Assembly (NCBI GenBank): GCA_001767525.1
Contig: MELF01000026.1
Location: 1-64,000, forward strand
Direction: 5' to 3'
Origin: Acidobacteria bacterium RIFCSPLOWO2_12_FULL_68_19
GTDB lineage: Bacteria > Acidobacteriota > Vicinamibacteria > Vicinamibacterales > UBA2999
DNA length: 64,000 nucleotides
Shown: positions 1 to 64,000 of the stretch, piece after piece
How positions within the stretch are numbered: position 1 is the stretch's first letter
How the letters are laid out: each line of letters opens with the position of its first letter
The notes under the pieces: generated by a model
What the model saw: the letters and a program-made list of their open reading frames with translations, nothing else
Databases searched by the model: none
What the model was told of the DNA's origin: nothing
Position numbers and translations under genes: made by a program

Positions 1-95
1 ACAGCCCGTCTCTTTTTCCTTCAGAAGAGAAGAACGAAGAACACCTACGACGACAACCGTCGAGATTTACGCGTTTTCAGGTGAGCGCTGACACC
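1..95. other. No gene seen at the left edge
   Basis: This short stretch lies downstream of the first minus-strand gene. It holds no convincing coding frame. A purine/pyrimidine-rich run and a weak CGACG/CGTCG pairing around 49-63 could belong to a terminator, but neither is strong enough to call. Confidence 0.4.
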
Positions 96-926
96 TTACC
101 GTCGGCCGTAGTTCTCCTTCGCGGCCGCGTCCATCAGCTCCTTGGTCTGGACGTTGGTGCACGTCACTTCCATGATCTGATCGAACGGCGCGAGCTGAAG
201 CGTCACCTTCGGTACGATCCAGGGACGCGTCAGCACCTTCGGATCCTCGATCGTGGCCTCCACTTCGAGGAGGTTGGCCGCCACGCGCCGGAATCGCTCG
301 ACGATGTGCAGCGCGTCGGAGTGGAACGAGACCATTCCCTCCGCATGCATCCAGTTCCTGTCGGTGAAGTTCGTCGTGTCGACGACGAAGGTCTCCCCCT
401 CCCAGCGGCCGGTCGAGTCGCCTCGGTACGACGGCAGGGCGTCGTCTCGGTGCGCGCGCCCGTCGGTAGGAATGAGCCGGAAGCTGTGGTACGTCTCGGT
501 CAGGATGGTGACGAATGTGGCGTTCTGCACGATTTGCCCGACGAACCCGAGCCCCGTGATGGTGTTGTTGCTCGTGCCGAACGCCACCGGTACACAGTTG
601 AGCGATGGATCGTCCTTGTCGCCCAGCGTCTTCGCCTTCTCCCGCGCCCATGGTTGATACAGATCGGCGAACGTATCCCGCCGGCGGGGGGCGTTGGCTG
701 CCTGTGGAACCCCGACCCGCAGCGGGGCCACCGGAATGTCGCGCCCGAGCCACCACACGCCCGACAGATCCGGACGTCCATCGGGCATGCGTGGCACCGG
801 GCCGCTCGGCGCCGGCAGCGGCGGCGGGGCGAACGCCGGGTATTGTGCCGCGGTCTGCGAGCCGAGAAAGGCGACGATCGCCACTGCCGTCATGGCCCCC
901 CGCCGAGCCAGGTGCCTGCGTCCCAT
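96..926 (-). CDS. Secreted PDLSGVW-type protein of unknown function
   Basis: A 276-residue exported protein with a signal peptide (roughly residues 1-30, a hydrophobic run ending near SQTAAQ). The mature part opens with a proline-rich stretch and then RPDLSGVWW, a motif common in secreted acidobacterial proteins. A longer open frame reaches 1121, but ATG at 926 has a good GAGGAGG ribosome site about 7 nt upstream and gives an intact signal peptide, so I use it. It follows the DUF6152 gene in the same orientation. Two conserved-looking Cys residues (in LNCVPV and VTCTN) remain after export. No enzymatic motif is recognisable, and the function is unknown. Confidence 0.75.
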   Translation of the reverse strand: MGRRHLARRGAMTAVAIVAFLGSQTAAQYPAFAPPPLPAPSGPVPRMPDGRPDLSGVWWLGRDIPVAPLRVGVPQAANAPRRRDTFADLYQPWAREKAKTLGDKDDPSLNCVPVAFGTSNNTITGLGFVGQIVQNATFVTILTETYHSFRLIPTDGRAHRDDALPSYRGDSTGRWEGETFVVDTTNFTDRNWMHAEGMVSFHSDALHIVERFRRVAANLLEVEATIEDPKVLTRPWIVPKVTLQLAPFDQIMEVTCTNVQTKELMDAAAKENYGRR

Positions 927-1065
927 GGGATGCCTCCTCTCCTCGAGCCTCCAGACCCGCTGGTGACCGCTGGAACTGCACGCCACGAACGTGACGCCTA
1001 GAGGTTGAACTGCCTGCCGACCATCACGACCCGCCCGGCGCGACGACCGAGCCGCCAACGCCGCC

Positions 1066-1488
1066 TTAGCGTTCCGGCGTCGACTCGGTGCCGGCGGGTC
1101 CGACGGTGAAGAACCGCCCATCGGCCGTGACGATTTCCCGCGCGGCGCCGGCGTTCTTGGATGTATCGCGCGCGTGGACCCCCTTGACCGTCACCTTGTC
1201 GCCGACTTTGAGTGAGTTCGGACGATACCCGCTCCGGATGAGAGAGGTCGGCGTGGACCCTTCGAACGCCCACCTGACGGTCTGGCCGTCCGGCTGCGCG
1301 ACGTCGACGAAGAACCAGGAATGCGGATTCTCGAGCCTGACCTCGGCGATCGTGCCCACGACCGTCACCGGCTTGTTGGTGTCGTACGCCGCGGCGAACG
1401 AGTGATGCGCTCCCGCAGGCCGCACACCCGCGGTCAGCAGCCCGGCACCCACGACCGCGACGATCCCGAGGAGTCTAGGTCCATCCAT
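1066..1488 (-). CDS. DUF6152 family exported protein
   Basis: A 140-residue protein with an N-terminal signal peptide that appears to be cut near GAHHSFAA. A small beta-rich domain follows, with ENPHSWFFV and later VTVKG. This AHHSFAAEYD / NPHSW pattern is that of the DUF6152 family: exported proteins of unknown function, often found beside PDLSGVW-type proteins as here. The start at 1488 is chosen over an ATG 24 nt further out because it is preceded by GAGGAGG at normal spacing. It is likely cotranscribed with the 96-926 gene downstream (139-nt gap). Family identity is fairly secure; the role is not. Confidence 0.75.
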   Translation of the reverse strand: MDGPRLLGIVAVVGAGLLTAGVRPAGAHHSFAAAYDTNKPVTVVGTIAEVRLENPHSWFFVDVAQPDGQTVRWAFEGSTPTSLIRSGYRPNSLKVGDKVTVKGVHARDTSKNAGAAREIVTADGRFFTVGPAGTESTPER

Positions 1489-1525
1489 GCGGCCCTCCTC
1501 TTCTGTTCCCATCGCCCGCCGACAC

Positions 1526-2398
1526 CTACCACAGTGCGTGCGTCGTGGAGCGGGTCTTCGGCGCTCCCTCCGACGCGCCGTCGTCTTCCTCGTGGCCGGG
1601 CCGACGGTGCGCGCGATGCCACCCCATCTCCACGAACGCCGATGCCAGGTACCCGTACGCCAGCATGACGAACACCAGTTCAGGATGTGCGGCGAGCAGC
1701 GCCAGCCCGACGGCCACGAGGATGAGCACCCGGTAGGCGCGCCGCGCGCGGAAGTCGATGTTCTTGAAGCTGCGGAACCGGATCGTGCTGACCATCAGCA
1801 GCGCCGGCACGATCATGATGGCGAGCACCGGCAGCGCCTCGGCGTAGCTCTGGAACCCCCACGGGTACGCGTAGACGGTGGCCGCCGGCACGCCCGCCGC
1901 CGCCGGGCTCGGCATGCCGACGAAGTAGCGCTTGTCGTGCGTGCCCGCCTGGATGTTGAAGCGCGCCAGCCGCACCGCCGCCGCCGCCACGAAGATGAAC
2001 CCCGCGGCCCACCCGAGACGGCCGAGCGGCTGGAGTCCCCACGTGAAGGCGAGGATGGCGGGCGCCACCCCGAACGAGATCACGTCCGCCAGTGAGTCGA
2101 ACTCGATGCCGAAGGCGCTCGTCGTCCCGGTCATGCGCGCGATGCGCCCGTCGAGCATGTCGATGACGATCGCCAGGCCGATGAACGGCGCCGCCGTCAC
2201 CAGCTCGCCGCGCATCGCGTAGACGATGCACGCGTAGCCGCAGAACATGTTGCCGAGCGTGAAGATGCCCGGCAGCAGGTACACACCCCGGCGGAACCGG
2301 CGTTGGGTGACGTCGGTCCTGCCCCGGAGCGGCGTCAGCATCCGGATCCGCGGCCCTTCAGCACGCGCAGGGTCGCGGAGTCCTCTGTTCTTCTCCAT
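1526..2398 (-). CDS. pssA: CDP-diacylglycerol-serine O-phosphatidyltransferase
   Basis: A 290-residue integral membrane enzyme that joins serine to CDP-diacylglycerol to make phosphatidylserine, the first committed step to phosphatidylethanolamine. The CDP-alcohol phosphatidyltransferase signature DGx2ARx8Gx3Dx3D is intact, starting at LDGRIARM and ending in DSLAD (about residues 83-105). Several hydrophobic helices follow, with a charged C-terminal tail. The start ATG overlaps the stop of psd upstream by one base (TGATG), so the two are translationally coupled and together make PE. A longer frame to 2563 runs inside psd and is not used. Confidence 0.95.
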   Translation of the reverse strand: MEKNRGLRDPARAEGPRIRMLTPLRGRTDVTQRRFRRGVYLLPGIFTLGNMFCGYACIVYAMRGELVTAAPFIGLAIVIDMLDGRIARMTGTTSAFGIEFDSLADVISFGVAPAILAFTWGLQPLGRLGWAAGFIFVAAAAVRLARFNIQAGTHDKRYFVGMPSPAAAGVPAATVYAYPWGFQSYAEALPVLAIMIVPALLMVSTIRFRSFKNIDFRARRAYRVLILVAVGLALLAAHPELVFVMLAYGYLASAFVEMGWHRAHRRPGHEEDDGASEGAPKTRSTTHALW

Positions 2399-3033
2399 CA
2401 GTCCGGCAGCACCGCCACCACGGTGACCGCGGCGACGACGCGCTCCCCTATTGTGACAGCAAGGCGAGCGCCCGAGGGAACGAACACGTCCATGCGTGAC
2501 CCGAACTTCATCACGCCAAAGCGCTCTCCCGCCGCGACATCGGCACCCTCCTGGGTCCGGCACACGATTCGACGAGCCAGCACGCCCACGATCTGCCGAA
2601 CCACCACCGGCTGGCCGCCGTGATCGATCCAGACCTCGGTGTACTCATTGAGGTCTCCGGATTCCCTCCGGTACGCCGGCAGGAAACGCCCCGGATGATA
2701 CCTCACCTTCGCCACGCGTCCTCCCACGGGCATCCGGTTGACGTGAACGTCCAACGGCGACAGGAAGATGCTGATCTGCTGCCAGAGGTCGCCTGGAAAG
2801 TCTCGCGCGGTCGACGTCCCCGCCACGAGGATCCGGCCGTCGGCGGGGGCGAGCACGGCCCCGGGCATCAGGGTCACCACGCGGTCGGGATCACGAAAGA
2901 AGAACAGCAGGGCGCCGGCCACGACGAACAGCGCCACGCCGGCGGCCGGGCCGACCAGGAACGCGGCGGCCACGGCAAGCGCCAGCGCGCCGCCAACGAA
3001 CGGCCAGCCGGCGGGATCGATCCGCATGGACAT
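2398..3033 (-). CDS. psd: Phosphatidylserine decarboxylase
   Basis: A 211-residue proenzyme that decarboxylates phosphatidylserine to phosphatidylethanolamine. It is of the short Psd type (about 200-220 residues): an N-terminal hydrophobic hairpin (about residues 8-47), then FFRDPDR, APADGRI, LSPLDVHVNR and, near the C-terminus, KFGSRMDV. The Gly-Ser of that last motif is the self-cleavage site that yields the pyruvoyl cofactor. Two in-frame ATGs (3033 and 3027) are both possible starts; I use the first. It is coupled to pssA by a one-base overlap. The inverted repeat at 3038-3109 sits directly upstream. Confidence 0.95.
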   Translation of the reverse strand: MSMRIDPAGWPFVGGALALAVAAAFLVGPAAGVALFVVAGALLFFFRDPDRVVTLMPGAVLAPADGRILVAGTSTARDFPGDLWQQISIFLSPLDVHVNRMPVGGRVAKVRYHPGRFLPAYRRESGDLNEYTEVWIDHGGQPVVVRQIVGVLARRIVCRTQEGADVAAGERFGVMKFGSRMDVFVPSGARLAVTIGERVVAAVTVVAVLPD

Positions 3034-3037
3034 GTGT

Positions 3038-3109
3038 GATTCGTGATGCGCGAGTGATGAGTGGAGATTCAACAACGGCCGGCGAGCGACGCTCTTCGAG
3101 TCACGAATC
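3038..3109. repeat. Inverted repeat GATTCGTGA / TCACGAATC
   Basis: Nine-base perfect arms at 3038-3046 and 3101-3109, flanked by further degenerate copies of the same unit (GTGATGCGCGAGTGATGAGTG). It fills the gap between the DUF465 gene and psd. It looks like one of several small dispersed hairpin families in this window. Confidence 0.6.
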
Positions 3110-3128
3110 GCACACACCCCGACCAGCG

Positions 3129-3368
3129 CTACGACGTGCCGTGCCCTTGCAGGAATTCGCGCGTGATCGCTTCCATGCGATCTTTGAGCGCAAGTTTCCG
3201 CTTCTTGAGAGTGGCTTTCTCGAGCTGTTCGGAGGGTGACAGGTACGGTCTGTCGGTGAGTTCGTGCAGCCGATTGTCGAGCTGGTGATGTTGGTCGACG
3301 AGCTGGCGGTACTGGTCGTTGTTGTGCAGCAACAGGGTCTTCACATCCTGTGCGCCCGCTGCATTCAT
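3129..3368 (-). CDS. DUF465 (YdcH-like) small coiled-coil protein
   Basis: A 79-residue, highly charged, helical protein. The central part reads HHQLDNRLHEL then PSEQLEKATLKKRKLALKDRM, which is the DUF465/YdcH pattern of two antiparallel helices closing with a K-K-x-K-L-x-x-K-D segment. These proteins are common and of unknown function. ATG at 3368 is used; the longer frame to 3422 adds an unlikely arginine-rich leader. It lies between rimI and psd on the same strand and is probably read with them. Confidence 0.8.
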   Translation of the reverse strand: MNAAGAQDVKTLLLHNNDQYRQLVDQHHQLDNRLHELTDRPYLSPSEQLEKATLKKRKLALKDRMEAITREFLQGHGTS

Positions 3369-3447
3369 AGGCCGCCCCTCCTGCGGACGTAGACCGTCCC
3401 TGGAACAACCATCCAGCCGCACGGTAGCACATTCGCGAGCCGCGTCG

Positions 3448-3945
3448 CTAGGTGGTGTCCGAGGGCCACGCTACCTTGGCGACGGAGCCGCCATCCTCGT
3501 CCCGCCACAGGATGAGCGCGTCCTCGACTGGGTCCGTGTAGTAGTTCCGGCGGACGCCTGCCACATGGAATCCGAGCCGTTCGTACAGCCGCCGCGCCCG
3601 CTCGTTCGAGGAACGCACCTCGAGCGTCGCGCGCCGCGCCCCGAGCTGCCGCGCTTCCCCCAGCACGTGCCGGAGCAATGCCGTTCCGATCCCCTGCGCG
3701 CGGAAGGGCGGCCGTATCGCCACATTGTTGATGTGCACCTCGTCGAAGACGAGCCAGAAGGCGCAAAAACCCGCGACGCGGCATTCCTCCGTGCGAACGA
3801 CGAAGATGTGGCACACCGAGCGGTTCTGCAGTTCCCACGCGTACATGTCTCGCGTCCATGGATTGGTGAACGATTCGGCTTCCACTTCGAGCACGCCTTC
3901 GAGATCCGCCTGCTCCTCCAGCCGTTCGATCCAATAGCGTGCCAT
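3448..3945 (-). CDS. rimI: Ribosomal-protein-alanine N-acetyltransferase RimI
   Basis: A 165-residue GNAT-fold acetyltransferase. The acetyl-CoA loop is RAQGIGTALL (about residues 83-92). The RimI hallmarks are present: an N-terminal FTNPWTRDMY, then HINNVAI, then NERARRLYERLGF and RRNYYTDPVEDALIL near the C-terminus. The family acetylates the N-terminal alanine of ribosomal protein S18. It begins immediately after the tsaB stop with no spacer, the classic tsaB-rimI pairing, which supports the call. Confidence 0.93.
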   Translation of the reverse strand: MARYWIERLEEQADLEGVLEVEAESFTNPWTRDMYAWELQNRSVCHIFVVRTEECRVAGFCAFWLVFDEVHINNVAIRPPFRAQGIGTALLRHVLGEARQLGARRATLEVRSSNERARRLYERLGFHVAGVRRNYYTDPVEDALILWRDEDGGSVAKVAWPSDTT

Positions 3946-4629
3946 TCAGGTTCGATCCCGCGCCAGTTCCGCGTCGGGGCGACGCACGTACAACGGCCGG
4001 ATCGCGTCAGGCCACGGCCGCTGGCCGGCATCGAACGCCTCGGCGGCGAGCTCCGCCATGGCGCCCGCCAGCAGCGGCGCCACCGGGTCCGTGAAGTCCG
4101 CGGCGTCGCCGAGCGCGGCGTGAATCGTCTCCCGATACACCCGAGCGCCATCCCCGGTGAAGAGCGTCGCGTGCCCCGCCATCGCGCGCAGCAGGTCGCG
4201 CGGGGGCGCCACCACCGGTCCCTCCACGGCGCGGACGCCGAGGTACAGGGCTCCGTACACCTCACCCCGCCACGCGTCGATCCACGCGGCCACACGGTCG
4301 GTCGCCCGAGGCCGATCCGTGGTCAGTCTCGCAAGCGCATCGAGGGCCGAGACGCCGAAGAGTGGCTTCCCTGTCGCCACCGCCAGGCCCTGCATCGTCG
4401 CGATACCGATGCGCAGACCGGTAAACGATCCCGGGCCAGTCCCGACGGCGAACGCGTCGATGCCGCCAAGCGCGACCCCGGTGCGCGCCAGCAGCGCCGC
4501 GAGCTCCCCTGGCAGGCGCGCGGCCTGCGGCCGCCCCGTGTCGCTCGCCTCCTCGCGCACGACGCGTCCGGCGCCGACGAGCGCGCAGCTCCCCGCGGCC
4601 GTCGTCGTGTCAAGGGCCAGAATCAGCAT
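3946..4629 (-). CDS. tsaB: tRNA threonylcarbamoyladenosine biosynthesis protein TsaB
   Basis: A 227-residue ASKHA-fold protein, the scaffold partner of TsaD in making t6A37 on ANN-decoding tRNAs. It opens MLILALDTTT, has the TsaB signature GTGPGSFTGLRIGI (about residues 67-80) and a shorter, more variable C-terminal half. Its stop abuts the rimI start codon. Its ATG lies only 27 bp from the divergent mutS ATG. A much longer open frame on this strand runs through mutS antisense and is discarded. Confidence 0.93.
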   Translation of the reverse strand: MLILALDTTTAAGSCALVGAGRVVREEASDTGRPQAARLPGELAALLARTGVALGGIDAFAVGTGPGSFTGLRIGIATMQGLAVATGKPLFGVSALDALARLTTDRPRATDRVAAWIDAWRGEVYGALYLGVRAVEGPVVAPPRDLLRAMAGHATLFTGDGARVYRETIHAALGDAADFTDPVAPLLAGAMAELAAEAFDAGQRPWPDAIRPLYVRRPDAELARDRT

Positions 4630-4637
4630 TCGCCTGA

Positions 4638-4650
4638 CAGATAATAACTT
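4638..4650. promoter_or_regulatory. AT-rich divergent promoter core between tsaB and mutS
   Basis: The 27-bp gap between the two start codons contains one AT-rich island, GATAATAACTT. On the plus strand GATAAT (4640-4645) or TAATAA lies 9-11 nt before the mutS ATG. On the minus strand TATTAT or TATCTG lies 8-11 nt before the tsaB ATG. No Shine-Dalgarno sequence is seen for mutS. Both transcripts would have almost no leader. Confidence 0.45.
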
Positions 4651-4656
4651 CGGCCG

Positions 4657-7311
4657 ATGCCCTCCACCGCCTCCGTCACCCCGGCGATGCGCCAGTACCT
4701 CGACGCCAAGCGGCAACACCGCGACGCGATTGTGTTCTTCCGGATGGGCGATTTCTACGAAATGTTCTACGAAGACGCGCTCGTCGCGGCGCGCGCGCTG
4801 GACCTGACGCTGACCTCGCGCTCCAAGGACGCCGGGGGCGGCTCGATCCCGATGTGCGGCGTGCCGTTTCACGCCGTCGACGGATATCTCGCGAAGCTCG
4901 TCACCAAGGGCTTCCGCGTGGCCATCTGCGAGCAGGTCGAGGACCCGAAGAAGGCCAGGGGCATCGTTCGCCGCGAAGTGGTCCGCGTCGTCTCGCCGGG
5001 CACGCTGACCGATGCGACGTACCTCAGCGCCCGAGAACCCGCCTACCTGATGGCGATCGTCGACGCGACATCCGTGTTCGGCGTCGCGCTGATGGACCTC
5101 TCCACGGGCGAGTTCACCACCGCCGAGTACAGCGGCGCCGACGGGGCGCAGGCGCTCGCCGACGAAATCGCCGTCCTTCGGCCGCGCGAGATCGTCCTGC
5201 CGGAGGAGGCGGCGGACGGCTCGGCGGGCCGAACGGCCGCTCCCTTCGCGGAGATCGCGCGGCTCCAGCTGCCGGTCACGAAGGTCGAGCCGTGGAACTT
5301 CGCGCCCGACGCCGCGCGCCGCACGCTGCTCGAGCAGCTCAAGGCGCACGGACTCGAAGGCTTCGGCCTGGAGCGACACGCCGCCGCGGTGCAGGCGGCG
5401 GGCGGACTGGTCGCCTACCTGCGCGACAGCCAGAAGGCCGACCTCGCCCATGTGCGAACGATCCAGCACAAGGGCGCCACCGACAGCCTCGTCATCGACC
5501 CGATCACGCTGCGACACCTCGAGGTCGTGACCGGGAGCGACGGCGATGCACAAGGCTCCCTCCTCCACGAGATCGATCGCACGGTGACCGCCATGGGCGG
5601 GCGGTTGCTCCGCGCATGGCTGCTCCGGCCGCTTTGCGCGCTGGAACCGATTCGCAACCGGCTCGATGCAGTCGAGGAGCTGGCATTCCGGGTCACGGAT
5701 CGGGGCAAGTTCCGCGAGACGCTCAAGACCGTGTACGACCTCGAGCGCCTGGTGGCGCGCGTCGCTCTCGGCGCGGCCGGCCCGCGGGACCTCGTCGCGC
5801 TCCGGCAGTCGCTCGCCGCGGTGCCGCGGGTTCGCGCCGTGCTCGCAGACCTGCAGGCGCCGTTGCTCCGCAGTCTGGTCGCCGAGCTCGACGATCTCGC
5901 CGACGTGCGCGATCTCATCGAGCGAACCCTGGTCGAGGAGCCGCCGGCCGCCGCCCGCGACGGCGGCTTCACGCGCGACGGCATCGACGCCGGGCTGGAC
6001 GAGCTGAAGGCCATCAGCCGCTCCGGCCGCCAGGTCATCGCGGCCATGGAGAACGGCGAGCGCACACGGACCGGCATCGCCTCGCTCAAGGTCCGCTTCA
6101 ACCGGGTGTTCGGCTACTACATCGAGGTCTCGAAGGCCAACCTCCATGCGGTGCCGTCCGACTACCAGCGGAAGCAGACGATTGCCGGCGGGGAGCGCTT
6201 CACGACACCGGCGCTCAAGGAATACGAGGCGAAGGTGCTCGGCGCCGACGAGCGGATCCTCGAACGCGAGCTGGAGATCTTCGAGCGGCTGCGCGGCCAG
6301 GTGGCCGCCGAGGCGCCGCGCATTCAGGATACGGCTCGCGCGCTCGCCGCGCTCGACGGCCTGACCGGACTGGCCGAAACCGCCTCCGTCTGCAACTTCA
6401 CGAAGCCCCACGTGCACGAAGGCGACGAATTCGTTGCCGCCGATGCCAGGCACCCGGTCGTCGAACGGTTCGCGCCTGGTGCCTTCGTGCCCAACGACAT
6501 CGACCTGAACGGCACCACGCGGCAGCTCGTCATCCTGACCGGACCGAACATGGGCGGCAAGTCGACGTACTTGCGGCAGGTCGCGCTCATTCCGGTGCTC
6601 GCGCAAATCGGCTCGTTCGTGCCGGCACGCGACGCGAAGGTGCCCATCGTCGACCGCATCTTCGCGCGCGTCGGCGCTTCCGACAACATCGCCCGGGGAC
6701 AGTCGACCTTCATGGTCGAAATGCAGGAGACCGCCAACATCCTGCACAGCGCCACCTCGCGCAGCCTGGTCGTGCTCGACGAGATCGGGCGCGGCACCTC
6801 CACCTTCGACGGCCTCAGCATTGCCTGGGCCGTGGCGGAGCACCTGGTGACCAACCCGCGGGCGCGGCCGAAGACGCTCTTTGCGACGCACTATCACGAA
6901 CTGACCGATCTCGCCGACGCGCTGCCCGGCGTCGCCAACGCGCACGTCGCCGCCCGCGAGTGGAAGGACGACATCGTCTTTCTGCGAAAGATCGTGCCGG
7001 GGCGCTCGGATCGCAGCTACGGCATCCAGGTCGCGCGCCTGGCCGGTTTACCGTCCGGCGTCGTGGCCCGCGCCAGGGATATCCTGGCCGGGCTCGAGCG
7101 CGACGAGCTGTCGCGCGGCGGGCGCCCGGCTCTCTCCGGCGCGCCGGGCGACCCCGAGACCCGGCAGCTCGCGCTCTTTGGCGTGGCCGGCGACCTCGCG
7201 CGCGATAATGAGGCGCTCCGCCGGCTGAAGGCGCTCGACATCGACGAGACGACGCCGCGCCAGGCGCTGGAACTGCTGGCCGAGCTGAAGAAGATCGCCG
7301 ACGAGGATTGA
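4657..7311 (+). CDS. mutS: DNA mismatch repair protein MutS
   Basis: An 884-residue MutS1-type mismatch sensor. The mismatch-probing Phe-X-Glu sits in GDFYEMF (F32, E34). The connector, lever and clamp regions follow. The ATPase domain carries Walker A GPNMGGKST (about residues 629-637), a Walker B region VVLDEIGRGTSTFDG and ATHYHELTDL. Length and order are typical of full MutS. The C-terminal tail ends ELLAELKKIADED. It overlaps the next gene by one base (TGATG). mutL is not in the window. Confidence 0.97.
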   Translation: MPSTASVTPAMRQYLDAKRQHRDAIVFFRMGDFYEMFYEDALVAARALDLTLTSRSKDAGGGSIPMCGVPFHAVDGYLAKLVTKGFRVAICEQVEDPKKARGIVRREVVRVVSPGTLTDATYLSAREPAYLMAIVDATSVFGVALMDLSTGEFTTAEYSGADGAQALADEIAVLRPREIVLPEEAADGSAGRTAAPFAEIARLQLPVTKVEPWNFAPDAARRTLLEQLKAHGLEGFGLERHAAAVQAAGGLVAYLRDSQKADLAHVRTIQHKGATDSLVIDPITLRHLEVVTGSDGDAQGSLLHEIDRTVTAMGGRLLRAWLLRPLCALEPIRNRLDAVEELAFRVTDRGKFRETLKTVYDLERLVARVALGAAGPRDLVALRQSLAAVPRVRAVLADLQAPLLRSLVAELDDLADVRDLIERTLVEEPPAAARDGGFTRDGIDAGLDELKAISRSGRQVIAAMENGERTRTGIASLKVRFNRVFGYYIEVSKANLHAVPSDYQRKQTIAGGERFTTPALKEYEAKVLGADERILERELEIFERLRGQVAAEAPRIQDTARALAALDGLTGLAETASVCNFTKPHVHEGDEFVAADARHPVVERFAPGAFVPNDIDLNGTTRQLVILTGPNMGGKSTYLRQVALIPVLAQIGSFVPARDAKVPIVDRIFARVGASDNIARGQSTFMVEMQETANILHSATSRSLVVLDEIGRGTSTFDGLSIAWAVAEHLVTNPRARPKTLFATHYHELTDLADALPGVANAHVAAREWKDDIVFLRKIVPGRSDRSYGIQVARLAGLPSGVVARARDILAGLERDELSRGGRPALSGAPGDPETRQLALFGVAGDLARDNEALRRLKALDIDETTPRQALELLAELKKIADED

Positions 7312-8894
7312 TGTCAACTCCCAACTCCCAACTCCGCAACTCCCACACGCCGAGGTGGCGCCACGCGTGTGTCGTGTTGGGAGTTGGAGGTTGGATGTTG
7401 GCAGTTGTCGCCTGCGGGACCGGCACGGGCGCGCCGGAGGACGGCATGCTGCGCGTGATCATCCGCGCCGGGCCAGCCAGCTTCGACCCTCGGATCGGCA
7501 CCGACGAGGGGTCGCAGCGCGTGCACCAGTTGATCTACGACCACCTGTTGACGATCGACGACGAGCTGCGCGTCGTCGCCGAACCGCCGGCGCTCGCCCT
7601 TCGCCTCGAGACGCCAGACGCGCTGACCTACATCGTCCATCTCCGCCGCGGCGTCCGCTTCCACGACGGCCACGAGCTGACCGCGCGGGACGTCGTCTAC
7701 ACGTTCGGCAGCTTCCTCGACCCCGCCTTCGTGTCGCCTCGCAAGGGTGCGTACCGGATGCTCGCGTCGGTCCACGCGCTCGACGCCTATACGGTCGAGT
7801 TCACACTGCGGGAGCCGTTCGGGTCGTTTCCCATCCAGCTCGTCATGCCCGTTGTCCCGGAAGGAGCCGGCGACTCGCTTCGGACGTTTCCAATCGGTAC
7901 CGGGCCGTATCGCTTCGTCCGCTACGCGCCCGATGAAGAGGTCGTGCTCTCGGCGTTCGAGGGGTACTGGGACGGGCTGCCGCAGAACAGCGGCGTCCTC
8001 CTCCGCGTCATCCCCGATGAGACGATGCGCGGACTCGAGCTGCGAAAGGGATCGGCGGACCTGACGATCAACGACGCGCCGCCCGACATCGCCCACGCGC
8101 TCGAAAAGGATGGCCTCACGGTCGCCGAAGCGCTGGGCGTCGACTACACCTATATCGGGCTGAACATGCGCGACCCTGCGCTCAAGGACAAGCGTGTCCG
8201 GCACGCCATCGGCTACGCGGTCGATCGCCAGGCGATCGTCGACCACCTGCGCCGGGGCCTCGCCCGGCCGGCCGTGGGCGTCCTGCCGCCTGTGGCCTGG
8301 GCGTTCGAGCCGAACGTTCACCAGTTCACACACGACCCCGAGCGGGCCAGACGGCTGCTCGACGAGGCGGGGTATCCCGATCCCGACGGCGCGGGTCCGC
8401 TGCCGCGGCTCCGGCTCTCGCTGAGGACGTCAACCGACGAGTTCTACCGCCTCCAGGCGGCGGTGATTCAGGAGAATCTCCGGCTGATCGGCATCGAGGT
8501 CGAGGTGCGCTCGTACGAGTTCGCCACCTTCTATGCGGACGTTCTCTCGGGGAACGTGCAGATGTACACGCTCCAGTGGGTCGGTGTCACCGATCCGGAC
8601 ATGCTGCGGCGACTCTACCACTCCGAACAGGTCCCGCCGGTCGGCTTCAACCGCATCTACTACGGCAACCTGGACGTCGATCGGCTGATCGATCTGGCGA
8701 CGACGGCGTCAACCGACGAGGAGCGGCGGAAGTACTACAGCGAGGTGCAGAAACTGGTGGCGGAGGACGCGCCCTACATCAGTCTCTGGTACAAGACGAA
8801 CATCGCGGTGGCGCGTCCGAACGTCACCGGGATCCGGCTTTCTCCCCAGGCCACGTTCGCGACGCTCAAGGACGTCAGGAAGGACGGCACGTAG
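7311..8894 (+). CDS. Family 5 (peptide/nickel) ABC substrate-binding lipoprotein
   Basis: A 527-residue DppA/OppA-type solute-binding protein. A lipobox-like LAVVAC lies near residue 28, so it is probably a lipoprotein. It then shows the family pattern: GPASFDPRIG, a DHLLTID segment, HLRRGVRFHDGHELTARDVVYTF in short pieces, and LRLSLRTSTDEFYR. It is translationally coupled to mutS (TGATG) but no permease or ATPase gene follows, so it is an orphan binding protein here. The first 30 codons overlap an inverted repeat (7315-7386) that supplies much of the signal peptide. Ligand unknown. Confidence 0.85.
   Translation: MSTPNSQLRNSHTPRWRHACVVLGVGGWMLAVVACGTGTGAPEDGMLRVIIRAGPASFDPRIGTDEGSQRVHQLIYDHLLTIDDELRVVAEPPALALRLETPDALTYIVHLRRGVRFHDGHELTARDVVYTFGSFLDPAFVSPRKGAYRMLASVHALDAYTVEFTLREPFGSFPIQLVMPVVPEGAGDSLRTFPIGTGPYRFVRYAPDEEVVLSAFEGYWDGLPQNSGVLLRVIPDETMRGLELRKGSADLTINDAPPDIAHALEKDGLTVAEALGVDYTYIGLNMRDPALKDKRVRHAIGYAVDRQAIVDHLRRGLARPAVGVLPPVAWAFEPNVHQFTHDPERARRLLDEAGYPDPDGAGPLPRLRLSLRTSTDEFYRLQAAVIQENLRLIGIEVEVRSYEFATFYADVLSGNVQMYTLQWVGVTDPDMLRRLYHSEQVPPVGFNRIYYGNLDVDRLIDLATTASTDEERRKYYSEVQKLVAEDAPYISLWYKTNIAVARPNVTGIRLSPQATFATLKDVRKDGT
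7315..7386. repeat. Inverted repeat CAACTCCCAAC / GTTGGGAGTTG inside a signal peptide
   Basis: Left arm: two overlapping copies of CAACTCCCAAC (7315-7325 and 7322-7332) with a 7-nt period. Right arm: GTTGGGAGTTG at 7376-7386, followed by further GTTGG units. The loop contains CACGCGTG. The same TTGGGAGTTGG core and CACGCGTG loop recur at 43230-43275. Here the element forms codons 2-28 of the lipoprotein gene. Confidence 0.75.
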
Positions 8895-8905
8895 GCCGGC
8901 ACCGA

Positions 8906-8946
8906 GTCCCTTCGACGAGATCAGGACGTCCTGAGCGCCGAGGGAC
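8906..8946. terminator. Palindromic element between convergent genes
   Basis: Nested palindrome: outer arms GTCCCT...AGGGAC (8906-8911 and 8941-8946) and a perfect inner palindrome TCAGGACGTCCTGA (8921-8934), with TTCGACGAGA between. It lies between the stop codons of the binding-protein gene and the convergent TPR gene, where it can end both transcripts. There is no U-run, so it may instead be a repeated extragenic palindrome. Confidence 0.5.
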
Positions 8947-8959
8947 GCGGCGGAACGGC

Positions 8960-9706
8960 TCAACTGCCCAGTGCGGCGCGCGCTTCCGCCGTATACGGTG
9001 AGGCGGGGTGCTCGTCCACGAGCTGCGTGAACGTCTTCCGCGCTTCCTCGGCGTTGCCGGCCGCCTGGTACGCTTTCCCCAGCTCCATCAGGATCGCGTC
9101 TTTCGGCAGCGCTTCGTCCGTGCTCGACGCCAGCTCCTTCCATGTCGCGATCGCGGCCTCGTGCTTGCCCGCCCGCACCAGCGTGTCGGCCTTGCCGAGC
9201 CGAGCCATACGGCTGTACAGGCTGCCGTCGCCCGCACGGGCGACGACCTCGTCGAACGTCTTCACGGCTTCGTCGTGCCGCCCGAGCGCCGCCAGCGAGG
9301 AGGCGTAGTGATAGCGCGCCGTGACGCCCGCCTCGGAATCGGGATAGGCATCGGCCGCGGCCTTCAGCTTCGGCAGCGCCGCGTTCAGCTTGGCGGCCAC
9401 GGTCGGGAACGTTCCAGTGGCGCCAATCGTCGCGGCCGCGGGCACCTCGCCCGGCTCGGCCGCTGCCGCCGTCACCGGAACGACGCGCGCGTTGAAGGCG
9501 ACCATTGCCTCACCGAGCAGTTGTTCGGCGCGCGACTCGCTCTGTCGACGCCAGGCGATTGTGCCGCCCACGGCGCCGGCGACGACGATGACAGCGAGCA
9601 GGAGGCCGGTGACCGTACGCTTGGACTTGTCGAAGCGTTCCCTCGCCGTCGTCAGCATCTGGGCGAGCTCGTTTTCCTTCAATTGCCGTCGTTCTCTGGT
9701 CTTCAT
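8960..9706 (-). CDS. Membrane-anchored TPR protein (YfgM/YbgF-like)
   Basis: A 248-residue protein: a charged N-terminal segment (about residues 1-30), one transmembrane helix (TVTGLLLAVIVVAGAVGG), then an alanine-rich extracytoplasmic part with tetratricopeptide repeats. Visible TPR units are YHYASSLAALGRHDEAVKTF, GKADTLVRAGKHEAAIATW and LGKAYQAAGNAEEARKTF. This layout resembles YfgM, the SecYEG ancillary chaperone, or YbgF-type proteins, but TPR proteins diverge quickly and I do not assign a function. It has its own upstream region carrying degraded TTGGGC repeats (9726-9775). Confidence 0.75.
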   Translation of the reverse strand: MKTRERRQLKENELAQMLTTARERFDKSKRTVTGLLLAVIVVAGAVGGTIAWRRQSESRAEQLLGEAMVAFNARVVPVTAAAAEPGEVPAAATIGATGTFPTVAAKLNAALPKLKAAADAYPDSEAGVTARYHYASSLAALGRHDEAVKTFDEVVARAGDGSLYSRMARLGKADTLVRAGKHEAAIATWKELASSTDEALPKDAILMELGKAYQAAGNAEEARKTFTQLVDEHPASPYTAEARAALGS

Positions 9707-9825
9707 AGGCTCTCGGCTTCACGTCTTGGGCGTTGGGCTTCAGGCCTCGGGATTTGGGCTCTGGCTGGGTTCTGGTTCGAACCTCGGCCAAGAGACCACC
9801 GCCCACGGCCATCCGCGTCAGTGCG

Positions 9826-9902
9826 ATGGCGTCCCCGGGCAGAATTGAACTGCCGGCCTCGCGCTTAGGAGGCGCGCGCTCTATCCATCTGAGCTACGGG
9901 GA
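9826..9902 (-). tRNA. tRNA-Arg (anticodon CCU)
   Basis: The minus strand folds as a full cloverleaf. The acceptor arm is GTCCCCG/CGGGGAC, the D stem GCTC/GAGC, and the anticodon stem CGCGC/GCGCG around the loop CTCCTAA, which gives anticodon CCU reading AGG. The T arm is GGCAG-TTCAATT-CTGCC. The discriminator is G and the CCA end is encoded (9826-9828). No other RNA gene is adjacent. Confidence 0.95.
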
Positions 9903-10076
9903 CGTATTGTCGCTAAACACTCAGTTTACCTATGTTGCACCGCGCTCTGCCGGCGCACTCCGGTCGCGCGAATCGCAAGGCGCCCGCGACCGGTGCCCCC
10001 TTCCTGCGCGGCGAGCGATGGGTCGATCCCAGGGGGCGACTGGTCCGCGCTCTGGTGACTCGCGGGGTCGCCTATT

Positions 10077-10589
10077 TCAGTACTTCAGCACCGAATAGAC
10101 GTTCTCGCCGGGGAGCCTCGACTTGCCCCCGAGCGCCAGCAGCTCGATGAGGAACGCCAGACCGCGCAGCTCGCCGCCGAGCTTCTTCACGAGCTGAGCG
10201 GTTGCCGCCGCCGTCCCCCCGGTCGCCAGCACGTCGTCGACGATGAGCACGCGCTGGCCGCGCTCCACGGCGTCGGCGTGGATTTCGAGCGCGTCGGTGC
10301 CGTACTCCAGGTCGTAGGTCTCTTTGACGGCCCGCGCGGGCAGCTTCCCGGGCTTGCGGACCGGGATGAAGCCGGCGCCGAGGCGCTCGGCCACGGCGGC
10401 GCCGAGGATGAACCCGCGGCTCTCGATGCCGACGACCACTTCGATGCGCGCCTCCGCGAACGGCGTCGAGAGCCGCTCGATGGTCGTCTTGAGTCCCTGC
10501 GGGTGCCGCAGCAGCGTCGTGATGTCGTAGAAGAGGATGCCCGGCTTGGGGAAGTCCGGCACGTGACGGATGTGTTGTTTGAGGTCCAT
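10077..10589 (-). CDS. apt: Adenine phosphoribosyltransferase
   Basis: A 170-residue purine-salvage enzyme: adenine + PRPP to AMP. The type I phosphoribosyltransferase signature VLIVDDVLATGGTA (about residues 114-127) is intact, as are the N-terminal FPKPGILFYDITTLL and ESRGFILG of bacterial Apt. Length is normal. It starts 3 nt after the acyP stop on the same strand, so the two are cotranscribed from the acyP promoter at 10879-10884. Confidence 0.95.
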   Translation of the reverse strand: MDLKQHIRHVPDFPKPGILFYDITTLLRHPQGLKTTIERLSTPFAEARIEVVVGIESRGFILGAAVAERLGAGFIPVRKPGKLPARAVKETYDLEYGTDALEIHADAVERGQRVLIVDDVLATGGTAAATAQLVKKLGGELRGLAFLIELLALGGKSRLPGENVYSVLKY

Positions 10590-10592
10590 GTC

Positions 10593-10865
10593 CTATCGAA
10601 TCGTGAAATCCAGATACCCGCCGCCCGGCTCCTCGGTCTCGACGTCCACCGCCTCGACACGCGCCCCGCGCGGCCCCTGACCGAGCGCCCGCTCCACGCG
10701 CGTGACCGCCTCGGCCTCGCCCTCCACGTACGCCTCGACCCGGCCATCCGGCAGGTTGCGCACCCAGCCGGTGACACCTTCCCGGGCGGCGACCTCCCCG
10801 GTGAAGTACCGGAAGCCGACGCCCTGGACGCGTCCACTGATCAAGAGGCGCCGGGCGACGCGCAT
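10593..10865 (-). CDS. acyP: Acylphosphatase
   Basis: A 90-residue protein with the acylphosphatase active-site loop [12 protein letters not shown] near the N-terminus (the Arg binds phosphate) and [13 protein letters not shown] with the catalytic Asn. It hydrolyses carboxyl-phosphate bonds of small acyl phosphates. Length is the family norm. ATG at 10865 is chosen; the longer frame to 11033 runs antisense into kup. It leads a two-gene unit with apt. Confidence 0.93.
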
Positions 10866-10878
10866 CGGGTGACTCGTG

Positions 10879-10886
10879 ATTATACT
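10879..10886. promoter_or_regulatory. Shared back-to-back -10 box for acyP and kup
   Basis: The eight bases ATTATACT carry TATACT on the plus strand (10881-10886), 8 nt before the kup GTG. They also carry a perfect TATAAT on the minus strand (10879-10884), 13 nt before the acyP ATG. No clear -35 is visible for either. The kup transcript would start at or within 1-2 nt of its start codon. Confidence 0.6.
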
Positions 10887-10894
10887 GAGGCTCC

Positions 10895-12793
10895 GTGTCC
10901 CGTACCCACACAGGCCGCAGCGGGATCCTTCCGCTGACGGTGACCGCGCTCGGGGTCGTCTACGGCGACATCGGCACGAGCCCGCTCTACGCGATTCGCG
11001 AATGCTTCTTCGGCACCCATCCGGTGCCGCCAACGCCTGAGAACGTGCTCGGCGTCCTGTCGCTCATCATCTACGCGCTCGTCCTGGTCATCTCGGTGAA
11101 GTACGTCGGCATCGTGATGCGCGCCGACAACCAGGGCGAGGGCGGCATTCTCGCCTTGACCTCGCTCATCCCTGGCCGTGACGGCGGCCCCGGCGCCATC
11201 TCGCGCCTCGCCGTGGGCCGGCCGGTGCTCGTCGCGCTCGGCATCTTCGGCACCGCACTGCTCTACGGCGACGGCATGATTACGCCGGCGATTTCGGTCC
11301 TTGGCGCCGTGGAAGGACTCGGCGTCATCACGCCGCTCTTCAATCCGTACGTCGTGCCCGTGACGGTGGTGATTCTCCTGGCGCTCTTCATCATCCAGCA
11401 GTTCGGCACGCATCGGGTCGGCGGGCTCTTCGGCCCTATTGTGATCATCTGGTTCCTTGTCATCGGCGGTCTGGGCGTGCTGTGGATCCTCCGCGCGCCG
11501 GCGGTTCTCGGCGCGTTCGATCCGCGGCACGCGCTGCGCTTCTTCCTGGAGAACGGTGTTCCCGGGTTCGCCGTGCTCGGAGCGGTCTTCCTCGTCGTCA
11601 CCGGCGGAGAGGCGCTCTATGCGGATATGGGGCACTTCGGGAAGTACCCCATCCGGCTTGCGTGGTTCGGACTCGTCCTGCCCGCCCTCGTGCTGAACTA
11701 TCTCGGTCAGGGCGCGCTGCTGCTGCTGCGACCCGCCTCGTCACAACCGTTCTTCATGCTGGCGCCTACCTGGGCGCTCGTACCGCTGGTTGGCCTGGCC
11801 ACCGCGGCCGCGATCATCGCCTCGCAGGCGCTCATCTCCGGCTCCTTCTCCGTCACGCGCCAGGCCATACAGCTCGGCCTGGCGCCGCGGCTCGACGTCG
11901 CGCACACATCGGCGAGCGCGATGGGACAGATCTACGTCCCGCAGGTCAACTGGGCTCTCATGGCTGCCACGGTGTCGATCGTCATCGGATTCGGCTCCTC
12001 GGGCGCCGTTGCCGCGGCCTACGGCATTGCCGTCACGATGACGATGGTCATCGATGAGCTCCTGCTGTTCGTGGTCGCCACGGAGCGCTGGCGCTGGCCG
12101 CTGGCGGGTGTCGCCGCCGTGACCGGAACCTTCCTGACCGTCGATCTCGCCTTCTTCGGCGCCAACGTCTTGAAGGTGATGCAGGGCGGCTGGGTCACCC
12201 TTGTCGTCGCTACTCTGATCTTCACCCTGATGACGACGTGGCGGACGGGGCGCCGGCTCCTGGGGGAGCGACTCACTGCGCGGGCGCTGCCGCTCGAGGA
12301 GTTCATGAAGACGGTGGAAGCCGAGCCGCCGCAGCGTGTGCCGGGCACGGCGGTCTTCATGACGGCCCAGCCTCGCGGGACCCCGCCGGCGCTCGTCCAC
12401 AACGTTCGCTACAACAAGGTGCTCCACGAGCACGTGGTCGTGCTGATGGTGACGACGGCGCAGGTTCCGCACGTGCCGCCAGCCGAGCGCGTTGCCCTCG
12501 CCGAGCCTCTCGGCAACGGCATCTTCAACGTGCGGCTGCAGTTCGGGTTCATGGACGATCCGGACGTCCCCGAGGCGCTGCTGCTGGCGCGCGAGAAGGG
12601 CGTGGCGCTCGACCCGGTCGACCTCACGTACTTCCTGGGCCGGGAAACGATCCTCGTCACTCGCAAGGAAGGGATGGCGCTCTGGCGGGAGCGGCTGTTC
12701 GTGTTGATGGCGCGCAACGCAGTCCGCGCCACCGCGTTCTTCCGGCTACCGCCCGAGCGCGTCGTCGAGCTCGGCGTGCAGGTGGAGATGTAG
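10895..12793 (+). CDS. kup: Kup-type potassium uptake protein
   Basis: A 632-residue KUP/HAK/KT transporter, a proton-coupled K+ importer. The family signature [14 protein letters not shown] is near residue 20, followed by about twelve hydrophobic segments (residues 20 to about 450; [14 protein letters not shown] is the next diagnostic motif). A soluble C-terminal domain begins near [15 protein letters not shown]. The start is GTG at 10895 with no ribosome site and TATACT 8 nt upstream, so it is probably leaderless. Full length. Confidence 0.95.
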
Positions 12794-12820
12794 CGCGATC
12801 GCTCCGACTCGGTCCTGGGG

Positions 12821-12826
12821 CATAAT
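12821..12826 (+). promoter_or_regulatory. Candidate -10 box CATAAT
   Basis: CATAAT lies 8 nt before the bacilliredoxin ATG, in the 41-nt gap after kup. If used, the transcript begins at or just before the start codon. No convincing -35 is seen. Confidence 0.4.
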
Positions 12827-12834
12827 CGGGAGCC

Positions 12835-13269
12835 ATGCCGTATCCAGAGCCGTTCATCGCGCCGATGCGCGCCGAACTCACCCGCCTGGGCATAGAGGAA
12901 CTCCGTACGCCGGCCGCGGTCGACGCCGCCGTCCGCGACACGGGCGGAACGCTGCTGATTGTGGTGAACTCGGTCTGCGGATGCGCCGCCGGCAAGGCCC
13001 GTCCGGGACTGGTGCTCGCGCTGGCGCACGCGGTGCGGCCCACCCGGATCGCCACCGTGTTCGCGGGCGCCGACCTCGACGCCACCGGCCGCGCACGCCG
13101 TTATTTCGAAGGCTACCCGCCCTCGTCGCCCTCCATGGGGCTGCTGCGGGATGGGCGGCTCCTCTGGATGCTCGAACGGCGGGACATCGAAAACCGCGGC
13201 CCAGAGGAGATTGCGGCGCTGCTCACGGCCGCTTTCGACGCCCACTGTGGGCCGGCCCCGGCATCCTAG
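12835..13269 (+). CDS. BrxA/BrxB-type bacilliredoxin
   Basis: A 144-residue thioredoxin-fold protein of the YphP/YqiW (DUF1094) family. The diagnostic CGC motif is in VVNSVCGCAAGKARP (C48, C50), followed by ATVFAGADLDATGRARRYF and PPSSPSMGLLRDG. In Firmicutes these proteins remove bacillithiol from mixed disulfides on proteins. Whether this organism makes bacillithiol cannot be told from the window, so a general thiol-disulfide role is safer. Confidence 0.88.
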   Translation: MPYPEPFIAPMRAELTRLGIEELRTPAAVDAAVRDTGGTLLIVVNSVCGCAAGKARPGLVLALAHAVRPTRIATVFAGADLDATGRARRYFEGYPPSSPSMGLLRDGRLLWMLERRDIENRGPEEIAALLTAAFDAHCGPAPAS

Positions 13270-13292
13270 CGCCTGGGGCCGCACCTTATCGT

Positions 13293-13754
13293 CTACGGGA
13301 GCCGGAAGAGCGGCCGAGCCGCGGGCATGCCGGGCCAGGGGATCGAGAGCAGAACCGCCAGGAGCGCCATCCCGAAGAAGAGCGCCGTCGTGCGATGCCG
13401 CTGTGCCCCGTCGACGCGCCGCATCCGGAACCGGCCGACGTGCCCGAGCACCACGGCCGCCAGCATGCCGAAGATGTGCTCGACCGCCCAGAACCGCAGC
13501 GCCGCGTTGACCATCGCCGCGCCGAAGTCCGCGAACACGATCCGCGTCACCGGACTGAGCGCCAGATAGAGCGCCAGGCCGAGCAGCAGTTGCGCGTCGA
13601 GCGTGATCACGAGCCAGAGACCCGCCCGGTCGTCGGCCGACGTCCACTCGCGGTTGTGCTTCGCGCCGCCGACCGCACGGCCGACGACGAGCGCGCCCAG
13701 GACCAGCACGACCCACCTGAACAGCGAGTGGAGCACCAGTGTCAGCAGATACAT
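13293..13754 (-). CDS. Four-helix membrane protein of unknown function
   Basis: A 153-residue protein with four hydrophobic helices (about residues 8-26, 46-66, 84-103 and 124-143). Histidines lie in or beside the membrane segments (LHSLFRW, VEHIFGML, LGHVGRF), which recalls small b-type cytochromes, but haem binding is only a possibility. The 5' flank carries a degenerate GACGGAGACGGAGA tract. Its gene is convergent with the bacilliredoxin gene. Not recognised as a named family. Confidence 0.65.
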   Translation of the reverse strand: MYLLTLVLHSLFRWVVLVLGALVVGRAVGGAKHNREWTSADDRAGLWLVITLDAQLLLGLALYLALSPVTRIVFADFGAAMVNAALRFWAVEHIFGMLAAVVLGHVGRFRMRRVDGAQRHRTTALFFGMALLAVLLSIPWPGMPAARPLFRLP

Positions 13755-13866
13755 GTCACAATCTCTCCGTCTCCGTCGCCGTCGCCCGCGTCGCCCCGGC
13801 CACTCCGTTCACGCGACAGACGGGTCGCTCGTTGGAGGACTGAAACTTCCCCGCGGCGGGATCGGG

Positions 13867-14409
13867 CTAGCGAATGAAGGTGAACTTGGCCTGACCGGAC
13901 GTGCCACTGCCCCATGGCCAGAGGAACGCGCCGTTGCTCGGACGGGCGGTCGCGCTGATACGAACGTAGTACTCGCGGTTCGGTTCGAGGATCGACGTCC
14001 GGAACAGCGGCAGGCGCTGGAAGCTCGTCATCAGCTGCCGGACGCTTGCTTCGCTGTCGGTGACCTGCGCCGCCTGGACCTTCCCATCGAGCATCCGGAC
14101 GACGGAGTGCAGACGGGTCAGGTTGTCGTACTCGACGCTATTGGTCACGACGGTCGTGGCGATCGTGCGGTCGACCCACACCGGCACCTCGAGTCGCAGG
14201 TCGACCGTGTAGGTGAAGGTCGTCTTGAGTCCGCTCCGGATGGCGGCACGGACTTCGTCGGTGAACCCGTCCGCCAGCTCGAAGGTGACGAGCACGAGAT
14301 CGTCGCGCACCAGCGGAACGATTCGAAGGCCTTCGGCAGCAATTGCCACTCCGGTCGCTGCGACCAGCAGCAACGCGCAAATCAGCCCCGTTTTCCTCGT
14401 CTTTTGCAC
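13867..14409 (-). CDS. DUF4390 domain exported protein
   Basis: A 180-residue protein with a clear signal peptide (CALLLVAATGVAIAAEG). It then shows the DUF4390 pattern: LVTFELADGFTDEVRAAIRSG, TFTYTVDLR, an acidic-aromatic middle, and LPLFRTSILEPNREYYVRI. DUF4390 proteins are periplasmic and usually sit near two-component or envelope genes; their role is unknown. It faces away from the serine-hydrolase gene with an 81-bp gap. Confidence 0.8.
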   Translation of the reverse strand: MQKTRKTGLICALLLVAATGVAIAAEGLRIVPLVRDDLVLVTFELADGFTDEVRAAIRSGLKTTFTYTVDLRLEVPVWVDRTIATTVVTNSVEYDNLTRLHSVVRMLDGKVQAAQVTDSEASVRQLMTSFQRLPLFRTSILEPNREYYVRISATARPSNGAFLWPWGSGTSGQAKFTFIR

Positions 14410-14490
14410 AGAGCCCCCCTGGATCGCTTACGAGGACACCCGCACTGTAGCACAGGTCAACCCCTGCCGATGTAAGATTCTGGGGTTCCC

Positions 14491-15546
14491 GTGCGCGGAT
14501 TGAAGATCCCGTTCGTTGCGCTGGTTGCGTTGCTTGTGCTCGGATCGCACATGCACGCCCAGCGGCCGCCGACTTTGTCGGAGCAGAGTCTGCCGATCGC
14601 CCTCTTCGAGCGTTTCCTCGAGTCGGCTCGGCAGCAGGCGGGCATTCCGGGCCTCTCGGTTGCGCTCCTCCAGAACGACCGCATCGTCTGGGACCGCGGC
14701 TTCGGCCACCAGGATCTCGAGGGGCTCGTGTCCGCGACGGCGGACACGCCGTATCCACTCCTCGACCTCTCGCAGACACTGGCCGCCACCGTCCTCCTGC
14801 AGCAGTGTCTCGACTTCCGCTACCTCGAGCTGACGGATCGGGTGCGCCGCTGGCATCCGCAGTTCTCCGAGGAAGGCACCACCATCGCCCAACTGCTCTC
14901 GCACTCCGGACCGGACGGGTTCCGGTACGACTCCGGCCGTTATGCCAGTGTGACGAACGTCATCGAGCAGTGCGCGGGCGCGCCGTATTCCGTGCTCCTG
15001 GCGCGGGAAGTGACCGACCGCCTCGGCATGGTTGACTCGGTGCCGGGGCACGACCTGGGCGACAGCTCGGCGTCCAACCGCCGGCACTTCTCGTCGAGCG
15101 TGCTCGACCGGTACGGCGCAGTGCTCAGGCGCGTGGCGGTCCCCTACCGGGTCGACAGCCGCGGACGCCCGTCACGATCCGACTACTCACGGCCTTCGCT
15201 CACCGCGTCCACCGGCGTGGTGGCCACCGTTCGCGACCTCGCGCGCTTCGACGCCGGGATTGGCGCACTCCTGGAATCGAGTACGCGGGACCGGGCGTGG
15301 CAAGGCGGGTCGGGACCGATGGGGCTCGGCTGGTTCGTCCAGCCGTACAACGGCGAGCGGATCGTCTGGCATTTCGGACTGGCGCGCGACGCCTACTCGG
15401 CGCTCTACATCAGCGTGCCGGGCCGGAACCTCACCGTCATCATGCTGGCGAACAGCGATGGCCTCGCGGCCCCGTACAAGCTGTCGGAAGGGAATCTGAC
15501 CTCTTCCGTGTTCGCTCAACTCTTCCTGCAGTTGTTTGTCTCGTAG
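14491..15546 (+). CDS. Beta-lactamase-fold (class C / serine hydrolase) protein, probably inactive
   Basis: A 351-residue exported protein (signal peptide about residues 1-23) with the overall class C beta-lactamase layout: AGIPGLSVALLQND, the DRGFGHQDLEG strand, an active-site helix, a lid region and a late WHFG in place of the HxG motif. The usual SxxK site should fall in LLDLSQTLAAT. Aligned without gaps, the catalytic Ser and Lys become D92 and Q95, and no Lys is nearby. The YxN motif reads Y146-D-S148. A catalytic role is therefore unlikely; a binding or scaffold role is possible. The start is GTG with TAAGAT 12 nt upstream. Confidence 0.8.
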   Translation: MRGLKIPFVALVALLVLGSHMHAQRPPTLSEQSLPIALFERFLESARQQAGIPGLSVALLQNDRIVWDRGFGHQDLEGLVSATADTPYPLLDLSQTLAATVLLQQCLDFRYLELTDRVRRWHPQFSEEGTTIAQLLSHSGPDGFRYDSGRYASVTNVIEQCAGAPYSVLLAREVTDRLGMVDSVPGHDLGDSSASNRRHFSSSVLDRYGAVLRRVAVPYRVDSRGRPSRSDYSRPSLTASTGVVATVRDLARFDAGIGALLESSTRDRAWQGGSGPMGLGWFVQPYNGERIVWHFGLARDAYSALYISVPGRNLTVIMLANSDGLAAPYKLSEGNLTSSVFAQLFLQLFVS

Positions 15547-16141
15547 CCGTCCCGCGGCCTGCGCGCTCGCCGCGGCGCTCGTCGTCGCGGCGCACCCGTC
15601 CGCGGCGGCGGCCGACTGGCTGATCACGCCGTTCATCGGCAGCTCGTTCGCCCCGGAAACGACGCTCCTGGTCTTCGAGGAAGGCGCCGGCCGCAGGCTG
15701 ACGCTCGGCGCATCGGTGGCGCTCTTGAGCGACGGGTTCCTGGGCCTCGAAGCCGATTTCGGGCATACCCCGGGGTTCTTCGAAGGAAACGATCCGCAGG
15801 GCCTCGTGTTGAGCAGTCGTGTCACGACGCTCACGGGTAACGTGATCCTGGCCGTGCCGCTCTCGATTACCCGCGAATCGCTGCGGCCGTACGTCGTCGG
15901 CGGCGTCGGTCTGCTGCAAGCACGGAGCAAGCATGCGGCCGGCCTTTTTCCGGTCGGCGAGAATCTGCTCGGCGTCAACATCGGCGCCGGCGCGATTGGA
16001 ATGATGACCTTTCGGACGGGACTTCGCTTCGACCTTCGCTATATCAAGGCCGCCAGCGGCGCCGACGCTCCCCTGGCCCGCCCCGGCCTTTCGCGCCTGA
16101 GCCTCTGGCGCGCCACGGCCGGCGTCGTCCTCCGGTACTGA
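15536..16141 (+). CDS. Small outer-membrane beta-barrel protein
   Basis: A 201-residue protein with a signal peptide (LAAALVVAAHPSAAAAD) and alternating hydrophobic strands (LITPFIGSSF, LTLGASVALL, GLEADFGHTPGFF, GNVILAVPLS, LRPYVVGGVGLL, TGLRFDLRYIKA). It ends in an aromatic residue (VVLRY), as outer-membrane barrels do. It resembles OmpW/OmpA-type eight-stranded barrels. The best start is TTG at 15536, overlapping the upstream gene by 11 nt, so the two are likely coupled. Confidence 0.75.
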   Translation: MSRSRPAACALAAALVVAAHPSAAAADWLITPFIGSSFAPETTLLVFEEGAGRRLTLGASVALLSDGFLGLEADFGHTPGFFEGNDPQGLVLSSRVTTLTGNVILAVPLSITRESLRPYVVGGVGLLQARSKHAAGLFPVGENLLGVNIGAGAIGMMTFRTGLRFDLRYIKAASGADAPLARPGLSRLSLWRATAGVVLRY

Positions 16142-16233
16142 GCGAGGTCCCAGGCGCCAAGCCTCGGACCCAACGGGGACGCCGCGGGCTGATCCTTCCG
16201 CTGTGCCCGGGCATGACCGCCCGACCATCCACT

Positions 16234-16254
16234 CATGAGTTTCGAGAACTCGTG
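16234..16254. terminator. Possible bidirectional hairpin
   Basis: CATGAGTT (16234-16241) pairs with AACTCGTG (16247-16254) around a 5-nt loop, with one wobble. It lies between the convergent barrel-protein and TolC genes. No U-run follows, so it is only a candidate terminator. Confidence 0.35.
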
Positions 16255-16261
16255 GCTACAT

Positions 16262-17524
16262 CTACTGGGGGAACTGGCCTGTCGCGACGAGCAGTTCGAG
16301 GCGCGCGCGCCGGACCGCGTCCTCCGCGATGGCCGCCGCCGTTTCCGCGTCGCGCGCCCGGCGCTGAGCGTCGATCACCTCGATGTTCGTCGTCGCGCCT
16401 TCGCGAAACGCGATGTCGGCGATGCCGACGACCTCATTGGCCTGCTCGGCCGCGCGGCGCGCATGAGCCAGTGCACGCTCGGTGGCGGCGACCGCTTCCC
16501 GGGCGGTCCGAATGTCGGCGCGCGCCTGTCGCTCCGCATTGGTGCGTTCGGCCCGGACGAGGCCGACCAGGGCCTGCCGCTCGCGCGTCTGCCCGCGCCG
16601 CAGCCCTGAATCGAGGAGGGGGACCGTGAAGAGCACGGAGGCGCGCCAGGAGCGGGCATTGGCAAACAGTCCCGACGGCGCCAGCACCTCCGGAGTGAAC
16701 AACGCCGTGACCGACGGCAGATGGTCCTTCCACGCGTCGCTCGCCCGGCGCACGGCGGCCGACTCCCGTGCCAGGAACATCCGGACGTCTTCCCGTCCCG
16801 CGACGAGCTCGGGTTCAGTCGCCCCGGGCGGCGGCAGGCCGAACACGGGGTCCGCAGCCGCATCGACAGGACCGTCGCCCCCCGTCATGACGCCGAGCGC
16901 CTCCTGCGCACGGCGCATGCCAAGCCGCGCCTCCTCCACCCGCGCCTCGTTGGAGGACACCTCCTGCTCCGCCCGGACGGCGTTCAGACGGCTGCCCAGG
17001 CCTCCCTGGAGGCGCTGGTTCGCGTAGTCGTAGTGCGCCCGAGCGTTGTCGCGAGCGCGCTCGTTCAGCTCGAGCACCCGGCGTTCGGTCATGACAGCGA
17101 GGTACGCCTGGGCGGCGGCGACCGCGACCTGCCGACGTGCCTCGTCGAGGCCACGCTGGGACACCAGCAGCTGGTCCGCCGCCTGATTCCTCTCCGCCCA
17201 GCGCACCGGCACGAGGAGCGGTAGGGCGACACCGGCCGTGGTCACTGTCTGCGTGCGCGGGAAGATTGCGCTGCCGCCGAAGCGGGTCACCGGATCGATC
17301 ACGTTGGTCGCCAACGACGCGTCGATCGTGGGGAGCGCGCGGGCACGGACCTGCTGGACGACGGCATCGGCGCGAATGATGTCGGCTGCCGCCCGCTCGA
17401 CGGTTGGATGGTTCACAATCGCCCGTCGCACCGCCTCCTCGAACGTGACACGTTCGATCGCCTGAGCCGCGGCCAGATTCGGACACGCGGCGGCCAGGCC
17501 GAGGACGAGCAGGCCTCTACGCAT
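16262..17524 (-). CDS. TolC-family outer-membrane efflux protein
   Basis: A 420-residue outer-membrane factor with a signal peptide ([18 protein letters not shown]) and the two long coiled-coil repeats of TolC proteins. They are visible as alanine/arginine-rich heptads around residues 110-200 and 310-400, with [24 protein letters not shown] in the first and [14 protein letters not shown] in the second. It is the third gene of an RND export operon and starts 8 nt inside the pump gene. ATG at 17524 is used; the frame to 17677 runs inside the pump gene. Confidence 0.9.
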
Positions 17525-20500
17525 GACCTGTTCTCTCCACGGGTGATGTGCGGCCGGGAACGAGCACACGTACGACCACGTACAGAATCGGGATGAACAC
17601 CACGTTGAGGAACGTGGCGAAGACCATCCCGCCCGCCACGGCGGTGCCAACCGAGTGGCGCGCCTCCTGGCCCGCACCGGTCGCGAAGACCAGCGGCATG
17701 ACGCCCAGAATGAACGTCAGCGACGTCATCAGGATCGGCCGGAGCCTGATGCGCGCGGCGCCGATCGCCGCCTCCACAATCGACAGCCCGCGGCGCCGGA
17801 GCTGCTCCGCGAACTCGACGATGAGAATCGAGTTCTTCGCGGCGAGCGCGATGAGCAGCACGAGCCCGACCTGGCAGTAGAGATCGTTCTGGAGTCCGCG
17901 CATCCACTGGGCCGACAGGGCTCCGAGCACGGCCAGCGGGACCCCGAGCAGAACGATGAAGGGCAACACGAGCGACTCGTACTGTGCCGCCAGGGTCAGG
18001 TACACGAGCAGGATTCCGATGGCAAAGATGGCCGCCGACTGTCCTCCCGCTTCGACCTCTTCGAGCGAGATGCCGGACCACGCGTGCGAGAACCCCTGCG
18101 GCAGCGCTGCCCCCGACAGACGATCCATTTCCGCGATCGCCTGTCCCGAGCTGAACCCGGGCGCGGCCGCGCCGTTGATCGTGGTCGAGCGGAACAGATT
18201 GAAGTGGTTGATGACCTGCGGCGCCGTCGTCTCCCGGACGCGCACGACGGTCGTCAGCGGCACCATCTCGCCGCCGGAGGTGCGCGCGTAGTACTGACCG
18301 AGATCGTCCGGATCGGATCGGTAGTCGCGGGCCGCCTGCACGTAGACGCGGTATGCGCGGTTGTTGAAATCGAAATCGTTCACGTACGCCGATCCGAGGT
18401 AGATCTGCATCGCGCTCGTGATCTCGCTCATCGGCAGGCCGATGCTCTGCGCCTTGTCGCGGTCGATCTCGACCGCCAGCTGCGGGTCGTTGGCGGTGAA
18501 GCCGCTGAACAGCCCCCGGACGGCTTGGGACTGCTGTGCCGCGGCGATGAGCGCCTGTGTGCCGGCGGCGAGCGCCTGGATGTCGCCGCTGCCGGTCTGA
18601 TCGAGCACCTGCATCTGGAATCCACCGAACTCGCCGAGGCCGAAGATCGCCGGCGGTGCGAACGGAATCACCAGGGCGCTCTGAATGCCGAAGAGCTGAC
18701 CCTGGAGCCGCGGCAGCAGCGCCTGGAGGCGGTGCTCGTCCCCCTGCCTCGCGTCGAACGGCCTGAGCAGCGTGAAGATCATGCCGGTGTTCGACGCGCT
18801 GCCGGCGAAGCTGAAGCCGCCCACCGAGAACACCGACTCGACCTCCGGTACCTGCATGAGTATCTTCTCGGCTTCTCCAATCGCGCGGCTCGTGTATTCG
18901 AGCGACGCGCCGGCCGGCGCCTGGACAATCGCCATGAACCAGCCGGGGTCTTCCTCCGGCAGGAACGCCTGGGGCACGCGCGTATAGACCGCGTAGGTCA
19001 GGCCGAGCAGCCCGGCGAACACGACGACCAGCGCCCATCGCCCGCGCATCAGCCCGGCGACCACGCGCACGTACATGTCGGTGCCGCCGCGGATGACCGC
19101 TTCGATCGCGCCGAAGATCAGTCCTTTTCCGTGGTCGCCGTGTCTGAGCAGCAGCGCCGAGAGCGCCGGCGTCAGCGTCAGGGAGTTGAACGCCGAAATC
19201 GCCACGGCGAACGCGATCGTGACGGCGAACTGCTGGTACAGCCGGCCGGTCGTGCCCGGGAAGAACGCCACCGGCACGAAGACGGCTATCACGACGAGCG
19301 AGGTGGCGACCACCGCGCCGAACACTTCGCCCATCGCGTCCGAGGCGGCCTGCCGCGCCGTCTTCTTGTATTCCCGGATGTGCCGCTCGATGTTCTCGAT
19401 CACGACGATCGCATCGTCGACGACGATGCCTGTGGCCAGGATCAGGGCGAAGAGCGTCAGCGTGTTGATCGAGAAGTCGAGCAGGTGCACGAACGCGAAC
19501 GCGCCGACGAGCGACACCGGGATCGTGAGCGCCGGGATCAACGTGGCCCGCCCGCTCTGGAGGAACACGAACAGCACGAGCACGACGAGGACGGCCGCCT
19601 CGACGAGCGTCTTCAGGACCTCCCGGATCGACTCCTGCACCACCGTCGTCGTATCGAAAGCGATCCGGTACTGCAGGCCGGGCGGGAAGGCGCGGCTCAG
19701 ACGCGCCAGCTCCGCGTCGACCCCGGAGCGGACCTCGAGCGCGTTCGCCGTGGGCAGGCCGACGACTGCGAAGCCGAGCGCGTCGATGCCCTGGAAGCGC
19801 AGCGCCGACGCATACGTTTCGGCGCCGAGCTCTGCGGCACCGACGTCGCCGAGACGCACCAGCGAACTGCCGCCCCAGGTCTTGATGATGATGTTCTCGA
19901 ACTCGCGCGGCTCCCGCAGCCGTCCGGCGGCGCGGACGCTCATCTGGTAGGTCTGCCCCGGACGCGCCGGTGAATCGCCCACGCTGCCCGCCGCGACGTT
20001 CACGTTCTGCTCGCGCAGCGCGTTCACGACGTCGCCGGCCGTGAGCTGCCGGGCGGCGAGCCGCAGCGGGTCCAGCCACAGCCGCATCGAGTACTTCCGC
20101 TCGCCGAAAATCATCACGTCGGCCACGCCAGGGACGCGCTTGAGCGCGTCCTTCACGTAGACGTCGAGGTAGTTGGAGATGAACAGCGAGTCGTACTCGC
20201 CGCGTTGCGCGTAGACGCCCGCCGCCATGATGAAGTTGTTCGCCGACTTCTGGACCGTCACGCCCGTCTGCCGCACTTCGGCGGGAAGCCGGCCCATCGC
20301 CTGGTTCACGCGGTTCTGCACGTCCACCGCCGCGATATCGGGATTCCGCGTGATGTCGAACGTCACCGTGACCTGGCTGACCCCGCTGTTCGTGCTCGAG
20401 GAGGACATGTAGAGCATGCCCTCGACGCCGTTGATGGCCTGCTCGAGCGGGGTCGTGACCGCGGTCTCCACCGTCTCGGCGTTGGCGCCGGTGTAGATGG

Positions 20501-20642
20501 CGAGCACCGAGACGGTCGGCGGCGCCACGTCGGGATATTGCGCGATCGGCATCGCCGGAATCGCCAGCGCACCCGCCAGGACGATCACCAGCGAGCAGAC
20601 GGTGGCGAGAATCGGCCGTTTGATGAAGGTGTCGACGAACAC
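17517..20642 (-). CDS. RND multidrug efflux pump, inner-membrane subunit (AcrB/MexB-like)
   Basis: A 1041-residue HAE1-type RND transporter. It opens [18 protein letters not shown]4 carries the proton-relay pair in [17 protein letters not shown] (about residues 400-416), and the later [15 protein letters not shown] holds the relay Lys. The two large periplasmic loops and twelve transmembrane helices are complete. It lies between the adaptor and TolC genes. Substrates cannot be read from the sequence. No TetR-type repressor gene lies next to the operon. Confidence 0.95.
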
Positions 20643-20696
20643 GGCTCGAAGGCTCCGGGGTTCAGGCGCTGGGCTCTCGGCTGCGGAGCGGCCGCT

Positions 20697-21791
20697 TCAC
20701 GACGGCTTGACCGGCGCGCCGTCGCCGAGCTTCTGGACGTTCGAGACGATGACGCGGGCGCCGGGCTCGAGTCCGCCGCGCACGATGTAGTCCTCGCCCA
20801 CGACGGTCGCGATCGTCACCGGCGTCTGCCGCGCGACGAACCCCTGATCGCGCGCCTCGGCGATGAACACGAAGTGCTGGCCGGCGAGCCGGGTCACCGC
20901 CACGATCGGCACCGCCAGCACCGGGTCGTTGCTCCAGACGATGCGCGCCCGCACGTACTGCATCACCCGGATACCGGACGGCATTTGCCGCAACGTGGCC
21001 TTGACGAGCACCGACTGCGTCGCGTCATTCGCGCGCGGAGCGATGAAGCTCACCGGAGTCGAGGCGATGACGGCGCCGTCTGCATCGAGCAGCTCCACCG
21101 TCAGTCCCGCACGGAGGCCGGCGGCACGCTCGAGCGGGACGTTGATGTAGGCCTCGAGTCCCTCGGCCTGGTCGATGGTCGTGATGACCGTCGACGGCGT
21201 CACGCGGTCGCCCTGCCGCACGGGAAGGTCGCCGACGATCCCCGCCGTGGGCGCCGTCACACGGAAGTACTGGAGCTGAATCTGGTTCTCGCGAATGAGC
21301 GACTGGACCGCGGCGAGCTGCGCGTCCGCGTTCTTGTACACCGCGTCGGCCTGATCCAGTTCCGCGCGGCTCACGGCACCCGCTTCATAGAGCTTCTGCA
21401 TGCGCGCGAGCTGCTGCCGCGCAAACGCCAGGTCCGCCTCGCGCGAGGCGCGCTGCGATTCGGCGGCGGCTACGGTCGCTTGCTGCTTGTCAGGGTCGAT
21501 CTGCACGAGCGGACGCCCCGCGCTCACTCGGTCGCCGGCGCGGACGAAGATTTCGCGAATCAGCCCCTCGACCTGCGGTTGCACGGTCGTCGAGCGCAAC
21601 GAGCGGATCGTCGCGACGTACTCGGTCGTCTGCGGCAGCGGGCGTGGCTCGATCGTGACGGTCTGGACCTCTGTCGGCGGAAACGCCCCGGGCGCGTCGG
21701 CGCCGTCGGACGCCGCCTGTCCCTCGCCGCCGCTGCACGCGGCACAGGTGGTGGAGATGACGAGCAGCGCAAGCGTCAAGAATCGCGACAT
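20697..21791 (-). CDS. RND efflux periplasmic adaptor (AcrA/MexA-like)
   Basis: A 364-residue membrane-fusion protein and probable lipoprotein (Cys in a TTCAAC box near residue 19). Order: beta-barrel strand, lipoyl half (VQPQVEGLIREIFVRAGDRVSAG), alpha-helical hairpin (about residues 95-160, QRASREADLAFARQQLARM), second lipoyl half (TAPTAGIVGDLPVRQGDRV) and a membrane-proximal domain. First gene of the efflux operon. The 54-nt gap before the pump gene looks like degraded repeat sequence. Confidence 0.93.
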   Translation of the reverse strand: MSRFLTLALLVISTTCAACSGGEGQAASDGADAPGAFPPTEVQTVTIEPRPLPQTTEYVATIRSLRSTTVQPQVEGLIREIFVRAGDRVSAGRPLVQIDPDKQQATVAAAESQRASREADLAFARQQLARMQKLYEAGAVSRAELDQADAVYKNADAQLAAVQSLIRENQIQLQYFRVTAPTAGIVGDLPVRQGDRVTPSTVITTIDQAEGLEAYINVPLERAAGLRAGLTVELLDADGAVIASTPVSFIAPRANDATQSVLVKATLRQMPSGIRVMQYVRARIVWSNDPVLAVPIVAVTRLAGQHFVFIAEARDQGFVARQTPVTIATVVGEDYIVRGGLEPGARVIVSNVQKLGDGAPVKPS

Positions 21792-22059
21792 GGGTACCCG
21801 GATAATGGTACTTGATACATGCCGCGCCTCGCACGGGTTTCACGACGGCGGCGCTTCGGGACGCGCGTTCGGACAGTCGCCGTCATCCGGTGACCGAGCA
21901 CGCTCGAGAGCCCGGGGACTGCGCGCGGTGCGAGCGGCCTGAAGGGGCCTCAATGGAGCGAAGGCCCACTCCGTCGGCCGCCGCGACCACACCGGTCGCC
22001 AGGGGACCGGGCGCGCACATCGGAGAGGCGCACGGTTCGATGGTATAAACGATGTGGCT
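21792..22059. other. Divergent intergenic region, efflux operon / PD40 gene
   Basis: This 268-nt region separates two divergent units. Near the adaptor gene it reads GGATAATGGTACTTGATAC; on the minus strand this offers ATTATC-like -10 material 9-14 nt before the adaptor ATG. At the other end TATAAA (22044-22049) lies 10 nt before the PD40 ATG. The GC-rich middle holds no gene that I can support. Confidence 0.45.
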
Positions 22060-23181
22060 ATGACGAGCCTCGTCCAGGGAGCCTTGGCCGCAGCCGTGCT
22101 CGGCAGTGCGGCGGCCGGCACGCAAGCGCCCGTCACGAGCGGCGTCGAGCGGGAGAGCGATGTCCTGTCGCGCGTGCGTCGGCTGACCATCGAGGGGCGG
22201 CGGGCGGGGGAAGGCTACTGGTCGCCCGATGGCCAACGCCTCGTCTTCCAGAGCGAGCGCGAGCCGGGCAACCCCTTCTACCAGATCTACGCGCTCGACC
22301 TGGCGTCGGGCGACACGGTGCGAATCTCGCCCGGCTACGGGAAGACGACATGCTCGTTCTTCCGACCTGGCAGCGACCAGATCCTGTTCGCTTCCACCCA
22401 TCACGATCCGCGTTCGAAAACGCTGCAGCAGGAGGAGACCGAGTTCCGCGCTTCCGGCAAGGAACGGCGCTACGCGTGGGATTACGACCCCGAGTTCGAG
22501 ATCTATGCGTTCTCGGAGAAGTCCGGCCAGTACACGCGGCTGACTCGCGCTCGCGGGTACGACGCCGAAGGAAGCTATTCCCCCGATGGACAGTGGATCG
22601 TCTTTTCGTCGACCCGCGACGCCTACAGCCGGGCGTTGACGCCGGCCGAGCAGCTGCAGCTCGAGGTCGACCCGAGCTATTTCGCCGAGATCTACCTCAT
22701 GCGCGCCGACGGCTCGGATGAGCGGCGGCTCACCCGCGTCCCGGGGTACGACGGCGGTCCGTTCTTCTCGCCAGACGGCACGCGGGTCGTCTGGCGGCGC
22801 TTCGACGAGAAGGGGCTGATTGCCGACGTCTGGACGATGGAGCTGGATGGATCGGACGCGCGGCAGGTCACCGACTTCGGTGCGATGAGCTGGGCGCCCT
22901 TCATCCATCCATCCGGCGAGTACCTGTTGTTCGCGTCCAACAAGCTCGGATTCGAGAATTTCGAACTGTTCATGGTCGACGTCGAGGGGCGCAAGGAGCC
23001 GGTCCGGATCACCTACTCGGACGGCTTCGACGGCCTGCCCGTGCCGTCCCCTGACGGACGACGAATTGCCTGGACGTCGAGTCGCGGCGGCGGGCGGGAA
23101 GGACAGATCTTCCTCGCCGACTGGAACCACGAGCGCGCCCTGGCCGCGCTGCGCGCCGCGCCGGGGGTCAGACCCCGGTGA
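22060..23181 (+). CDS. Exported PD40/TolB-like beta-propeller protein
   Basis: A 373-residue protein with a short signal peptide (ALAAAVLGSAAAGTQA) and at least five PD40 blades: YWSPDGQRLVF, SYSPDGQWIVF, FFSPDGTRVVW, FIHPSGEYLLF and PSPDGRRIAWTSSR. The fold is a protein-binding propeller. In related bacteria such propellers are often next to or fused with M28 peptidases, and an M28 gene follows 35 nt downstream. An alternative GTG start lies at 22054. The last codons (GVRPR) and the stop are supplied by a GGGGTCAGACCCC repeat. Confidence 0.85.
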   Translation: MTSLVQGALAAAVLGSAAAGTQAPVTSGVERESDVLSRVRRLTIEGRRAGEGYWSPDGQRLVFQSEREPGNPFYQIYALDLASGDTVRISPGYGKTTCSFFRPGSDQILFASTHHDPRSKTLQQEETEFRASGKERRYAWDYDPEFEIYAFSEKSGQYTRLTRARGYDAEGSYSPDGQWIVFSSTRDAYSRALTPAEQLQLEVDPSYFAEIYLMRADGSDERRLTRVPGYDGGPFFSPDGTRVVWRRFDEKGLIADVWTMELDGSDARQVTDFGAMSWAPFIHPSGEYLLFASNKLGFENFELFMVDVEGRKEPVRITYSDGFDGLPVPSPDGRRIAWTSSRGGGREGQIFLADWNHERALAALRAAPGVRPR

Positions 23182-23205
23182 CGACCCGTTCCGGGGTCTG
23201 ACCCC
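23164..23205. repeat. Paired GGGGTCAGACCCC / GGGGTCTGACCCC element
   Basis: A near-palindromic 13-mer at 23164-23176 and its exact reverse complement at 23193-23205, each followed by GGT(G/C)AC. Together they can fold into one long stem or two small ones. The element bridges the end of the PD40 gene and the gap to the M28 gene, and the PD40 stop codon lies inside it. Confidence 0.8.
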
Positions 23206-23216
23206 GGTCACGAGAT

Positions 23217-25025
23217 ATGAGACAAGGGACGACTCGTGCGTTCGTCGGCGCGCTCCTCCTCATCAGCGCCGCGCCGTCGCTCGCGCAGACCGCCGCCGGA
23301 TCGCGCACGCGAGCGCACGTGGAGTTCCTCGCCTCCGACCAGCTCGAGGGACGCGAGGCCGGCTCGTCCGGCGAGCGCCTTGCGGCCGACTATCTGGCAA
23401 CGCAGCTGACGCGTATGGGCGCGCGGCCACTCCCTGGCCGGACCGACATGTTCCTCCCGTTCGAGTTCACCGCGGGCAGCCGCGACGGCGGATCGCGGCT
23501 GACGATCGCGGGCAGGACGTTCACCGCTCGAACCGAGGTCCAGGCGCTCTCCTTCTCCGACGATGCCGACGTGACGGGGCCGGCGGTCTTCGCCGGGTAC
23601 GGGCTCGTGGTGCCCGAGTCTCAGAACGTCGCCTACGACAGCTATGCGACGCTCGATGTCACCGACAAGATCGTCGTCGTTCTTCGCTACTTCCCGGAGG
23701 ATGCCGACGAGAAGACCCGGGCGATCCTCGCGCGCTACTCGGATCTGCGGTACAAGGCGATGGCGGCGCGCCAGCGCGGCGCCCGGGCGCTGCTCGTGGT
23801 GACCGGGCCGCGGTCGCCCAACGCCGGTCAGGTCGTGCCCATGACGTTCGACACGGCGCTGGCCGGCTCCGGAATCCCGGCAGCCAGCGTCAGCGGCGCC
23901 GTCGCGGATGCGCTCTTCGCGTCCGGCAAGCCGCTTCGCGACGCACAGCAGGAACTCGACTCGGGCAATCCACACATGGCGGGCTTCGCCTTGTCTGGCG
24001 TGACCATCACGCTGCGAACCTCCGTCGTCCGGGAGCGCCACACCGCCCGAAACGTGGTGGCGTACCTCCCCGCCACCGCCCCCGTGTCCGCGGCGTCGAA
24101 ACCCTGGATCGTCGTCGGAGCCCACTACGACCACCTGGGTCGCGGCGACAGGGGAAACTCGCTCGCCTCCAAGGAAGAGGCCGGCGGTATCCACTACGGC
24201 GCCGACGACAACGCCTCGGGAACAGCCGCCGTGCTGGCGATCGCCGGCACGCTCGCCGAATCGCCCCAGCCGCGACGCCGGCACCTGCTCGTCGCCTTCT
24301 GGTCCGCCGAGGAAATCGGCCTCATCGGCTCGAACGCGTTCGCCACGAAGCCGCCGGTCCCGGCGGATCAGATCGCCGCCTATTTCAACTTCGACATGGT
24401 CGGACGGATGCAGAACAACCGGCTCGTGGTACAGGCGACCGGCACGAGTCCGGCGTGGGCGCGCCTGCTCGAACGGGTCAACGTCGCCGCCGGATTCGAC
24501 CTGGTGACGCAGGCCGACCCGTACCAGCCGACCGATGTCACCAACTTCCACGCTGCCGGTATCGCGAGCCTCGCTTTCTTCACCGGGTCGCATTCCGACT
24601 ACCACAAGCCGTCGGACACGGCGACGAAGATCAACTATGAAGACCTGGATCGAGTCGTCGCGATGGCGGCGACGCTGGTCCGCGCGGTGGGCAACGGCGA
24701 TGAGCCGCCGGTGTTCACCAAGGTCGACCAGCCGGCCACACGCGGCACGATCGCCGGCGTCCGCGTGACGACCGGCACGATTCCCGACTACGCCACCGAA
24801 GTGAAGGGGCTGCTGCTCGCGGGCGTGGTGGCCGGCGGGCCCGCCGACCAGGCGGGCCTGACGAAGGGCGACGTCATCGTCGAGATAGCCGACAAGACGA
24901 TCGCCAACATCTACGACTACACGTACGCCCTCGAACTGCTGCGCGCGAACCAGCCGGTCAGGGTCGTCTACACCCGGAACGGCGAGCGCCGGGACACCGA
25001 GCTGACCCCGATCGCGCGGCAGTAG
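23217..25025 (+). CDS. Exported M28 aminopeptidase with PA and PDZ domains
   Basis: A 602-residue zinc aminopeptidase. Signal peptide about residues 1-22. A PA domain interrupts the early part (about residues 115-240, AGYGLVVPESQNV then GARALLVVTG). The two-zinc M28 core has its ligands in GAHYDHLGRG (about residue 302), YGADDNASGTA, WSAEEIGLIG, FNFDMVGR and GSHSDYHKPSD. A C-terminal PDZ domain (about residues 515-590, GLLLAGVVAGGPADQAGLTK) probably controls substrate access. All metal ligands appear intact, so it should be active in the periplasm. It follows the propeller gene and probably works with it. Confidence 0.93.
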   Translation: MRQGTTRAFVGALLLISAAPSLAQTAAGSRTRAHVEFLASDQLEGREAGSSGERLAADYLATQLTRMGARPLPGRTDMFLPFEFTAGSRDGGSRLTIAGRTFTARTEVQALSFSDDADVTGPAVFAGYGLVVPESQNVAYDSYATLDVTDKIVVVLRYFPEDADEKTRAILARYSDLRYKAMAARQRGARALLVVTGPRSPNAGQVVPMTFDTALAGSGIPAASVSGAVADALFASGKPLRDAQQELDSGNPHMAGFALSGVTITLRTSVVRERHTARNVVAYLPATAPVSAASKPWIVVGAHYDHLGRGDRGNSLASKEEAGGIHYGADDNASGTAAVLAIAGTLAESPQPRRRHLLVAFWSAEEIGLIGSNAFATKPPVPADQIAAYFNFDMVGRMQNNRLVVQATGTSPAWARLLERVNVAAGFDLVTQADPYQPTDVTNFHAAGIASLAFFTGSHSDYHKPSDTATKINYEDLDRVVAMAATLVRAVGNGDEPPVFTKVDQPATRGTIAGVRVTTGTIPDYATEVKGLLLAGVVAGGPADQAGLTKGDVIVEIADKTIANIYDYTYALELLRANQPVRVVYTRNGERRDTELTPIARQ

Positions 25026-25028
25026 CCC

Positions 25029-25787
25029 CTAGCCGTCGCGGCGCTCCTCGGCGACCAGGTCCTCCGCCTTCTCTTTGAGCGTCTCGGCCTCCACGTGCAC
25101 CGCCACCGGACCCTGCATGCGCGCGTTGAGGAACGAGGCGATGAAGATCAGGACGATCAGGAGGAGCGAGAACCACTGGGGAATCTCGACGCCGATGAGC
25201 CGGACCGCATGCGCGTAGTCGAGCCCCAGCTTGATGCCGATCCACGCGATGATGATGAATGCCCCGTCCACGAGCGCCGGATAGCGCTCCACCAGCACGA
25301 TCAGCTGACCGACCACGAGTCGCAGCGCGACAATCCCGAGAATCCCGCCCGTCAGCACGACCCACAACTTCGGTGACATCGCCACCGCCACGAGGATCGA
25401 GTCGATCGAAAACGCCAGATTGACGAGCTCCACGCGCACGACCGTGGCCCAGAACGCCGGCAACCCGAGCCACGGCGTCGCCTTCGGCGGCGACCGCCGG
25501 TCCGCTCCTTCCTTGCCGCCCCAGAAGTGGGAGTAGGTCAGATAGAGAAGGTAGAGCCCGCCAACGAGCTTCACCCAGGTGACCCGGATCAGATAGGCGG
25601 CAAGCAGCGTGGCCGCGATCCGGAAGACGAATCCGCCGAGCAGTCCGTACCGCAGCGCCTGATGATGCTGACGCCGGGGAAGCCCCAGCACCATGATCGC
25701 CATGACCAGCGCGTTGTCGGCACTGAGGAGCCCCTCGAGGGCGATGAGGGCGGCAATGGTAACGAAATCGGCGGCTTGGAGGTCCAA
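25029..25787 (-). CDS. TerC-family membrane protein
   Basis: A 252-residue protein with about seven hydrophobic helices and the two acidic TerC motifs, LEGLLSADNALVMA near the N-terminus and NLAFSIDSILVAVAM in the middle. TerC-family proteins such as Alx and YkoY are implicated in manganese export and metal loading of secreted proteins. The start is uncertain. GTG at 25832 gives 15 more residues but overlaps the hspR operator; TTG at 25787 starts just before the first helix and has TAGGAT 10 nt upstream. I prefer the latter. Only 3 nt separate its stop from that of the M28 gene. Confidence 0.85.
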   Translation of the reverse strand: MDLQAADFVTIAALIALEGLLSADNALVMAIMVLGLPRRQHHQALRYGLLGGFVFRIAATLLAAYLIRVTWVKLVGGLYLLYLTYSHFWGGKEGADRRSPPKATPWLGLPAFWATVVRVELVNLAFSIDSILVAVAMSPKLWVVLTGGILGIVALRLVVGQLIVLVERYPALVDGAFIIIAWIGIKLGLDYAHAVRLIGVEIPQWFSLLLIVLIFIASFLNARMQGPVAVHVEAETLKEKAEDLVAEERRDG

Positions 25788-25822
25788 GGACTCTTCAATC
25801 CTATCGCGGCCGCGCTGCGAAC

Positions 25823-25852
25823 ATTGACACACATCGTATCAAGGCCTACACT
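25823..25852 (+). promoter_or_regulatory. hspR promoter with HAIR-like operator
   Basis: -35 TTGACA (25824-25829), 17-bp spacer, -10 TACACT (25847-25852): near-consensus. Over the -35 lies ATTGACA-N7-TATCAAG (25823-25843). It matches the TTGA-N11-TCAA core and spacing of the HspR operator (HAIR, CTTGAGT-N7-ACTCAAG). A second GTATCAAGG at 25859-25867 repeats the right half 22 bp further on. Autorepression of the operon is the natural reading. Confidence 0.6.
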
Positions 25853-25854
25853 CG

Positions 25855-26205
25855 ATGGGTATCAAGGTGCAGCAGGAGATCTACTTCATCAGCATGGCGG
25901 CGGAGATGCTGGGGATGCATCCCCAGACGCTCCGGAAGTACGAGCGCCTCGGCCTGATTCAGCCGTCGCGTACCATCGGCAGTATGCGCGTCTACTCGCG
26001 GGAGGAGCTCGCGCGGCTGCGGCTCATCAAGCACCTGGTGGACGAGGTCGGCATCAATCTGGCGGGCGTGCAGCGGCTGCTGTCGATCGTGGAGGTGGTG
26101 CAGCGCATCCGGCCGCTGATGGACGACCACGCGCTCAACACGGGGACGGGGCGGCGGCAGCTGCTCAACGAGATGCGGCGATTGAACGAAGTGCTGGGAC
26201 TGTAG
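25855..26205 (+). CDS. hspR: HspR-type MerR-family heat-shock repressor
   Basis: A 116-residue MerR-fold regulator. YFISMAAEMLGMHPQTLRKYERLGL (residues 10-34, the winged helix-turn-helix) and later GINLAGVQRLL are the HspR hallmarks that separate it from metal-responsive MerR proteins. It lacks sensor cysteines. HspR represses chaperone genes and is released on heat stress, in Actinobacteria with help from DnaK. Here it leads cbpA-clpB-ftsH. ATG at 25855 lies just 2 nt after the -10, so the real start could be GTG at 25867, which would drop four residues before the fold. Confidence 0.9.
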   Translation: MGIKVQQEIYFISMAAEMLGMHPQTLRKYERLGLIQPSRTIGSMRVYSREELARLRLIKHLVDEVGINLAGVQRLLSIVEVVQRIRPLMDDHALNTGTGRRQLLNEMRRLNEVLGL

Positions 26206-27201
26206 ATGGAATTCAAGGACTACTACGCGACGCTCGGCGTCTCCAAGGCTGCCACCGAAAAGGAAGTCAAGCAGACGTACCGGAAGCTCGCCCGCAAGTA
26301 CCACCCGGACGTGAACCCGGGCGACAAGCAGGCGGAGCAGCGGTTCAAGGAGATCAACGAGGCATACGAGGTCCTTGGCGATCCCGCCACGCGGAAGAAG
26401 TACGACGAGCTGGGCGAGAACTGGCGGCTCTACGAGCAGGCCGAGGCGCAGGGCGCGCCGAATCCGTTCGCCGGCTGGACGGTCAACGCGGGCGGCCCGC
26501 GGGGCGGCGGCTTCCGGACGATGACGCAGGAGGAGATGGAGGAGCTGTTCGGCGAAGCGGCGCCGTTCTCCGACTTCTTCACGACGTTCTTCGGCGGGGG
26601 CGGCGCCGGCGATGCGCGCCGCGGCGCGCGCGGACGAGGCCGGCAGCGTTCGGGACGCGACATCGAACACGAAATCGAGTTGACCCTGGAGGATGCCTAT
26701 CACGGCACGACACGCCGGCTCTCGCTCAAGCACGATGGCCACGCCCGGACCGTGGACGTGCGGATTCCCGCCGGCGTGGGGGACGGTTCGCGCGTTCGCG
26801 TCGCCGGCGAAGGCGAGCACGGCACCGGTGGTGCGGCGGCGGGAGATCTGTACTTGCGCATCCGGCTGGCGCCGCACACCGAATTCGAGCGCAAGGGGCG
26901 CGACCTCTACGTCAAGGTGGGGGTCCCGGTGCCAACGGCGGTGCTCGGCGGCGAAGCGGAGGTTCGGACGCTGACGGGGCGGCCGGTGCGGCTGCGAATC
27001 CCGCCGCTCACCCAAAACGGCCAGGTGTTTCGATTGAAGGGGTACGGCATGCCAGGGGTGGGACGACCGGACGAGAAGGGAGACTTGTACGCGCGCATCG
27101 AGGCGCAGATGCCGACGCAGTTGACGCCGGCCGAGCGCGAACACTACGAGGCGCTCGCACGATTGCAGGGAGAGGCGGTCAAGACGCACTCGGCCGCATG
27201 A
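26206..27201 (+). CDS. cbpA: DnaJ-class co-chaperone without zinc fingers (CbpA-like)
   Basis: A 331-residue type II J-protein: J domain (residues 1-70, with HPD in KYHPDVNPGDK), a glycine/phenylalanine-rich linker (about residues 85-150, FFGGGGAGDARRG) and two C-terminal beta-domains (GRDIEHEIELTLEDAYHGTT onward). There are no CxxCxGxG repeats, so it is not canonical DnaJ. It stimulates a DnaK-type ATPase and passes clients to ClpB. ATG directly follows the hspR stop, so the two are coupled. dnaK and grpE are not in the window. Confidence 0.92.
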   Translation: MEFKDYYATLGVSKAATEKEVKQTYRKLARKYHPDVNPGDKQAEQRFKEINEAYEVLGDPATRKKYDELGENWRLYEQAEAQGAPNPFAGWTVNAGGPRGGGFRTMTQEEMEELFGEAAPFSDFFTTFFGGGGAGDARRGARGRGRQRSGRDIEHEIELTLEDAYHGTTRRLSLKHDGHARTVDVRIPAGVGDGSRVRVAGEGEHGTGGAAAGDLYLRIRLAPHTEFERKGRDLYVKVGVPVPTAVLGGEAEVRTLTGRPVRLRIPPLTQNGQVFRLKGYGMPGVGRPDEKGDLYARIEAQMPTQLTPAEREHYEALARLQGEAVKTHSAA

Positions 27202-27204
27202 GCC

Positions 27205-29799
<2,595 letters not shown>

Positions 29800-29800
29800 A

Positions 29801-29850
29801 CCGGGTCCGCTGGGACCCGGCTCTGCGGCGGGTCCGAAAGGACCCGCCGC
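29801..29850. repeat. Two tandem GGGTCC-GGACCC hairpins between clpB and ftsH
   Basis: Hairpin 1: CCGGGTCC (29801-29808), loop GCTG, GGACCCGG (29813-29820). Hairpin 2: an 11-bp perfect stem GCGGCGGGTCC/GGACCCGCCGC (29825-29835 and 29840-29850) capped by a GAAA tetraloop. They nearly fill the 62-nt gap. They could slow RNA decay, attenuate ftsH or simply be a mobile repeat; related hairpins lie at 42623 and 45401. Confidence 0.75.
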
Positions 29851-29861
29851 TGGTAGTAGGA

Positions 29862-31781
<1,920 letters not shown>

Positions 31782-31940
31782 ACCATCCCGCCTGCGCCGT
31801 GGCGCGCGAGGCGGCGCCGCTCGGGAGACTGCCGCGGTCCCCGATCGAGCGAACTCGGTGGTCGTTCGCTGGCCGGCGAGATCGGATTGCGGCGATGACC
31901 GCTGCGCCCGTCTTCGTGCTCAGCGAGCTCGGCCGCCGAT
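31782..31940. other. Gap between convergent ftsH and ilvD
   Basis: This 159-nt GC-rich sequence holds no gene that I can support. A weak run of plus-strand frame continues past ftsH but has no recognisable content. No strong terminator hairpin is visible. Confidence 0.4.
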
Positions 31941-33605
<1,665 letters not shown>

Positions 33606-33661
33606 GGACGTTGTCGGCGCCGCCGATCGATGCACCACCACTCGCGGCGAACGGAGGTCTG

Positions 33662-34681
33662 TTAGACGGACGCCGGCGCGGGAAGCTTCACCGGGTCGAG
33701 GAACGGCATCATGTCGCGAAGCTTCGAGCCGACGATCTCGATCGGATGGTTCCGGTCGCGCTCGCGCATCGCCTTGAAGTTCGGACACCCGGCCTCGTTC
33801 TCGGCAATCCACTGCTTCGCGAAGTCGCCCTGCTGGATCTCTTTCAGGATCTGGCGCATGGTCGCCTTCGTCTCGGCGGTGATGATGCGGGCGCCGGCGA
33901 CATAATCGCCGTATTCAGCGGTGTCGCTCACCGAGTACCGCATGTAGTTGAGGCCCCCGCGATACATCAGGTCGACGATGAGCTTCAGCTCGTGCAGGCA
34001 CTCGAAGTACGCGATCTCCGGCTGATAGCCGGCCTGGATGAGCGTCTCGAACCCGGCCTTGACGAGCGCCGCCGTCCCGCCGCAGAGCACCGCCTGCTCC
34101 CCGAACAGGTCCGTTTCGGTTTCCTCGGCAAACGTCGTCTCGATCACCCCGGCGCGGGTGCACCCGATCCCGCGCCCGTACGAGAGCGCCAGCGCCCGGC
34201 CCGTGCCCGTCACGTCCTGGTGGACGGCCAGCAGGCCAGGCGTCCCGCCGCCCTCGACGAACACCTCCCGGACCCGATGCCCCGGCGCCTTCGGCGCAAT
34301 CATCGTCACGTCGATGTCCTTCGGCGGAACGATCCAGTTGAAGCGGACGGCGAACCCGTGGGCGAACATCAGCATCTTGCCGGGGGTGAGATGCGCCTTG
34401 ATCTCGGCCGTGTACACCTTGGCCTGGTGCTGGTCGGGTACCAGGATCATGACGACGTCCGCCCACTTGGCGGCATCGGCGATGCTCAGGACGGTCAGCC
34501 CGGCGGCGCGCGCCTTTTCGACCGACCTGCTCGTCGACGGCAGCCCCACGACCACGTCGACCGCGCTGTCCTTGAGGTTCAGCGCGTGCGCGTGTCCCTG
34601 GGATCCGTAGCCGATGACCGCCACCTTCTTCCTGCGGATCAACTGAATGTCCGCGTCCTTGTCGTAGAACATCGTCGCCAT
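33662..34681 (-). CDS. ilvC: Ketol-acid reductoisomerase
   Basis: A 339-residue class I (short) enzyme that isomerises and reduces acetolactate or acetohydroxybutyrate. The N-terminal Rossmann loop is [15 protein letters not shown]; the metal and substrate residues lie in [41 protein letters not shown] and ERDRNHPIE in the C-terminal knotted domain. It has a proper ribosome site (AGGAG) unlike the first gene of the operon. Third gene of the ilv unit. Confidence 0.97.
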
Positions 34682-34785
34682 GACTGCTCCTGATGCCTGT
34701 GAAACAGAGGCCGCCCGAAGCCGAACGCCACCCGCGCCGGCAATCGTCTATCGTAGTCGATCGTGGTGTCCGGCTTCAGCCGGCC
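34682..34785 (-). other. ilvN-ilvC gap with a small hairpin
   Basis: This 104-nt spacer inside the ilv operon contains CCGGC-TTCA-GCCGG, a 5-bp hairpin, and GTCGATCG-type repeats. There is no U-run and no clear -10, so it is probably just read through. Confidence 0.35.
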
Positions 34786-35289
34786 CTAGGAGTATTGCGC
34801 GGCCGACAGTGCCGTATCGCCGCGGCGCATCGCCACCTGTCCGGTCCGCACCATCTCGACGATCCCGAGCGGTTCCAGCCGGCTGATCACGGCGTCGACG
34901 TGCGGCGGCTCCCCCGTAATCTCGAGCGTCATCGTCTGCTCGCCGGTGTCGACGATGTGCGCGCGGGTCTCGTCGACGACGCGCAGCAGGGCGCCGCGGT
35001 CGTGTCCGGCCACCGCCACCTTGACGAGCGCCAGGTCGCGCGCCACGGCGGGAACCATCCCGAGGTCCTCGACCTGCAGCACGTTCACGAGCTTGTACAA
35101 GTAGGCCGTCACGCGCTCGGCGCTCGCTTGATCGCTGTCGATGACAATCGTCATCCGCGAGATCCCCGGCTCGGCGGTGCGGCCGACGGTCAGCGACTCG
35201 ATGTTGAAATTCCGCCGCCGGAAGAGCGACGCCACGCGGTTGAGCACGCCCGGCTTGTCTTCGACCAGGGCAACGAGAGTGTGATGCAT
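34786..35289 (-). CDS. ilvN: Acetolactate synthase small (regulatory) subunit
   Basis: A 167-residue regulatory subunit. The N-terminal ACT domain reads HTLVALVEDKPGVLNRVASLF, RRRNFNIESLTVGRTAEP and MTIVID; the C-terminal half has VARDLALVKV and a second ACT-like domain. It activates IlvB and gives feedback inhibition by valine. The start at 35289 lies 27 nt after the ilvB stop. A longer frame on this strand is antisense-type noise from ilvB in another frame. Confidence 0.95.
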   Translation of the reverse strand: MHHTLVALVEDKPGVLNRVASLFRRRNFNIESLTVGRTAEPGISRMTIVIDSDQASAERVTAYLYKLVNVLQVEDLGMVPAVARDLALVKVAVAGHDRGALLRVVDETRAHIVDTGEQTMTLEITGEPPHVDAVISRLEPLGIVEMVRTGQVAMRRGDTALSAAQYS

Positions 35290-35315
35290 GTCGGCAGTCC
35301 TGCGGGCCCCAGACC

Positions 35316-37037
35316 TCAGACCGGATCCGCGCCGGTTTCGGCCAGCACCGTGCGCTCGGGGCGACGAATCATCGCATGGAGGTCGGCGCCGGCGGGCACC
35401 ATCGGGTACACGCTGTCTTCTTGCTCCACGCGGAAGTCGATGAGGGCCGTCCCGTCGGCCGCGCGCGCCCGTTCGACGACGTCGTTCACCTGGGACCGCT
35501 TCTCGGCTCGGAAGCCCTCGAGCCCGTGCGCGTCGGCGATCTTGAGGAAGTCCGGGCTGCGGAGCGGCGTCGCCGCATAGCGGCGCTCGTAGAAGAACTC
35601 CTGCCACTGCCGCACCATCCCCAGGTACCCGTTGTTGATGATCGCGACGTTGATCTTGATGCCTTCCTGGGCGGCCGTGGCGAGCTCCGCCTGCGTCATC
35701 TGGAAGCCGCCGTCGCCCACAATGGCCCAGACTTCGGCGTCCGGGCGCGCAATCTTCGCCCCGATGGCGGCCGGGAGCGCAAACCCCATCGTGCCGAGCC
35801 CGCCGGAGGTGATGAGCGATCTCGGCACTTCGTGATGGTAGTACTGCGCCTCCCACATCTGGTGCTGTCCGACGTCGGTCACCACGACCGCATTGCCGCC
35901 GGTGATGCGCCAGATATCGTTGATGACGTGCGCCGCGTAGAGGTGCCCGGTATCGGGCAGCTTCTGGATATCGCGGACGGCGGCGTCCCCCTTCATTCCG
36001 TCGATGTGGGCGAGCCACCCCTCGTGGTCCGCCGGCTCGAGCACGTCGAGCAGGTCGACCAGCGTCTCGCGCAGGTCGGCGACAATGGCGGCGTCGGCGC
36101 GCACGTTCTTGTTGATCTCCGACGGGTCGATGTCGACGTGGATCTTCTTCGCGTGCGGGGCGTACGTCTTGACGTTGCCCGTGACCCGGTCGTCGAACCG
36201 CATGCCGAACGCCAGCAGGAGGTCGGCCTCCTGGATGGCGTGATTCACCCACGCCTCGCCGTGCATGCCCATCATCCCGAGGTTGAGCGGATGGCTCGCA
36301 GGCACGCCGCCCAGGCCGAGCAGCGTCATTGCGATGGGCGCGTCGATCCGCTCGGCCAGCGCCAGGAGTTCACGCGTCGCGCCGCTCTGAATAACCCCCT
36401 GTCCCACCAGGATCACCGGACGCCGCGTTCCACGAATGAGCGCCGCCGCGCGCGCCAGGTCTTCACGGGTGACCGGAAGATCCGACCGGTAGCCGCGCAT
36501 CTGCACCGGGCGAGGATCCCACATCCACTCGACCGACGCCTGCTGCGCGTCCTTGGTGATGTCGACCAGCACCGGCCCCGGCCGTCCCGACTTCGCCAGA
36601 TGGAACGCCTCCTTCATCGCCGGCATGATGTCTTCCGCCCGCGTGACCAGGTAGCTGTGCTTGGTGATCGGCAGCGTAATGCCGGTGATATCGGTCTCCT
36701 GGAAGGCGTCGTAGCCAATCAGCTTGCCGGGAACCTGGCCCGTGATGCACACGATCGGCGACGAATCCATCATCGCCGTCGCGATGCCGGTAACCATGTT
36801 GGTCGCCCCGGGACCCGAGGTTGCCATCGCGACGCCCACGCCGCCTCCGGCCCGGGCGAACCCGTCGGCCATATGCGTCGCCCCCTGCTCGTGGCGAACC
36901 AGGACGTGCCTGACCGGATAGTCCAGCATCGCGTCGTAGGCCGGAAGGATGGCGCCACCCGGATACCCGAACACGGTATGGACCTCCTCATTGACGAGGC
37001 ATTCCCAGATGATCTGCGCGCCGGTACGTGTGGGCAT
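35316..37037 (-). CDS. ilvB: Acetolactate synthase large (catalytic) subunit
   Basis: A 573-residue thiamine-diphosphate enzyme that makes acetolactate from pyruvate, the first branched-chain step. The N-terminal domain has VFGYPGGAILPAYDA and the catalytic Glu in RHEQGATHMADGFAR. The FAD-type middle domain follows. The C-terminal ThDP motif is GDGGFQMTQAEL...NNGYLG. I choose ATG at 37037 over one at 37073 because a TTGACT-17-CAGACT promoter lies across the extra codons. It leads the ilv operon. Confidence 0.95.
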   Translation of the reverse strand: MPTRTGAQIIWECLVNEEVHTVFGYPGGAILPAYDAMLDYPVRHVLVRHEQGATHMADGFARAGGGVGVAMATSGPGATNMVTGIATAMMDSSPIVCITGQVPGKLIGYDAFQETDITGITLPITKHSYLVTRAEDIMPAMKEAFHLAKSGRPGPVLVDITKDAQQASVEWMWDPRPVQMRGYRSDLPVTREDLARAAALIRGTRRPVILVGQGVIQSGATRELLALAERIDAPIAMTLLGLGGVPASHPLNLGMMGMHGEAWVNHAIQEADLLLAFGMRFDDRVTGNVKTYAPHAKKIHVDIDPSEINKNVRADAAIVADLRETLVDLLDVLEPADHEGWLAHIDGMKGDAAVRDIQKLPDTGHLYAAHVINDIWRITGGNAVVVTDVGQHQMWEAQYYHHEVPRSLITSGGLGTMGFALPAAIGAKIARPDAEVWAIVGDGGFQMTQAELATAAQEGIKINVAIINNGYLGMVRQWQEFFYERRYAATPLRSPDFLKIADAHGLEGFRAEKRSQVNDVVERARAADGTALIDFRVEQEDSVYPMVPAGADLHAMIRRPERTVLAETGADPV

Positions 37038-37044
37038 GGGGGCC

Positions 37045-37110
37045 AGTCTGCCTGAGGACGGGCTATCAGTCAAATTGATAGTAATTCATAGACAATAACG
37101 TTAATTGATA
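37045..37110 (-). promoter_or_regulatory. ilvB promoter and candidate operator
   Basis: Minus strand: -35 TTGACT (37068-37073), 17-bp spacer, -10 CAGACT (37045-37050), then 7 nt to the ATG at 37037, so the message is probably leaderless. A perfect palindrome CTATCA-N7-TGATAG (37063-37081) covers the -35. The ATTGATA half-site recurs at 37104-37110 beside AATAACGTTAATT. The region is strikingly AT-rich for this genome. A regulator of branched-chain synthesis may bind here. Confidence 0.6.
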
Positions 37111-37194
37111 CACCCCGGCGTCCGGGTGCTCCCCTCACCGTCCGGCCTCCAGCAACTGTCTCCCGGTCCACGCCACGAAACAGCGCTCGGCCGG

Positions 37195-37422
37195 TCAGGC
37201 CACTGGCTCATCCGGCGATTCCGGGACGGCCGCCTCCTCCGCCTGGAACCCTTCCTTCGAATGCGTGCCGTCGCAGAACGGCTTGGTGGCGGAAGCGCCG
37301 CACCGGCAGAGCGCCACGGGGCGACGCCCAATCGCGTACGGCACGCCGTTCCAATCGACGATCTCCACCTCGCCGCTGTCGATCACGTAGGGACCGTTCT
37401 TCCGCAGGCGGATTCTGCACAT
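37195..37422 (-). CDS. CDGSH iron-sulfur domain protein
   Basis: A 75-residue protein with one CDGSH motif: CRCGASATKPFCDGTH, ligands C39, C41, C50 and H54, which hold a redox-active [2Fe-2S] cluster. The N-terminal part (GPYVIDSGEVEIVDWNGVPY) is the usual strand region ahead of it. The C-terminus is acidic. It follows the CoA-binding protein gene by 16 nt on the same strand. Small bacterial CDGSH proteins lack a firmly defined role. Confidence 0.9.
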   Translation of the reverse strand: MCRIRLRKNGPYVIDSGEVEIVDWNGVPYAIGRRPVALCRCGASATKPFCDGTHSKEGFQAEEAAVPESPDEPVA

Positions 37423-37438
37423 GTCAGGGCCTCGTGGG

Positions 37439-37813
37439 TCAGTACGCGTTCGGGTCGCGGCCGAGAGCCACGACGCTGCAGGCGGTGATGACGTTGAGCT
37501 TCAGCCGCCTCGCTTCGGCGAGCAGTTCCGGGCTGTCGGCGCCGGGATTGACCCAAATCTCCGGAATCCCCTTCTGCTCGAATTCACGCAGGAGGCGCAC
37601 TCCGACCTCCGGCTGGACGTACACGGTCGCCATGTCAATCGGGCCCGGCACGTCGAGCACCGAGGCGTACGCCGGAAGGCCTTCGACCGCCGCCTCGTGC
37701 GGATTGATCGGAATCACCCGATGACCTTCTTCCTGAAACGCGCGCAGCGCCTTGTTGCCGAACTTGCGCCGGTCGCTCGAAGCACCGACGACGGCAACGG
37801 TTCTCGGCACCAT
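37439..37813 (-). CDS. YccU-type CoA-binding protein
   Basis: A 124-residue Rossmann-fold protein: VAVVGASSDRRKFGNKALRAF at the N-terminus, then RVIPINPHEAAVEGL, ATVYVQPEVG, GIPEIWVNPGADS and a C-terminal CSVVAL. This is the CoA_binding_2 domain, related to the succinyl-CoA ligase alpha N-domain; its role in the cell is unclear. ATG at 37813 is used; the longer frame is antisense to the neighbouring transferase. It precedes the CDGSH gene and probably shares its message. Confidence 0.88.
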   Translation of the reverse strand: MVPRTVAVVGASSDRRKFGNKALRAFQEEGHRVIPINPHEAAVEGLPAYASVLDVPGPIDMATVYVQPEVGVRLLREFEQKGIPEIWVNPGADSPELLAEARRLKLNVITACSVVALGRDPNAY

Positions 37814-37819
37814 GAACCG

Positions 37820-37863
37820 ATTATGACAGCGCCTCGTGCCCCGCACCACGCACCAGATAGAAT
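37820..37863. promoter_or_regulatory. Divergent near-leaderless promoters
   Basis: Minus strand: CATAAT (37820-37825) lies 6 nt before the CoA-binding gene ATG. Plus strand: TAGAAT (37858-37863) lies 8 nt before the GT39 GTG. Neither gene has a ribosome-binding site. The two start codons are 58 bp apart. Confidence 0.55.
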
Positions 37864-37871
37864 GACCTCCG

Positions 37872-39491
37872 GTGCATCGACCGGTTCTGACGCTCGTCCT
37901 GCTGTCGACGCTGACCTTCTTCCTCGGCCTCGGGCGCCAGGCCATCACCGATTCCGACGAAGCGTTCTACGCGGAGTCCGCCCGCGAGATGGTCGAAGGC
38001 GGCGATTGGATCACGCCGCACTTCAACTACCAGGACCGCTGGCAGAAGCCGGTCCTCTACTACTGGCTCACCGCCGCCGCCTACGCCGTGACCGGCACGA
38101 CCGAGGCCGCGGCCCGTGTGTGGTCGGCGCTGTCGGGACTCGGGCTCGTGCTGCTCACCTGGGCGGCGGCGCGCCGCCTGACCGGACGAGGCGACGACGC
38201 GTGGCTGGCCGGCGCGATCACCGCCACCTGCTACGGCTACTTTGCGATGGCGCGACTCGCCCTGCCCGACCTGCCGCTGGCGTTCCTCGTCACCTCGGCC
38301 ATTTGGGCCGCCCTCGGGACGCGATGGCTGCTGGCGGGCGCGGCGGCGGGACTCGGGTTCCTGATGAAGGGTCCGGTCGCGCTCGTCGTCCCGGCGCTCG
38401 TGTTGCTGCCGATCTGGTGGCGGGAAGGTCCGCGTCCGCCCATTCGCCCGCGCGATCTTGTCGCTGCCGTCGGCGTCTTTGCCGTGATCGCGCTGCCCTG
38501 GTACGGCGCGATGACCGCGCTCCACGGCGTCGAGTACCTCCAGAGCTTCTTCCTCGCCGATAACTTCCAGCGCTTCGCCACCGATCGTTTCAACGAGCCG
38601 AGGCCGTTCTGGTTCTATCTACCGGTCGTGCTCGGCGGCATGCTGCCGTGGTCGGTCTTCCTGGCGGTCATCCCGTTGCGCTCGGCCGTCGCGGCGCTGC
38701 GGCATCGGCGGCCTCTTGCCAGCAGCGAATGGCGACTCTTGCTCTGGGCGGCCATGCCGCTGCTCTTCTTCACGATCTCCGTCGGCAAGCAGCCGCGCTA
38801 CATCCTGCCCGTGCTCCCCCCCGTGGCGATTCTCCTGGCCCGGTCCATCATGCGGCGCGTGCGCGAAGTCGATCCACGCACACACGCGGCGCTCGTCGCC
38901 GCCACGTGGGGCACCGCGGGGCTCCTCGGCGCACTCGCCATCCTGGTGGGACGCGCCAGACCGCTCTTGGTCACTGCCCATCCGTCGCTCACAGTCGCCG
39001 GCGTGGCCGGGATCGGGGCGACGGCGGTCGTCTTCGCGTGGATCGCGCTCTCGCGTCAGTGGGCACGGCTGCCGGCTGCGGCGCCGGTCTGCGCCGCGGT
39101 CGTGCTCTTGTCGGTGCAGTTCGGCGCGCTGGCGGGCGTGCGGCCCGAGCCGGTCGAGCAAATGGCGGCGCTCGTGAGGATGCACCGCCCCGCGGGAGAG
39201 CCGGTCGGCGTGTACCAGGTGTTCGTGCGGAACCTGGTCTTCTATACGCGCTTCCCGCAGGTCGACCTGTTCGGCGAAGGACCGGCGCTCGACTTCCTGC
39301 AATCTCCCAGGCGCGTGCTGCTCGTCGTGCGCGCGGTCGATCTGCCGCGGCTGGAACTGCTGTCCGCCGTCAGCACGAAGCGCCTCGCCGAAGTGCGGTA
39401 CCTGAATACCACGAACATCCGGCTCCGGACGCTCATCTCCCCGATTCCCGACCAGGACGTGGAGACGGTCGTGCTGGTGGCCAACAAGTAG
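37872..39491 (+). CDS. GT39/ArnT-type membrane glycosyltransferase
   Basis: A 539-residue GT-C transferase that uses a lipid-linked sugar in the outer leaflet. The first extracytoplasmic loop has DSDEAFYAESAREM with the acidic pair used for catalysis, followed by PHFNYQDRWQKPVLYYWLTA, very like ArnT/PMT_2. About eleven hydrophobic helices follow, then a C-terminal periplasmic domain from about residue 415. The acceptor (lipid A, protein or other) cannot be told. The start is GTG with TAGAAT 8 nt upstream. Confidence 0.88.
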   Translation: MHRPVLTLVLLSTLTFFLGLGRQAITDSDEAFYAESAREMVEGGDWITPHFNYQDRWQKPVLYYWLTAAAYAVTGTTEAAARVWSALSGLGLVLLTWAAARRLTGRGDDAWLAGAITATCYGYFAMARLALPDLPLAFLVTSAIWAALGTRWLLAGAAAGLGFLMKGPVALVVPALVLLPIWWREGPRPPIRPRDLVAAVGVFAVIALPWYGAMTALHGVEYLQSFFLADNFQRFATDRFNEPRPFWFYLPVVLGGMLPWSVFLAVIPLRSAVAALRHRRPLASSEWRLLLWAAMPLLFFTISVGKQPRYILPVLPPVAILLARSIMRRVREVDPRTHAALVAATWGTAGLLGALAILVGRARPLLVTAHPSLTVAGVAGIGATAVVFAWIALSRQWARLPAAAPVCAAVVLLSVQFGALAGVRPEPVEQMAALVRMHRPAGEPVGVYQVFVRNLVFYTRFPQVDLFGEGPALDFLQSPRRVLLVVRAVDLPRLELLSAVSTKRLAEVRYLNTTNIRLRTLISPIPDQDVETVVLVANK

Positions 39492-39516
39492 GCCCCACTT
39501 CGCGGGTCGGTGCAAC

Positions 39517-40899
39517 CTACGGAAAGATCTTCCCCGGATTCAGTATCCCGTTCGGGTCGAATGCCGCCTTCACGCGCTTCATCAGCGCAATCTCCTCCAC
39601 GGAGAGTTCGATCCCGAGGTACTGTGCTTTCGCGAAGCCGATCCCGTGCTCTCCGCTGATCGATCCTTCGAGCGCCACTACGCGTTCGAAGAGCACTCGC
39701 TCGGCCGCCTTCGCGCGGGCACGCTCGTCGGAGCTTCCGCCATCGATCATGAGGTTCACGTGGATATTGCCATCGCCGGCGTGGCCGAAGGCCGCGATCT
39801 TCAATCGGTATGCGACACGCAGTTCATCGATGACGCCGAACAGTTCGGGAATGCGGCCTCTGGGCACCACGACGTCGTGGTTGATCTTCAGCAGCCCCGT
39901 GGCGCGCAGCGCCGGCGAGATCAGCCGCCGCGCGTTCCAGAGCCGCTCGCGCTCCGCCTCGCTGGTCGCCAGCGTCACAGGCGTGGCGCCGACGGCTCGA
40001 CACGCCTGCGCCACCTGCTCGATCTCCTCGTCCACGGCCTTCTGCATGCCGTCGGACTCGACAATGAGCACCGCGCCGGCGGTCGCCGGCGCCAGCTCGT
40101 GTCCGAACTGGTCGCGCACAGCCTGCAGCGACTCGGCATCGATGAGCTCGACGGCCGCCGGCACGACCCGCCGTTCGATGAGCGCCGTCACGGCCGCCAC
40201 GGCCGTCTGGACATCGGCACAGACCGCCAGGAGCGTCGCCCGGGCGGGCGGTTTCGGCACGAGCCGGAACGTAATCCGCGTGATGATCGCCAGTGTCCCT
40301 TCGGAGCCGACCAGCAACTGCGTCAGGTCGTAGCCGACGACGTTCTTCACCGCCTTCGACCCGGTCTCGATGATCTCGCCGGTCGGCAGCACCGCTTCGA
40401 GGCCGAGCACGTAGCGCCGCGTCGTGCCGTACTTGAACGCGCGCGGGCCGCCGGCGCACTCGGCCACGTTGCCGCCGAGCGCGGACTTCTCGAAGCTGGC
40501 GGGGTCGGGCGGATAGAACAGGCCGACACGTTCGACGGCGCGCTGCAGTTCGGCCGTGATCACGTTCGGTTCGACGACGGCGAGGAGATTCCGCTCGTCG
40601 ATCTCGATGATGCGGGTGAACCGCTCCATCGATACGACGACGCCACCGCGGGTAGGTACGGCGCCGCCGCTGTAGCCGGTCCCCCCGCCGCGGACGACGA
40701 GCGGCACGCGGCGCTCGTCGCAGAGCCGTGCAATGGCGGCGACCTCCCCCGTGCTGCCAGGAATGACGACGAGGTCGGGCGGCCGTCCCTGTCCGAGCGC
40801 ATCGACGCCGTACGGCTCGCGCGACCGGAGATCGGTGCGCACGTTGTCCGCGCCGACGATCTCCGTCAGCGCAGAGACGACTCGTTCAGCGAGCGACAC
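39517..40899 (-). CDS. glcD: FAD-linked oxidase, GlcD-like (glycolate/D-lactate oxidase)
   Basis: A 460-residue flavoprotein of the FAD_binding_4 / FAD-oxidase_C type. The FAD-binding loop is RGGGTGYSGGAVPTRGG (about residues 71-87), then DPASFEKSALGGNVAECAGG. The C-terminal part has DVVVPRGRIPELF, FGHAGDGNIHVN and SGEHGIGFAK. Substrates in this family are 2-hydroxy acids. glcE and glcF are not next to it, so the partner is unknown and the symbol is by similarity only. It overlaps the aminotransferase gene by 14 nt. Confidence 0.85.
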   Translation of the reverse strand: MSLAERVVSALTEIVGADNVRTDLRSREPYGVDALGQGRPPDLVVIPGSTGEVAAIARLCDERRVPLVVRGGGTGYSGGAVPTRGGVVVSMERFTRIIEIDERNLLAVVEPNVITAELQRAVERVGLFYPPDPASFEKSALGGNVAECAGGPRAFKYGTTRRYVLGLEAVLPTGEIIETGSKAVKNVVGYDLTQLLVGSEGTLAIITRITFRLVPKPPARATLLAVCADVQTAVAAVTALIERRVVPAAVELIDAESLQAVRDQFGHELAPATAGAVLIVESDGMQKAVDEEIEQVAQACRAVGATPVTLATSEAERERLWNARRLISPALRATGLLKINHDVVVPRGRIPELFGVIDELRVAYRLKIAAFGHAGDGNIHVNLMIDGGSSDERARAKAAERVLFERVVALEGSISGEHGIGFAKAQYLGIELSVEEIALMKRVKAAFDPNGILNPGKIFP

Positions 40900-42088
40900 C
40901 TGCTTTCGCCCTCTGGAGCGACTCGGCGAAGCGCAGAATCCGCGTCGCTCCTTCGCGCAGGCGCTCCATCGAGGTCGCGTACGAGATCCGCAGGTAGCCG
41001 GGGGCGTCGAATCCTTCGCCCGCCGTCACCGCGACGTGCTCCTGATCGAGGAGCGCCTGCGCGAAGTCGGCGGAGGTTCGCACTCCGTCCGCCGACAGCA
41101 GCCCCGAGATGTCCGGGAACAGGTAGAAGGCGCCCTTCGGCTTGACGCACCGAATCGCCGGATGCGCCGTCAGCCATTCGTGGATCGCGTCGCGCCGTGT
41201 GCGGTACTCGTTCAACATCACGGTCACGGTGTCCTGCGGCCCCGACACCGCCGCCAGCGCCGCCTTCTGCGTAATCGACGTGATGTTCGACGTCGTCTGT
41301 CCCTGAATGGTGTTGAAGGCCGCGGTCAGCGCCTTGGGCGCAATCGACCAGCCGCAGCGCCAGCCGGTCATCGCGTACGACTTCGACGCCGACCCGGCAA
41401 TCACCGTCCGATCGCGGTGGCGACCGAACAGGACGCTGGGCAGATTGTGCGGCACCGGGTCGTAGATCAGCTGCTCGTAGCAGAGATCGAGGACGATCCA
41501 GATCCCGCGCGTGGCGGCCGCATCGACAATCGGGGCGAGCGTCGCTTCGTCCACCATCGCGCCGGTCGGATTGCACGGCGAGTTGAGGATGATCCCCCTG
41601 GTCCGCGCCGTGATGGCGGCAATGACCGCGTCGGCGTGGAGGGCAAACCCCTCTTCCGAGCGGGTCTGCACGATGACGGGCGTGGCGCTCACCAGCTTCA
41701 CCTGCTCGGGAATCGTCGGCCAGTAGGGCGCGTGGGTGATCACCTCGTCGCCTGGATCGAAGAGCGCGAGCGCCGCGTTGAAGAGCGCCTGCTTGCCGCC
41801 CGCGGTCAGCAGCACCTCGGCCGGCGTGATATCGATCCCGTAGTGCTCCTTGTAGCGCACGCAGATCGCCTCGCGCAGTTCAGGAATGCCCGCCGCCGCG
41901 GTGTAGCGCGTAAAGTTGGCGTCGATCGCCGCCTTGCCGGCCGCCTTGACGTGCTCCGGCGTCGGGAAATCCGGTTCCCCGGCGGTGAAATCGACGACGT
42001 CGTAGCCGGCGCGGCGCAGCCGCTCCGCTTCGGCCGCGGCCTTCAGCGTGGCCGACCCCGCCACCTGCGCAAGACGCTGTGCGAACAT
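40886..42088 (-). CDS. Class I/II PLP aminotransferase (aspartate aminotransferase type)
   Basis: A 400-residue fold-type I aminotransferase. The PLP lysine is in VIAGSASKSYAMTGWRCGW; the phosphate-handling and ring contacts are in GGKQALFNA, NSPCNPTG and DLCYEQLIYD. The N-terminal DFTAGEPDFPTPEHV is typical of the bacterial aspartate/prephenate aminotransferase subgroup (1b). Substrate range should include Asp and 2-oxoglutarate, but subgroup members vary. It overlaps the following glcD-like gene by 14 nt. Confidence 0.9.
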   Translation of the reverse strand: MFAQRLAQVAGSATLKAAAEAERLRRAGYDVVDFTAGEPDFPTPEHVKAAGKAAIDANFTRYTAAAGIPELREAICVRYKEHYGIDITPAEVLLTAGGKQALFNAALALFDPGDEVITHAPYWPTIPEQVKLVSATPVIVQTRSEEGFALHADAVIAAITARTRGIILNSPCNPTGAMVDEATLAPIVDAAATRGIWIVLDLCYEQLIYDPVPHNLPSVLFGRHRDRTVIAGSASKSYAMTGWRCGWSIAPKALTAAFNTIQGQTTSNITSITQKAALAAVSGPQDTVTVMLNEYRTRRDAIHEWLTAHPAIRCVKPKGAFYLFPDISGLLSADGVRTSADFAQALLDQEHVAVTAGEGFDAPGYLRISYATSMERLREGATRILRFAESLQRAKAGVAR

Positions 42089-42108
42089 CGTGCCCTACCC
42101 CCCGTCCC

Positions 42109-42612
42109 CTACCCCTTCACTCCTGCCGCTTGCTGCTCTCTCAGCCGGCGTTCCACGACGGCCGGGACCAGCCCGTGCACGTCCCCGCCCAGGTGGAACA
42201 CTTCCTTGATCAACCGCGAACTGAGGTACGTGTACTGCTCCGCGGGCATCATGAAGACGGTCTCGAGCGTCGGTTCCAGATGCCGGTTCATGAGCGCCAT
42301 CTGGAACTCGTACTCGAAATCCGACACCGCCCGCAGTCCGCGAATGATCGCGCTGGCGCGGCGCCGCCGCGCGTAGTCGACGAGCAGGCCGTCGAAGGCG
42401 TCGACCTCCACGTTCGAGTACTCGCGAAACACCTCGCGGATGATCGCAACGCGCTCGACGGCGGTGAAGAGCGGCTTCTTCTCGACGTTGACGAGCACCG
42501 CCACGACGATGCGCTCGAACAGATGCGCGCTGCGCAGAATGATGTCGACGTGCCCGTTCGTCAGCGGATCGAACGAGCCGGGGAACACCGCCAGGCGGCC
42601 GTTGGGTCGCAT
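42109..42612 (-). CDS. coaD: Phosphopantetheine adenylyltransferase
   Basis: A 167-residue nucleotidyltransferase, the penultimate step of coenzyme A synthesis. N-terminal FPGSFDPLTNGHVDII carries the T/HxGH ATP site, and YTYLSSRLIKEVFHLGGDV near the C-terminus the second signature. EVDAFDGLLVDYAR and IIRGLRAVSDFEYE are also diagnostic. ATG at 42612 is used over one at 42648, which lies in the hairpin spacer. It follows rsmD, the common rsmD-coaD arrangement. Confidence 0.96.
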   Translation of the reverse strand: MRPNGRLAVFPGSFDPLTNGHVDIILRSAHLFERIVVAVLVNVEKKPLFTAVERVAIIREVFREYSNVEVDAFDGLLVDYARRRRASAIIRGLRAVSDFEYEFQMALMNRHLEPTLETVFMMPAEQYTYLSSRLIKEVFHLGGDVHGLVPAVVERRLREQQAAGVKG

Positions 42613-42622
42613 CCCTGCTCCC

Positions 42623-42660
42623 GGCGGGTCCAAGAGGCCCCGCCCCACGTGGGCCGGGGC
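42623..42660. repeat. GGGTCC-type hairpin between rsmD and coaD
   Basis: GGCGGGTCC (42623-42631), loop AAGA, GGCCCCGCC (42636-42644): nine pairs with one mismatch. The right arm can also pair with GTGGGCCGGGGC (42649-42660) through CCACGTGG. This is the same family as the hairpins at 29801-29850 and 45401-45423. Confidence 0.6.
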
Positions 42661-42663
42661 TTC

Positions 42664-43212
42664 TCAGACCCGGCGCTTCATGAACGTCAGCGTGCTGTCT
42701 CCCGAGACGACGTCGCGGACGCGCACGAGCGTCGGCGGCACCATCGGCTCGCGTCGCCGGGACCGCTCGAGCACGAGGAGCGCGCCGGCCGCCAGGTGCT
42801 CGGCCGCGGCGGCGAGCGCGCGCGTCACCATGTCGGGATCGGCGTCGTACGGGGGATCCAGCAGGATCAGATCGAACGCTGCATCCGCGGGCGCACGCCG
42901 CAACACCGCCGCGACATCGCCGTCCTCGATAGTATAGCCCTGCTCGATGCCGCACAGCGCGAGGTTCGCCGCAATGAGCGCCGTCGCACGGCGGTCGCGT
43001 TCGACGAACGTCACGTGGCGTGCCCCCCGGCTGAGCGCCTCGATGCCGGACGCGCCGGTGCCGGCACACCCGTCGAGCACGCGCGCGCCGGCGATGCGCG
43101 GCGCCAGGACATTGAAGAGCGTCTCCCGCACCTTGTCCGAAGTGGGGCGGATGCCCGTCCACGTCGGGGTCCTGAGGCGGCGCCCCTTGAATCGGCCGGC
43201 GATCACGCGCAC
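42664..43212 (-). CDS. rsmD: 16S rRNA (guanine966-N2)-methyltransferase RsmD
   Basis: A 182-residue SAM methyltransferase. RVIAGRFKGRRL and TSDKVRETLFNVL at the N-terminus and VLDGCAGTGASGIEALSRGA (SAM loop), then LILLDPPYD (catalytic DPPY) are all RsmD signatures. The start is GTG at 43212; an ATG nine codons earlier lies in repeat-derived sequence (GEWS from GGGGAGTGG). It sits upstream of coaD and downstream of recG on the same strand. Confidence 0.94.
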   Translation of the reverse strand: MRVIAGRFKGRRLRTPTWTGIRPTSDKVRETLFNVLAPRIAGARVLDGCAGTGASGIEALSRGARHVTFVERDRRATALIAANLALCGIEQGYTIEDGDVAAVLRRAPADAAFDLILLDPPYDADPDMVTRALAAAAEHLAAGALLVLERSRRREPMVPPTLVRVRDVVSGDSTLTFMKRRV

Positions 43213-43229
43213 AGACCACTCCCCACTCG

Positions 43230-43275
43230 CAACGCCCAACGCCCAGTCCGCACGCGTGACGCTTGGGAGTTGGGC
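43230..43275. repeat. Inverted repeat of the TTGGGAGTTGG family
   Basis: Left arm CAACGCCCAACGCCCAG (43230-43246), loop with CACGCGTG, right arm CTTGGGAGTTGGGC (43262-43275), followed by CTTGGAACTTGGGAGG. The TTGGGAGTTGG core and the CACGCGTG loop are shared with the element at 7315-7386. Here it fills the recG-rsmD gap. Confidence 0.7.
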
Positions 43276-43306
43276 CCTTGGAACTTGGGAGGTGACGTCA
43301 CGAGCG

Positions 43307-45394
<2,088 letters not shown>

Positions 45395-45400
45395 CGTGTT

Positions 45401-45423
45401 GCCGGGTCCTTGGGGGACCCGGC
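45401..45423. repeat. GGGTCC-GGACCC hairpin
   Basis: GCCGGGTCC (45401-45409), loop TTGGG, GGACCCGGC (45415-45423): a perfect 9-bp stem between the stop of the secreted-protein gene and the recG start. It may act as a terminator or processing site. Third location of this hairpin family. Confidence 0.7.
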
Positions 45424-46026
45424 CTACTGGACCACGACGGCCTGCCCCTGTCCGACCTCGATCCGGCGGATGTTGGCCGGCAGCGCGAACGTCTCGTCGA
45501 GGCGCACGCCCTGCGGCCGCTCCGGCGAGCGCGAGTAGAAGCTCACGAGCTCCTGGAGCAGCGTGGGCGGCACCGGCACGCCCGATACCTCGGCCGACTG
45601 GATCTCCAGTCGCCCCATGCCGTCACGCGTGTGGAGAATGCCAATGACCTTCACCGGAACGCGCCCGCCGATGAACGCCCACGGGTCGAAGGCGCCACCG
45701 GTGGCGCGCCGCTTGGCCACCGCATCGAGGTCGACGACCGCCTGGCCCGCCACCCGCCCCTCCCCGACAATGGTGACTTCGGGCTGCATGACGCCGCCCG
45801 GCAGGTGCGGCTGGCCGCGAAACGCGAACCACGAGTTCACTTCGTCCTGGGTGACGGGGGTCCGCCGATCCCCGGCGTGGGGACCGAGCTCGCCGCGCTG
45901 CCGGATGAGCGCCACTTTCTGGGCGAACGCGTCGGCACCTTGTCGTGTGACCGTCGCCGCCTGCACCGACGCGAAGAGGGCGCCGGTCAGCAGAATCGCG
46001 ACGAAGCCGCGGGGGGCATGCACCAT
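45424..46026 (-). CDS. Exported protein of unknown function
   Basis: A 200-residue protein with a signal peptide (GFVAILLTGALFASVQAA). The mature part has QDEVNSWFAFRGQPHLPGGV, an acidic VVDLDAVAKRR, and a strand-rich C-terminal half ending IRRIEVGQGQAVVVQ. No named domain is recognisable; the layout (lipid-binding-like beta domain with a VxIxGxG strand) is only suggestive. ATG at 46026 with GAGAGGG upstream is preferred to 46092. It is divergent from lexA and sits upstream of recG. Confidence 0.65.
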   Translation of the reverse strand: MVHAPRGFVAILLTGALFASVQAATVTRQGADAFAQKVALIRQRGELGPHAGDRRTPVTQDEVNSWFAFRGQPHLPGGVMQPEVTIVGEGRVAGQAVVDLDAVAKRRATGGAFDPWAFIGGRVPVKVIGILHTRDGMGRLEIQSAEVSGVPVPPTLLQELVSFYSRSPERPQGVRLDETFALPANIRRIEVGQGQAVVVQ

Positions 46027-46068
46027 GAAACCCTCTCGGAGCGCGTGGTGGTCCGAGTGTAGCACCGC

Positions 46069-46097
46069 TTGATCTTCGCCTTCCATTCGCATATAGT
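46069..46097 (+). promoter_or_regulatory. lexA promoter
   Basis: -35 TTGATC (46069-46074), 17-bp spacer, -10 TATAGT (46092-46097), leaving about 20 nt of leader before the AGGAGG ribosome site. No obvious palindromic SOS box of a known type is visible in or around it. Confidence 0.6.
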
Positions 46098-46124
46098 CGG
46101 CCCACCCCTACCAGGAGGATGGCC

Positions 46125-46730
46125 GTGCTACCGCTCACAAAACGCCAACGGGAGATCCTGGATTACCTGAACGAGTTCATCCAGCAGCACGGCTATGCGC
46201 CGAGCCTGGAGGAAATCGGACGGCGCTTCAATCTCTCCTCGCTCGCCACGGTCCACAAGCACCTCACCAACCTGCAGGAGAAAGGGTTCATCCGGCGCGC
46301 CTGGAACCGGAGCCGCTCGGTCGAGCTCGTGCCGACGCGGATCGGCGGCCGCGCCGTCGAGCTGCCGCTGCTCGGATTCGTCGCCGCCGGGGCGCCGATC
46401 GAAGCGGTCGCGACCAGCGAAACGATTGCAGTGCCCGAGACGCTGATGGGCAAGCGCGACAGCTACGTGCTGCGCGTCAGGGGCGACTCGATGATCGACG
46501 AACAGATCCGCGACGGCGACTACGTGATCGTCGAGGATCGGAAGACGGCGGACAACGGCGAAATGGTCATCGCGCTCGTCGGTGGACTCGACGTGACGCT
46601 CAAGAAGTTCTACCGCGACAACGGCACGGTGCGGCTGCAACCGGCGAATCCGGCCATGCAGCCGATGCTGGTGGAGGCCGATCGGGTGCAGATTCAGGGC
46701 GTGGTCGTCGGCGTCATGCGCAAGTACTGA
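46125..46730 (+). CDS. lexA: LexA SOS repressor
   Basis: A 201-residue repressor-protease. The N-terminal winged helix is LTKRQREILDYLNEFIQQHGYAPSLEEI in overlapping pieces; the cleavage site is Ala88-Gly89 in FVAAGAP; the catalytic pair is Ser122 (RGDSMID) and Lys160 (VTLKKFY). All are intact, so it should self-cleave on RecA filaments. An ATG lies at 46119 but it abuts AGGAGG directly; GTG at 46125 has the correct 6-nt spacing and is the likelier start. Confidence 0.95.
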   Translation: MLPLTKRQREILDYLNEFIQQHGYAPSLEEIGRRFNLSSLATVHKHLTNLQEKGFIRRAWNRSRSVELVPTRIGGRAVELPLLGFVAAGAPIEAVATSETIAVPETLMGKRDSYVLRVRGDSMIDEQIRDGDYVIVEDRKTADNGEMVIALVGGLDVTLKKFYRDNGTVRLQPANPAMQPMLVEADRVQIQGVVVGVMRKY

Positions 46731-46885
46731 CCGTCGCGACACTGGACGCTGCACGGCCGGGCTGCCGGACGCAGAAGAGTTCACAGTCGACACTCGAACG
46801 CACGTGACAGTGGGAGCCGGACACCCGGCACCGCGCGCGGACATTTCACTTTGCACTTCGCACGTTGTACTTTCTACTTATCTCC
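46731..46885 (+). other. lexA-DUF3467 gap with degenerate repeat
   Basis: This 155-nt gap holds no gene. Its last part (about 46848-46879) is a run of degenerate CACTTTGCACTTCGCAC-type units with a near-tandem period of 8-9 nt, similar in style to the other small repeats in the window. It runs right up to the DUF3467 start. Confidence 0.45.
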
Positions 46886-47209
46886 ATGAGCGACCAACCT
46901 GAGCGCAAGCAGATCAACTTCACCATCATTCCCGACGAGCCCCCGGGCGAGCCGCGGATCTACGCGAACTTCTGCTCCATCTCGCACACGCCGTTCGATT
47001 TCACGCTGACGTTCTGCGAGGTGATGCCGCTGTCGGACAAGGATCTGCGCGACGCCGAGGCGCAGCACGTCGTCAAGGCGCCGGTGCGCGCCCGAATCGT
47101 CGTGCCCGTGCAGTTCATCCCCAATCTGGTCTCGGCGCTGCAGGAGCACATGCGCGTCTTCTCCGAGTCGTACTCCAACGTCGGCTGGACGAAAGGACCC
47201 GTCCACTGA
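46886..47209 (+). CDS. DUF3467 family protein
   Basis: A 107-residue protein. INFTIIPDEPPGEPRIYANF, SHTPFDFTLTFCEV and ARIVVPVQFIPNLVSAL form the DUF3467 pattern of a small beta-sandwich of unknown role. ATG at 46886 is used, with seven fewer residues than the longest frame. It is followed, with overlap, by nth. Confidence 0.82.
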   Translation: MSDQPERKQINFTIIPDEPPGEPRIYANFCSISHTPFDFTLTFCEVMPLSDKDLRDAEAQHVVKAPVRARIVVPVQFIPNLVSALQEHMRVFSESYSNVGWTKGPVH

Positions 47210-47844
47210 AGAGGGCGGCCACGACGCGCCGCGTCGTCAGGACGCTGTGCGCACAGCATCCCGACGCCGATACCGCGCTCCACTACCGGAACGCCTTCGA
47301 GCTGCTGGTGGCGACGATCCTCTCGGCGCAGTCGACCGACGATCGCGTCAACATCGTGACCCCGGCGCTCTTCGCGCGCTATCCGGACGCGCGCGCGCTC
47401 GCCTCCGCCGCGCCGGCCGACGTCGAGCGCCTCATCCTCTCGACCGGCTTCTTCCGGCAGAAGGCGAAAGCGCTCCTCGGCATGGCCGAGCGGCTCGTGG
47501 CGCAGCACGGGGGGCAGGTGCCGGCGGACATGGCCCGGCTGACGGACCTGCCGGGCGTCGGACGCAAGACGGCGAACGTCGTGCTCGGCCACGCGCTCGG
47601 CGTCCCCGGGCTGCCGGTGGACCGTCACGTCCTGCGCGTTGCCAACCGCCTCGGCGTTGCGGCGAGCGACGACCCGGAGCGGGTGGAACAGCAGCTCTGC
47701 GCCGCGCTGCCACAGCCGCTGTGGACGCGCGCCTCCGACGTGCTGATCCTGCACGGGCGCCGCGTCTGCCGGCCGAAGCCGTTGTGCGATCGGTGCTCGG
47801 TTGGAAAGGACTGCGATTACCGTCGCAGGAAGGTCACTCCGTGA
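47206..47844 (+). CDS. nth: Endonuclease III (DNA glycosylase/AP lyase)
   Basis: A 212-residue base-excision enzyme. Core: LLVATILSAQSTDDRVN, then the helix-hairpin-helix LPGVGRKTANVVLG with the catalytic Lys, and VDRHVLRV with the catalytic Asp. The cluster cysteines are VCRPKPLCDRCSVGKDC, spaced 5-2-5 rather than the usual 6-2-5. Family-like sequence continues upstream of the first standard start (GTG 47308), so the gene probably begins about 34 codons earlier. The only near-start there is CTG at 47206, overlapping the TGA of the DUF3467 gene. Confidence 0.85.
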   Translation: MKRAATTRRVVRTLCAQHPDADTALHYRNAFELLVATILSAQSTDDRVNIVTPALFARYPDARALASAAPADVERLILSTGFFRQKAKALLGMAERLVAQHGGQVPADMARLTDLPGVGRKTANVVLGHALGVPGLPVDRHVLRVANRLGVAASDDPERVEQQLCAALPQPLWTRASDVLILHGRRVCRPKPLCDRCSVGKDCDYRRRKVTP

Positions 47845-48251
47845 CCCGCCAGCGGTTCGAGCGGCTCGTCCAAGAAGCGGTCACGCTCATCCCGAAGCGC
47901 TTCCGGCGTGAGATCACGAATCTCGCGCTCGTCGTCGAGACCGCGCCTGGCCCGGAACTGCTCGACGAGATGGAGATCGAACCGCCCGACACCCTGTACG
48001 GCCTGTATCAGGGCACACCGCTCACCGAGCGAACCTGGGACTACGGCAACACGCTGCCCGACCGCATCATCATTTTTCAACAGCCGATCGAGGAGGACTG
48101 CGAGGGTGAGAACGAGATCCGAGCGATGATCGGAGAGACGCTCATCCACGAAGTGGGTCACTACTTTGGCCTCAGCGAAGAGGAGATCGAGGACATCGAG
48201 GAACGCTACTGGCGGGGCGAGACGATCGGGCCGGATGAAGACGAGGAGTGA
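47841..48251 (+). CDS. Minimal zincin metallopeptidase-family protein
   Basis: A 136-residue protein with HEVGHYFGLSEEE (HExGHxxGxxE), the zinc site of the short DUF1025/metallopeptidase family, after ETAPGPELLDEMEIEPPDTLYGLYQGTPL and DRIIIFQQPIEE. The cellular role is unknown. The start is GTG at 47841, giving a GTGA overlap with the nth stop. Its 3' end overlaps rsmA by 17 nt, so nth, this gene and rsmA are tightly coupled. Confidence 0.88.
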   Translation: MTRQRFERLVQEAVTLIPKRFRREITNLALVVETAPGPELLDEMEIEPPDTLYGLYQGTPLTERTWDYGNTLPDRIIIFQQPIEEDCEGENEIRAMIGETLIHEVGHYFGLSEEEIEDIEERYWRGETIGPDEDEE

Positions 48252-49062
48252 GCCGAACCGCCGACGGGTTCAGGGCAGGCCGCGGAAACGGTTCGGCCAG
48301 CACTTCCTCGAGCCGGCCTGGGTGGCCAAGGTCATCGACGCCATCGCCACGGCTCCGGGCGACACGTTCCTCGAGATCGGCCCCGGGCGCGGTGCGCTGA
48401 CGGCCGCGCTCGGGCCGCGCGTGCGCCAGGTCGTCGCCGTGGAGATCGACCGCGATCTCGCGGTCGCGCTGCCCGGCCGGGTCGGGCCGAACGTCCGCGT
48501 CGTGACCGGCGACCTCCTCGATGTCGACCTGGATGCGCTCGTCCGCGACGAACCGCTCCCCATTCGCGTGGCCGGCAACCTCCCCTACAACGTCTCGTCG
48601 CCCATTCTCTTTCGGTTGCTGCAGGCGGCCGACCAAGGACGCCGATTCCGCGACGCCACGCTGATGCTCCAGCAGGAAGTCGCCGAGCGCCTGGCGGCGG
48701 CGCCGGGGACGGCCGGCTACGGTGCGCTCGCCATCCAGGTACGCCTGCTGGCCGACATCGACCGCCTTCTCACGCTGCCGCCGGGTGCCTTCCGGCCGCC
48801 GCCGAAGGTCACCTCCACGCTCGTGCGGCTGCGCTTTCACCCGCCCGCCGCCGATGTCGGCGACTCCGCCGCGTTCGAACGGGTCGTCCGTGGGCTCTTC
48901 CAGCAGCGCCGAAAGACGCTCCTCAACGCCCTGCGTCCCGTCGCGGCCGGGTTTGGGTGTTCGGCCGAAGAGGCGTTGGACCGCGCGCGCCTCGACCCAA
49001 CTCGGCGGCCAGAGACGCTGACGGTGGAGGACATGGCCCGGCTGACGCGGGCTGTGCTATAG
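48235..49062 (+). CDS. rsmA: 16S rRNA dimethyladenosine transferase RsmA (KsgA)
   Basis: A 275-residue SAM methyltransferase that dimethylates A1518 and A1519 of 16S rRNA late in small-subunit assembly. RKRFGQHFLEPAWV, FLEIGPGRGALTAAL (SAM loop), AGNLPYNVSSPILF (catalytic NLPY) and FRPPPKVTSTLVRL are the expected motifs in order. ATG at 48235 is used; a longer frame lies inside the preceding gene. An extended -10 promoter overlaps its stop codon. Confidence 0.95.
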   Translation: MKTRSEPNRRRVQGRPRKRFGQHFLEPAWVAKVIDAIATAPGDTFLEIGPGRGALTAALGPRVRQVVAVEIDRDLAVALPGRVGPNVRVVTGDLLDVDLDALVRDEPLPIRVAGNLPYNVSSPILFRLLQAADQGRRFRDATLMLQQEVAERLAAAPGTAGYGALAIQVRLLADIDRLLTLPPGAFRPPPKVTSTLVRLRFHPPAADVGDSAAFERVVRGLFQQRRKTLLNALRPVAAGFGCSAEEALDRARLDPTRRPETLTVEDMARLTRAVL

Positions 49063-49200
49063 TTTTGCCCGGAAGTCGTTGTAGGGGCCGATCTTAAGGT
49101 CTGCCCAACTGCCCTCCTGGAGATAGGCTAGGCGCTCCCAGCCGCCTGAGCGCCGCCACCGCCGCCCGCCCGGGCCACGGTCGCGGGGAAAACGTGGATT
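49055..49200 (+). promoter_or_regulatory. Promoter and structured leader of RNase J
   Basis: Extended -10 TGCTATAGT (49055-49063) overlaps the rsmA stop, predicting an RNA start near 49070 and a leader of about 130 nt. The leader has at least two good hairpins: GGGC-C-GATC-TTAA-GGTC-T-GCCC (49085-49106) and GGCGCTC/GAGCGCC (49131-49137 and 49148-49154), then a C-rich unpaired-looking run. It could regulate rnj or be a small RNA. I do not match it to a known riboswitch, 6S or SRP RNA. Confidence 0.5.
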
Positions 49201-50922
49201 GTGTCGTCTGAGGCTGGGATCCGCATGGATCAGTCCGCTCCGTCTGTCGTGTCTCCGGGCACGCTCGAGATCGTCCCGCTGGGCGGGCTCGGCGAGTTCG
49301 GCATGAACATGATGGCGATGTCGTGGGAGGACACGACGATCCTCATCGACGCCGGCGTCATGTTCCCCGACCCGGATCAGCTCGGGGTGGACCTGATCAT
49401 CCCGGACGCGAGCTACATCGAAGCGCGGCGCCCGCAGGTCAAGGCGCTCGTGCTCACGCACGGACACGAGGATCACATCGGCGCGGTGCCGCACGTCATG
49501 CCGCTCTTCGACGGGCCGGTCTACGGCACCGCGATGACGCTGGCGCTTGTCGAGCCGAAGCTCGAAGAGCATGCCCTCGATCCGGGCGACCGCCTGAAGG
49601 CGATCGAGCCGCGCGACGTGGTGACGGTCGGGCCGTTCACGATCGAGTTCATCCGCGTCACCCACAGCATGCCGGACTGCGTCGCCCTCGCGATCACGAC
49701 GCCCGCCGGGCTCGTGGTGCACACCGGCGACTTCAAGATCGACCAGACGCCGATCGACGGCGAGCACTTCGACCTGCACCGGTTCGCCGAGCTCGGCCGC
49801 CGCGGCGTGCTCGCGCTCTTCGCCGACAGCACGAACGTCGATCGCCGGGGCTTCACCGGGCCGGAAATCGAGGTCATCGACGCGTTCGAGGAGCTGTTCA
49901 CCAGCACCAGCGGGAAGCTCGTGGTGGCGACCTTCTCCTCGAGCATCTACCGGATGCAGATCCTCGTGGACCTCGCCGTCCAGTTCGAGCGGCGGGTGGC
50001 CTTCGTCGGCCGCAGCATGGTGAAGAACGTCGAGATCGCCCAGCGCCTCGGCTTCCTGCGCGTCCCTTCGGGCGTGCAGATCCGGGACTCGGACGTGCCC
50101 GGCTTCGCCTCGCAGGACGTGCTGTGCATCACCACCGGCTCCCAGGGCGAGCCGCAGGCGGCGCTCTCGCGAATCGCCATCGACGACCACCGCTTCGTGC
50201 GGCTCGGACCCGACGATACCGTCGTCTTTTCGGCGCGCGCCATTCCGGGCAACGAGAAAGCGATCGCGCGCACGATGAGCCACGTGGCGCGGCGGGGCGC
50301 GGACGTGGTCACCGATGCGATCAAGCACGTGCATGTCTCCGGCCACGGAAGCGCCGAGGAGCTGAAGCTGGTGCTCTCGCTCATTCGCCCTCGGTACTTC
50401 GTGCCGATTCACGGCGAGTTCCGCCAGTTGTCGCAGCACGCGCGGATGGCGCGGCGCGTCATGGCGGGCGTCGAGCCGACGCTCCAGGTGCTGCTGGCCG
50501 AGAACGGCGACGTCATTCAGTTCGATCGGCTCGGCGCCCGGATCGCCGAGAAGGCGCCGGCCGGCCGCGTCCTGATCGACGTGACGCGGATCGGCGAGGT
50601 CGGCGACGAGGTGCTGCGCGACCGGCGCCACCTGGCCGCCGACGGCGTGATCATCGCCGTCGTGGCGATCAACAGGCAGACGGGCGCGCTGGTCGGCGAG
50701 CCCGAAATGGTGTCACGCGGCTTCGTCGTCGCCGAGAGCGACGCCGCACCGATGTTCGGCGACGCCGCGACGATCGTGGCCGAGTGCATCGCGGCCTCCA
50801 ACGTGGAAGAGCGGACGGACCAGGGACTGATGACCGAGAAGCTCCGCGGCGAGCTGCGGAAGTTCTTCAAGAGGCGTTCGGGCCGGCGGCCGCTCGTGCT
50901 GCCGATTCTGATGGAGATCTGA
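49201..50922 (+). CDS. rnj: Ribonuclease J
   Basis: A 573-residue metallo-beta-lactamase/beta-CASP nuclease, combining endo- and 5'-exonuclease activity on RNA. LGGLGEFGMNMM, THGHEDHIGAVPH (zinc ligands), HTGDFKIDQTP, ADSTNVDRRGFTGPE and, late, VHVSGHGSAEELK are in order; a C-terminal domain follows. Two starts are possible: GTG 49201 (weak GGGGAA upstream) or ATG 49225, which lacks any clear site. It sits behind a structured leader and overlaps ftsK by one base. Confidence 0.94.
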   Translation: MSSEAGIRMDQSAPSVVSPGTLEIVPLGGLGEFGMNMMAMSWEDTTILIDAGVMFPDPDQLGVDLIIPDASYIEARRPQVKALVLTHGHEDHIGAVPHVMPLFDGPVYGTAMTLALVEPKLEEHALDPGDRLKAIEPRDVVTVGPFTIEFIRVTHSMPDCVALAITTPAGLVVHTGDFKIDQTPIDGEHFDLHRFAELGRRGVLALFADSTNVDRRGFTGPEIEVIDAFEELFTSTSGKLVVATFSSSIYRMQILVDLAVQFERRVAFVGRSMVKNVEIAQRLGFLRVPSGVQIRDSDVPGFASQDVLCITTGSQGEPQAALSRIAIDDHRFVRLGPDDTVVFSARAIPGNEKAIARTMSHVARRGADVVTDAIKHVHVSGHGSAEELKLVLSLIRPRYFVPIHGEFRQLSQHARMARRVMAGVEPTLQVLLAENGDVIQFDRLGARIAEKAPAGRVLIDVTRIGEVGDEVLRDRRHLAADGVIIAVVAINRQTGALVGEPEMVSRGFVVAESDAAPMFGDAATIVAECIAASNVEERTDQGLMTEKLRGELRKFFKRRSGRRPLVLPILMEI

Positions 50923-53198
50923 TGGCTGAGTCGACGTTGTCGCGCCGCATCAGCGAATTCGCCGGCGTGGCGCTCTTCGCCCTCGCGCTGATCTGGCTGA
51001 TTGCGCTCGTCACCTACGAACCCACGGATCCGGTCTGGTTCTTCACGACCGACGCGGCGCACCCCCCGGCGAATTTCGTCGGTCGGGTCGGCGCGTTCCT
51101 CGCCGAGCTGGCGTTCCAGCTCTTCGGCTACGCGTCGTACCTCCTCCCCCTGGTGATCGCCGTGGCCGGCTGGCACTACTTCTGGTGCCATCCGCCGCAC
51201 GCCGCCTACACCAAGCTCGCCGGCGTCGCGCTGTTCTTCGGCTGCGCGAGCGCGTTCCTCAGCCTGGTGTTCGGGAGCGCGGAGGTGGCAGGCAAGACGT
51301 TCCACGCCGGCGGAACGCTCGGCACGTGGACCGGCGCGGCGCTGTCCGAGTACCTGAACCGCACCGGATCGATCATCGTGCTGATGACGCTGATGGCGCT
51401 CTCGACGATCCTCTCCACGCACTTCTCCTTCGGCGAGCTGTTCGCCAGGGCGAGCGAGCGGTCGCACGACCTGTCGGCCCGGACCGCCGGGGCGGTGCGG
51501 CTGTGGCTCGAGAGGCGTCGCAAGGAGCGCGAGCGGCGCAGCAAGCCGGGAACCGGCAGTCGGGAGCCGGGAGCCGTGGTCGTCGGGACCTCGGGCACCG
51601 CCGGGCCGCCGCCGGCGGCGGCGCGAGCCCCAGCCATCGCTCCTCCGATCACGCGCCGGACGGAATCCGGCCCCTCGCGGATCCCGGACCCGGGACCTCG
51701 AATCCCGGATCCGCAGCCGGCCAAGCCGGCAGCACGCAAACAGGGCGCCTACACGCTGCCGCCGGTGTCGCTCCTCGACGCGCCGAAGATGGAGCGGAAG
51801 ATCGACGAGCGCGAGCTGATGGAGGCGGCCCGGCAGCTCGAGGAGAAGTGCCGCGAGTTCGCCGTGGAAGGCCAGGTCGCGCAGATCCATCCCGGTCCCG
51901 TCGTCACGACCTTCGAGTTCAAGCCCGAGGCGGGCGTGAAGTACAGCAAGATCACGAGCCTCGCCGACGACCTGTGTCTCGCCATGCAGGCCGAGTCGGT
52001 GCTGATCGACCGCATTGCCGGCAAGTCCACCGTCGGCATCCAGATTCCGAATCCGAACCGCGAGACGATTTCGCTGCGCGAACTGCTCGAGTCGGATGCC
52101 TATCAGCGATCGCTCTCGAAGCTGTCACTGGCGCTCGGCAAGACGATCCACGGGGAGCCGTACGTCACCGACCTCGCGACGATGCCGCACCTGCTCATCG
52201 CCGGCTCGACCGGCACGGGCAAGTCGGTCGGCCTGAACGCCATGCTGACCAGCATCCTCTACCGGGCCACCCCCGACGACGTGCGGCTGATCCTGATCGA
52301 CCCCAAGCGCCTCGAGCTCGGCATGTACGAGGACATTCCTCACCTGCTCACCCCGGTCGTGGTCGATCCCAAGAAGGCGTCCAACGCGCTGCGGTGGGCC
52401 GTGCAGGAGATGGAGGAGCGGTACAAGACGCTCGCGGCCGAGGGGGTGCGCAACATCGACCAGTACAACCGCAACATCCGGCTGGCGCTCGCCGAGGGGA
52501 CCTCGCGCGAGCCCGACGCCCCCAAGCCGCTGCCGTTCGTCGTGGTGGTGATCGACGAGCTGGCCGACCTGATGATGGTGGCGAGCAACGAGGTCGAGGA
52601 ATCGATCGCCCGGCTCGCGCAAATGGCGCGGGCGGTCGGCATCCACCTGATCCTCGCGACGCAGCGGCCGTCGGTGGATGTCATTACCGGCCTGATCAAG
52701 GCGAACCTGCCGTCGCGCATCTCCTTCCGCGTGTCGTCGAAGACCGATTCTCGGACCATTCTCGACGGCAACGGCGCCGAGCAGCTGCTCGGCCGCGGCG
52801 ACATGCTCTTCCTGCCGCCGGCCTCGTCTCGCTGCATCCGGCTGCACGGACCGTACATCTCGGAGCAGGAGAGCGCACGGCTCGCCAGCTTCCTCCGCAA
52901 GCAGGGAAAGCCGGTCTACGACGACTCGATCACCGCCGAGGACGACAAGGTCGGCCCCGACGGGCTCGAGTTCGAGAAGGACGAGCTCTACGACGAGGCG
53001 TCGCGGATTGTCGTCGGCACGGGCCAGGCGTCGATTTCATACCTGCAGCGGAAGCTCCGGATCGGGTTCAGCCGCGCCGCGCGCCTGGTGGACATGATGG
53101 AGGCCGACGGCCTCGTCTCGCCGGGCGCCGGCGGCAAGCCGCGCGAGGTGCTCGTCGATCGCAACTACTTCGAGGAGGTGGATGCGCAGCTTCGCTAG
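50922..53198 (+). CDS. ftsK: DNA translocase FtsK
   Basis: A 758-residue divisome DNA pump. Four or so transmembrane helices (residues about 15-165), a proline-rich linker (about 190-285), the alpha/beta motor with Walker A AGSTGTGKSVGLNAML (about residue 427) and VVVIDELADLMM, and a C-terminal gamma winged helix (SISYLQRKLRIGFSRAARLVDMM). The start overlaps the rnj stop (TGATG). The linker contains GTGSREPGAV and RIPDPGPRIPDPQ, which are translated small DNA repeats rather than conserved sequence. Confidence 0.95.
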   Translation: MAESTLSRRISEFAGVALFALALIWLIALVTYEPTDPVWFFTTDAAHPPANFVGRVGAFLAELAFQLFGYASYLLPLVIAVAGWHYFWCHPPHAAYTKLAGVALFFGCASAFLSLVFGSAEVAGKTFHAGGTLGTWTGAALSEYLNRTGSIIVLMTLMALSTILSTHFSFGELFARASERSHDLSARTAGAVRLWLERRRKERERRSKPGTGSREPGAVVVGTSGTAGPPPAAARAPAIAPPITRRTESGPSRIPDPGPRIPDPQPAKPAARKQGAYTLPPVSLLDAPKMERKIDERELMEAARQLEEKCREFAVEGQVAQIHPGPVVTTFEFKPEAGVKYSKITSLADDLCLAMQAESVLIDRIAGKSTVGIQIPNPNRETISLRELLESDAYQRSLSKLSLALGKTIHGEPYVTDLATMPHLLIAGSTGTGKSVGLNAMLTSILYRATPDDVRLILIDPKRLELGMYEDIPHLLTPVVVDPKKASNALRWAVQEMEERYKTLAAEGVRNIDQYNRNIRLALAEGTSREPDAPKPLPFVVVVIDELADLMMVASNEVEESIARLAQMARAVGIHLILATQRPSVDVITGLIKANLPSRISFRVSSKTDSRTILDGNGAEQLLGRGDMLFLPPASSRCIRLHGPYISEQESARLASFLRKQGKPVYDDSITAEDDKVGPDGLEFEKDELYDEASRIVVGTGQASISYLQRKLRIGFSRAARLVDMMEADGLVSPGAGGKPREVLVDRNYFEEVDAQLR
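51546..51712. repeat. Repeat units inside the FtsK linker
   Basis: GGGAACC-GGCAGTC-GGGAGCC-GGGAGCC (about 51548-51576) is a 7-8-nt tandem, and GGATCCCGGACCCGGGACC-TCGAATCCCGGATCC (51679-51713 region) is a second, self-complementary tract about 110 bp further. Both are in frame and code for Pro/Arg/Gly-rich linker residues. Confidence 0.65.
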
Positions 53199-54834
53199 AG
53201 CGCTCGCGGCCGGGCTGGCCCTCGCGGCGTGCGGCCTGCCGGCGGCGTCCATGGGCGCCCCGGGCGCGGCGCAGGATGTCCAGGCGCTCTACGCCGAGGC
53301 GCTGGCGCGCGAGCGCGGGCTGCGCCGGGAGATGGATCTGGCTCCGCAGATGCGCGCGCAACCTCCCGGCGAGGCCTCGACGGCCCTGCTCGCCCGCGTC
53401 CGCGAGACCATCGTGCGGTACGAGGGCCTGATGCGCCGGTTTCCGCGCAGCGGGTACAGCGACAACGCGCTCTGGCAGGCCGCGGTTCTCTCCGCCGACG
53501 CCTTCTGGCAATTCGGCGACACGCGCGATCGGACGGAGGCGCTGCGTCTGTTCGAGCTGCTCGGAGCGCAGTACCCCACGAGCTCACTGGTGGCGCAGAT
53601 TGACGGCCACGTCACCCGCTTGAACGGCGCGGACGGCCGGGCGCCAGGATCGACGCTCACGGCCATCCGCCGCGAAGCGCTGTCAGACGCCCTCCGCATC
53701 ACGCTCGAACTCGAGCGCGAAGCGACGTTCCACGAAGAGCGGCTCGACCTTCCGCCGCGCGTCTTCATCGACCTTCGCAATACCCAGGCCGTGGAGGCGC
53801 TCAAGGACGCCACCATCCCCTTCCCGGACGACCTCGTGCGGCAGGCGCGGGTCGGGCGCCAGGCGGACAGAGGGACGCGGGTCGTCTTCGATCTGGACGG
53901 GGCGGGCCGCTACAGCGTCTACTCCCTGTACAACCCCTACCGGATCGTCATCGACTTCGAACGCGGCGCGGTCAAGGACACGAAGACGGCTGCGCCTGCC
54001 AAGGAGACGAGGCACGCAAAGCCCGCCGCGCCGGCAGGCGCTCCGGGCGCCAGCCCGATCGCCGCCGAGGCGGCTCCTCCCCTCTCGCCGGCCGCCGCAA
54101 ACAGCCGCGGCGGCTTCTCGCTCTCGCGGCAGCTCGGTCTCGGCATCTCGCGCGTGGTCATCGATCCGGGGCACGGCGGCCACGATCCGGGCGCGCGCGT
54201 GCGCGGGCTGAACGAGGCCGAGCTCGTCCTCGACGTCGCGCTGCGCCTCGAGAAGCTGATCCTCAAGGAGCCCGGCGTCGAGGTGGTGCTGACGCGGCGC
54301 GCGAACAGCTACGTCCCGCTGGAGGAACGGACCGCCATCGCCAATCGCGCCGGCGCCGACCTCTTCCTGTCGATCCATGTCAACGCGAGCGCGAACGCCG
54401 GCATACGCGGATTCGAGACCTACTTCCTGAACTTCGCGCCCACCCCTGAAGCCGAGGCGGTTGCCGCGCGAGAGAACGCGGGATCCGCCCGCACGATGGG
54501 CAGCCTGCCCGAGATCGTCAAGGCGATCACGCTGAACAACAAGCTCGACGAGTCGCGCGACTTCGCCGGCATGCTCCAACTGACAATGGACGAGCGGCTG
54601 CGGAAGATCGACCGCAACGCGCGCAATCTGGGGGTCAAGCAGGCGCCGTTCATGGTGCTCATCGGCGCCACGATGCCGAGCGCGCTCGCGGAGATCTCAT
54701 TCCTGACCAATCCGGAGGATGCCGGTCTGCTGCGCGGCCAGGCCTATCGCCAGCACATCGCCGAGGCGCTCGTCGCGGGAATCGTCAAGTACCAGCGCTC
54801 GCTCAAGAAGCCCCAGAACGTGGCGGCGAGATAG
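53182..54834 (+). CDS. N-acetylmuramoyl-L-alanine amidase with AMIN domain (AmiC-like)
   Basis: A 550-residue exported amidase. Signal peptide (residues 1-31), a helical TPR-like region (about 35-150), an AMIN domain (about 190-260, RVFIDLRNTQAVEAL onward) that targets septal peptidoglycan, a low-complexity Ala/Pro linker, and an Amidase_3 catalytic domain. The zinc ligands are H and E in DPGHGGHDPGARVRGLNEAE, H in LFLSIHVNAS; the catalytic Glu is in ALAEISFLTN. It starts 17 nt inside ftsK, so septal DNA pumping and cell-wall splitting are coupled at translation. Confidence 0.92.
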   Translation: MRSFARALAAGLALAACGLPAASMGAPGAAQDVQALYAEALARERGLRREMDLAPQMRAQPPGEASTALLARVRETIVRYEGLMRRFPRSGYSDNALWQAAVLSADAFWQFGDTRDRTEALRLFELLGAQYPTSSLVAQIDGHVTRLNGADGRAPGSTLTAIRREALSDALRITLELEREATFHEERLDLPPRVFIDLRNTQAVEALKDATIPFPDDLVRQARVGRQADRGTRVVFDLDGAGRYSVYSLYNPYRIVIDFERGAVKDTKTAAPAKETRHAKPAAPAGAPGASPIAAEAAPPLSPAAANSRGGFSLSRQLGLGISRVVIDPGHGGHDPGARVRGLNEAELVLDVALRLEKLILKEPGVEVVLTRRANSYVPLEERTAIANRAGADLFLSIHVNASANAGIRGFETYFLNFAPTPEAEAVAARENAGSARTMGSLPEIVKAITLNNKLDESRDFAGMLQLTMDERLRKIDRNARNLGVKQAPFMVLIGATMPSALAEISFLTNPEDAGLLRGQAYRQHIAEALVAGIVKYQRSLKKPQNVAAR

Positions 54835-54870
54835 CCCCACGGCGGGGAATCCGCGTCTGGACGTTCCAGC

Positions 54871-55110
54871 TCAGATTCGCAGAGTGACGTGACTGCTCTC
54901 GGTCGACGGCGGCCTCGAGGTGTCCCGCCGGCGGCGGATACCGATGAAGATCGCCCCGGCGACGAGGCCGCCGATGGCGGCCACCAGCAGCATGACGCCG
55001 GCGGTCGCGAACATCGTCAGGATGTAGTCGATGCTGATGTCGTGCGCCGCTGGGGGCTGCTTCACGACCTCGACGACGATGGGCGGCGCCGGTTGCAGGA
55101 CAGAGAACAC
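54871..55110 (-). CDS. Small single-pass membrane protein
   Basis: A 79-residue protein: a short Pro/Val-rich N-terminus (VLQPAPPIVVEVVKQPP), one long hydrophobic helix (about residues 29-58, ILTMFATAGVMLLVAAIGG) and a basic RRRRDTSRP tail, so the tail is probably cytoplasmic. No family recognised. The start is GTG at 55110 with TAGAAA 7 nt upstream and no ribosome site. It follows pepA by 10 nt on the same strand and may be read with it too. Confidence 0.6.
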   Translation of the reverse strand: MFSVLQPAPPIVVEVVKQPPAAHDISIDYILTMFATAGVMLLVAAIGGLVAGAIFIGIRRRRDTSRPPSTESSHVTLRI

Positions 55111-55120
55111 GACTGCTTTT

Positions 55121-56641
55121 CTACAGTCTAGCCCACGCGTCAACGGCGAGCGCCAGCTCGGCGAGCGTCCGCACGCCGACACCGGTCGCTCCCTTCGGCT
55201 GATACGGCTTCGCCTCCTCGGCCCAAGCGGTTCCGGCGATGTCCAGGTGCGCCCACGGCAGATCGCCCGTGAACTCCTTGATGAAGAGCGCCGCCGTAAT
55301 CGCCCCACCGGCCCGGCCGCCGGTATTGGTGAAATCGGCAATCTCGCTCTTGAACAGCTCCTTGTACTCGTCGAACACCGGCATCGGCCACAGCCGGTCG
55401 CCAGCCCGCTCCCCGACGCGGCGCACCTGCTCGACCCACGCCTCGGGCGTACCGAAGAGTCCCGTCGTCGTCTTGCCCAGCGCCACCACGCACGCGCCGG
55501 TGAGCGTCGCGACATCGACCAGGTGCGTCGCCCCGAGCTGCCGCGCGTACCAGCAGGCGTCGCCGAGCGCGAGCCGGCCCTCCGCGTCCGTGTTCAGGAC
55601 CTCGACGGTCTTCCCTTCCGCGCTGACGAGTACGTCGCCGGGCTTGAGCGCTCGCCCGCCCGGCATGTTCTCGGTCATCGGAATGACGCCGACGCATCGG
55701 ACAGGCGCCTTCAGGCGGGCGATCGCCACCATCGCCGCCAGCACGGCCGCCCCCCCCGACATGTCGCCTTTCATCTTGTCCATGTTCTCGGCCGGCTTGA
55801 TGGAGATCCCGCCGGAGTCGAACGTGATGCCCTTGCCCACGAACCCCAGCACCGGCGACTGTGCCGCCGATGTCGGCTCCCACCGCAGCACGACCAGCCG
55901 CGGCGGCTCCTGGCTCCCGCGCGCGACTCCGAGCAGCAGTCCCATGTTCAGTTCGGCGATCCGCGTTTGGTCGAGCACGTCGACCGACAGCCCGGCGGAG
56001 CGCGCGATCGCCGCCGCGCGGTCGGCGAACAGCGGTGGCGTCAACGTGTTGCCGGGCTCGTTGGCCAGCTCGCGGGCGATGTTCGTGCACTCGCCGAGCA
56101 CCCGGCCGCGATCCACCGCGGCTCGAAGCGCGCTCGGATCCCCGTCGATGCGGAGCTGCACGTCTTCCACCCACGCCGGCGGCGGCTCCGTGGTCTTGTA
56201 CGACGCGCCGTCGAAGTTGCCGACAACGGCCCCTTCGGCGAGCGTCTGTGCGGCATCCCCTGGGGCGATTGGAATGCCGGCGGCGTGGACGATCGCCATT
56301 CGCCGCAGCCGGCGCTGCCGCGCCGCCAGCGCCCCGGTCGCCGCGGCCCGCCGCAGGAGGTCCGGGGCAAAGTCGCTGCGGCGGCCGATCCCCACGAGCG
56401 CCACGCGGCCGGCCGTCCAGCCGCGAACCGGCGGGATGTACACCTCGCAGGGCTCGCCCTTGAACTCGCCCCGGGCGCGCGCGCCGGCGATCTCTCCGCC
56501 GGAGGCGGCGTCGAGATCGCGTTCCTCCGGCAGGATGTCGTCCTTGAACACCGGAACAACCAGGATGTCGGTCTCGATATCGCGGGACGATCGGCTGGTG
56601 ACACCGACCGACGGCGTCCGGTGAACAGTCTGAATCGACAC
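55121..56641 (-). CDS. pepA: Leucyl aminopeptidase (cytosol aminopeptidase, M17)
   Basis: A 506-residue two-metal aminopeptidase. Metal and catalytic residues are intact: GKGITFDSGGISIKP (Lys and Asp), KGDMSGGAAVLAA, and the signature NTDAEGRLALGDA with the metal Asp and Glu and the active-site Arg. The N-terminal macro-like domain is present. Length is normal. The start is GTG at 56641, with no ribosome site. It is divergent from the PKD-like gene. Confidence 0.95.
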   Translation of the reverse strand: MSIQTVHRTPSVGVTSRSSRDIETDILVVPVFKDDILPEERDLDAASGGEIAGARARGEFKGEPCEVYIPPVRGWTAGRVALVGIGRRSDFAPDLLRRAAATGALAARQRRLRRMAIVHAAGIPIAPGDAAQTLAEGAVVGNFDGASYKTTEPPPAWVEDVQLRIDGDPSALRAAVDRGRVLGECTNIARELANEPGNTLTPPLFADRAAAIARSAGLSVDVLDQTRIAELNMGLLLGVARGSQEPPRLVVLRWEPTSAAQSPVLGFVGKGITFDSGGISIKPAENMDKMKGDMSGGAAVLAAMVAIARLKAPVRCVGVIPMTENMPGGRALKPGDVLVSAEGKTVEVLNTDAEGRLALGDACWYARQLGATHLVDVATLTGACVVALGKTTTGLFGTPEAWVEQVRRVGERAGDRLWPMPVFDEYKELFKSEIADFTNTGGRAGGAITAALFIKEFTGDLPWAHLDIAGTAWAEEAKPYQPKGATGVGVRTLAELALAVDAWARL

Positions 56642-56667
56642 GAATCTGCGCTCTCTCGCCGCCTCGC

Positions 56668-56696
56668 TTGTCGGGCCGTACGGACCAGCTTAGAAT
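56668..56696 (+). promoter_or_regulatory. Promoter of the PKD-like gene
   Basis: -35 TTGTCG (56668-56673), 17-bp spacer, -10 TAGAAT (56691-56696), about 20 nt of leader before ATG 56724. It lies between the divergent pepA and PKD-like start codons. Confidence 0.5.
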
Positions 56697-56723
56697 CGTA
56701 CCCGTCGCCCGGGGCTCTCTAGT

Positions 56724-57167
56724 ATGCCGTATTCATGCCGTGCCCGCTGTACCGTGGCTGCCGCCCTGGCCGCCGTGTTGTCGTCGGGCGCCGGCGCGCA
56801 AGCGCCGCCGGCGGAGACGAAGAAGCCGACGATCGCGCTGCGCGCCACGCCGCCGGTCGGATTCGTCCCTCTGCGGGTACGAGCCGCTGCCGAGCTGCGT
56901 GAAGGGAACGACGATTACGCCGACTTCTACTGCGCCACGATCGAATGGGAGTGGGGCGACGGCACGTATTCCGAGAATACGAGCGACTGCAATCCGTATG
57001 AAGCAGGCAAGAGCACCATCCAGCGCCGCTTCTCGGCGGAACACATCTTCCGTCAGGGCGGGGTGTATCGGATTGTCTTCCGGCTGAAGCAGAAGACGAG
57101 ATCGGTCGGCAGCGCCATTACCAACGTTCAGGTCAGGTCTGGAGCGGGCGAAGGCTTTGGCAGGTAG
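56724..57167 (+). CDS. Exported PKD-like domain protein
   Basis: A 147-residue protein with a signal peptide (TVAAALAAVLSSGAGAQA). The rest is one Ig/PKD-like fold: a TPPVGFVPLRVRAAAEL opening strand, CATIEWEWGDGTYSE (the WxFGDG-like turn of PKD domains) and HIFRQGGVYRIVFRL. Two cysteines (in FYCATIEW and SDCNPY) could form a disulfide. PKD domains mediate binding outside the cell; the partner is unknown. It leads a three-gene run with the two glycosyltransferase-associated genes. Confidence 0.75.
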   Translation: MPYSCRARCTVAAALAAVLSSGAGAQAPPAETKKPTIALRATPPVGFVPLRVRAAAELREGNDDYADFYCATIEWEWGDGTYSENTSDCNPYEAGKSTIQRRFSAEHIFRQGGVYRIVFRLKQKTRSVGSAITNVQVRSGAGEGFGR

Positions 57168-57624
57168 TGAGGCCGCGGTCGACGTCGATGCGGTCATGGC
57201 GGAGATCCATCGCCGCGTGCGCGAGCGGCTCCGCTCCCAGCTCGTCGAGGGCGGCGGGCCGCAGCCCTTCGACGATCCGGCGCTCTTCGCCGACGTCGAA
57301 GCCGTGCTGCGCGCCGCCGCCAGCACTCCCGACACCGCCCGCCTGATCCTGCCCGAGCTGCTCGGCGACGCCGACACCTGGCGCCTGACGACGAGCATGC
57401 GCTACCGGTCGCACCGGGGCGGCGCCGCCGGCTCGCTGCGCATCTTCATCAAGCGCCGGCTCGTCATGCCGCTCCTCCGCTGGATCTTCGAGTACAGCCG
57501 CGACAACTTCGAGCGCCAGCGCCGGGTGAACCACGTGCTGTTCGCCTGCGTGCAGGAGCTCGCGGTGGAGACCGCCCTGCTCCGCCGGGAGATCGAGCGG
57601 CTCTCGCGCATTCCGAAGGAATGA
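57157..57624 (+). CDS. Glycosyltransferase-associated protein of unknown function
   Basis: A 155-residue cytosolic protein, mostly helical, rich in Arg and Glu, with SRDNFERQRRVNHVLFACVQELAVETALLRREIERL at the C-terminus in overlapping pieces. Proteins with this FxRQRxxNxxLFxCxQELA segment are found beside glycan-synthesis transferases. No catalytic motif is visible. TTG at 57157, overlapping the previous gene by 11 nt, is the likeliest start; ATG at 57196 is possible. Its stop overlaps the next gene (ATGA). Confidence 0.6.
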   Translation: MAGSEAAVDVDAVMAEIHRRVRERLRSQLVEGGGPQPFDDPALFADVEAVLRAAASTPDTARLILPELLGDADTWRLTTSMRYRSHRGGAAGSLRIFIKRRLVMPLLRWIFEYSRDNFERQRRVNHVLFACVQELAVETALLRREIERLSRIPKE

Positions 57625-58826
57625 AGCTCGCGTTCGTCGTCCAGCGCTACGGCGCCTCCGTCGCCGGCGGCTCGGAGGCGCACTGCCGCGGGCTGGCCGA
57701 GCGACTGTCGCCGCGCCACGAGATCACGGTGCTCACCACCTGCGCGAGCGACTACGTCACCTGGGCGAACGAGTTTCCGCCGGGGCGTTCGGTCGAGAAC
57801 GGCGTCGCTGTGCTCCGCTTTCCCGTGACGCGCCAGCGGCGCATGAGCGTCTTCGCCGACTTGAGCGACGAGGTGTTCGAGGGAGGATCACCGCGGGAGC
57901 GTCAGGAGGAGTGGTTCCGCGAGAACGGGCCCGACACGCCGGCCCTTCTCGAGCACCTGCGTGCCAACGGACGCGAGTTCGATCTGGTCGTCTTCTGGAC
58001 GTACCGGTACTTCCAGTCCTACTTCGGGCTGCCGCTCGTCGCCGACCGCGCCGTCCTGGTACCAACGGCGGAAGAAGACGCGGCCATCAATCTCGACGTG
58101 CTGCCGGACTTCTTCGACAAGCCGGCGGGGTTCGTCTTCCTGACGCCGGAGGAAGAACGGCTCGTCTCGGACCGCACCTACCGGGCCCCGCGTCTGTCGA
58201 TCGTCGCCGGCATCGGTGTCGCCCCGGTGCCGGACGATCCGATACCGCGGTCGCCGCTCGAGACGCTCGGCATTCCGGACCGCTATCTCCTCTATCTCGG
58301 CCGCGTCGATCGCAACAAGGGGTGCGACGCGCTGCTCGACAACTTCCAGCACTACGCCGCCACCCGTCCGGAGGTGACGCTCGTGCTCGCCGGGCCGGCG
58401 AAGATGCGGATCCCCGACCATCCGCAGATCCGGGCGCTCGGCTACGTCGCCGACGCGGTGCGCGAGGCGCTGCTCGCCCACGCGCGGGCCCTCGTCGTGC
58501 CGTCGTGGTACGAGAGCCTCAGCATCGTGCTGCTGGAGGCCTGGAACCACGCGGTGCCGGCGCTCGTGAACGGCCGGTGCAAGGTGCTGGCGGGGCAGGT
58601 GACCCGCGCCAACGGCGGCCTCTACTACATGTTCCCCGCCGAGTTCGATGAAGCCGCCGAGTACCTGCTGAACCACGCCGCCGGGCGCGACGCGCTCGGC
58701 CGCCAGGGACTGGCGTACGTCGAACGGGAATATCGGTGGCCGATCGTGCTGGCGCGCGTCGAAGGGCTGCTCGAGGACGTCTTCAGAACACGACCAGCTC
58801 GGCAGGCTCGAGGCGTCCGGCCCTGA
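57621..58826 (+). CDS. GT4-family glycosyltransferase
   Basis: A 401-residue GT-B transferase. N-terminal GGSEAHCRGLAERLSPRHEI is the acceptor-side Rossmann fold; the donor-side domain has YLLYLGRVDRNKGCDALLDNF, VTLVLAGPAKMR and the nucleotide-sugar EX7E-type segment in SWYESLSIVLLEAWNHAVPAL. It is likely to build surface or exported glycan. It is coupled to the preceding gene by ATGA. Its last 44 nt overlap the convergent JAMM gene. Confidence 0.88.
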   Translation: MKLAFVVQRYGASVAGGSEAHCRGLAERLSPRHEITVLTTCASDYVTWANEFPPGRSVENGVAVLRFPVTRQRRMSVFADLSDEVFEGGSPRERQEEWFRENGPDTPALLEHLRANGREFDLVVFWTYRYFQSYFGLPLVADRAVLVPTAEEDAAINLDVLPDFFDKPAGFVFLTPEEERLVSDRTYRAPRLSIVAGIGVAPVPDDPIPRSPLETLGIPDRYLLYLGRVDRNKGCDALLDNFQHYAATRPEVTLVLAGPAKMRIPDHPQIRALGYVADAVREALLAHARALVVPSWYESLSIVLLEAWNHAVPALVNGRCKVLAGQVTRANGGLYYMFPAEFDEAAEYLLNHAAGRDALGRQGLAYVEREYRWPIVLARVEGLLEDVFRTRPARQARGVRP

Positions 58827-59199
58827 GCCGGTAGCCCCGCACCTCCATCGCCTCCCCGACATCGACCGGTCCGGCGATGACGTAGAGGAACTCCTCGAAG
58901 GCCTGCTCGACGTCGGTCGGCGAGGGCTCCGGCCCGCCATGTAAATGCGAATGGTAGACGCCCATCACCGCGGCCACCGGCTGGTCGGCCCCACGCCCTG
59001 CGCGGCAGCGCCTGATCGCGGCCAGATGCTCGACAGGTGAGACGTCGAACCGGCGCAGCGGGTCGGCCGCGACGTTGGTGGTGGCCACCGCTTCGACCAC
59101 TTCGCTGCCTGTGCCGATGAGGAGCCCGCAACACTCGCGGGGGCTGTCGCGCAGGGCGTGCGCCCGGATCGCGTCGAGCACGGCGCGGCGAATCCTCAT
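58783..59199 (-). CDS. JAMM (M67) family metallopeptidase
   Basis: A 138-residue single-domain Mov34/MPN/JAMM protein. All zinc and catalytic residues are present: Glu22 in RECCGLL and H83-S-H85-x7-S93-x2-D96 in YHSHLHGGPEPSPTD. Stand-alone bacterial JAMM enzymes such as Mec cut a small ubiquitin-like sulfur carrier from cysteine or its target. No MoaD/ThiS-like gene is adjacent. The gene is convergent with the GT4 gene (44-nt overlap) and its ATG is only 12 bp from the acs-like start. A much longer open frame on this strand is spurious. Confidence 0.9.
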   Translation of the reverse strand: MRIRRAVLDAIRAHALRDSPRECCGLLIGTGSEVVEAVATTNVAADPLRRFDVSPVEHLAAIRRCRAGRGADQPVAAVMGVYHSHLHGGPEPSPTDVEQAFEEFLYVIAGPVDVGEAMEVRGYRLRAGRLEPAELVVF

Positions 59200-59200
59200 C

Positions 59201-59214
59201 GATAATTGACTATG
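59201..59214. promoter_or_regulatory. Back-to-back promoters in a 12-bp gap
   Basis: Plus strand GATAAT (59201-59206) lies 5 nt before the ligase ATG 59212. Minus strand CATAGT (59209-59214) lies 9 nt before the JAMM ATG 59199 and overlaps the opposing start codon. With so little room, both messages must be leaderless or start inside the neighbouring gene. Confidence 0.5.
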
Positions 59215-61167
59215 CCCGATTTCGCCTTCGGCGGCGAGGTCGCCTGGCGCCCGACCTCGGCGTATCGCGATCGCAGCCGGCTGGCCGCCTTCATCGCGCG
59301 GCATCGCCTCGCCGATCTCGACGACCTGCAGCGCCGATCGGTTGAGGACCCGCGCTGGTTCTGGCGGGCGGTGCTCGACGACCTCGGCATCGAGTTCTAC
59401 GAACCCTACGGCGAGGTGCTCGACGTCTCGCGCGGCATCGCCTGGCCGCGCTGGTGCGTCGGCGGCCGGCTCAACATCGTCCATAACTGTCTCGACAAGT
59501 GGATCGGCACGCCGGTTGCGCAGAAAGCGGCGGTGCGGTGGGAGGGCGAAGAGGGCTCGACGCGGGTCCTGACCTACGGCGAGCTCCACCGGGAGGTCAA
59601 CCGCTGCGCCAACGCGTTTGGCGAGCTCGGGATCGGACGAGGCGACCGCGTGGCGCTCTTCATGCCCATGTGCCCGGAGCTGGTCGTGGCGTTCTTCGCG
59701 TCGATCAAGATCGGCGCGGTCATCCTTCCGCTGTTCTCCGGCTACGGCGCCGACGCCCTCGCCTCGCGCGTGCGCGACGCGGAGGCGGCGCTGCTCGTCG
59801 CGGCCGACGGCGTACGCCGCCGCGGCCAGGTGGTGCCGATGAAGGCGGTGGCCGACGAGGCCGCGGCGGCAGCGCCGTCGATCCGGAGGATGGTGGTCGT
59901 CCCGCGCCTCGGCATCGACGTGCCGCTCGCGCACGGACGCGACGAGCGATGGCCCGACCTCGTCGGCCGTCAATCCGACGAGCACGAGACCGTCCGGACC
60001 GGCGCGGACGATCCGCTCATGGTCATCTACACCTCGGGAACGACCGGCCGTCCCAAGGGCGCCGTCCACACGCACTGCGGATTTCCGGTCAAGGCGGCGC
60101 AGGACCTCGCCCACTGCCTCGACGTGCACGACACCGACACGATGTTCTGGGTGACCGACATGGGCTGGATGATGGGCCCGTGGGAACTCTTCGGCATGAC
60201 GCTCCTGGCCGGGACGATGGTGATCTACGACGGCGCGCTCGATTACCCCGGACCGGACCGCCTCTGGTCGCTCGTGGCGCGCCACGGCGTGAGCGTCCTT
60301 GGCGTCTCGCCGACGCTCGTCCGCGCCCTGATGCGGCACGGCGACGCGCCCGTCCGCGCCCACGATCTGTCGTCGCTGCGGATCCTCGGCTCGACCGGCG
60401 AGCCGTGGAATCCTGAATCGTGGCGCTGGCTGTTCGAGACGGTCGGCGGCCGGCGCGTGCCGATCATCAACTACTCCGGCGGAACCGAAGTCTCTGGAGG
60501 TCTGGTGTCGGGCAACGTGCTCACGCCCATCAAGCCGTGTTCCTTTGCCGGACCGCCCCCGGGCATTGCGGCCGACGTGGTCGACGAGCAGGGGCACCCG
60601 GTCCGCAATCAGGTCGGCGAGCTGGTCGTGCGAGCGCCCTGGATCGGAATGACGCGCGGCTTCTGGCGCGACCCGGAGCGCTACGAGCACACCTACTGGT
60701 CACGCTTTCCCGGCGTCTGGGTGCACGGCGACTGGGCTGCCATCGACGAGGACGGGCTCTGGTACATCCTCGGCCGGTCCGACGACACCATCAAGATTGC
60801 CGGCAAGCGGCTCGGCCCGGCGGAAGTCGAGTCGGTCCTCGTCGAGCATCCCGCGGTGATCGAGGCGGCGGCGATCGGCGTGCCGGACGCGACCAAGGGC
60901 CAGGCGCTCGTCTGCTTCTGCGTCCTGCGACCGGGACAGACGCCGCGTCCCGGACTGGCGGAGGACCTCACCTCGCTCGTGGGAACGCGCCTCGGCAAGC
61001 CGCTGCGGCCAGACGCCATCGAGTTCGTCCGGGAGCTGCCGAAGACGCGCAACCAGAAGGTGATGCGGCGTGTCATCCGGTCGGCGTATCTCCACGAGGA
61101 TCCCGGCGACCTGTCGTCGCTGGAGAATCCCCAGACGGTCCAGGAGATTCAGGCCGTGCGGCGCTAG
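59212..61167 (+). CDS. Acetyl-CoA-synthetase-like AMP-dependent acyl-CoA ligase
   Basis: A 651-residue ANL-superfamily ligase with an Acs-type N-terminal domain (GGRLNIVHNCLDKW). Adenylation motifs: VIYTSGTTGRPKGAVHTH (P-loop), INYSGGTEVSGG, WVHGDWAAIDEDGLWYILGR, then the C-terminal lid RSDDTIKIAGKRLGPAEVES and the catalytic Lys in TRNQKVMRRVIR, the usual acetylation target. It activates acetate or another short acyl acid. TTG at 59206 would add two residues. Not an exact match to canonical Acs, so the substrate is open. Confidence 0.88.
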   Translation: MPDFAFGGEVAWRPTSAYRDRSRLAAFIARHRLADLDDLQRRSVEDPRWFWRAVLDDLGIEFYEPYGEVLDVSRGIAWPRWCVGGRLNIVHNCLDKWIGTPVAQKAAVRWEGEEGSTRVLTYGELHREVNRCANAFGELGIGRGDRVALFMPMCPELVVAFFASIKIGAVILPLFSGYGADALASRVRDAEAALLVAADGVRRRGQVVPMKAVADEAAAAAPSIRRMVVVPRLGIDVPLAHGRDERWPDLVGRQSDEHETVRTGADDPLMVIYTSGTTGRPKGAVHTHCGFPVKAAQDLAHCLDVHDTDTMFWVTDMGWMMGPWELFGMTLLAGTMVIYDGALDYPGPDRLWSLVARHGVSVLGVSPTLVRALMRHGDAPVRAHDLSSLRILGSTGEPWNPESWRWLFETVGGRRVPIINYSGGTEVSGGLVSGNVLTPIKPCSFAGPPPGIAADVVDEQGHPVRNQVGELVVRAPWIGMTRGFWRDPERYEHTYWSRFPGVWVHGDWAAIDEDGLWYILGRSDDTIKIAGKRLGPAEVESVLVEHPAVIEAAAIGVPDATKGQALVCFCVLRPGQTPRPGLAEDLTSLVGTRLGKPLRPDAIEFVRELPKTRNQKVMRRVIRSAYLHEDPGDLSSLENPQTVQEIQAVRR

Positions 61168-61242
61168 CATGCGTTTTCTACCAACTCGCCTTACTATTGC
61201 CGGGTCGCTGGTCAACGGCTTCTTCTCCGAAAGGTGACTTCG
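61168..61242 (+). other. Gap before the Yej-type operon
   Basis: This 75-nt gap contains TACTAT (61192-61197) as a possible -10, which would give a leader of about 45 nt. A usable AAAGGTG ribosome site lies about 8 nt before the ATG at 61243. There is no clear -35. Unlike most gene starts here, this one is leadered. Confidence 0.4.
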
Positions 61243-63231
61243 ATGCGCGCGATCGTCCACTCAGCCGCCCTGGGCCTGGTGCTCGTCCTCTCCGCGGCGT
61301 GTGGCGGCGGTGCCCGGCCCGAGCGCGAACAACAGACGCCCGCCGCCGGCGACGCCGTCAGCGGCGGTCAAGACGCGTCAGGGGACAAGAACGACTACCC
61401 GGTGTTCCCGAATGCGGACAGCGGGGCCGATCCGGCGGTGCCGGCCGAGCAGGGGGGACGCGGCTTCACCGGCCAGGGATGGGAGACCAACCGCGACTAC
61501 GACCTGGTTGGCGATCCCCGGGCGGTCAAAGGAGGCACGTTCCGCGAGTTCATCCTCGACTTCCCCGGCACCCTCCGGGTGCTCGGCGGGCCCGAATCGA
61601 ATACGGCGCTCAACTTCATGATCCGGCCGATGGTCTACGAGACGCTCCTGACGCTCCATCCGACGACGCTGCAGTGGATGCCGATGCTGGCCACCCACTG
61701 GCAGATCTCCGACGATCGGCTGACCTATCGCTTCCGGATCGATCCGAACGCGCGCTGGTCGGACGGGCAGCCCGTCATCGCCGACGACGTCGTGGCGAGC
61801 TGGATGCTGGTGATGGACAAGGGCCTCCAGGATCCGTCGAGCGCGCTCGTCTTCGGCAAGTTCGAGAAGCCGGTCGCGGAGAGCACGTACATCGTCCGGG
61901 TGAAGAGCACCCAGCTCAACTGGCGCAACTTCCTCTATTTTGCCGGCAGCCTCTACATCGTTCCCGCGCATGTCCTGAAGCAGGTCGACGGCGCCCGGTA
62001 TCTGAAGGAGTACAACTTCAAGCTGCTTCCCGGCACCGGCCCCTACGTCGTCAACGAGGCGGATATCGCCAAGGGCCAGAGCGTCACCATTCGCCGGCGC
62101 AACGACTACTGGGCGGCCGGCCACCGGCGCAACGTCGGGCTGAACAATTTCGACGAGATTCGCGAGGTCGTGGTGCGCGACCAGAATCTCGCGTTCGAGA
62201 TGTTCAAGAGAGGAGATCTCGACCATTATTTCGTGAACGTGTCGCGCCAGTGGATCGAGGAAATGAACTTCGACCGCGTGCAGCGCGGGCTCGTCCAGAA
62301 GCGGAAGGTCTACAACGACGCGCCGAGCGGCACCCAGGGGCTCGCCTTCAACACGCGCCGGCAGCCCTGGGACGACATCCGCGTCCGTCAGGCGCTGGCC
62401 CATCTGCTGAATCGCGATGTGCTCATTCAGAAGCTCTTTTTCGACGAGTACGTGCCGCAGAACTCGTACCACGGGGGCGTGTACGAGGACCCGAGCAACC
62501 CGAAGATGCCGTACGACCCCAAACGGGCGCTCGAACTGCTGGCGCAGGCCGGCTGGACGGATCGCGACGCCCAGGGCCGCCTGATGAAGAACGGCCGTCC
62601 GTTGACGGTGGAGGTGCTCTACGCGACCAAGACGTCCGAACCCTTCTTGACGATCTATCAGGAGGAGCTGCGGCGCGTCGGCATCGGCATGAACCTGCGG
62701 CTCGTGACCGGCGAAACTCTCTTCCAGCTCGTCATGCAGCGCCGTTTCGACGTCGCCTCGATGGGATGGGGCGGCCTCGTCTTTCCCAATCCCGAGACGA
62801 TGTGGCATTCATCGCTCGCCGGCGTGAACGACAACAACAACATCACCGGCTTCAAGGACGCCCGGGTCGACGAGCTGCTGGCCGCCTACGACCGCGAGTT
62901 CGATCAGGCGAAGCGCGTGGCGATCATCCGCGAGATCGACGGCATCCTCGCCAACGCGCATCACTACGTTCTCGAGTGGGATGCGCCGTTCCACCGCATC
63001 GCCTTCTGGAACAAGTTCGGGCACCCCGCGGGGTATCTGACCCGCTTCGGCGACTACCACGACATTCCGTCGCTCTGGTGGATCGATCCGCAGAAGCAGC
63101 AGCAGCTCACAGCGGCCATGCGGGACGAGTCGATCAGACTCGCCGTCGGCGAGACGGAAGTGCACTACTGGCAGGAGTACGCCCGGCGCGAGGGGCAGGC
63201 CGTGCCGCAGGCGCCAACCTCGACGCGGTAG
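61243..63231 (+). CDS. YejA-type ABC substrate-binding lipoprotein
   Basis: A 662-residue family 5 solute-binding protein with a lipobox (LSAAC near residue 20). A long Asp/Gly-rich spacer follows, then RDYDLVGDPRAVKGGTFREF, YRFRIDPNARWSDGQPVIADDVV and TGPYVVNEADI in order. Its extra length and the late HYVLEWDAPFHRIAFWNKFG fit the YejA (microcin C / oligopeptide) subgroup. The permease gene of the same type follows 23 nt downstream. ATG at 61243 is chosen because AAAGGTG lies just upstream. Confidence 0.88.
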   Translation: MRAIVHSAALGLVLVLSAACGGGARPEREQQTPAAGDAVSGGQDASGDKNDYPVFPNADSGADPAVPAEQGGRGFTGQGWETNRDYDLVGDPRAVKGGTFREFILDFPGTLRVLGGPESNTALNFMIRPMVYETLLTLHPTTLQWMPMLATHWQISDDRLTYRFRIDPNARWSDGQPVIADDVVASWMLVMDKGLQDPSSALVFGKFEKPVAESTYIVRVKSTQLNWRNFLYFAGSLYIVPAHVLKQVDGARYLKEYNFKLLPGTGPYVVNEADIAKGQSVTIRRRNDYWAAGHRRNVGLNNFDEIREVVVRDQNLAFEMFKRGDLDHYFVNVSRQWIEEMNFDRVQRGLVQKRKVYNDAPSGTQGLAFNTRRQPWDDIRVRQALAHLLNRDVLIQKLFFDEYVPQNSYHGGVYEDPSNPKMPYDPKRALELLAQAGWTDRDAQGRLMKNGRPLTVEVLYATKTSEPFLTIYQEELRRVGIGMNLRLVTGETLFQLVMQRRFDVASMGWGGLVFPNPETMWHSSLAGVNDNNNITGFKDARVDELLAAYDREFDQAKRVAIIREIDGILANAHHYVLEWDAPFHRIAFWNKFGHPAGYLTRFGDYHDIPSLWWIDPQKQQQLTAAMRDESIRLAVGETEVHYWQEYARREGQAVPQAPTSTR

Positions 63232-63254
63232 GCTCCCGCGCGCGTCCGCCCTCG

Positions 63255-64000
63255 ATGGCCACCTACTTCCTGCGGCGATTGCTGCTGGTCGTCCCGACGT
63301 TCCTCGGGATCACGCTGGCCGTCTTCGTCATCACGCATTTCGTGCCCGGCGGGCCGGTGGAGCGCCGGATCATGCAGCTGCAGATGGCCGCCACGACGCA
63401 GGGGGGCGCCGTCGGCGCGGGACGACTGTCGACCACGCTGCCGGAGGAGGCGATCGAGGAGATCCGGCGCTACTACGGCTTCGACAAGCCGGTGCACATT
63501 CGCTACCTCCAGTGGCTCTGGAACGTCCTGCACCTCGACCTGGGGACGTCCTACATCTATCAGGACCCGGTGTGGGACGTGATCAAGTCCCGCTTCCCGG
63601 TCTCGGTGTTCCTCGGCCTGACCGGGTTCCTGCTGAGCTATCTGGTGTGCGTCCCGCTTGGAGTGCTCAAAGCCATCCGGCACGGCAGCCGGTTCGATTT
63701 CCTGAGCAGCACGATCGTGTTCCTCGGCTACTCGGTGCCGGGGTGGGCGCTCGGCACGGCGCTGCTCGTGCTCTTCGGGGGCGGCAGCTTCTGGAACGTC
63801 TTTCCCCTGGGCGGCTTCCGGCCCGACAACTGGGAGTACCTCAACGCCGGCGAGAAGGTCGTCGCCCAGGCCAGGCACATGTTCCTGCCCGTGCTCTGCT
63901 ACATGGTCGGCTCGTTCGCGACGCTCACGATTCTCACCAAGAACTCTCTCCTCGAGAACCTCGGCCAGGACTACGTCCGCACCGCCTTCGCCAAGGGACT
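63255..64000 (+). CDS. YejB-type ABC transporter permease (partial, cut by window end)
   Basis: The first 248 codons of a membrane permease. It opens MATYFLRRLLLVVPTFLGIT with the first helix, has a periplasmic insert with IRRYYGFDKPVHIRYLQWLW, then DLGTSYIYQDPVWDVI and further helices. Near the cut is TILTKNSLLENLGQDYVRTAFAKG, the EAA-type loop that meets the ATPase. The insert and wording match YejB rather than DppB/OppB. The rest, and probably yejE and yejF, lie beyond the window. Confidence 0.88.
   Translation, partial: MATYFLRRLLLVVPTFLGITLAVFVITHFVPGGPVERRIMQLQMAATTQGGAVGAGRLSTTLPEEAIEEIRRYYGFDKPVHIRYLQWLWNVLHLDLGTSYIYQDPVWDVIKSRFPVSVFLGLTGFLLSYLVCVPLGVLKAIRHGSRFDFLSSTIVFLGYSVPGWALGTALLVLFGGGSFWNVFPLGGFRPDNWEYLNAGEKVVAQARHMFLPVLCYMVGSFATLTILTKNSLLENLGQDYVRTAFAKG

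Follow-up and report, generated by a model that had tools for sequence, protein, structure and literature searches.

The question raised by this locus is whether the dyad lying on the -35 box of an hspR-like gene is the operator of the repressor encoded immediately downstream, and how far such a circuit corresponds to the HspR/HAIR system of Actinobacteria. In the 64-kb window (the whole stretch of DNA that was analysed, from a genome of the Vicinamibacterales, Acidobacteriota) positions 25820-25869 read AACA-TTGACACACATCGTATCAA-GGCC-TACACT-CGATGGGTATCAAG-GTG, and the pattern TTGA-N11-TCAA has a single match, at 25824-25842 (expected 0.12; 11 of 100 shuffles hold one). This segment, TTGACACACATCGTATCAA (25824..25842, plus strand), is the primary predicted operator of the repressor and is referred to as O1; it was assigned on its agreement with the consensus TTGAYACG-N3-CGTATCAA, its conservation and its absence where the repressor gene is absent. 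The first six bases of its left arm are also a perfect -35 box, TTGACA (25824..25829, plus strand), which together with the -10 box TACACT 17 bp further 3' (25847..25852, plus strand) makes a near-consensus promoter. A transcription start is predicted at 25859 (plus strand), 7 nt past the -10 box, from column conservation, the G at this position (offset 35 of O1) having a frequency of 0.81. The original prediction, in which TTGA-N11-TCAA coincides with the -35 box and covers a near-consensus promoter ahead of hspR, was right in coordinates and reading except for one spacing.

The gene, hspR1 (25867..26205, plus strand), encodes an HspR-family MerR-type repressor. Its start was set at the GTG at 25867, which is conserved in near relatives; the mechanically predicted open reading frame starts at an ATG at 25855, which these relatives do not keep and which was rejected as the start. 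The predicted hspR1 leader in the window is only ~8 nt long, and at six other loci (L091, L098, L100, L104, L106 and L114) the GTG coincides with the predicted transcription start (+35 of O1), which suggests a leaderless hspR1 mRNA in this group. On the plus strand hspR1 is followed by a dnaJ/cbpA-like co-chaperone gene (26206..27201) and by the gene for the ClpB disaggregase (27205..29799; TIGR03346 above cut-off). The ftsH protease gene (29862..31781, plus strand) begins 62 bp past clpB and is possibly part of the same operon. Scored with the HspR equivalog model NF047375, which was by far the best-matching model each time, the window protein reached 104.7 bits (cut-off 105), other HspR1 proteins 101.1-108.1 bits and the paralogue HspR2 106.6 bits. 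By sequence and by operon logic (dnaJ 3' of hspR1 in 74 of 76 loci, clpB present in 67 of 68, the operator in the operon promoter in 74 of 80) HspR1 is assigned to the HspR family, borderline on the curated cut-off. Upstream, a TerC/YkoY-family membrane protein is encoded divergently (25029..25832, minus strand; true start uncertain). This family is named after riboswitch control; at the gathering threshold no Rfam riboswitch was found near the gene within window positions 20000-34000.

Genome-wide, bare TTGA-N11-TCAA occurs 12 times, as it does in the reversed control (12), and this count was dropped as genome-wide evidence; since the bare core is no commoner than in the control, the case for O1 is made by its position and its conservation. 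With a weight matrix derived from other loci, O1 of the window scored 29.6 bits, the runner-up in the window being the tandem copy at 25847 with 6.0 bits. A lack of conservation upstream of hspR orthologues had been proposed as the observation that would speak against the site; instead, of the 80 hspR1 orthologues for which 100 bp or more of upstream sequence was available, 74 keep TTGA-N11-TCAA, compared with a mean of 0.125 and a maximum of 1 in dinucleotide shuffles. The consensus of the aligned hspR1 loci is TTGAYACG-N3-CGTATCAA, where the aligned sequences are not independent because the sites are orthologous.

Fifty-nine relatives were searched, and with HspR1 called at E < 1e-30 the protein was present in 47 and absent from 12. 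The site TTGAYACGNNNCGTRTCAA with at most one mismatch was found in 39 of the 59 genomes, nearly always as a single copy just 5' of hspR1, and the reversed control gave 0. All 39 are among the 47 genomes having HspR1, with 0 among the 12 lacking it (Fisher p = 1.1e-7), where the hspR1 loci and the genomes overlap in part and are kin, such that the counts do not correspond to independent events. The DNA 5' of dnaJ-clpB was read in six of the HspR1-less genomes: the chaperone genes remain, and hspR1 and the operator are both gone. The contrast extends to the level of genus or family (G033 versus G002, G025 and G029; G039 versus G051; G053 versus G042). The joint absence of site and gene constitutes the strongest evidence in the sequence data that the site would be read by HspR1. 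Eight HspR1-containing genomes have no site within one mismatch, and those whose upstream regions were read keep degenerate versions. As a separate observation, the clpB match of G038 (L217), a genome also without hspR1, contains a single in-frame TGA, which may reflect an error of assembly or a disrupted gene.

A wider HspR1 regulon was considered and rejected: in its own genome a site with at most one mismatch is present at hspR1 only. Five TTGAYACGNNNCGTRTCAA-type sites in relatives lie away from hspR1, three belonging to a repeat dispersed in G014 and two falling in coding sequence (G036 and G042), inside aminotransferase-like and aspartokinase-like reading frames, and these were likewise rejected as regulon members. 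The G014 element (L268, L269 and L270; G014:C2, C24 and C82) is an inverted repeat in dispersed copies, bounded by GGGGTCAGACCCC, that carries the near-match ATGACACGGGGCGTATCAA to the HspR1 operator; situated in or near coding sequence, it has the appearance of a repeat element and not of a regulatory site. We also note that hspR1 loci of clear Vicinamibacterales type are present on contigs titled Acidimicrobiia, Bifidobacterium breve, Cyanobacteria and Dehalococcoidia (L049, L067, L085, L086, L094, L104 and L115), and these bins therefore look mislabelled or contaminated.

Among 247 sampled genomes of the phylum, good matches to HspR1 were found only inside the order Vicinamibacterales; some MerR/HspR-like match is present in 232 of the 247, mostly scoring like the HspR2 kind. 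A 59-row tree groups HspR1 as one clade (95/94), apart from HspR2, other acidobacterial HspR proteins and three actinobacterial proteins; the alignment has only 95 columns, the deeper order is unsure and the tree fits duplication or transfer alike. As far as sampled, the HspR1 clade thus appears confined to Vicinamibacterales. With residues numbered from the GTG at 25867, and helix and wing placed by alignment to MerR-family structures (e.g. GlnR 4r4e), the presumed recognition helix has K24 in 81 of 81 HspR1 proteins versus L in HspR2, and the presumed wing has S39 (79/81) and M40 (77/81) versus N-T in 41 of 41 HspR2 proteins. The C-terminal end also separates the two: a tail motif of the A-L-V type, common to HspR2 (40 of 41), ten of ten HspR loci elsewhere in the phylum and the Nocardia protein, was seen in only two of 81 HspR1 proteins. 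DnaK acts as a co-repressor in mycobacteria (PMC10415612), and the DnaK dependence of mycobacterial HspR has been attributed to its hydrophobic C-terminal tail (Bandyopadhyay 2012, as cited in PMC10415612). Because this tail is lost, HspR1 probably senses stress by a route other than DnaK.

The second HspR-like gene, 40-50% identical, is present in nearly all 59 genomes, and in the studied genome hspR2 is the last gene of a dnaK-dnaJ-hspR2 operon. This operon (L169:2261-5873, minus strand) has the actinobacterial gene order, with grpE not seen between dnaK and dnaJ. Its promoter reads TTGACTGCATCACACTCAG-GTTT-GATAAT, with a 17-bp spacer, and carries a HAIR-like site, TTGACT-N7-ACTCAG, the left arm of which is the -35 box. 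At 26 of 34 dnaK upstream regions TTGA-N11-TCA is found, with the CTCA right arm invariant as in HAIR, and at the other 8 the site is missing or degenerate. HspR2 is the likely reader of this site, because several HspR1-less genomes keep it (L191, L196, L206 and L210). Under the HspR1 weight matrix the median score is 29.4 bits for its own sites versus -7.3 for the dnaK sites, and the hspR1 and dnaK types are, on these scores, separable as two operator classes. A Nocardia control record has two HAIR-type sites near hspR, with inner bases of the GY/RCTC type. A genome-wide regulon of the ACTCA type was not retained, and since this pattern is not above its control genome-wide, the claim is limited to the dnaK site. 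The expectation that the same circuit would act on dnaK was not borne out: HspR2 and a HAIR-like ACTCA site belong to the dnaK operon itself, and the CGTATCAA operator is essentially found only at hspR1.

One could nevertheless read these data as a single HspR regulon, in which HspR1 and HspR2 each bind both operators and the differences in the inner bases are tolerated. TTGA-N11-TCA and the promoter geometry are common to both operators, the recognition helices of both proteins share HPQTLR.YE, and H. pylori HspR accepts HAIR-like sites that are only poorly conserved (PMC6102357). Nevertheless, we consider a shared regulon unlikely, though not negligible. The inner bases are conserved separately in each operator class, each clade has its own fixed residues in the recognition helix and the wing, and the CGTATCAA site is missing precisely from the genomes that lack HspR1, though HspR2 stays. 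In the hspR1 operator, which has the HAIR skeleton TTGA-N11-TCAA and lacks the HAIR inner bases TTGAGY...ACTCAA, the commonest base in each inner arm column (YACG/CGTA) has a frequency of 0.81-0.96. The outer bases had been described as relaxed relative to HAIR; this part of the original prediction is to be revised, as the inner bases hold tightly to a pattern other than that of HAIR (CG-TA/CA versus GY/AC). Judged from these columns, the O1 class is not a relaxed HAIR site but one in which the inner bases are specified, unlike TTGAGY-N7-ACTCAA.

The conservation could also be that of a strong sigma-70-type promoter only (TTGACA-17-TATACT), the TCAA arm being incidental. Indeed, the left arm coincides exactly with the -35 box and 70 of 74 loci keep a -10 box at a constant distance of 17 bp; the information per column is, however, 1.2-2.0 bits in the arms, 0.01-0.18 in the central N3 and mostly < 0.3 in the flanks and further upstream, and spacer positions 11-18 (CGTATCAA), of which the promoter has no need, hold 1.5-2.0 bits, are conserved like the -35 box and make a dyad with the -35 arm. 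Moreover, 56 loci have TTGACA as the left arm, which serves the -35 box, and 12 have TTGATA, a poorer -35 and a better palindrome, and the site vanishes with hspR1 while dnaJ-clpB stay. Taken together, a promoter without an operator is very improbable. Hardly credible is that the dyad is bound by a different activator of the MerR type or serves the TerC-family gene on the opposite strand: promoter dyads are used by MerR-family activators and 53 of 73 loci have TerC as their divergent gene, but the site is kept more widely (74 of 80) than this neighbour, two HspR1-less and site-less loci (L214 and L215) keep a TerC-like sequence 5' of dnaJ (by reading alone), and MerR activation, which uses a 19-bp promoter spacer, is disfavoured because the spacer here is 17 bp.

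Returning to O1 as the operator of HspR1, the promoter carries a further copy of the dyad. A second right half-site had been predicted 22 bp downstream; it is present, although not isolated, since it forms the right arm of a degenerate full operator (O2, TACACTCG-ATG-GGTATCAA; 25847..25865, plus strand), and the spacing is 23 bp, as the two TATCAAG copies begin at 25837 and 25860. O2 lies 23 bp 3' of O1 with the same 19-bp geometry and covers the -10 box and the predicted start. When the operator matrix was run at offsets 5 to 25 in each of the 74 promoters, a single similarity peak was obtained, at +23, with a full-site score of -7.7 compared with -28 to -65 at the other offsets. The right arm of O2 at +23 had a mean of -2.4 versus -22.8 for the null (null maximum -19.1); in the window it matches at 7 of 8 positions, and nothing in the window except O1 scores higher than O2. 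The left arm coincides with the -10 box, and the independent evidence for O2 is therefore mainly the right arm and a conserved G (offset 30, before N3); since the right arm covers the predicted transcription start, selection may alternatively have acted on the early transcript. On the dnaK promoters there was no peak at offset 23 indicating an O2-like second copy.

An HspR-family autoregulatory operator on the -35 box of hspR, with the skeleton and spacing of HAIR, is accordingly supported by the comparisons made here, and with high probability O1 is a true binding site through which the repressor HspR1 would shut off its own hspR-dnaJ-clpB operon. From the operator, the promoter geometry, the conservation, the joint absence, the paralogues and the loss of the tail, as read in the sequences, we infer binding, repression, cooperativity and sensing as follows. 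An HspR1 dimer would read the dyad TTGAYACG-N3-CGTATCAA of O1, covering the -35 box and the spacer, and its occupancy would block RNA polymerase at the promoter of hspR1 itself and thus of dnaJ-clpB too. The weaker O2 probably takes a second dimer over the -10 box and the start, completing repression. Upon heat shock or accumulation of unfolded protein HspR1 would be released and the operon derepressed; candidates for the input are the thermal stability of the repressor itself and its titration by DnaJ or ClpB, which the operon also encodes. In parallel, HspR2 would control dnaK through TTGACT-N7-ACTCAG, and since it appears to do so via a HAIR-like site, the genome would hold two paralogous HspR circuits with one skeleton and different inner bases. 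That O1 is the primary operator of HspR1 and O2 a secondary one, with a parallel HspR2/dnaK circuit in the same genome, we put at a probability of roughly 0.88. To a broader scenario we would give even odds, i.e. that one order evolved a second, insulated HspR circuit by re-specifying the inner bases through few helix and wing changes, dropping the DnaK-sensing tail and closing its own promoter with two tandem operators coinciding with the -35 and -10 boxes. If true, disaggregation by ClpB would be regulated independently of DnaK availability. For Vicinamibacterales the two circuits predict separate control of ClpB and DnaK by different stress inputs, whereas a single HspR usually governs both in Actinobacteria.

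The literature searched contained nothing on HspR regulation in Acidobacteria. As cases in Helicobacter, Campylobacter and Deinococcus have been published, the occurrence of HspR/HAIR outside Actinobacteria, a part of the original prediction, is not new; the new part would be a diverged HspR paralogue with an operator code of its own and a two-site promoter. As such it would represent a clean natural case of a repressor family splitting its DNA code between paralogues, where skeleton and geometry are the same and the inner bases differ, with few fixed protein changes and a repeated joint absence of repressor and operator. The system resembles the HspR/HAIR circuits of Streptomyces and Mycobacterium in having a MerR-family repressor, the TTGA-N11-TCAA skeleton, and control of clpB and of its own operon, and the dnaK-dnaJ-hspR2 operon of the studied genome with its ACTCA arm matches them closely. 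It differs in that hspR1 sits with dnaJ-clpB and not with dnaK, in the inner bases of the operator (YACG/CGTA versus GY/AC; the Streptomyces HAIR is TTGAGYN7ACTCAA, PMC2687793) and, compared with Mycobacterium, in lacking the C-terminal tail linked to DnaK dependence. HspR of Helicobacter pylori and Campylobacter jejuni, like HspR1, occurs outside Actinobacteria; a CIRCE-like site was not found in the studied genome, where TTAGCACTC-N9-GAGTGCTAA (HrcA/CIRCE) gave 0 matches at up to 3 mismatches. The cbpA operon of H. pylori includes hspR, whose own promoter is overlapped by a HAIR-like site; further dimers have been proposed to occupy the DNA flanking it (PMC6102357), which sets a precedent for one central site plus additional dimers. 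There the HAIR-like sites are poorly conserved and the flanking determinants undefined, whereas O2 is a definable copy 23 bp away. Finally, HspR of Deinococcus radiodurans (DR0934), also non-actinobacterial, controls clpB, ftsH and dnaK (as cited in PMC2687793 and PMC6888292) and is one global regulator, in contrast to the two paralogues described here, with an HspR1 operator present essentially once per genome.
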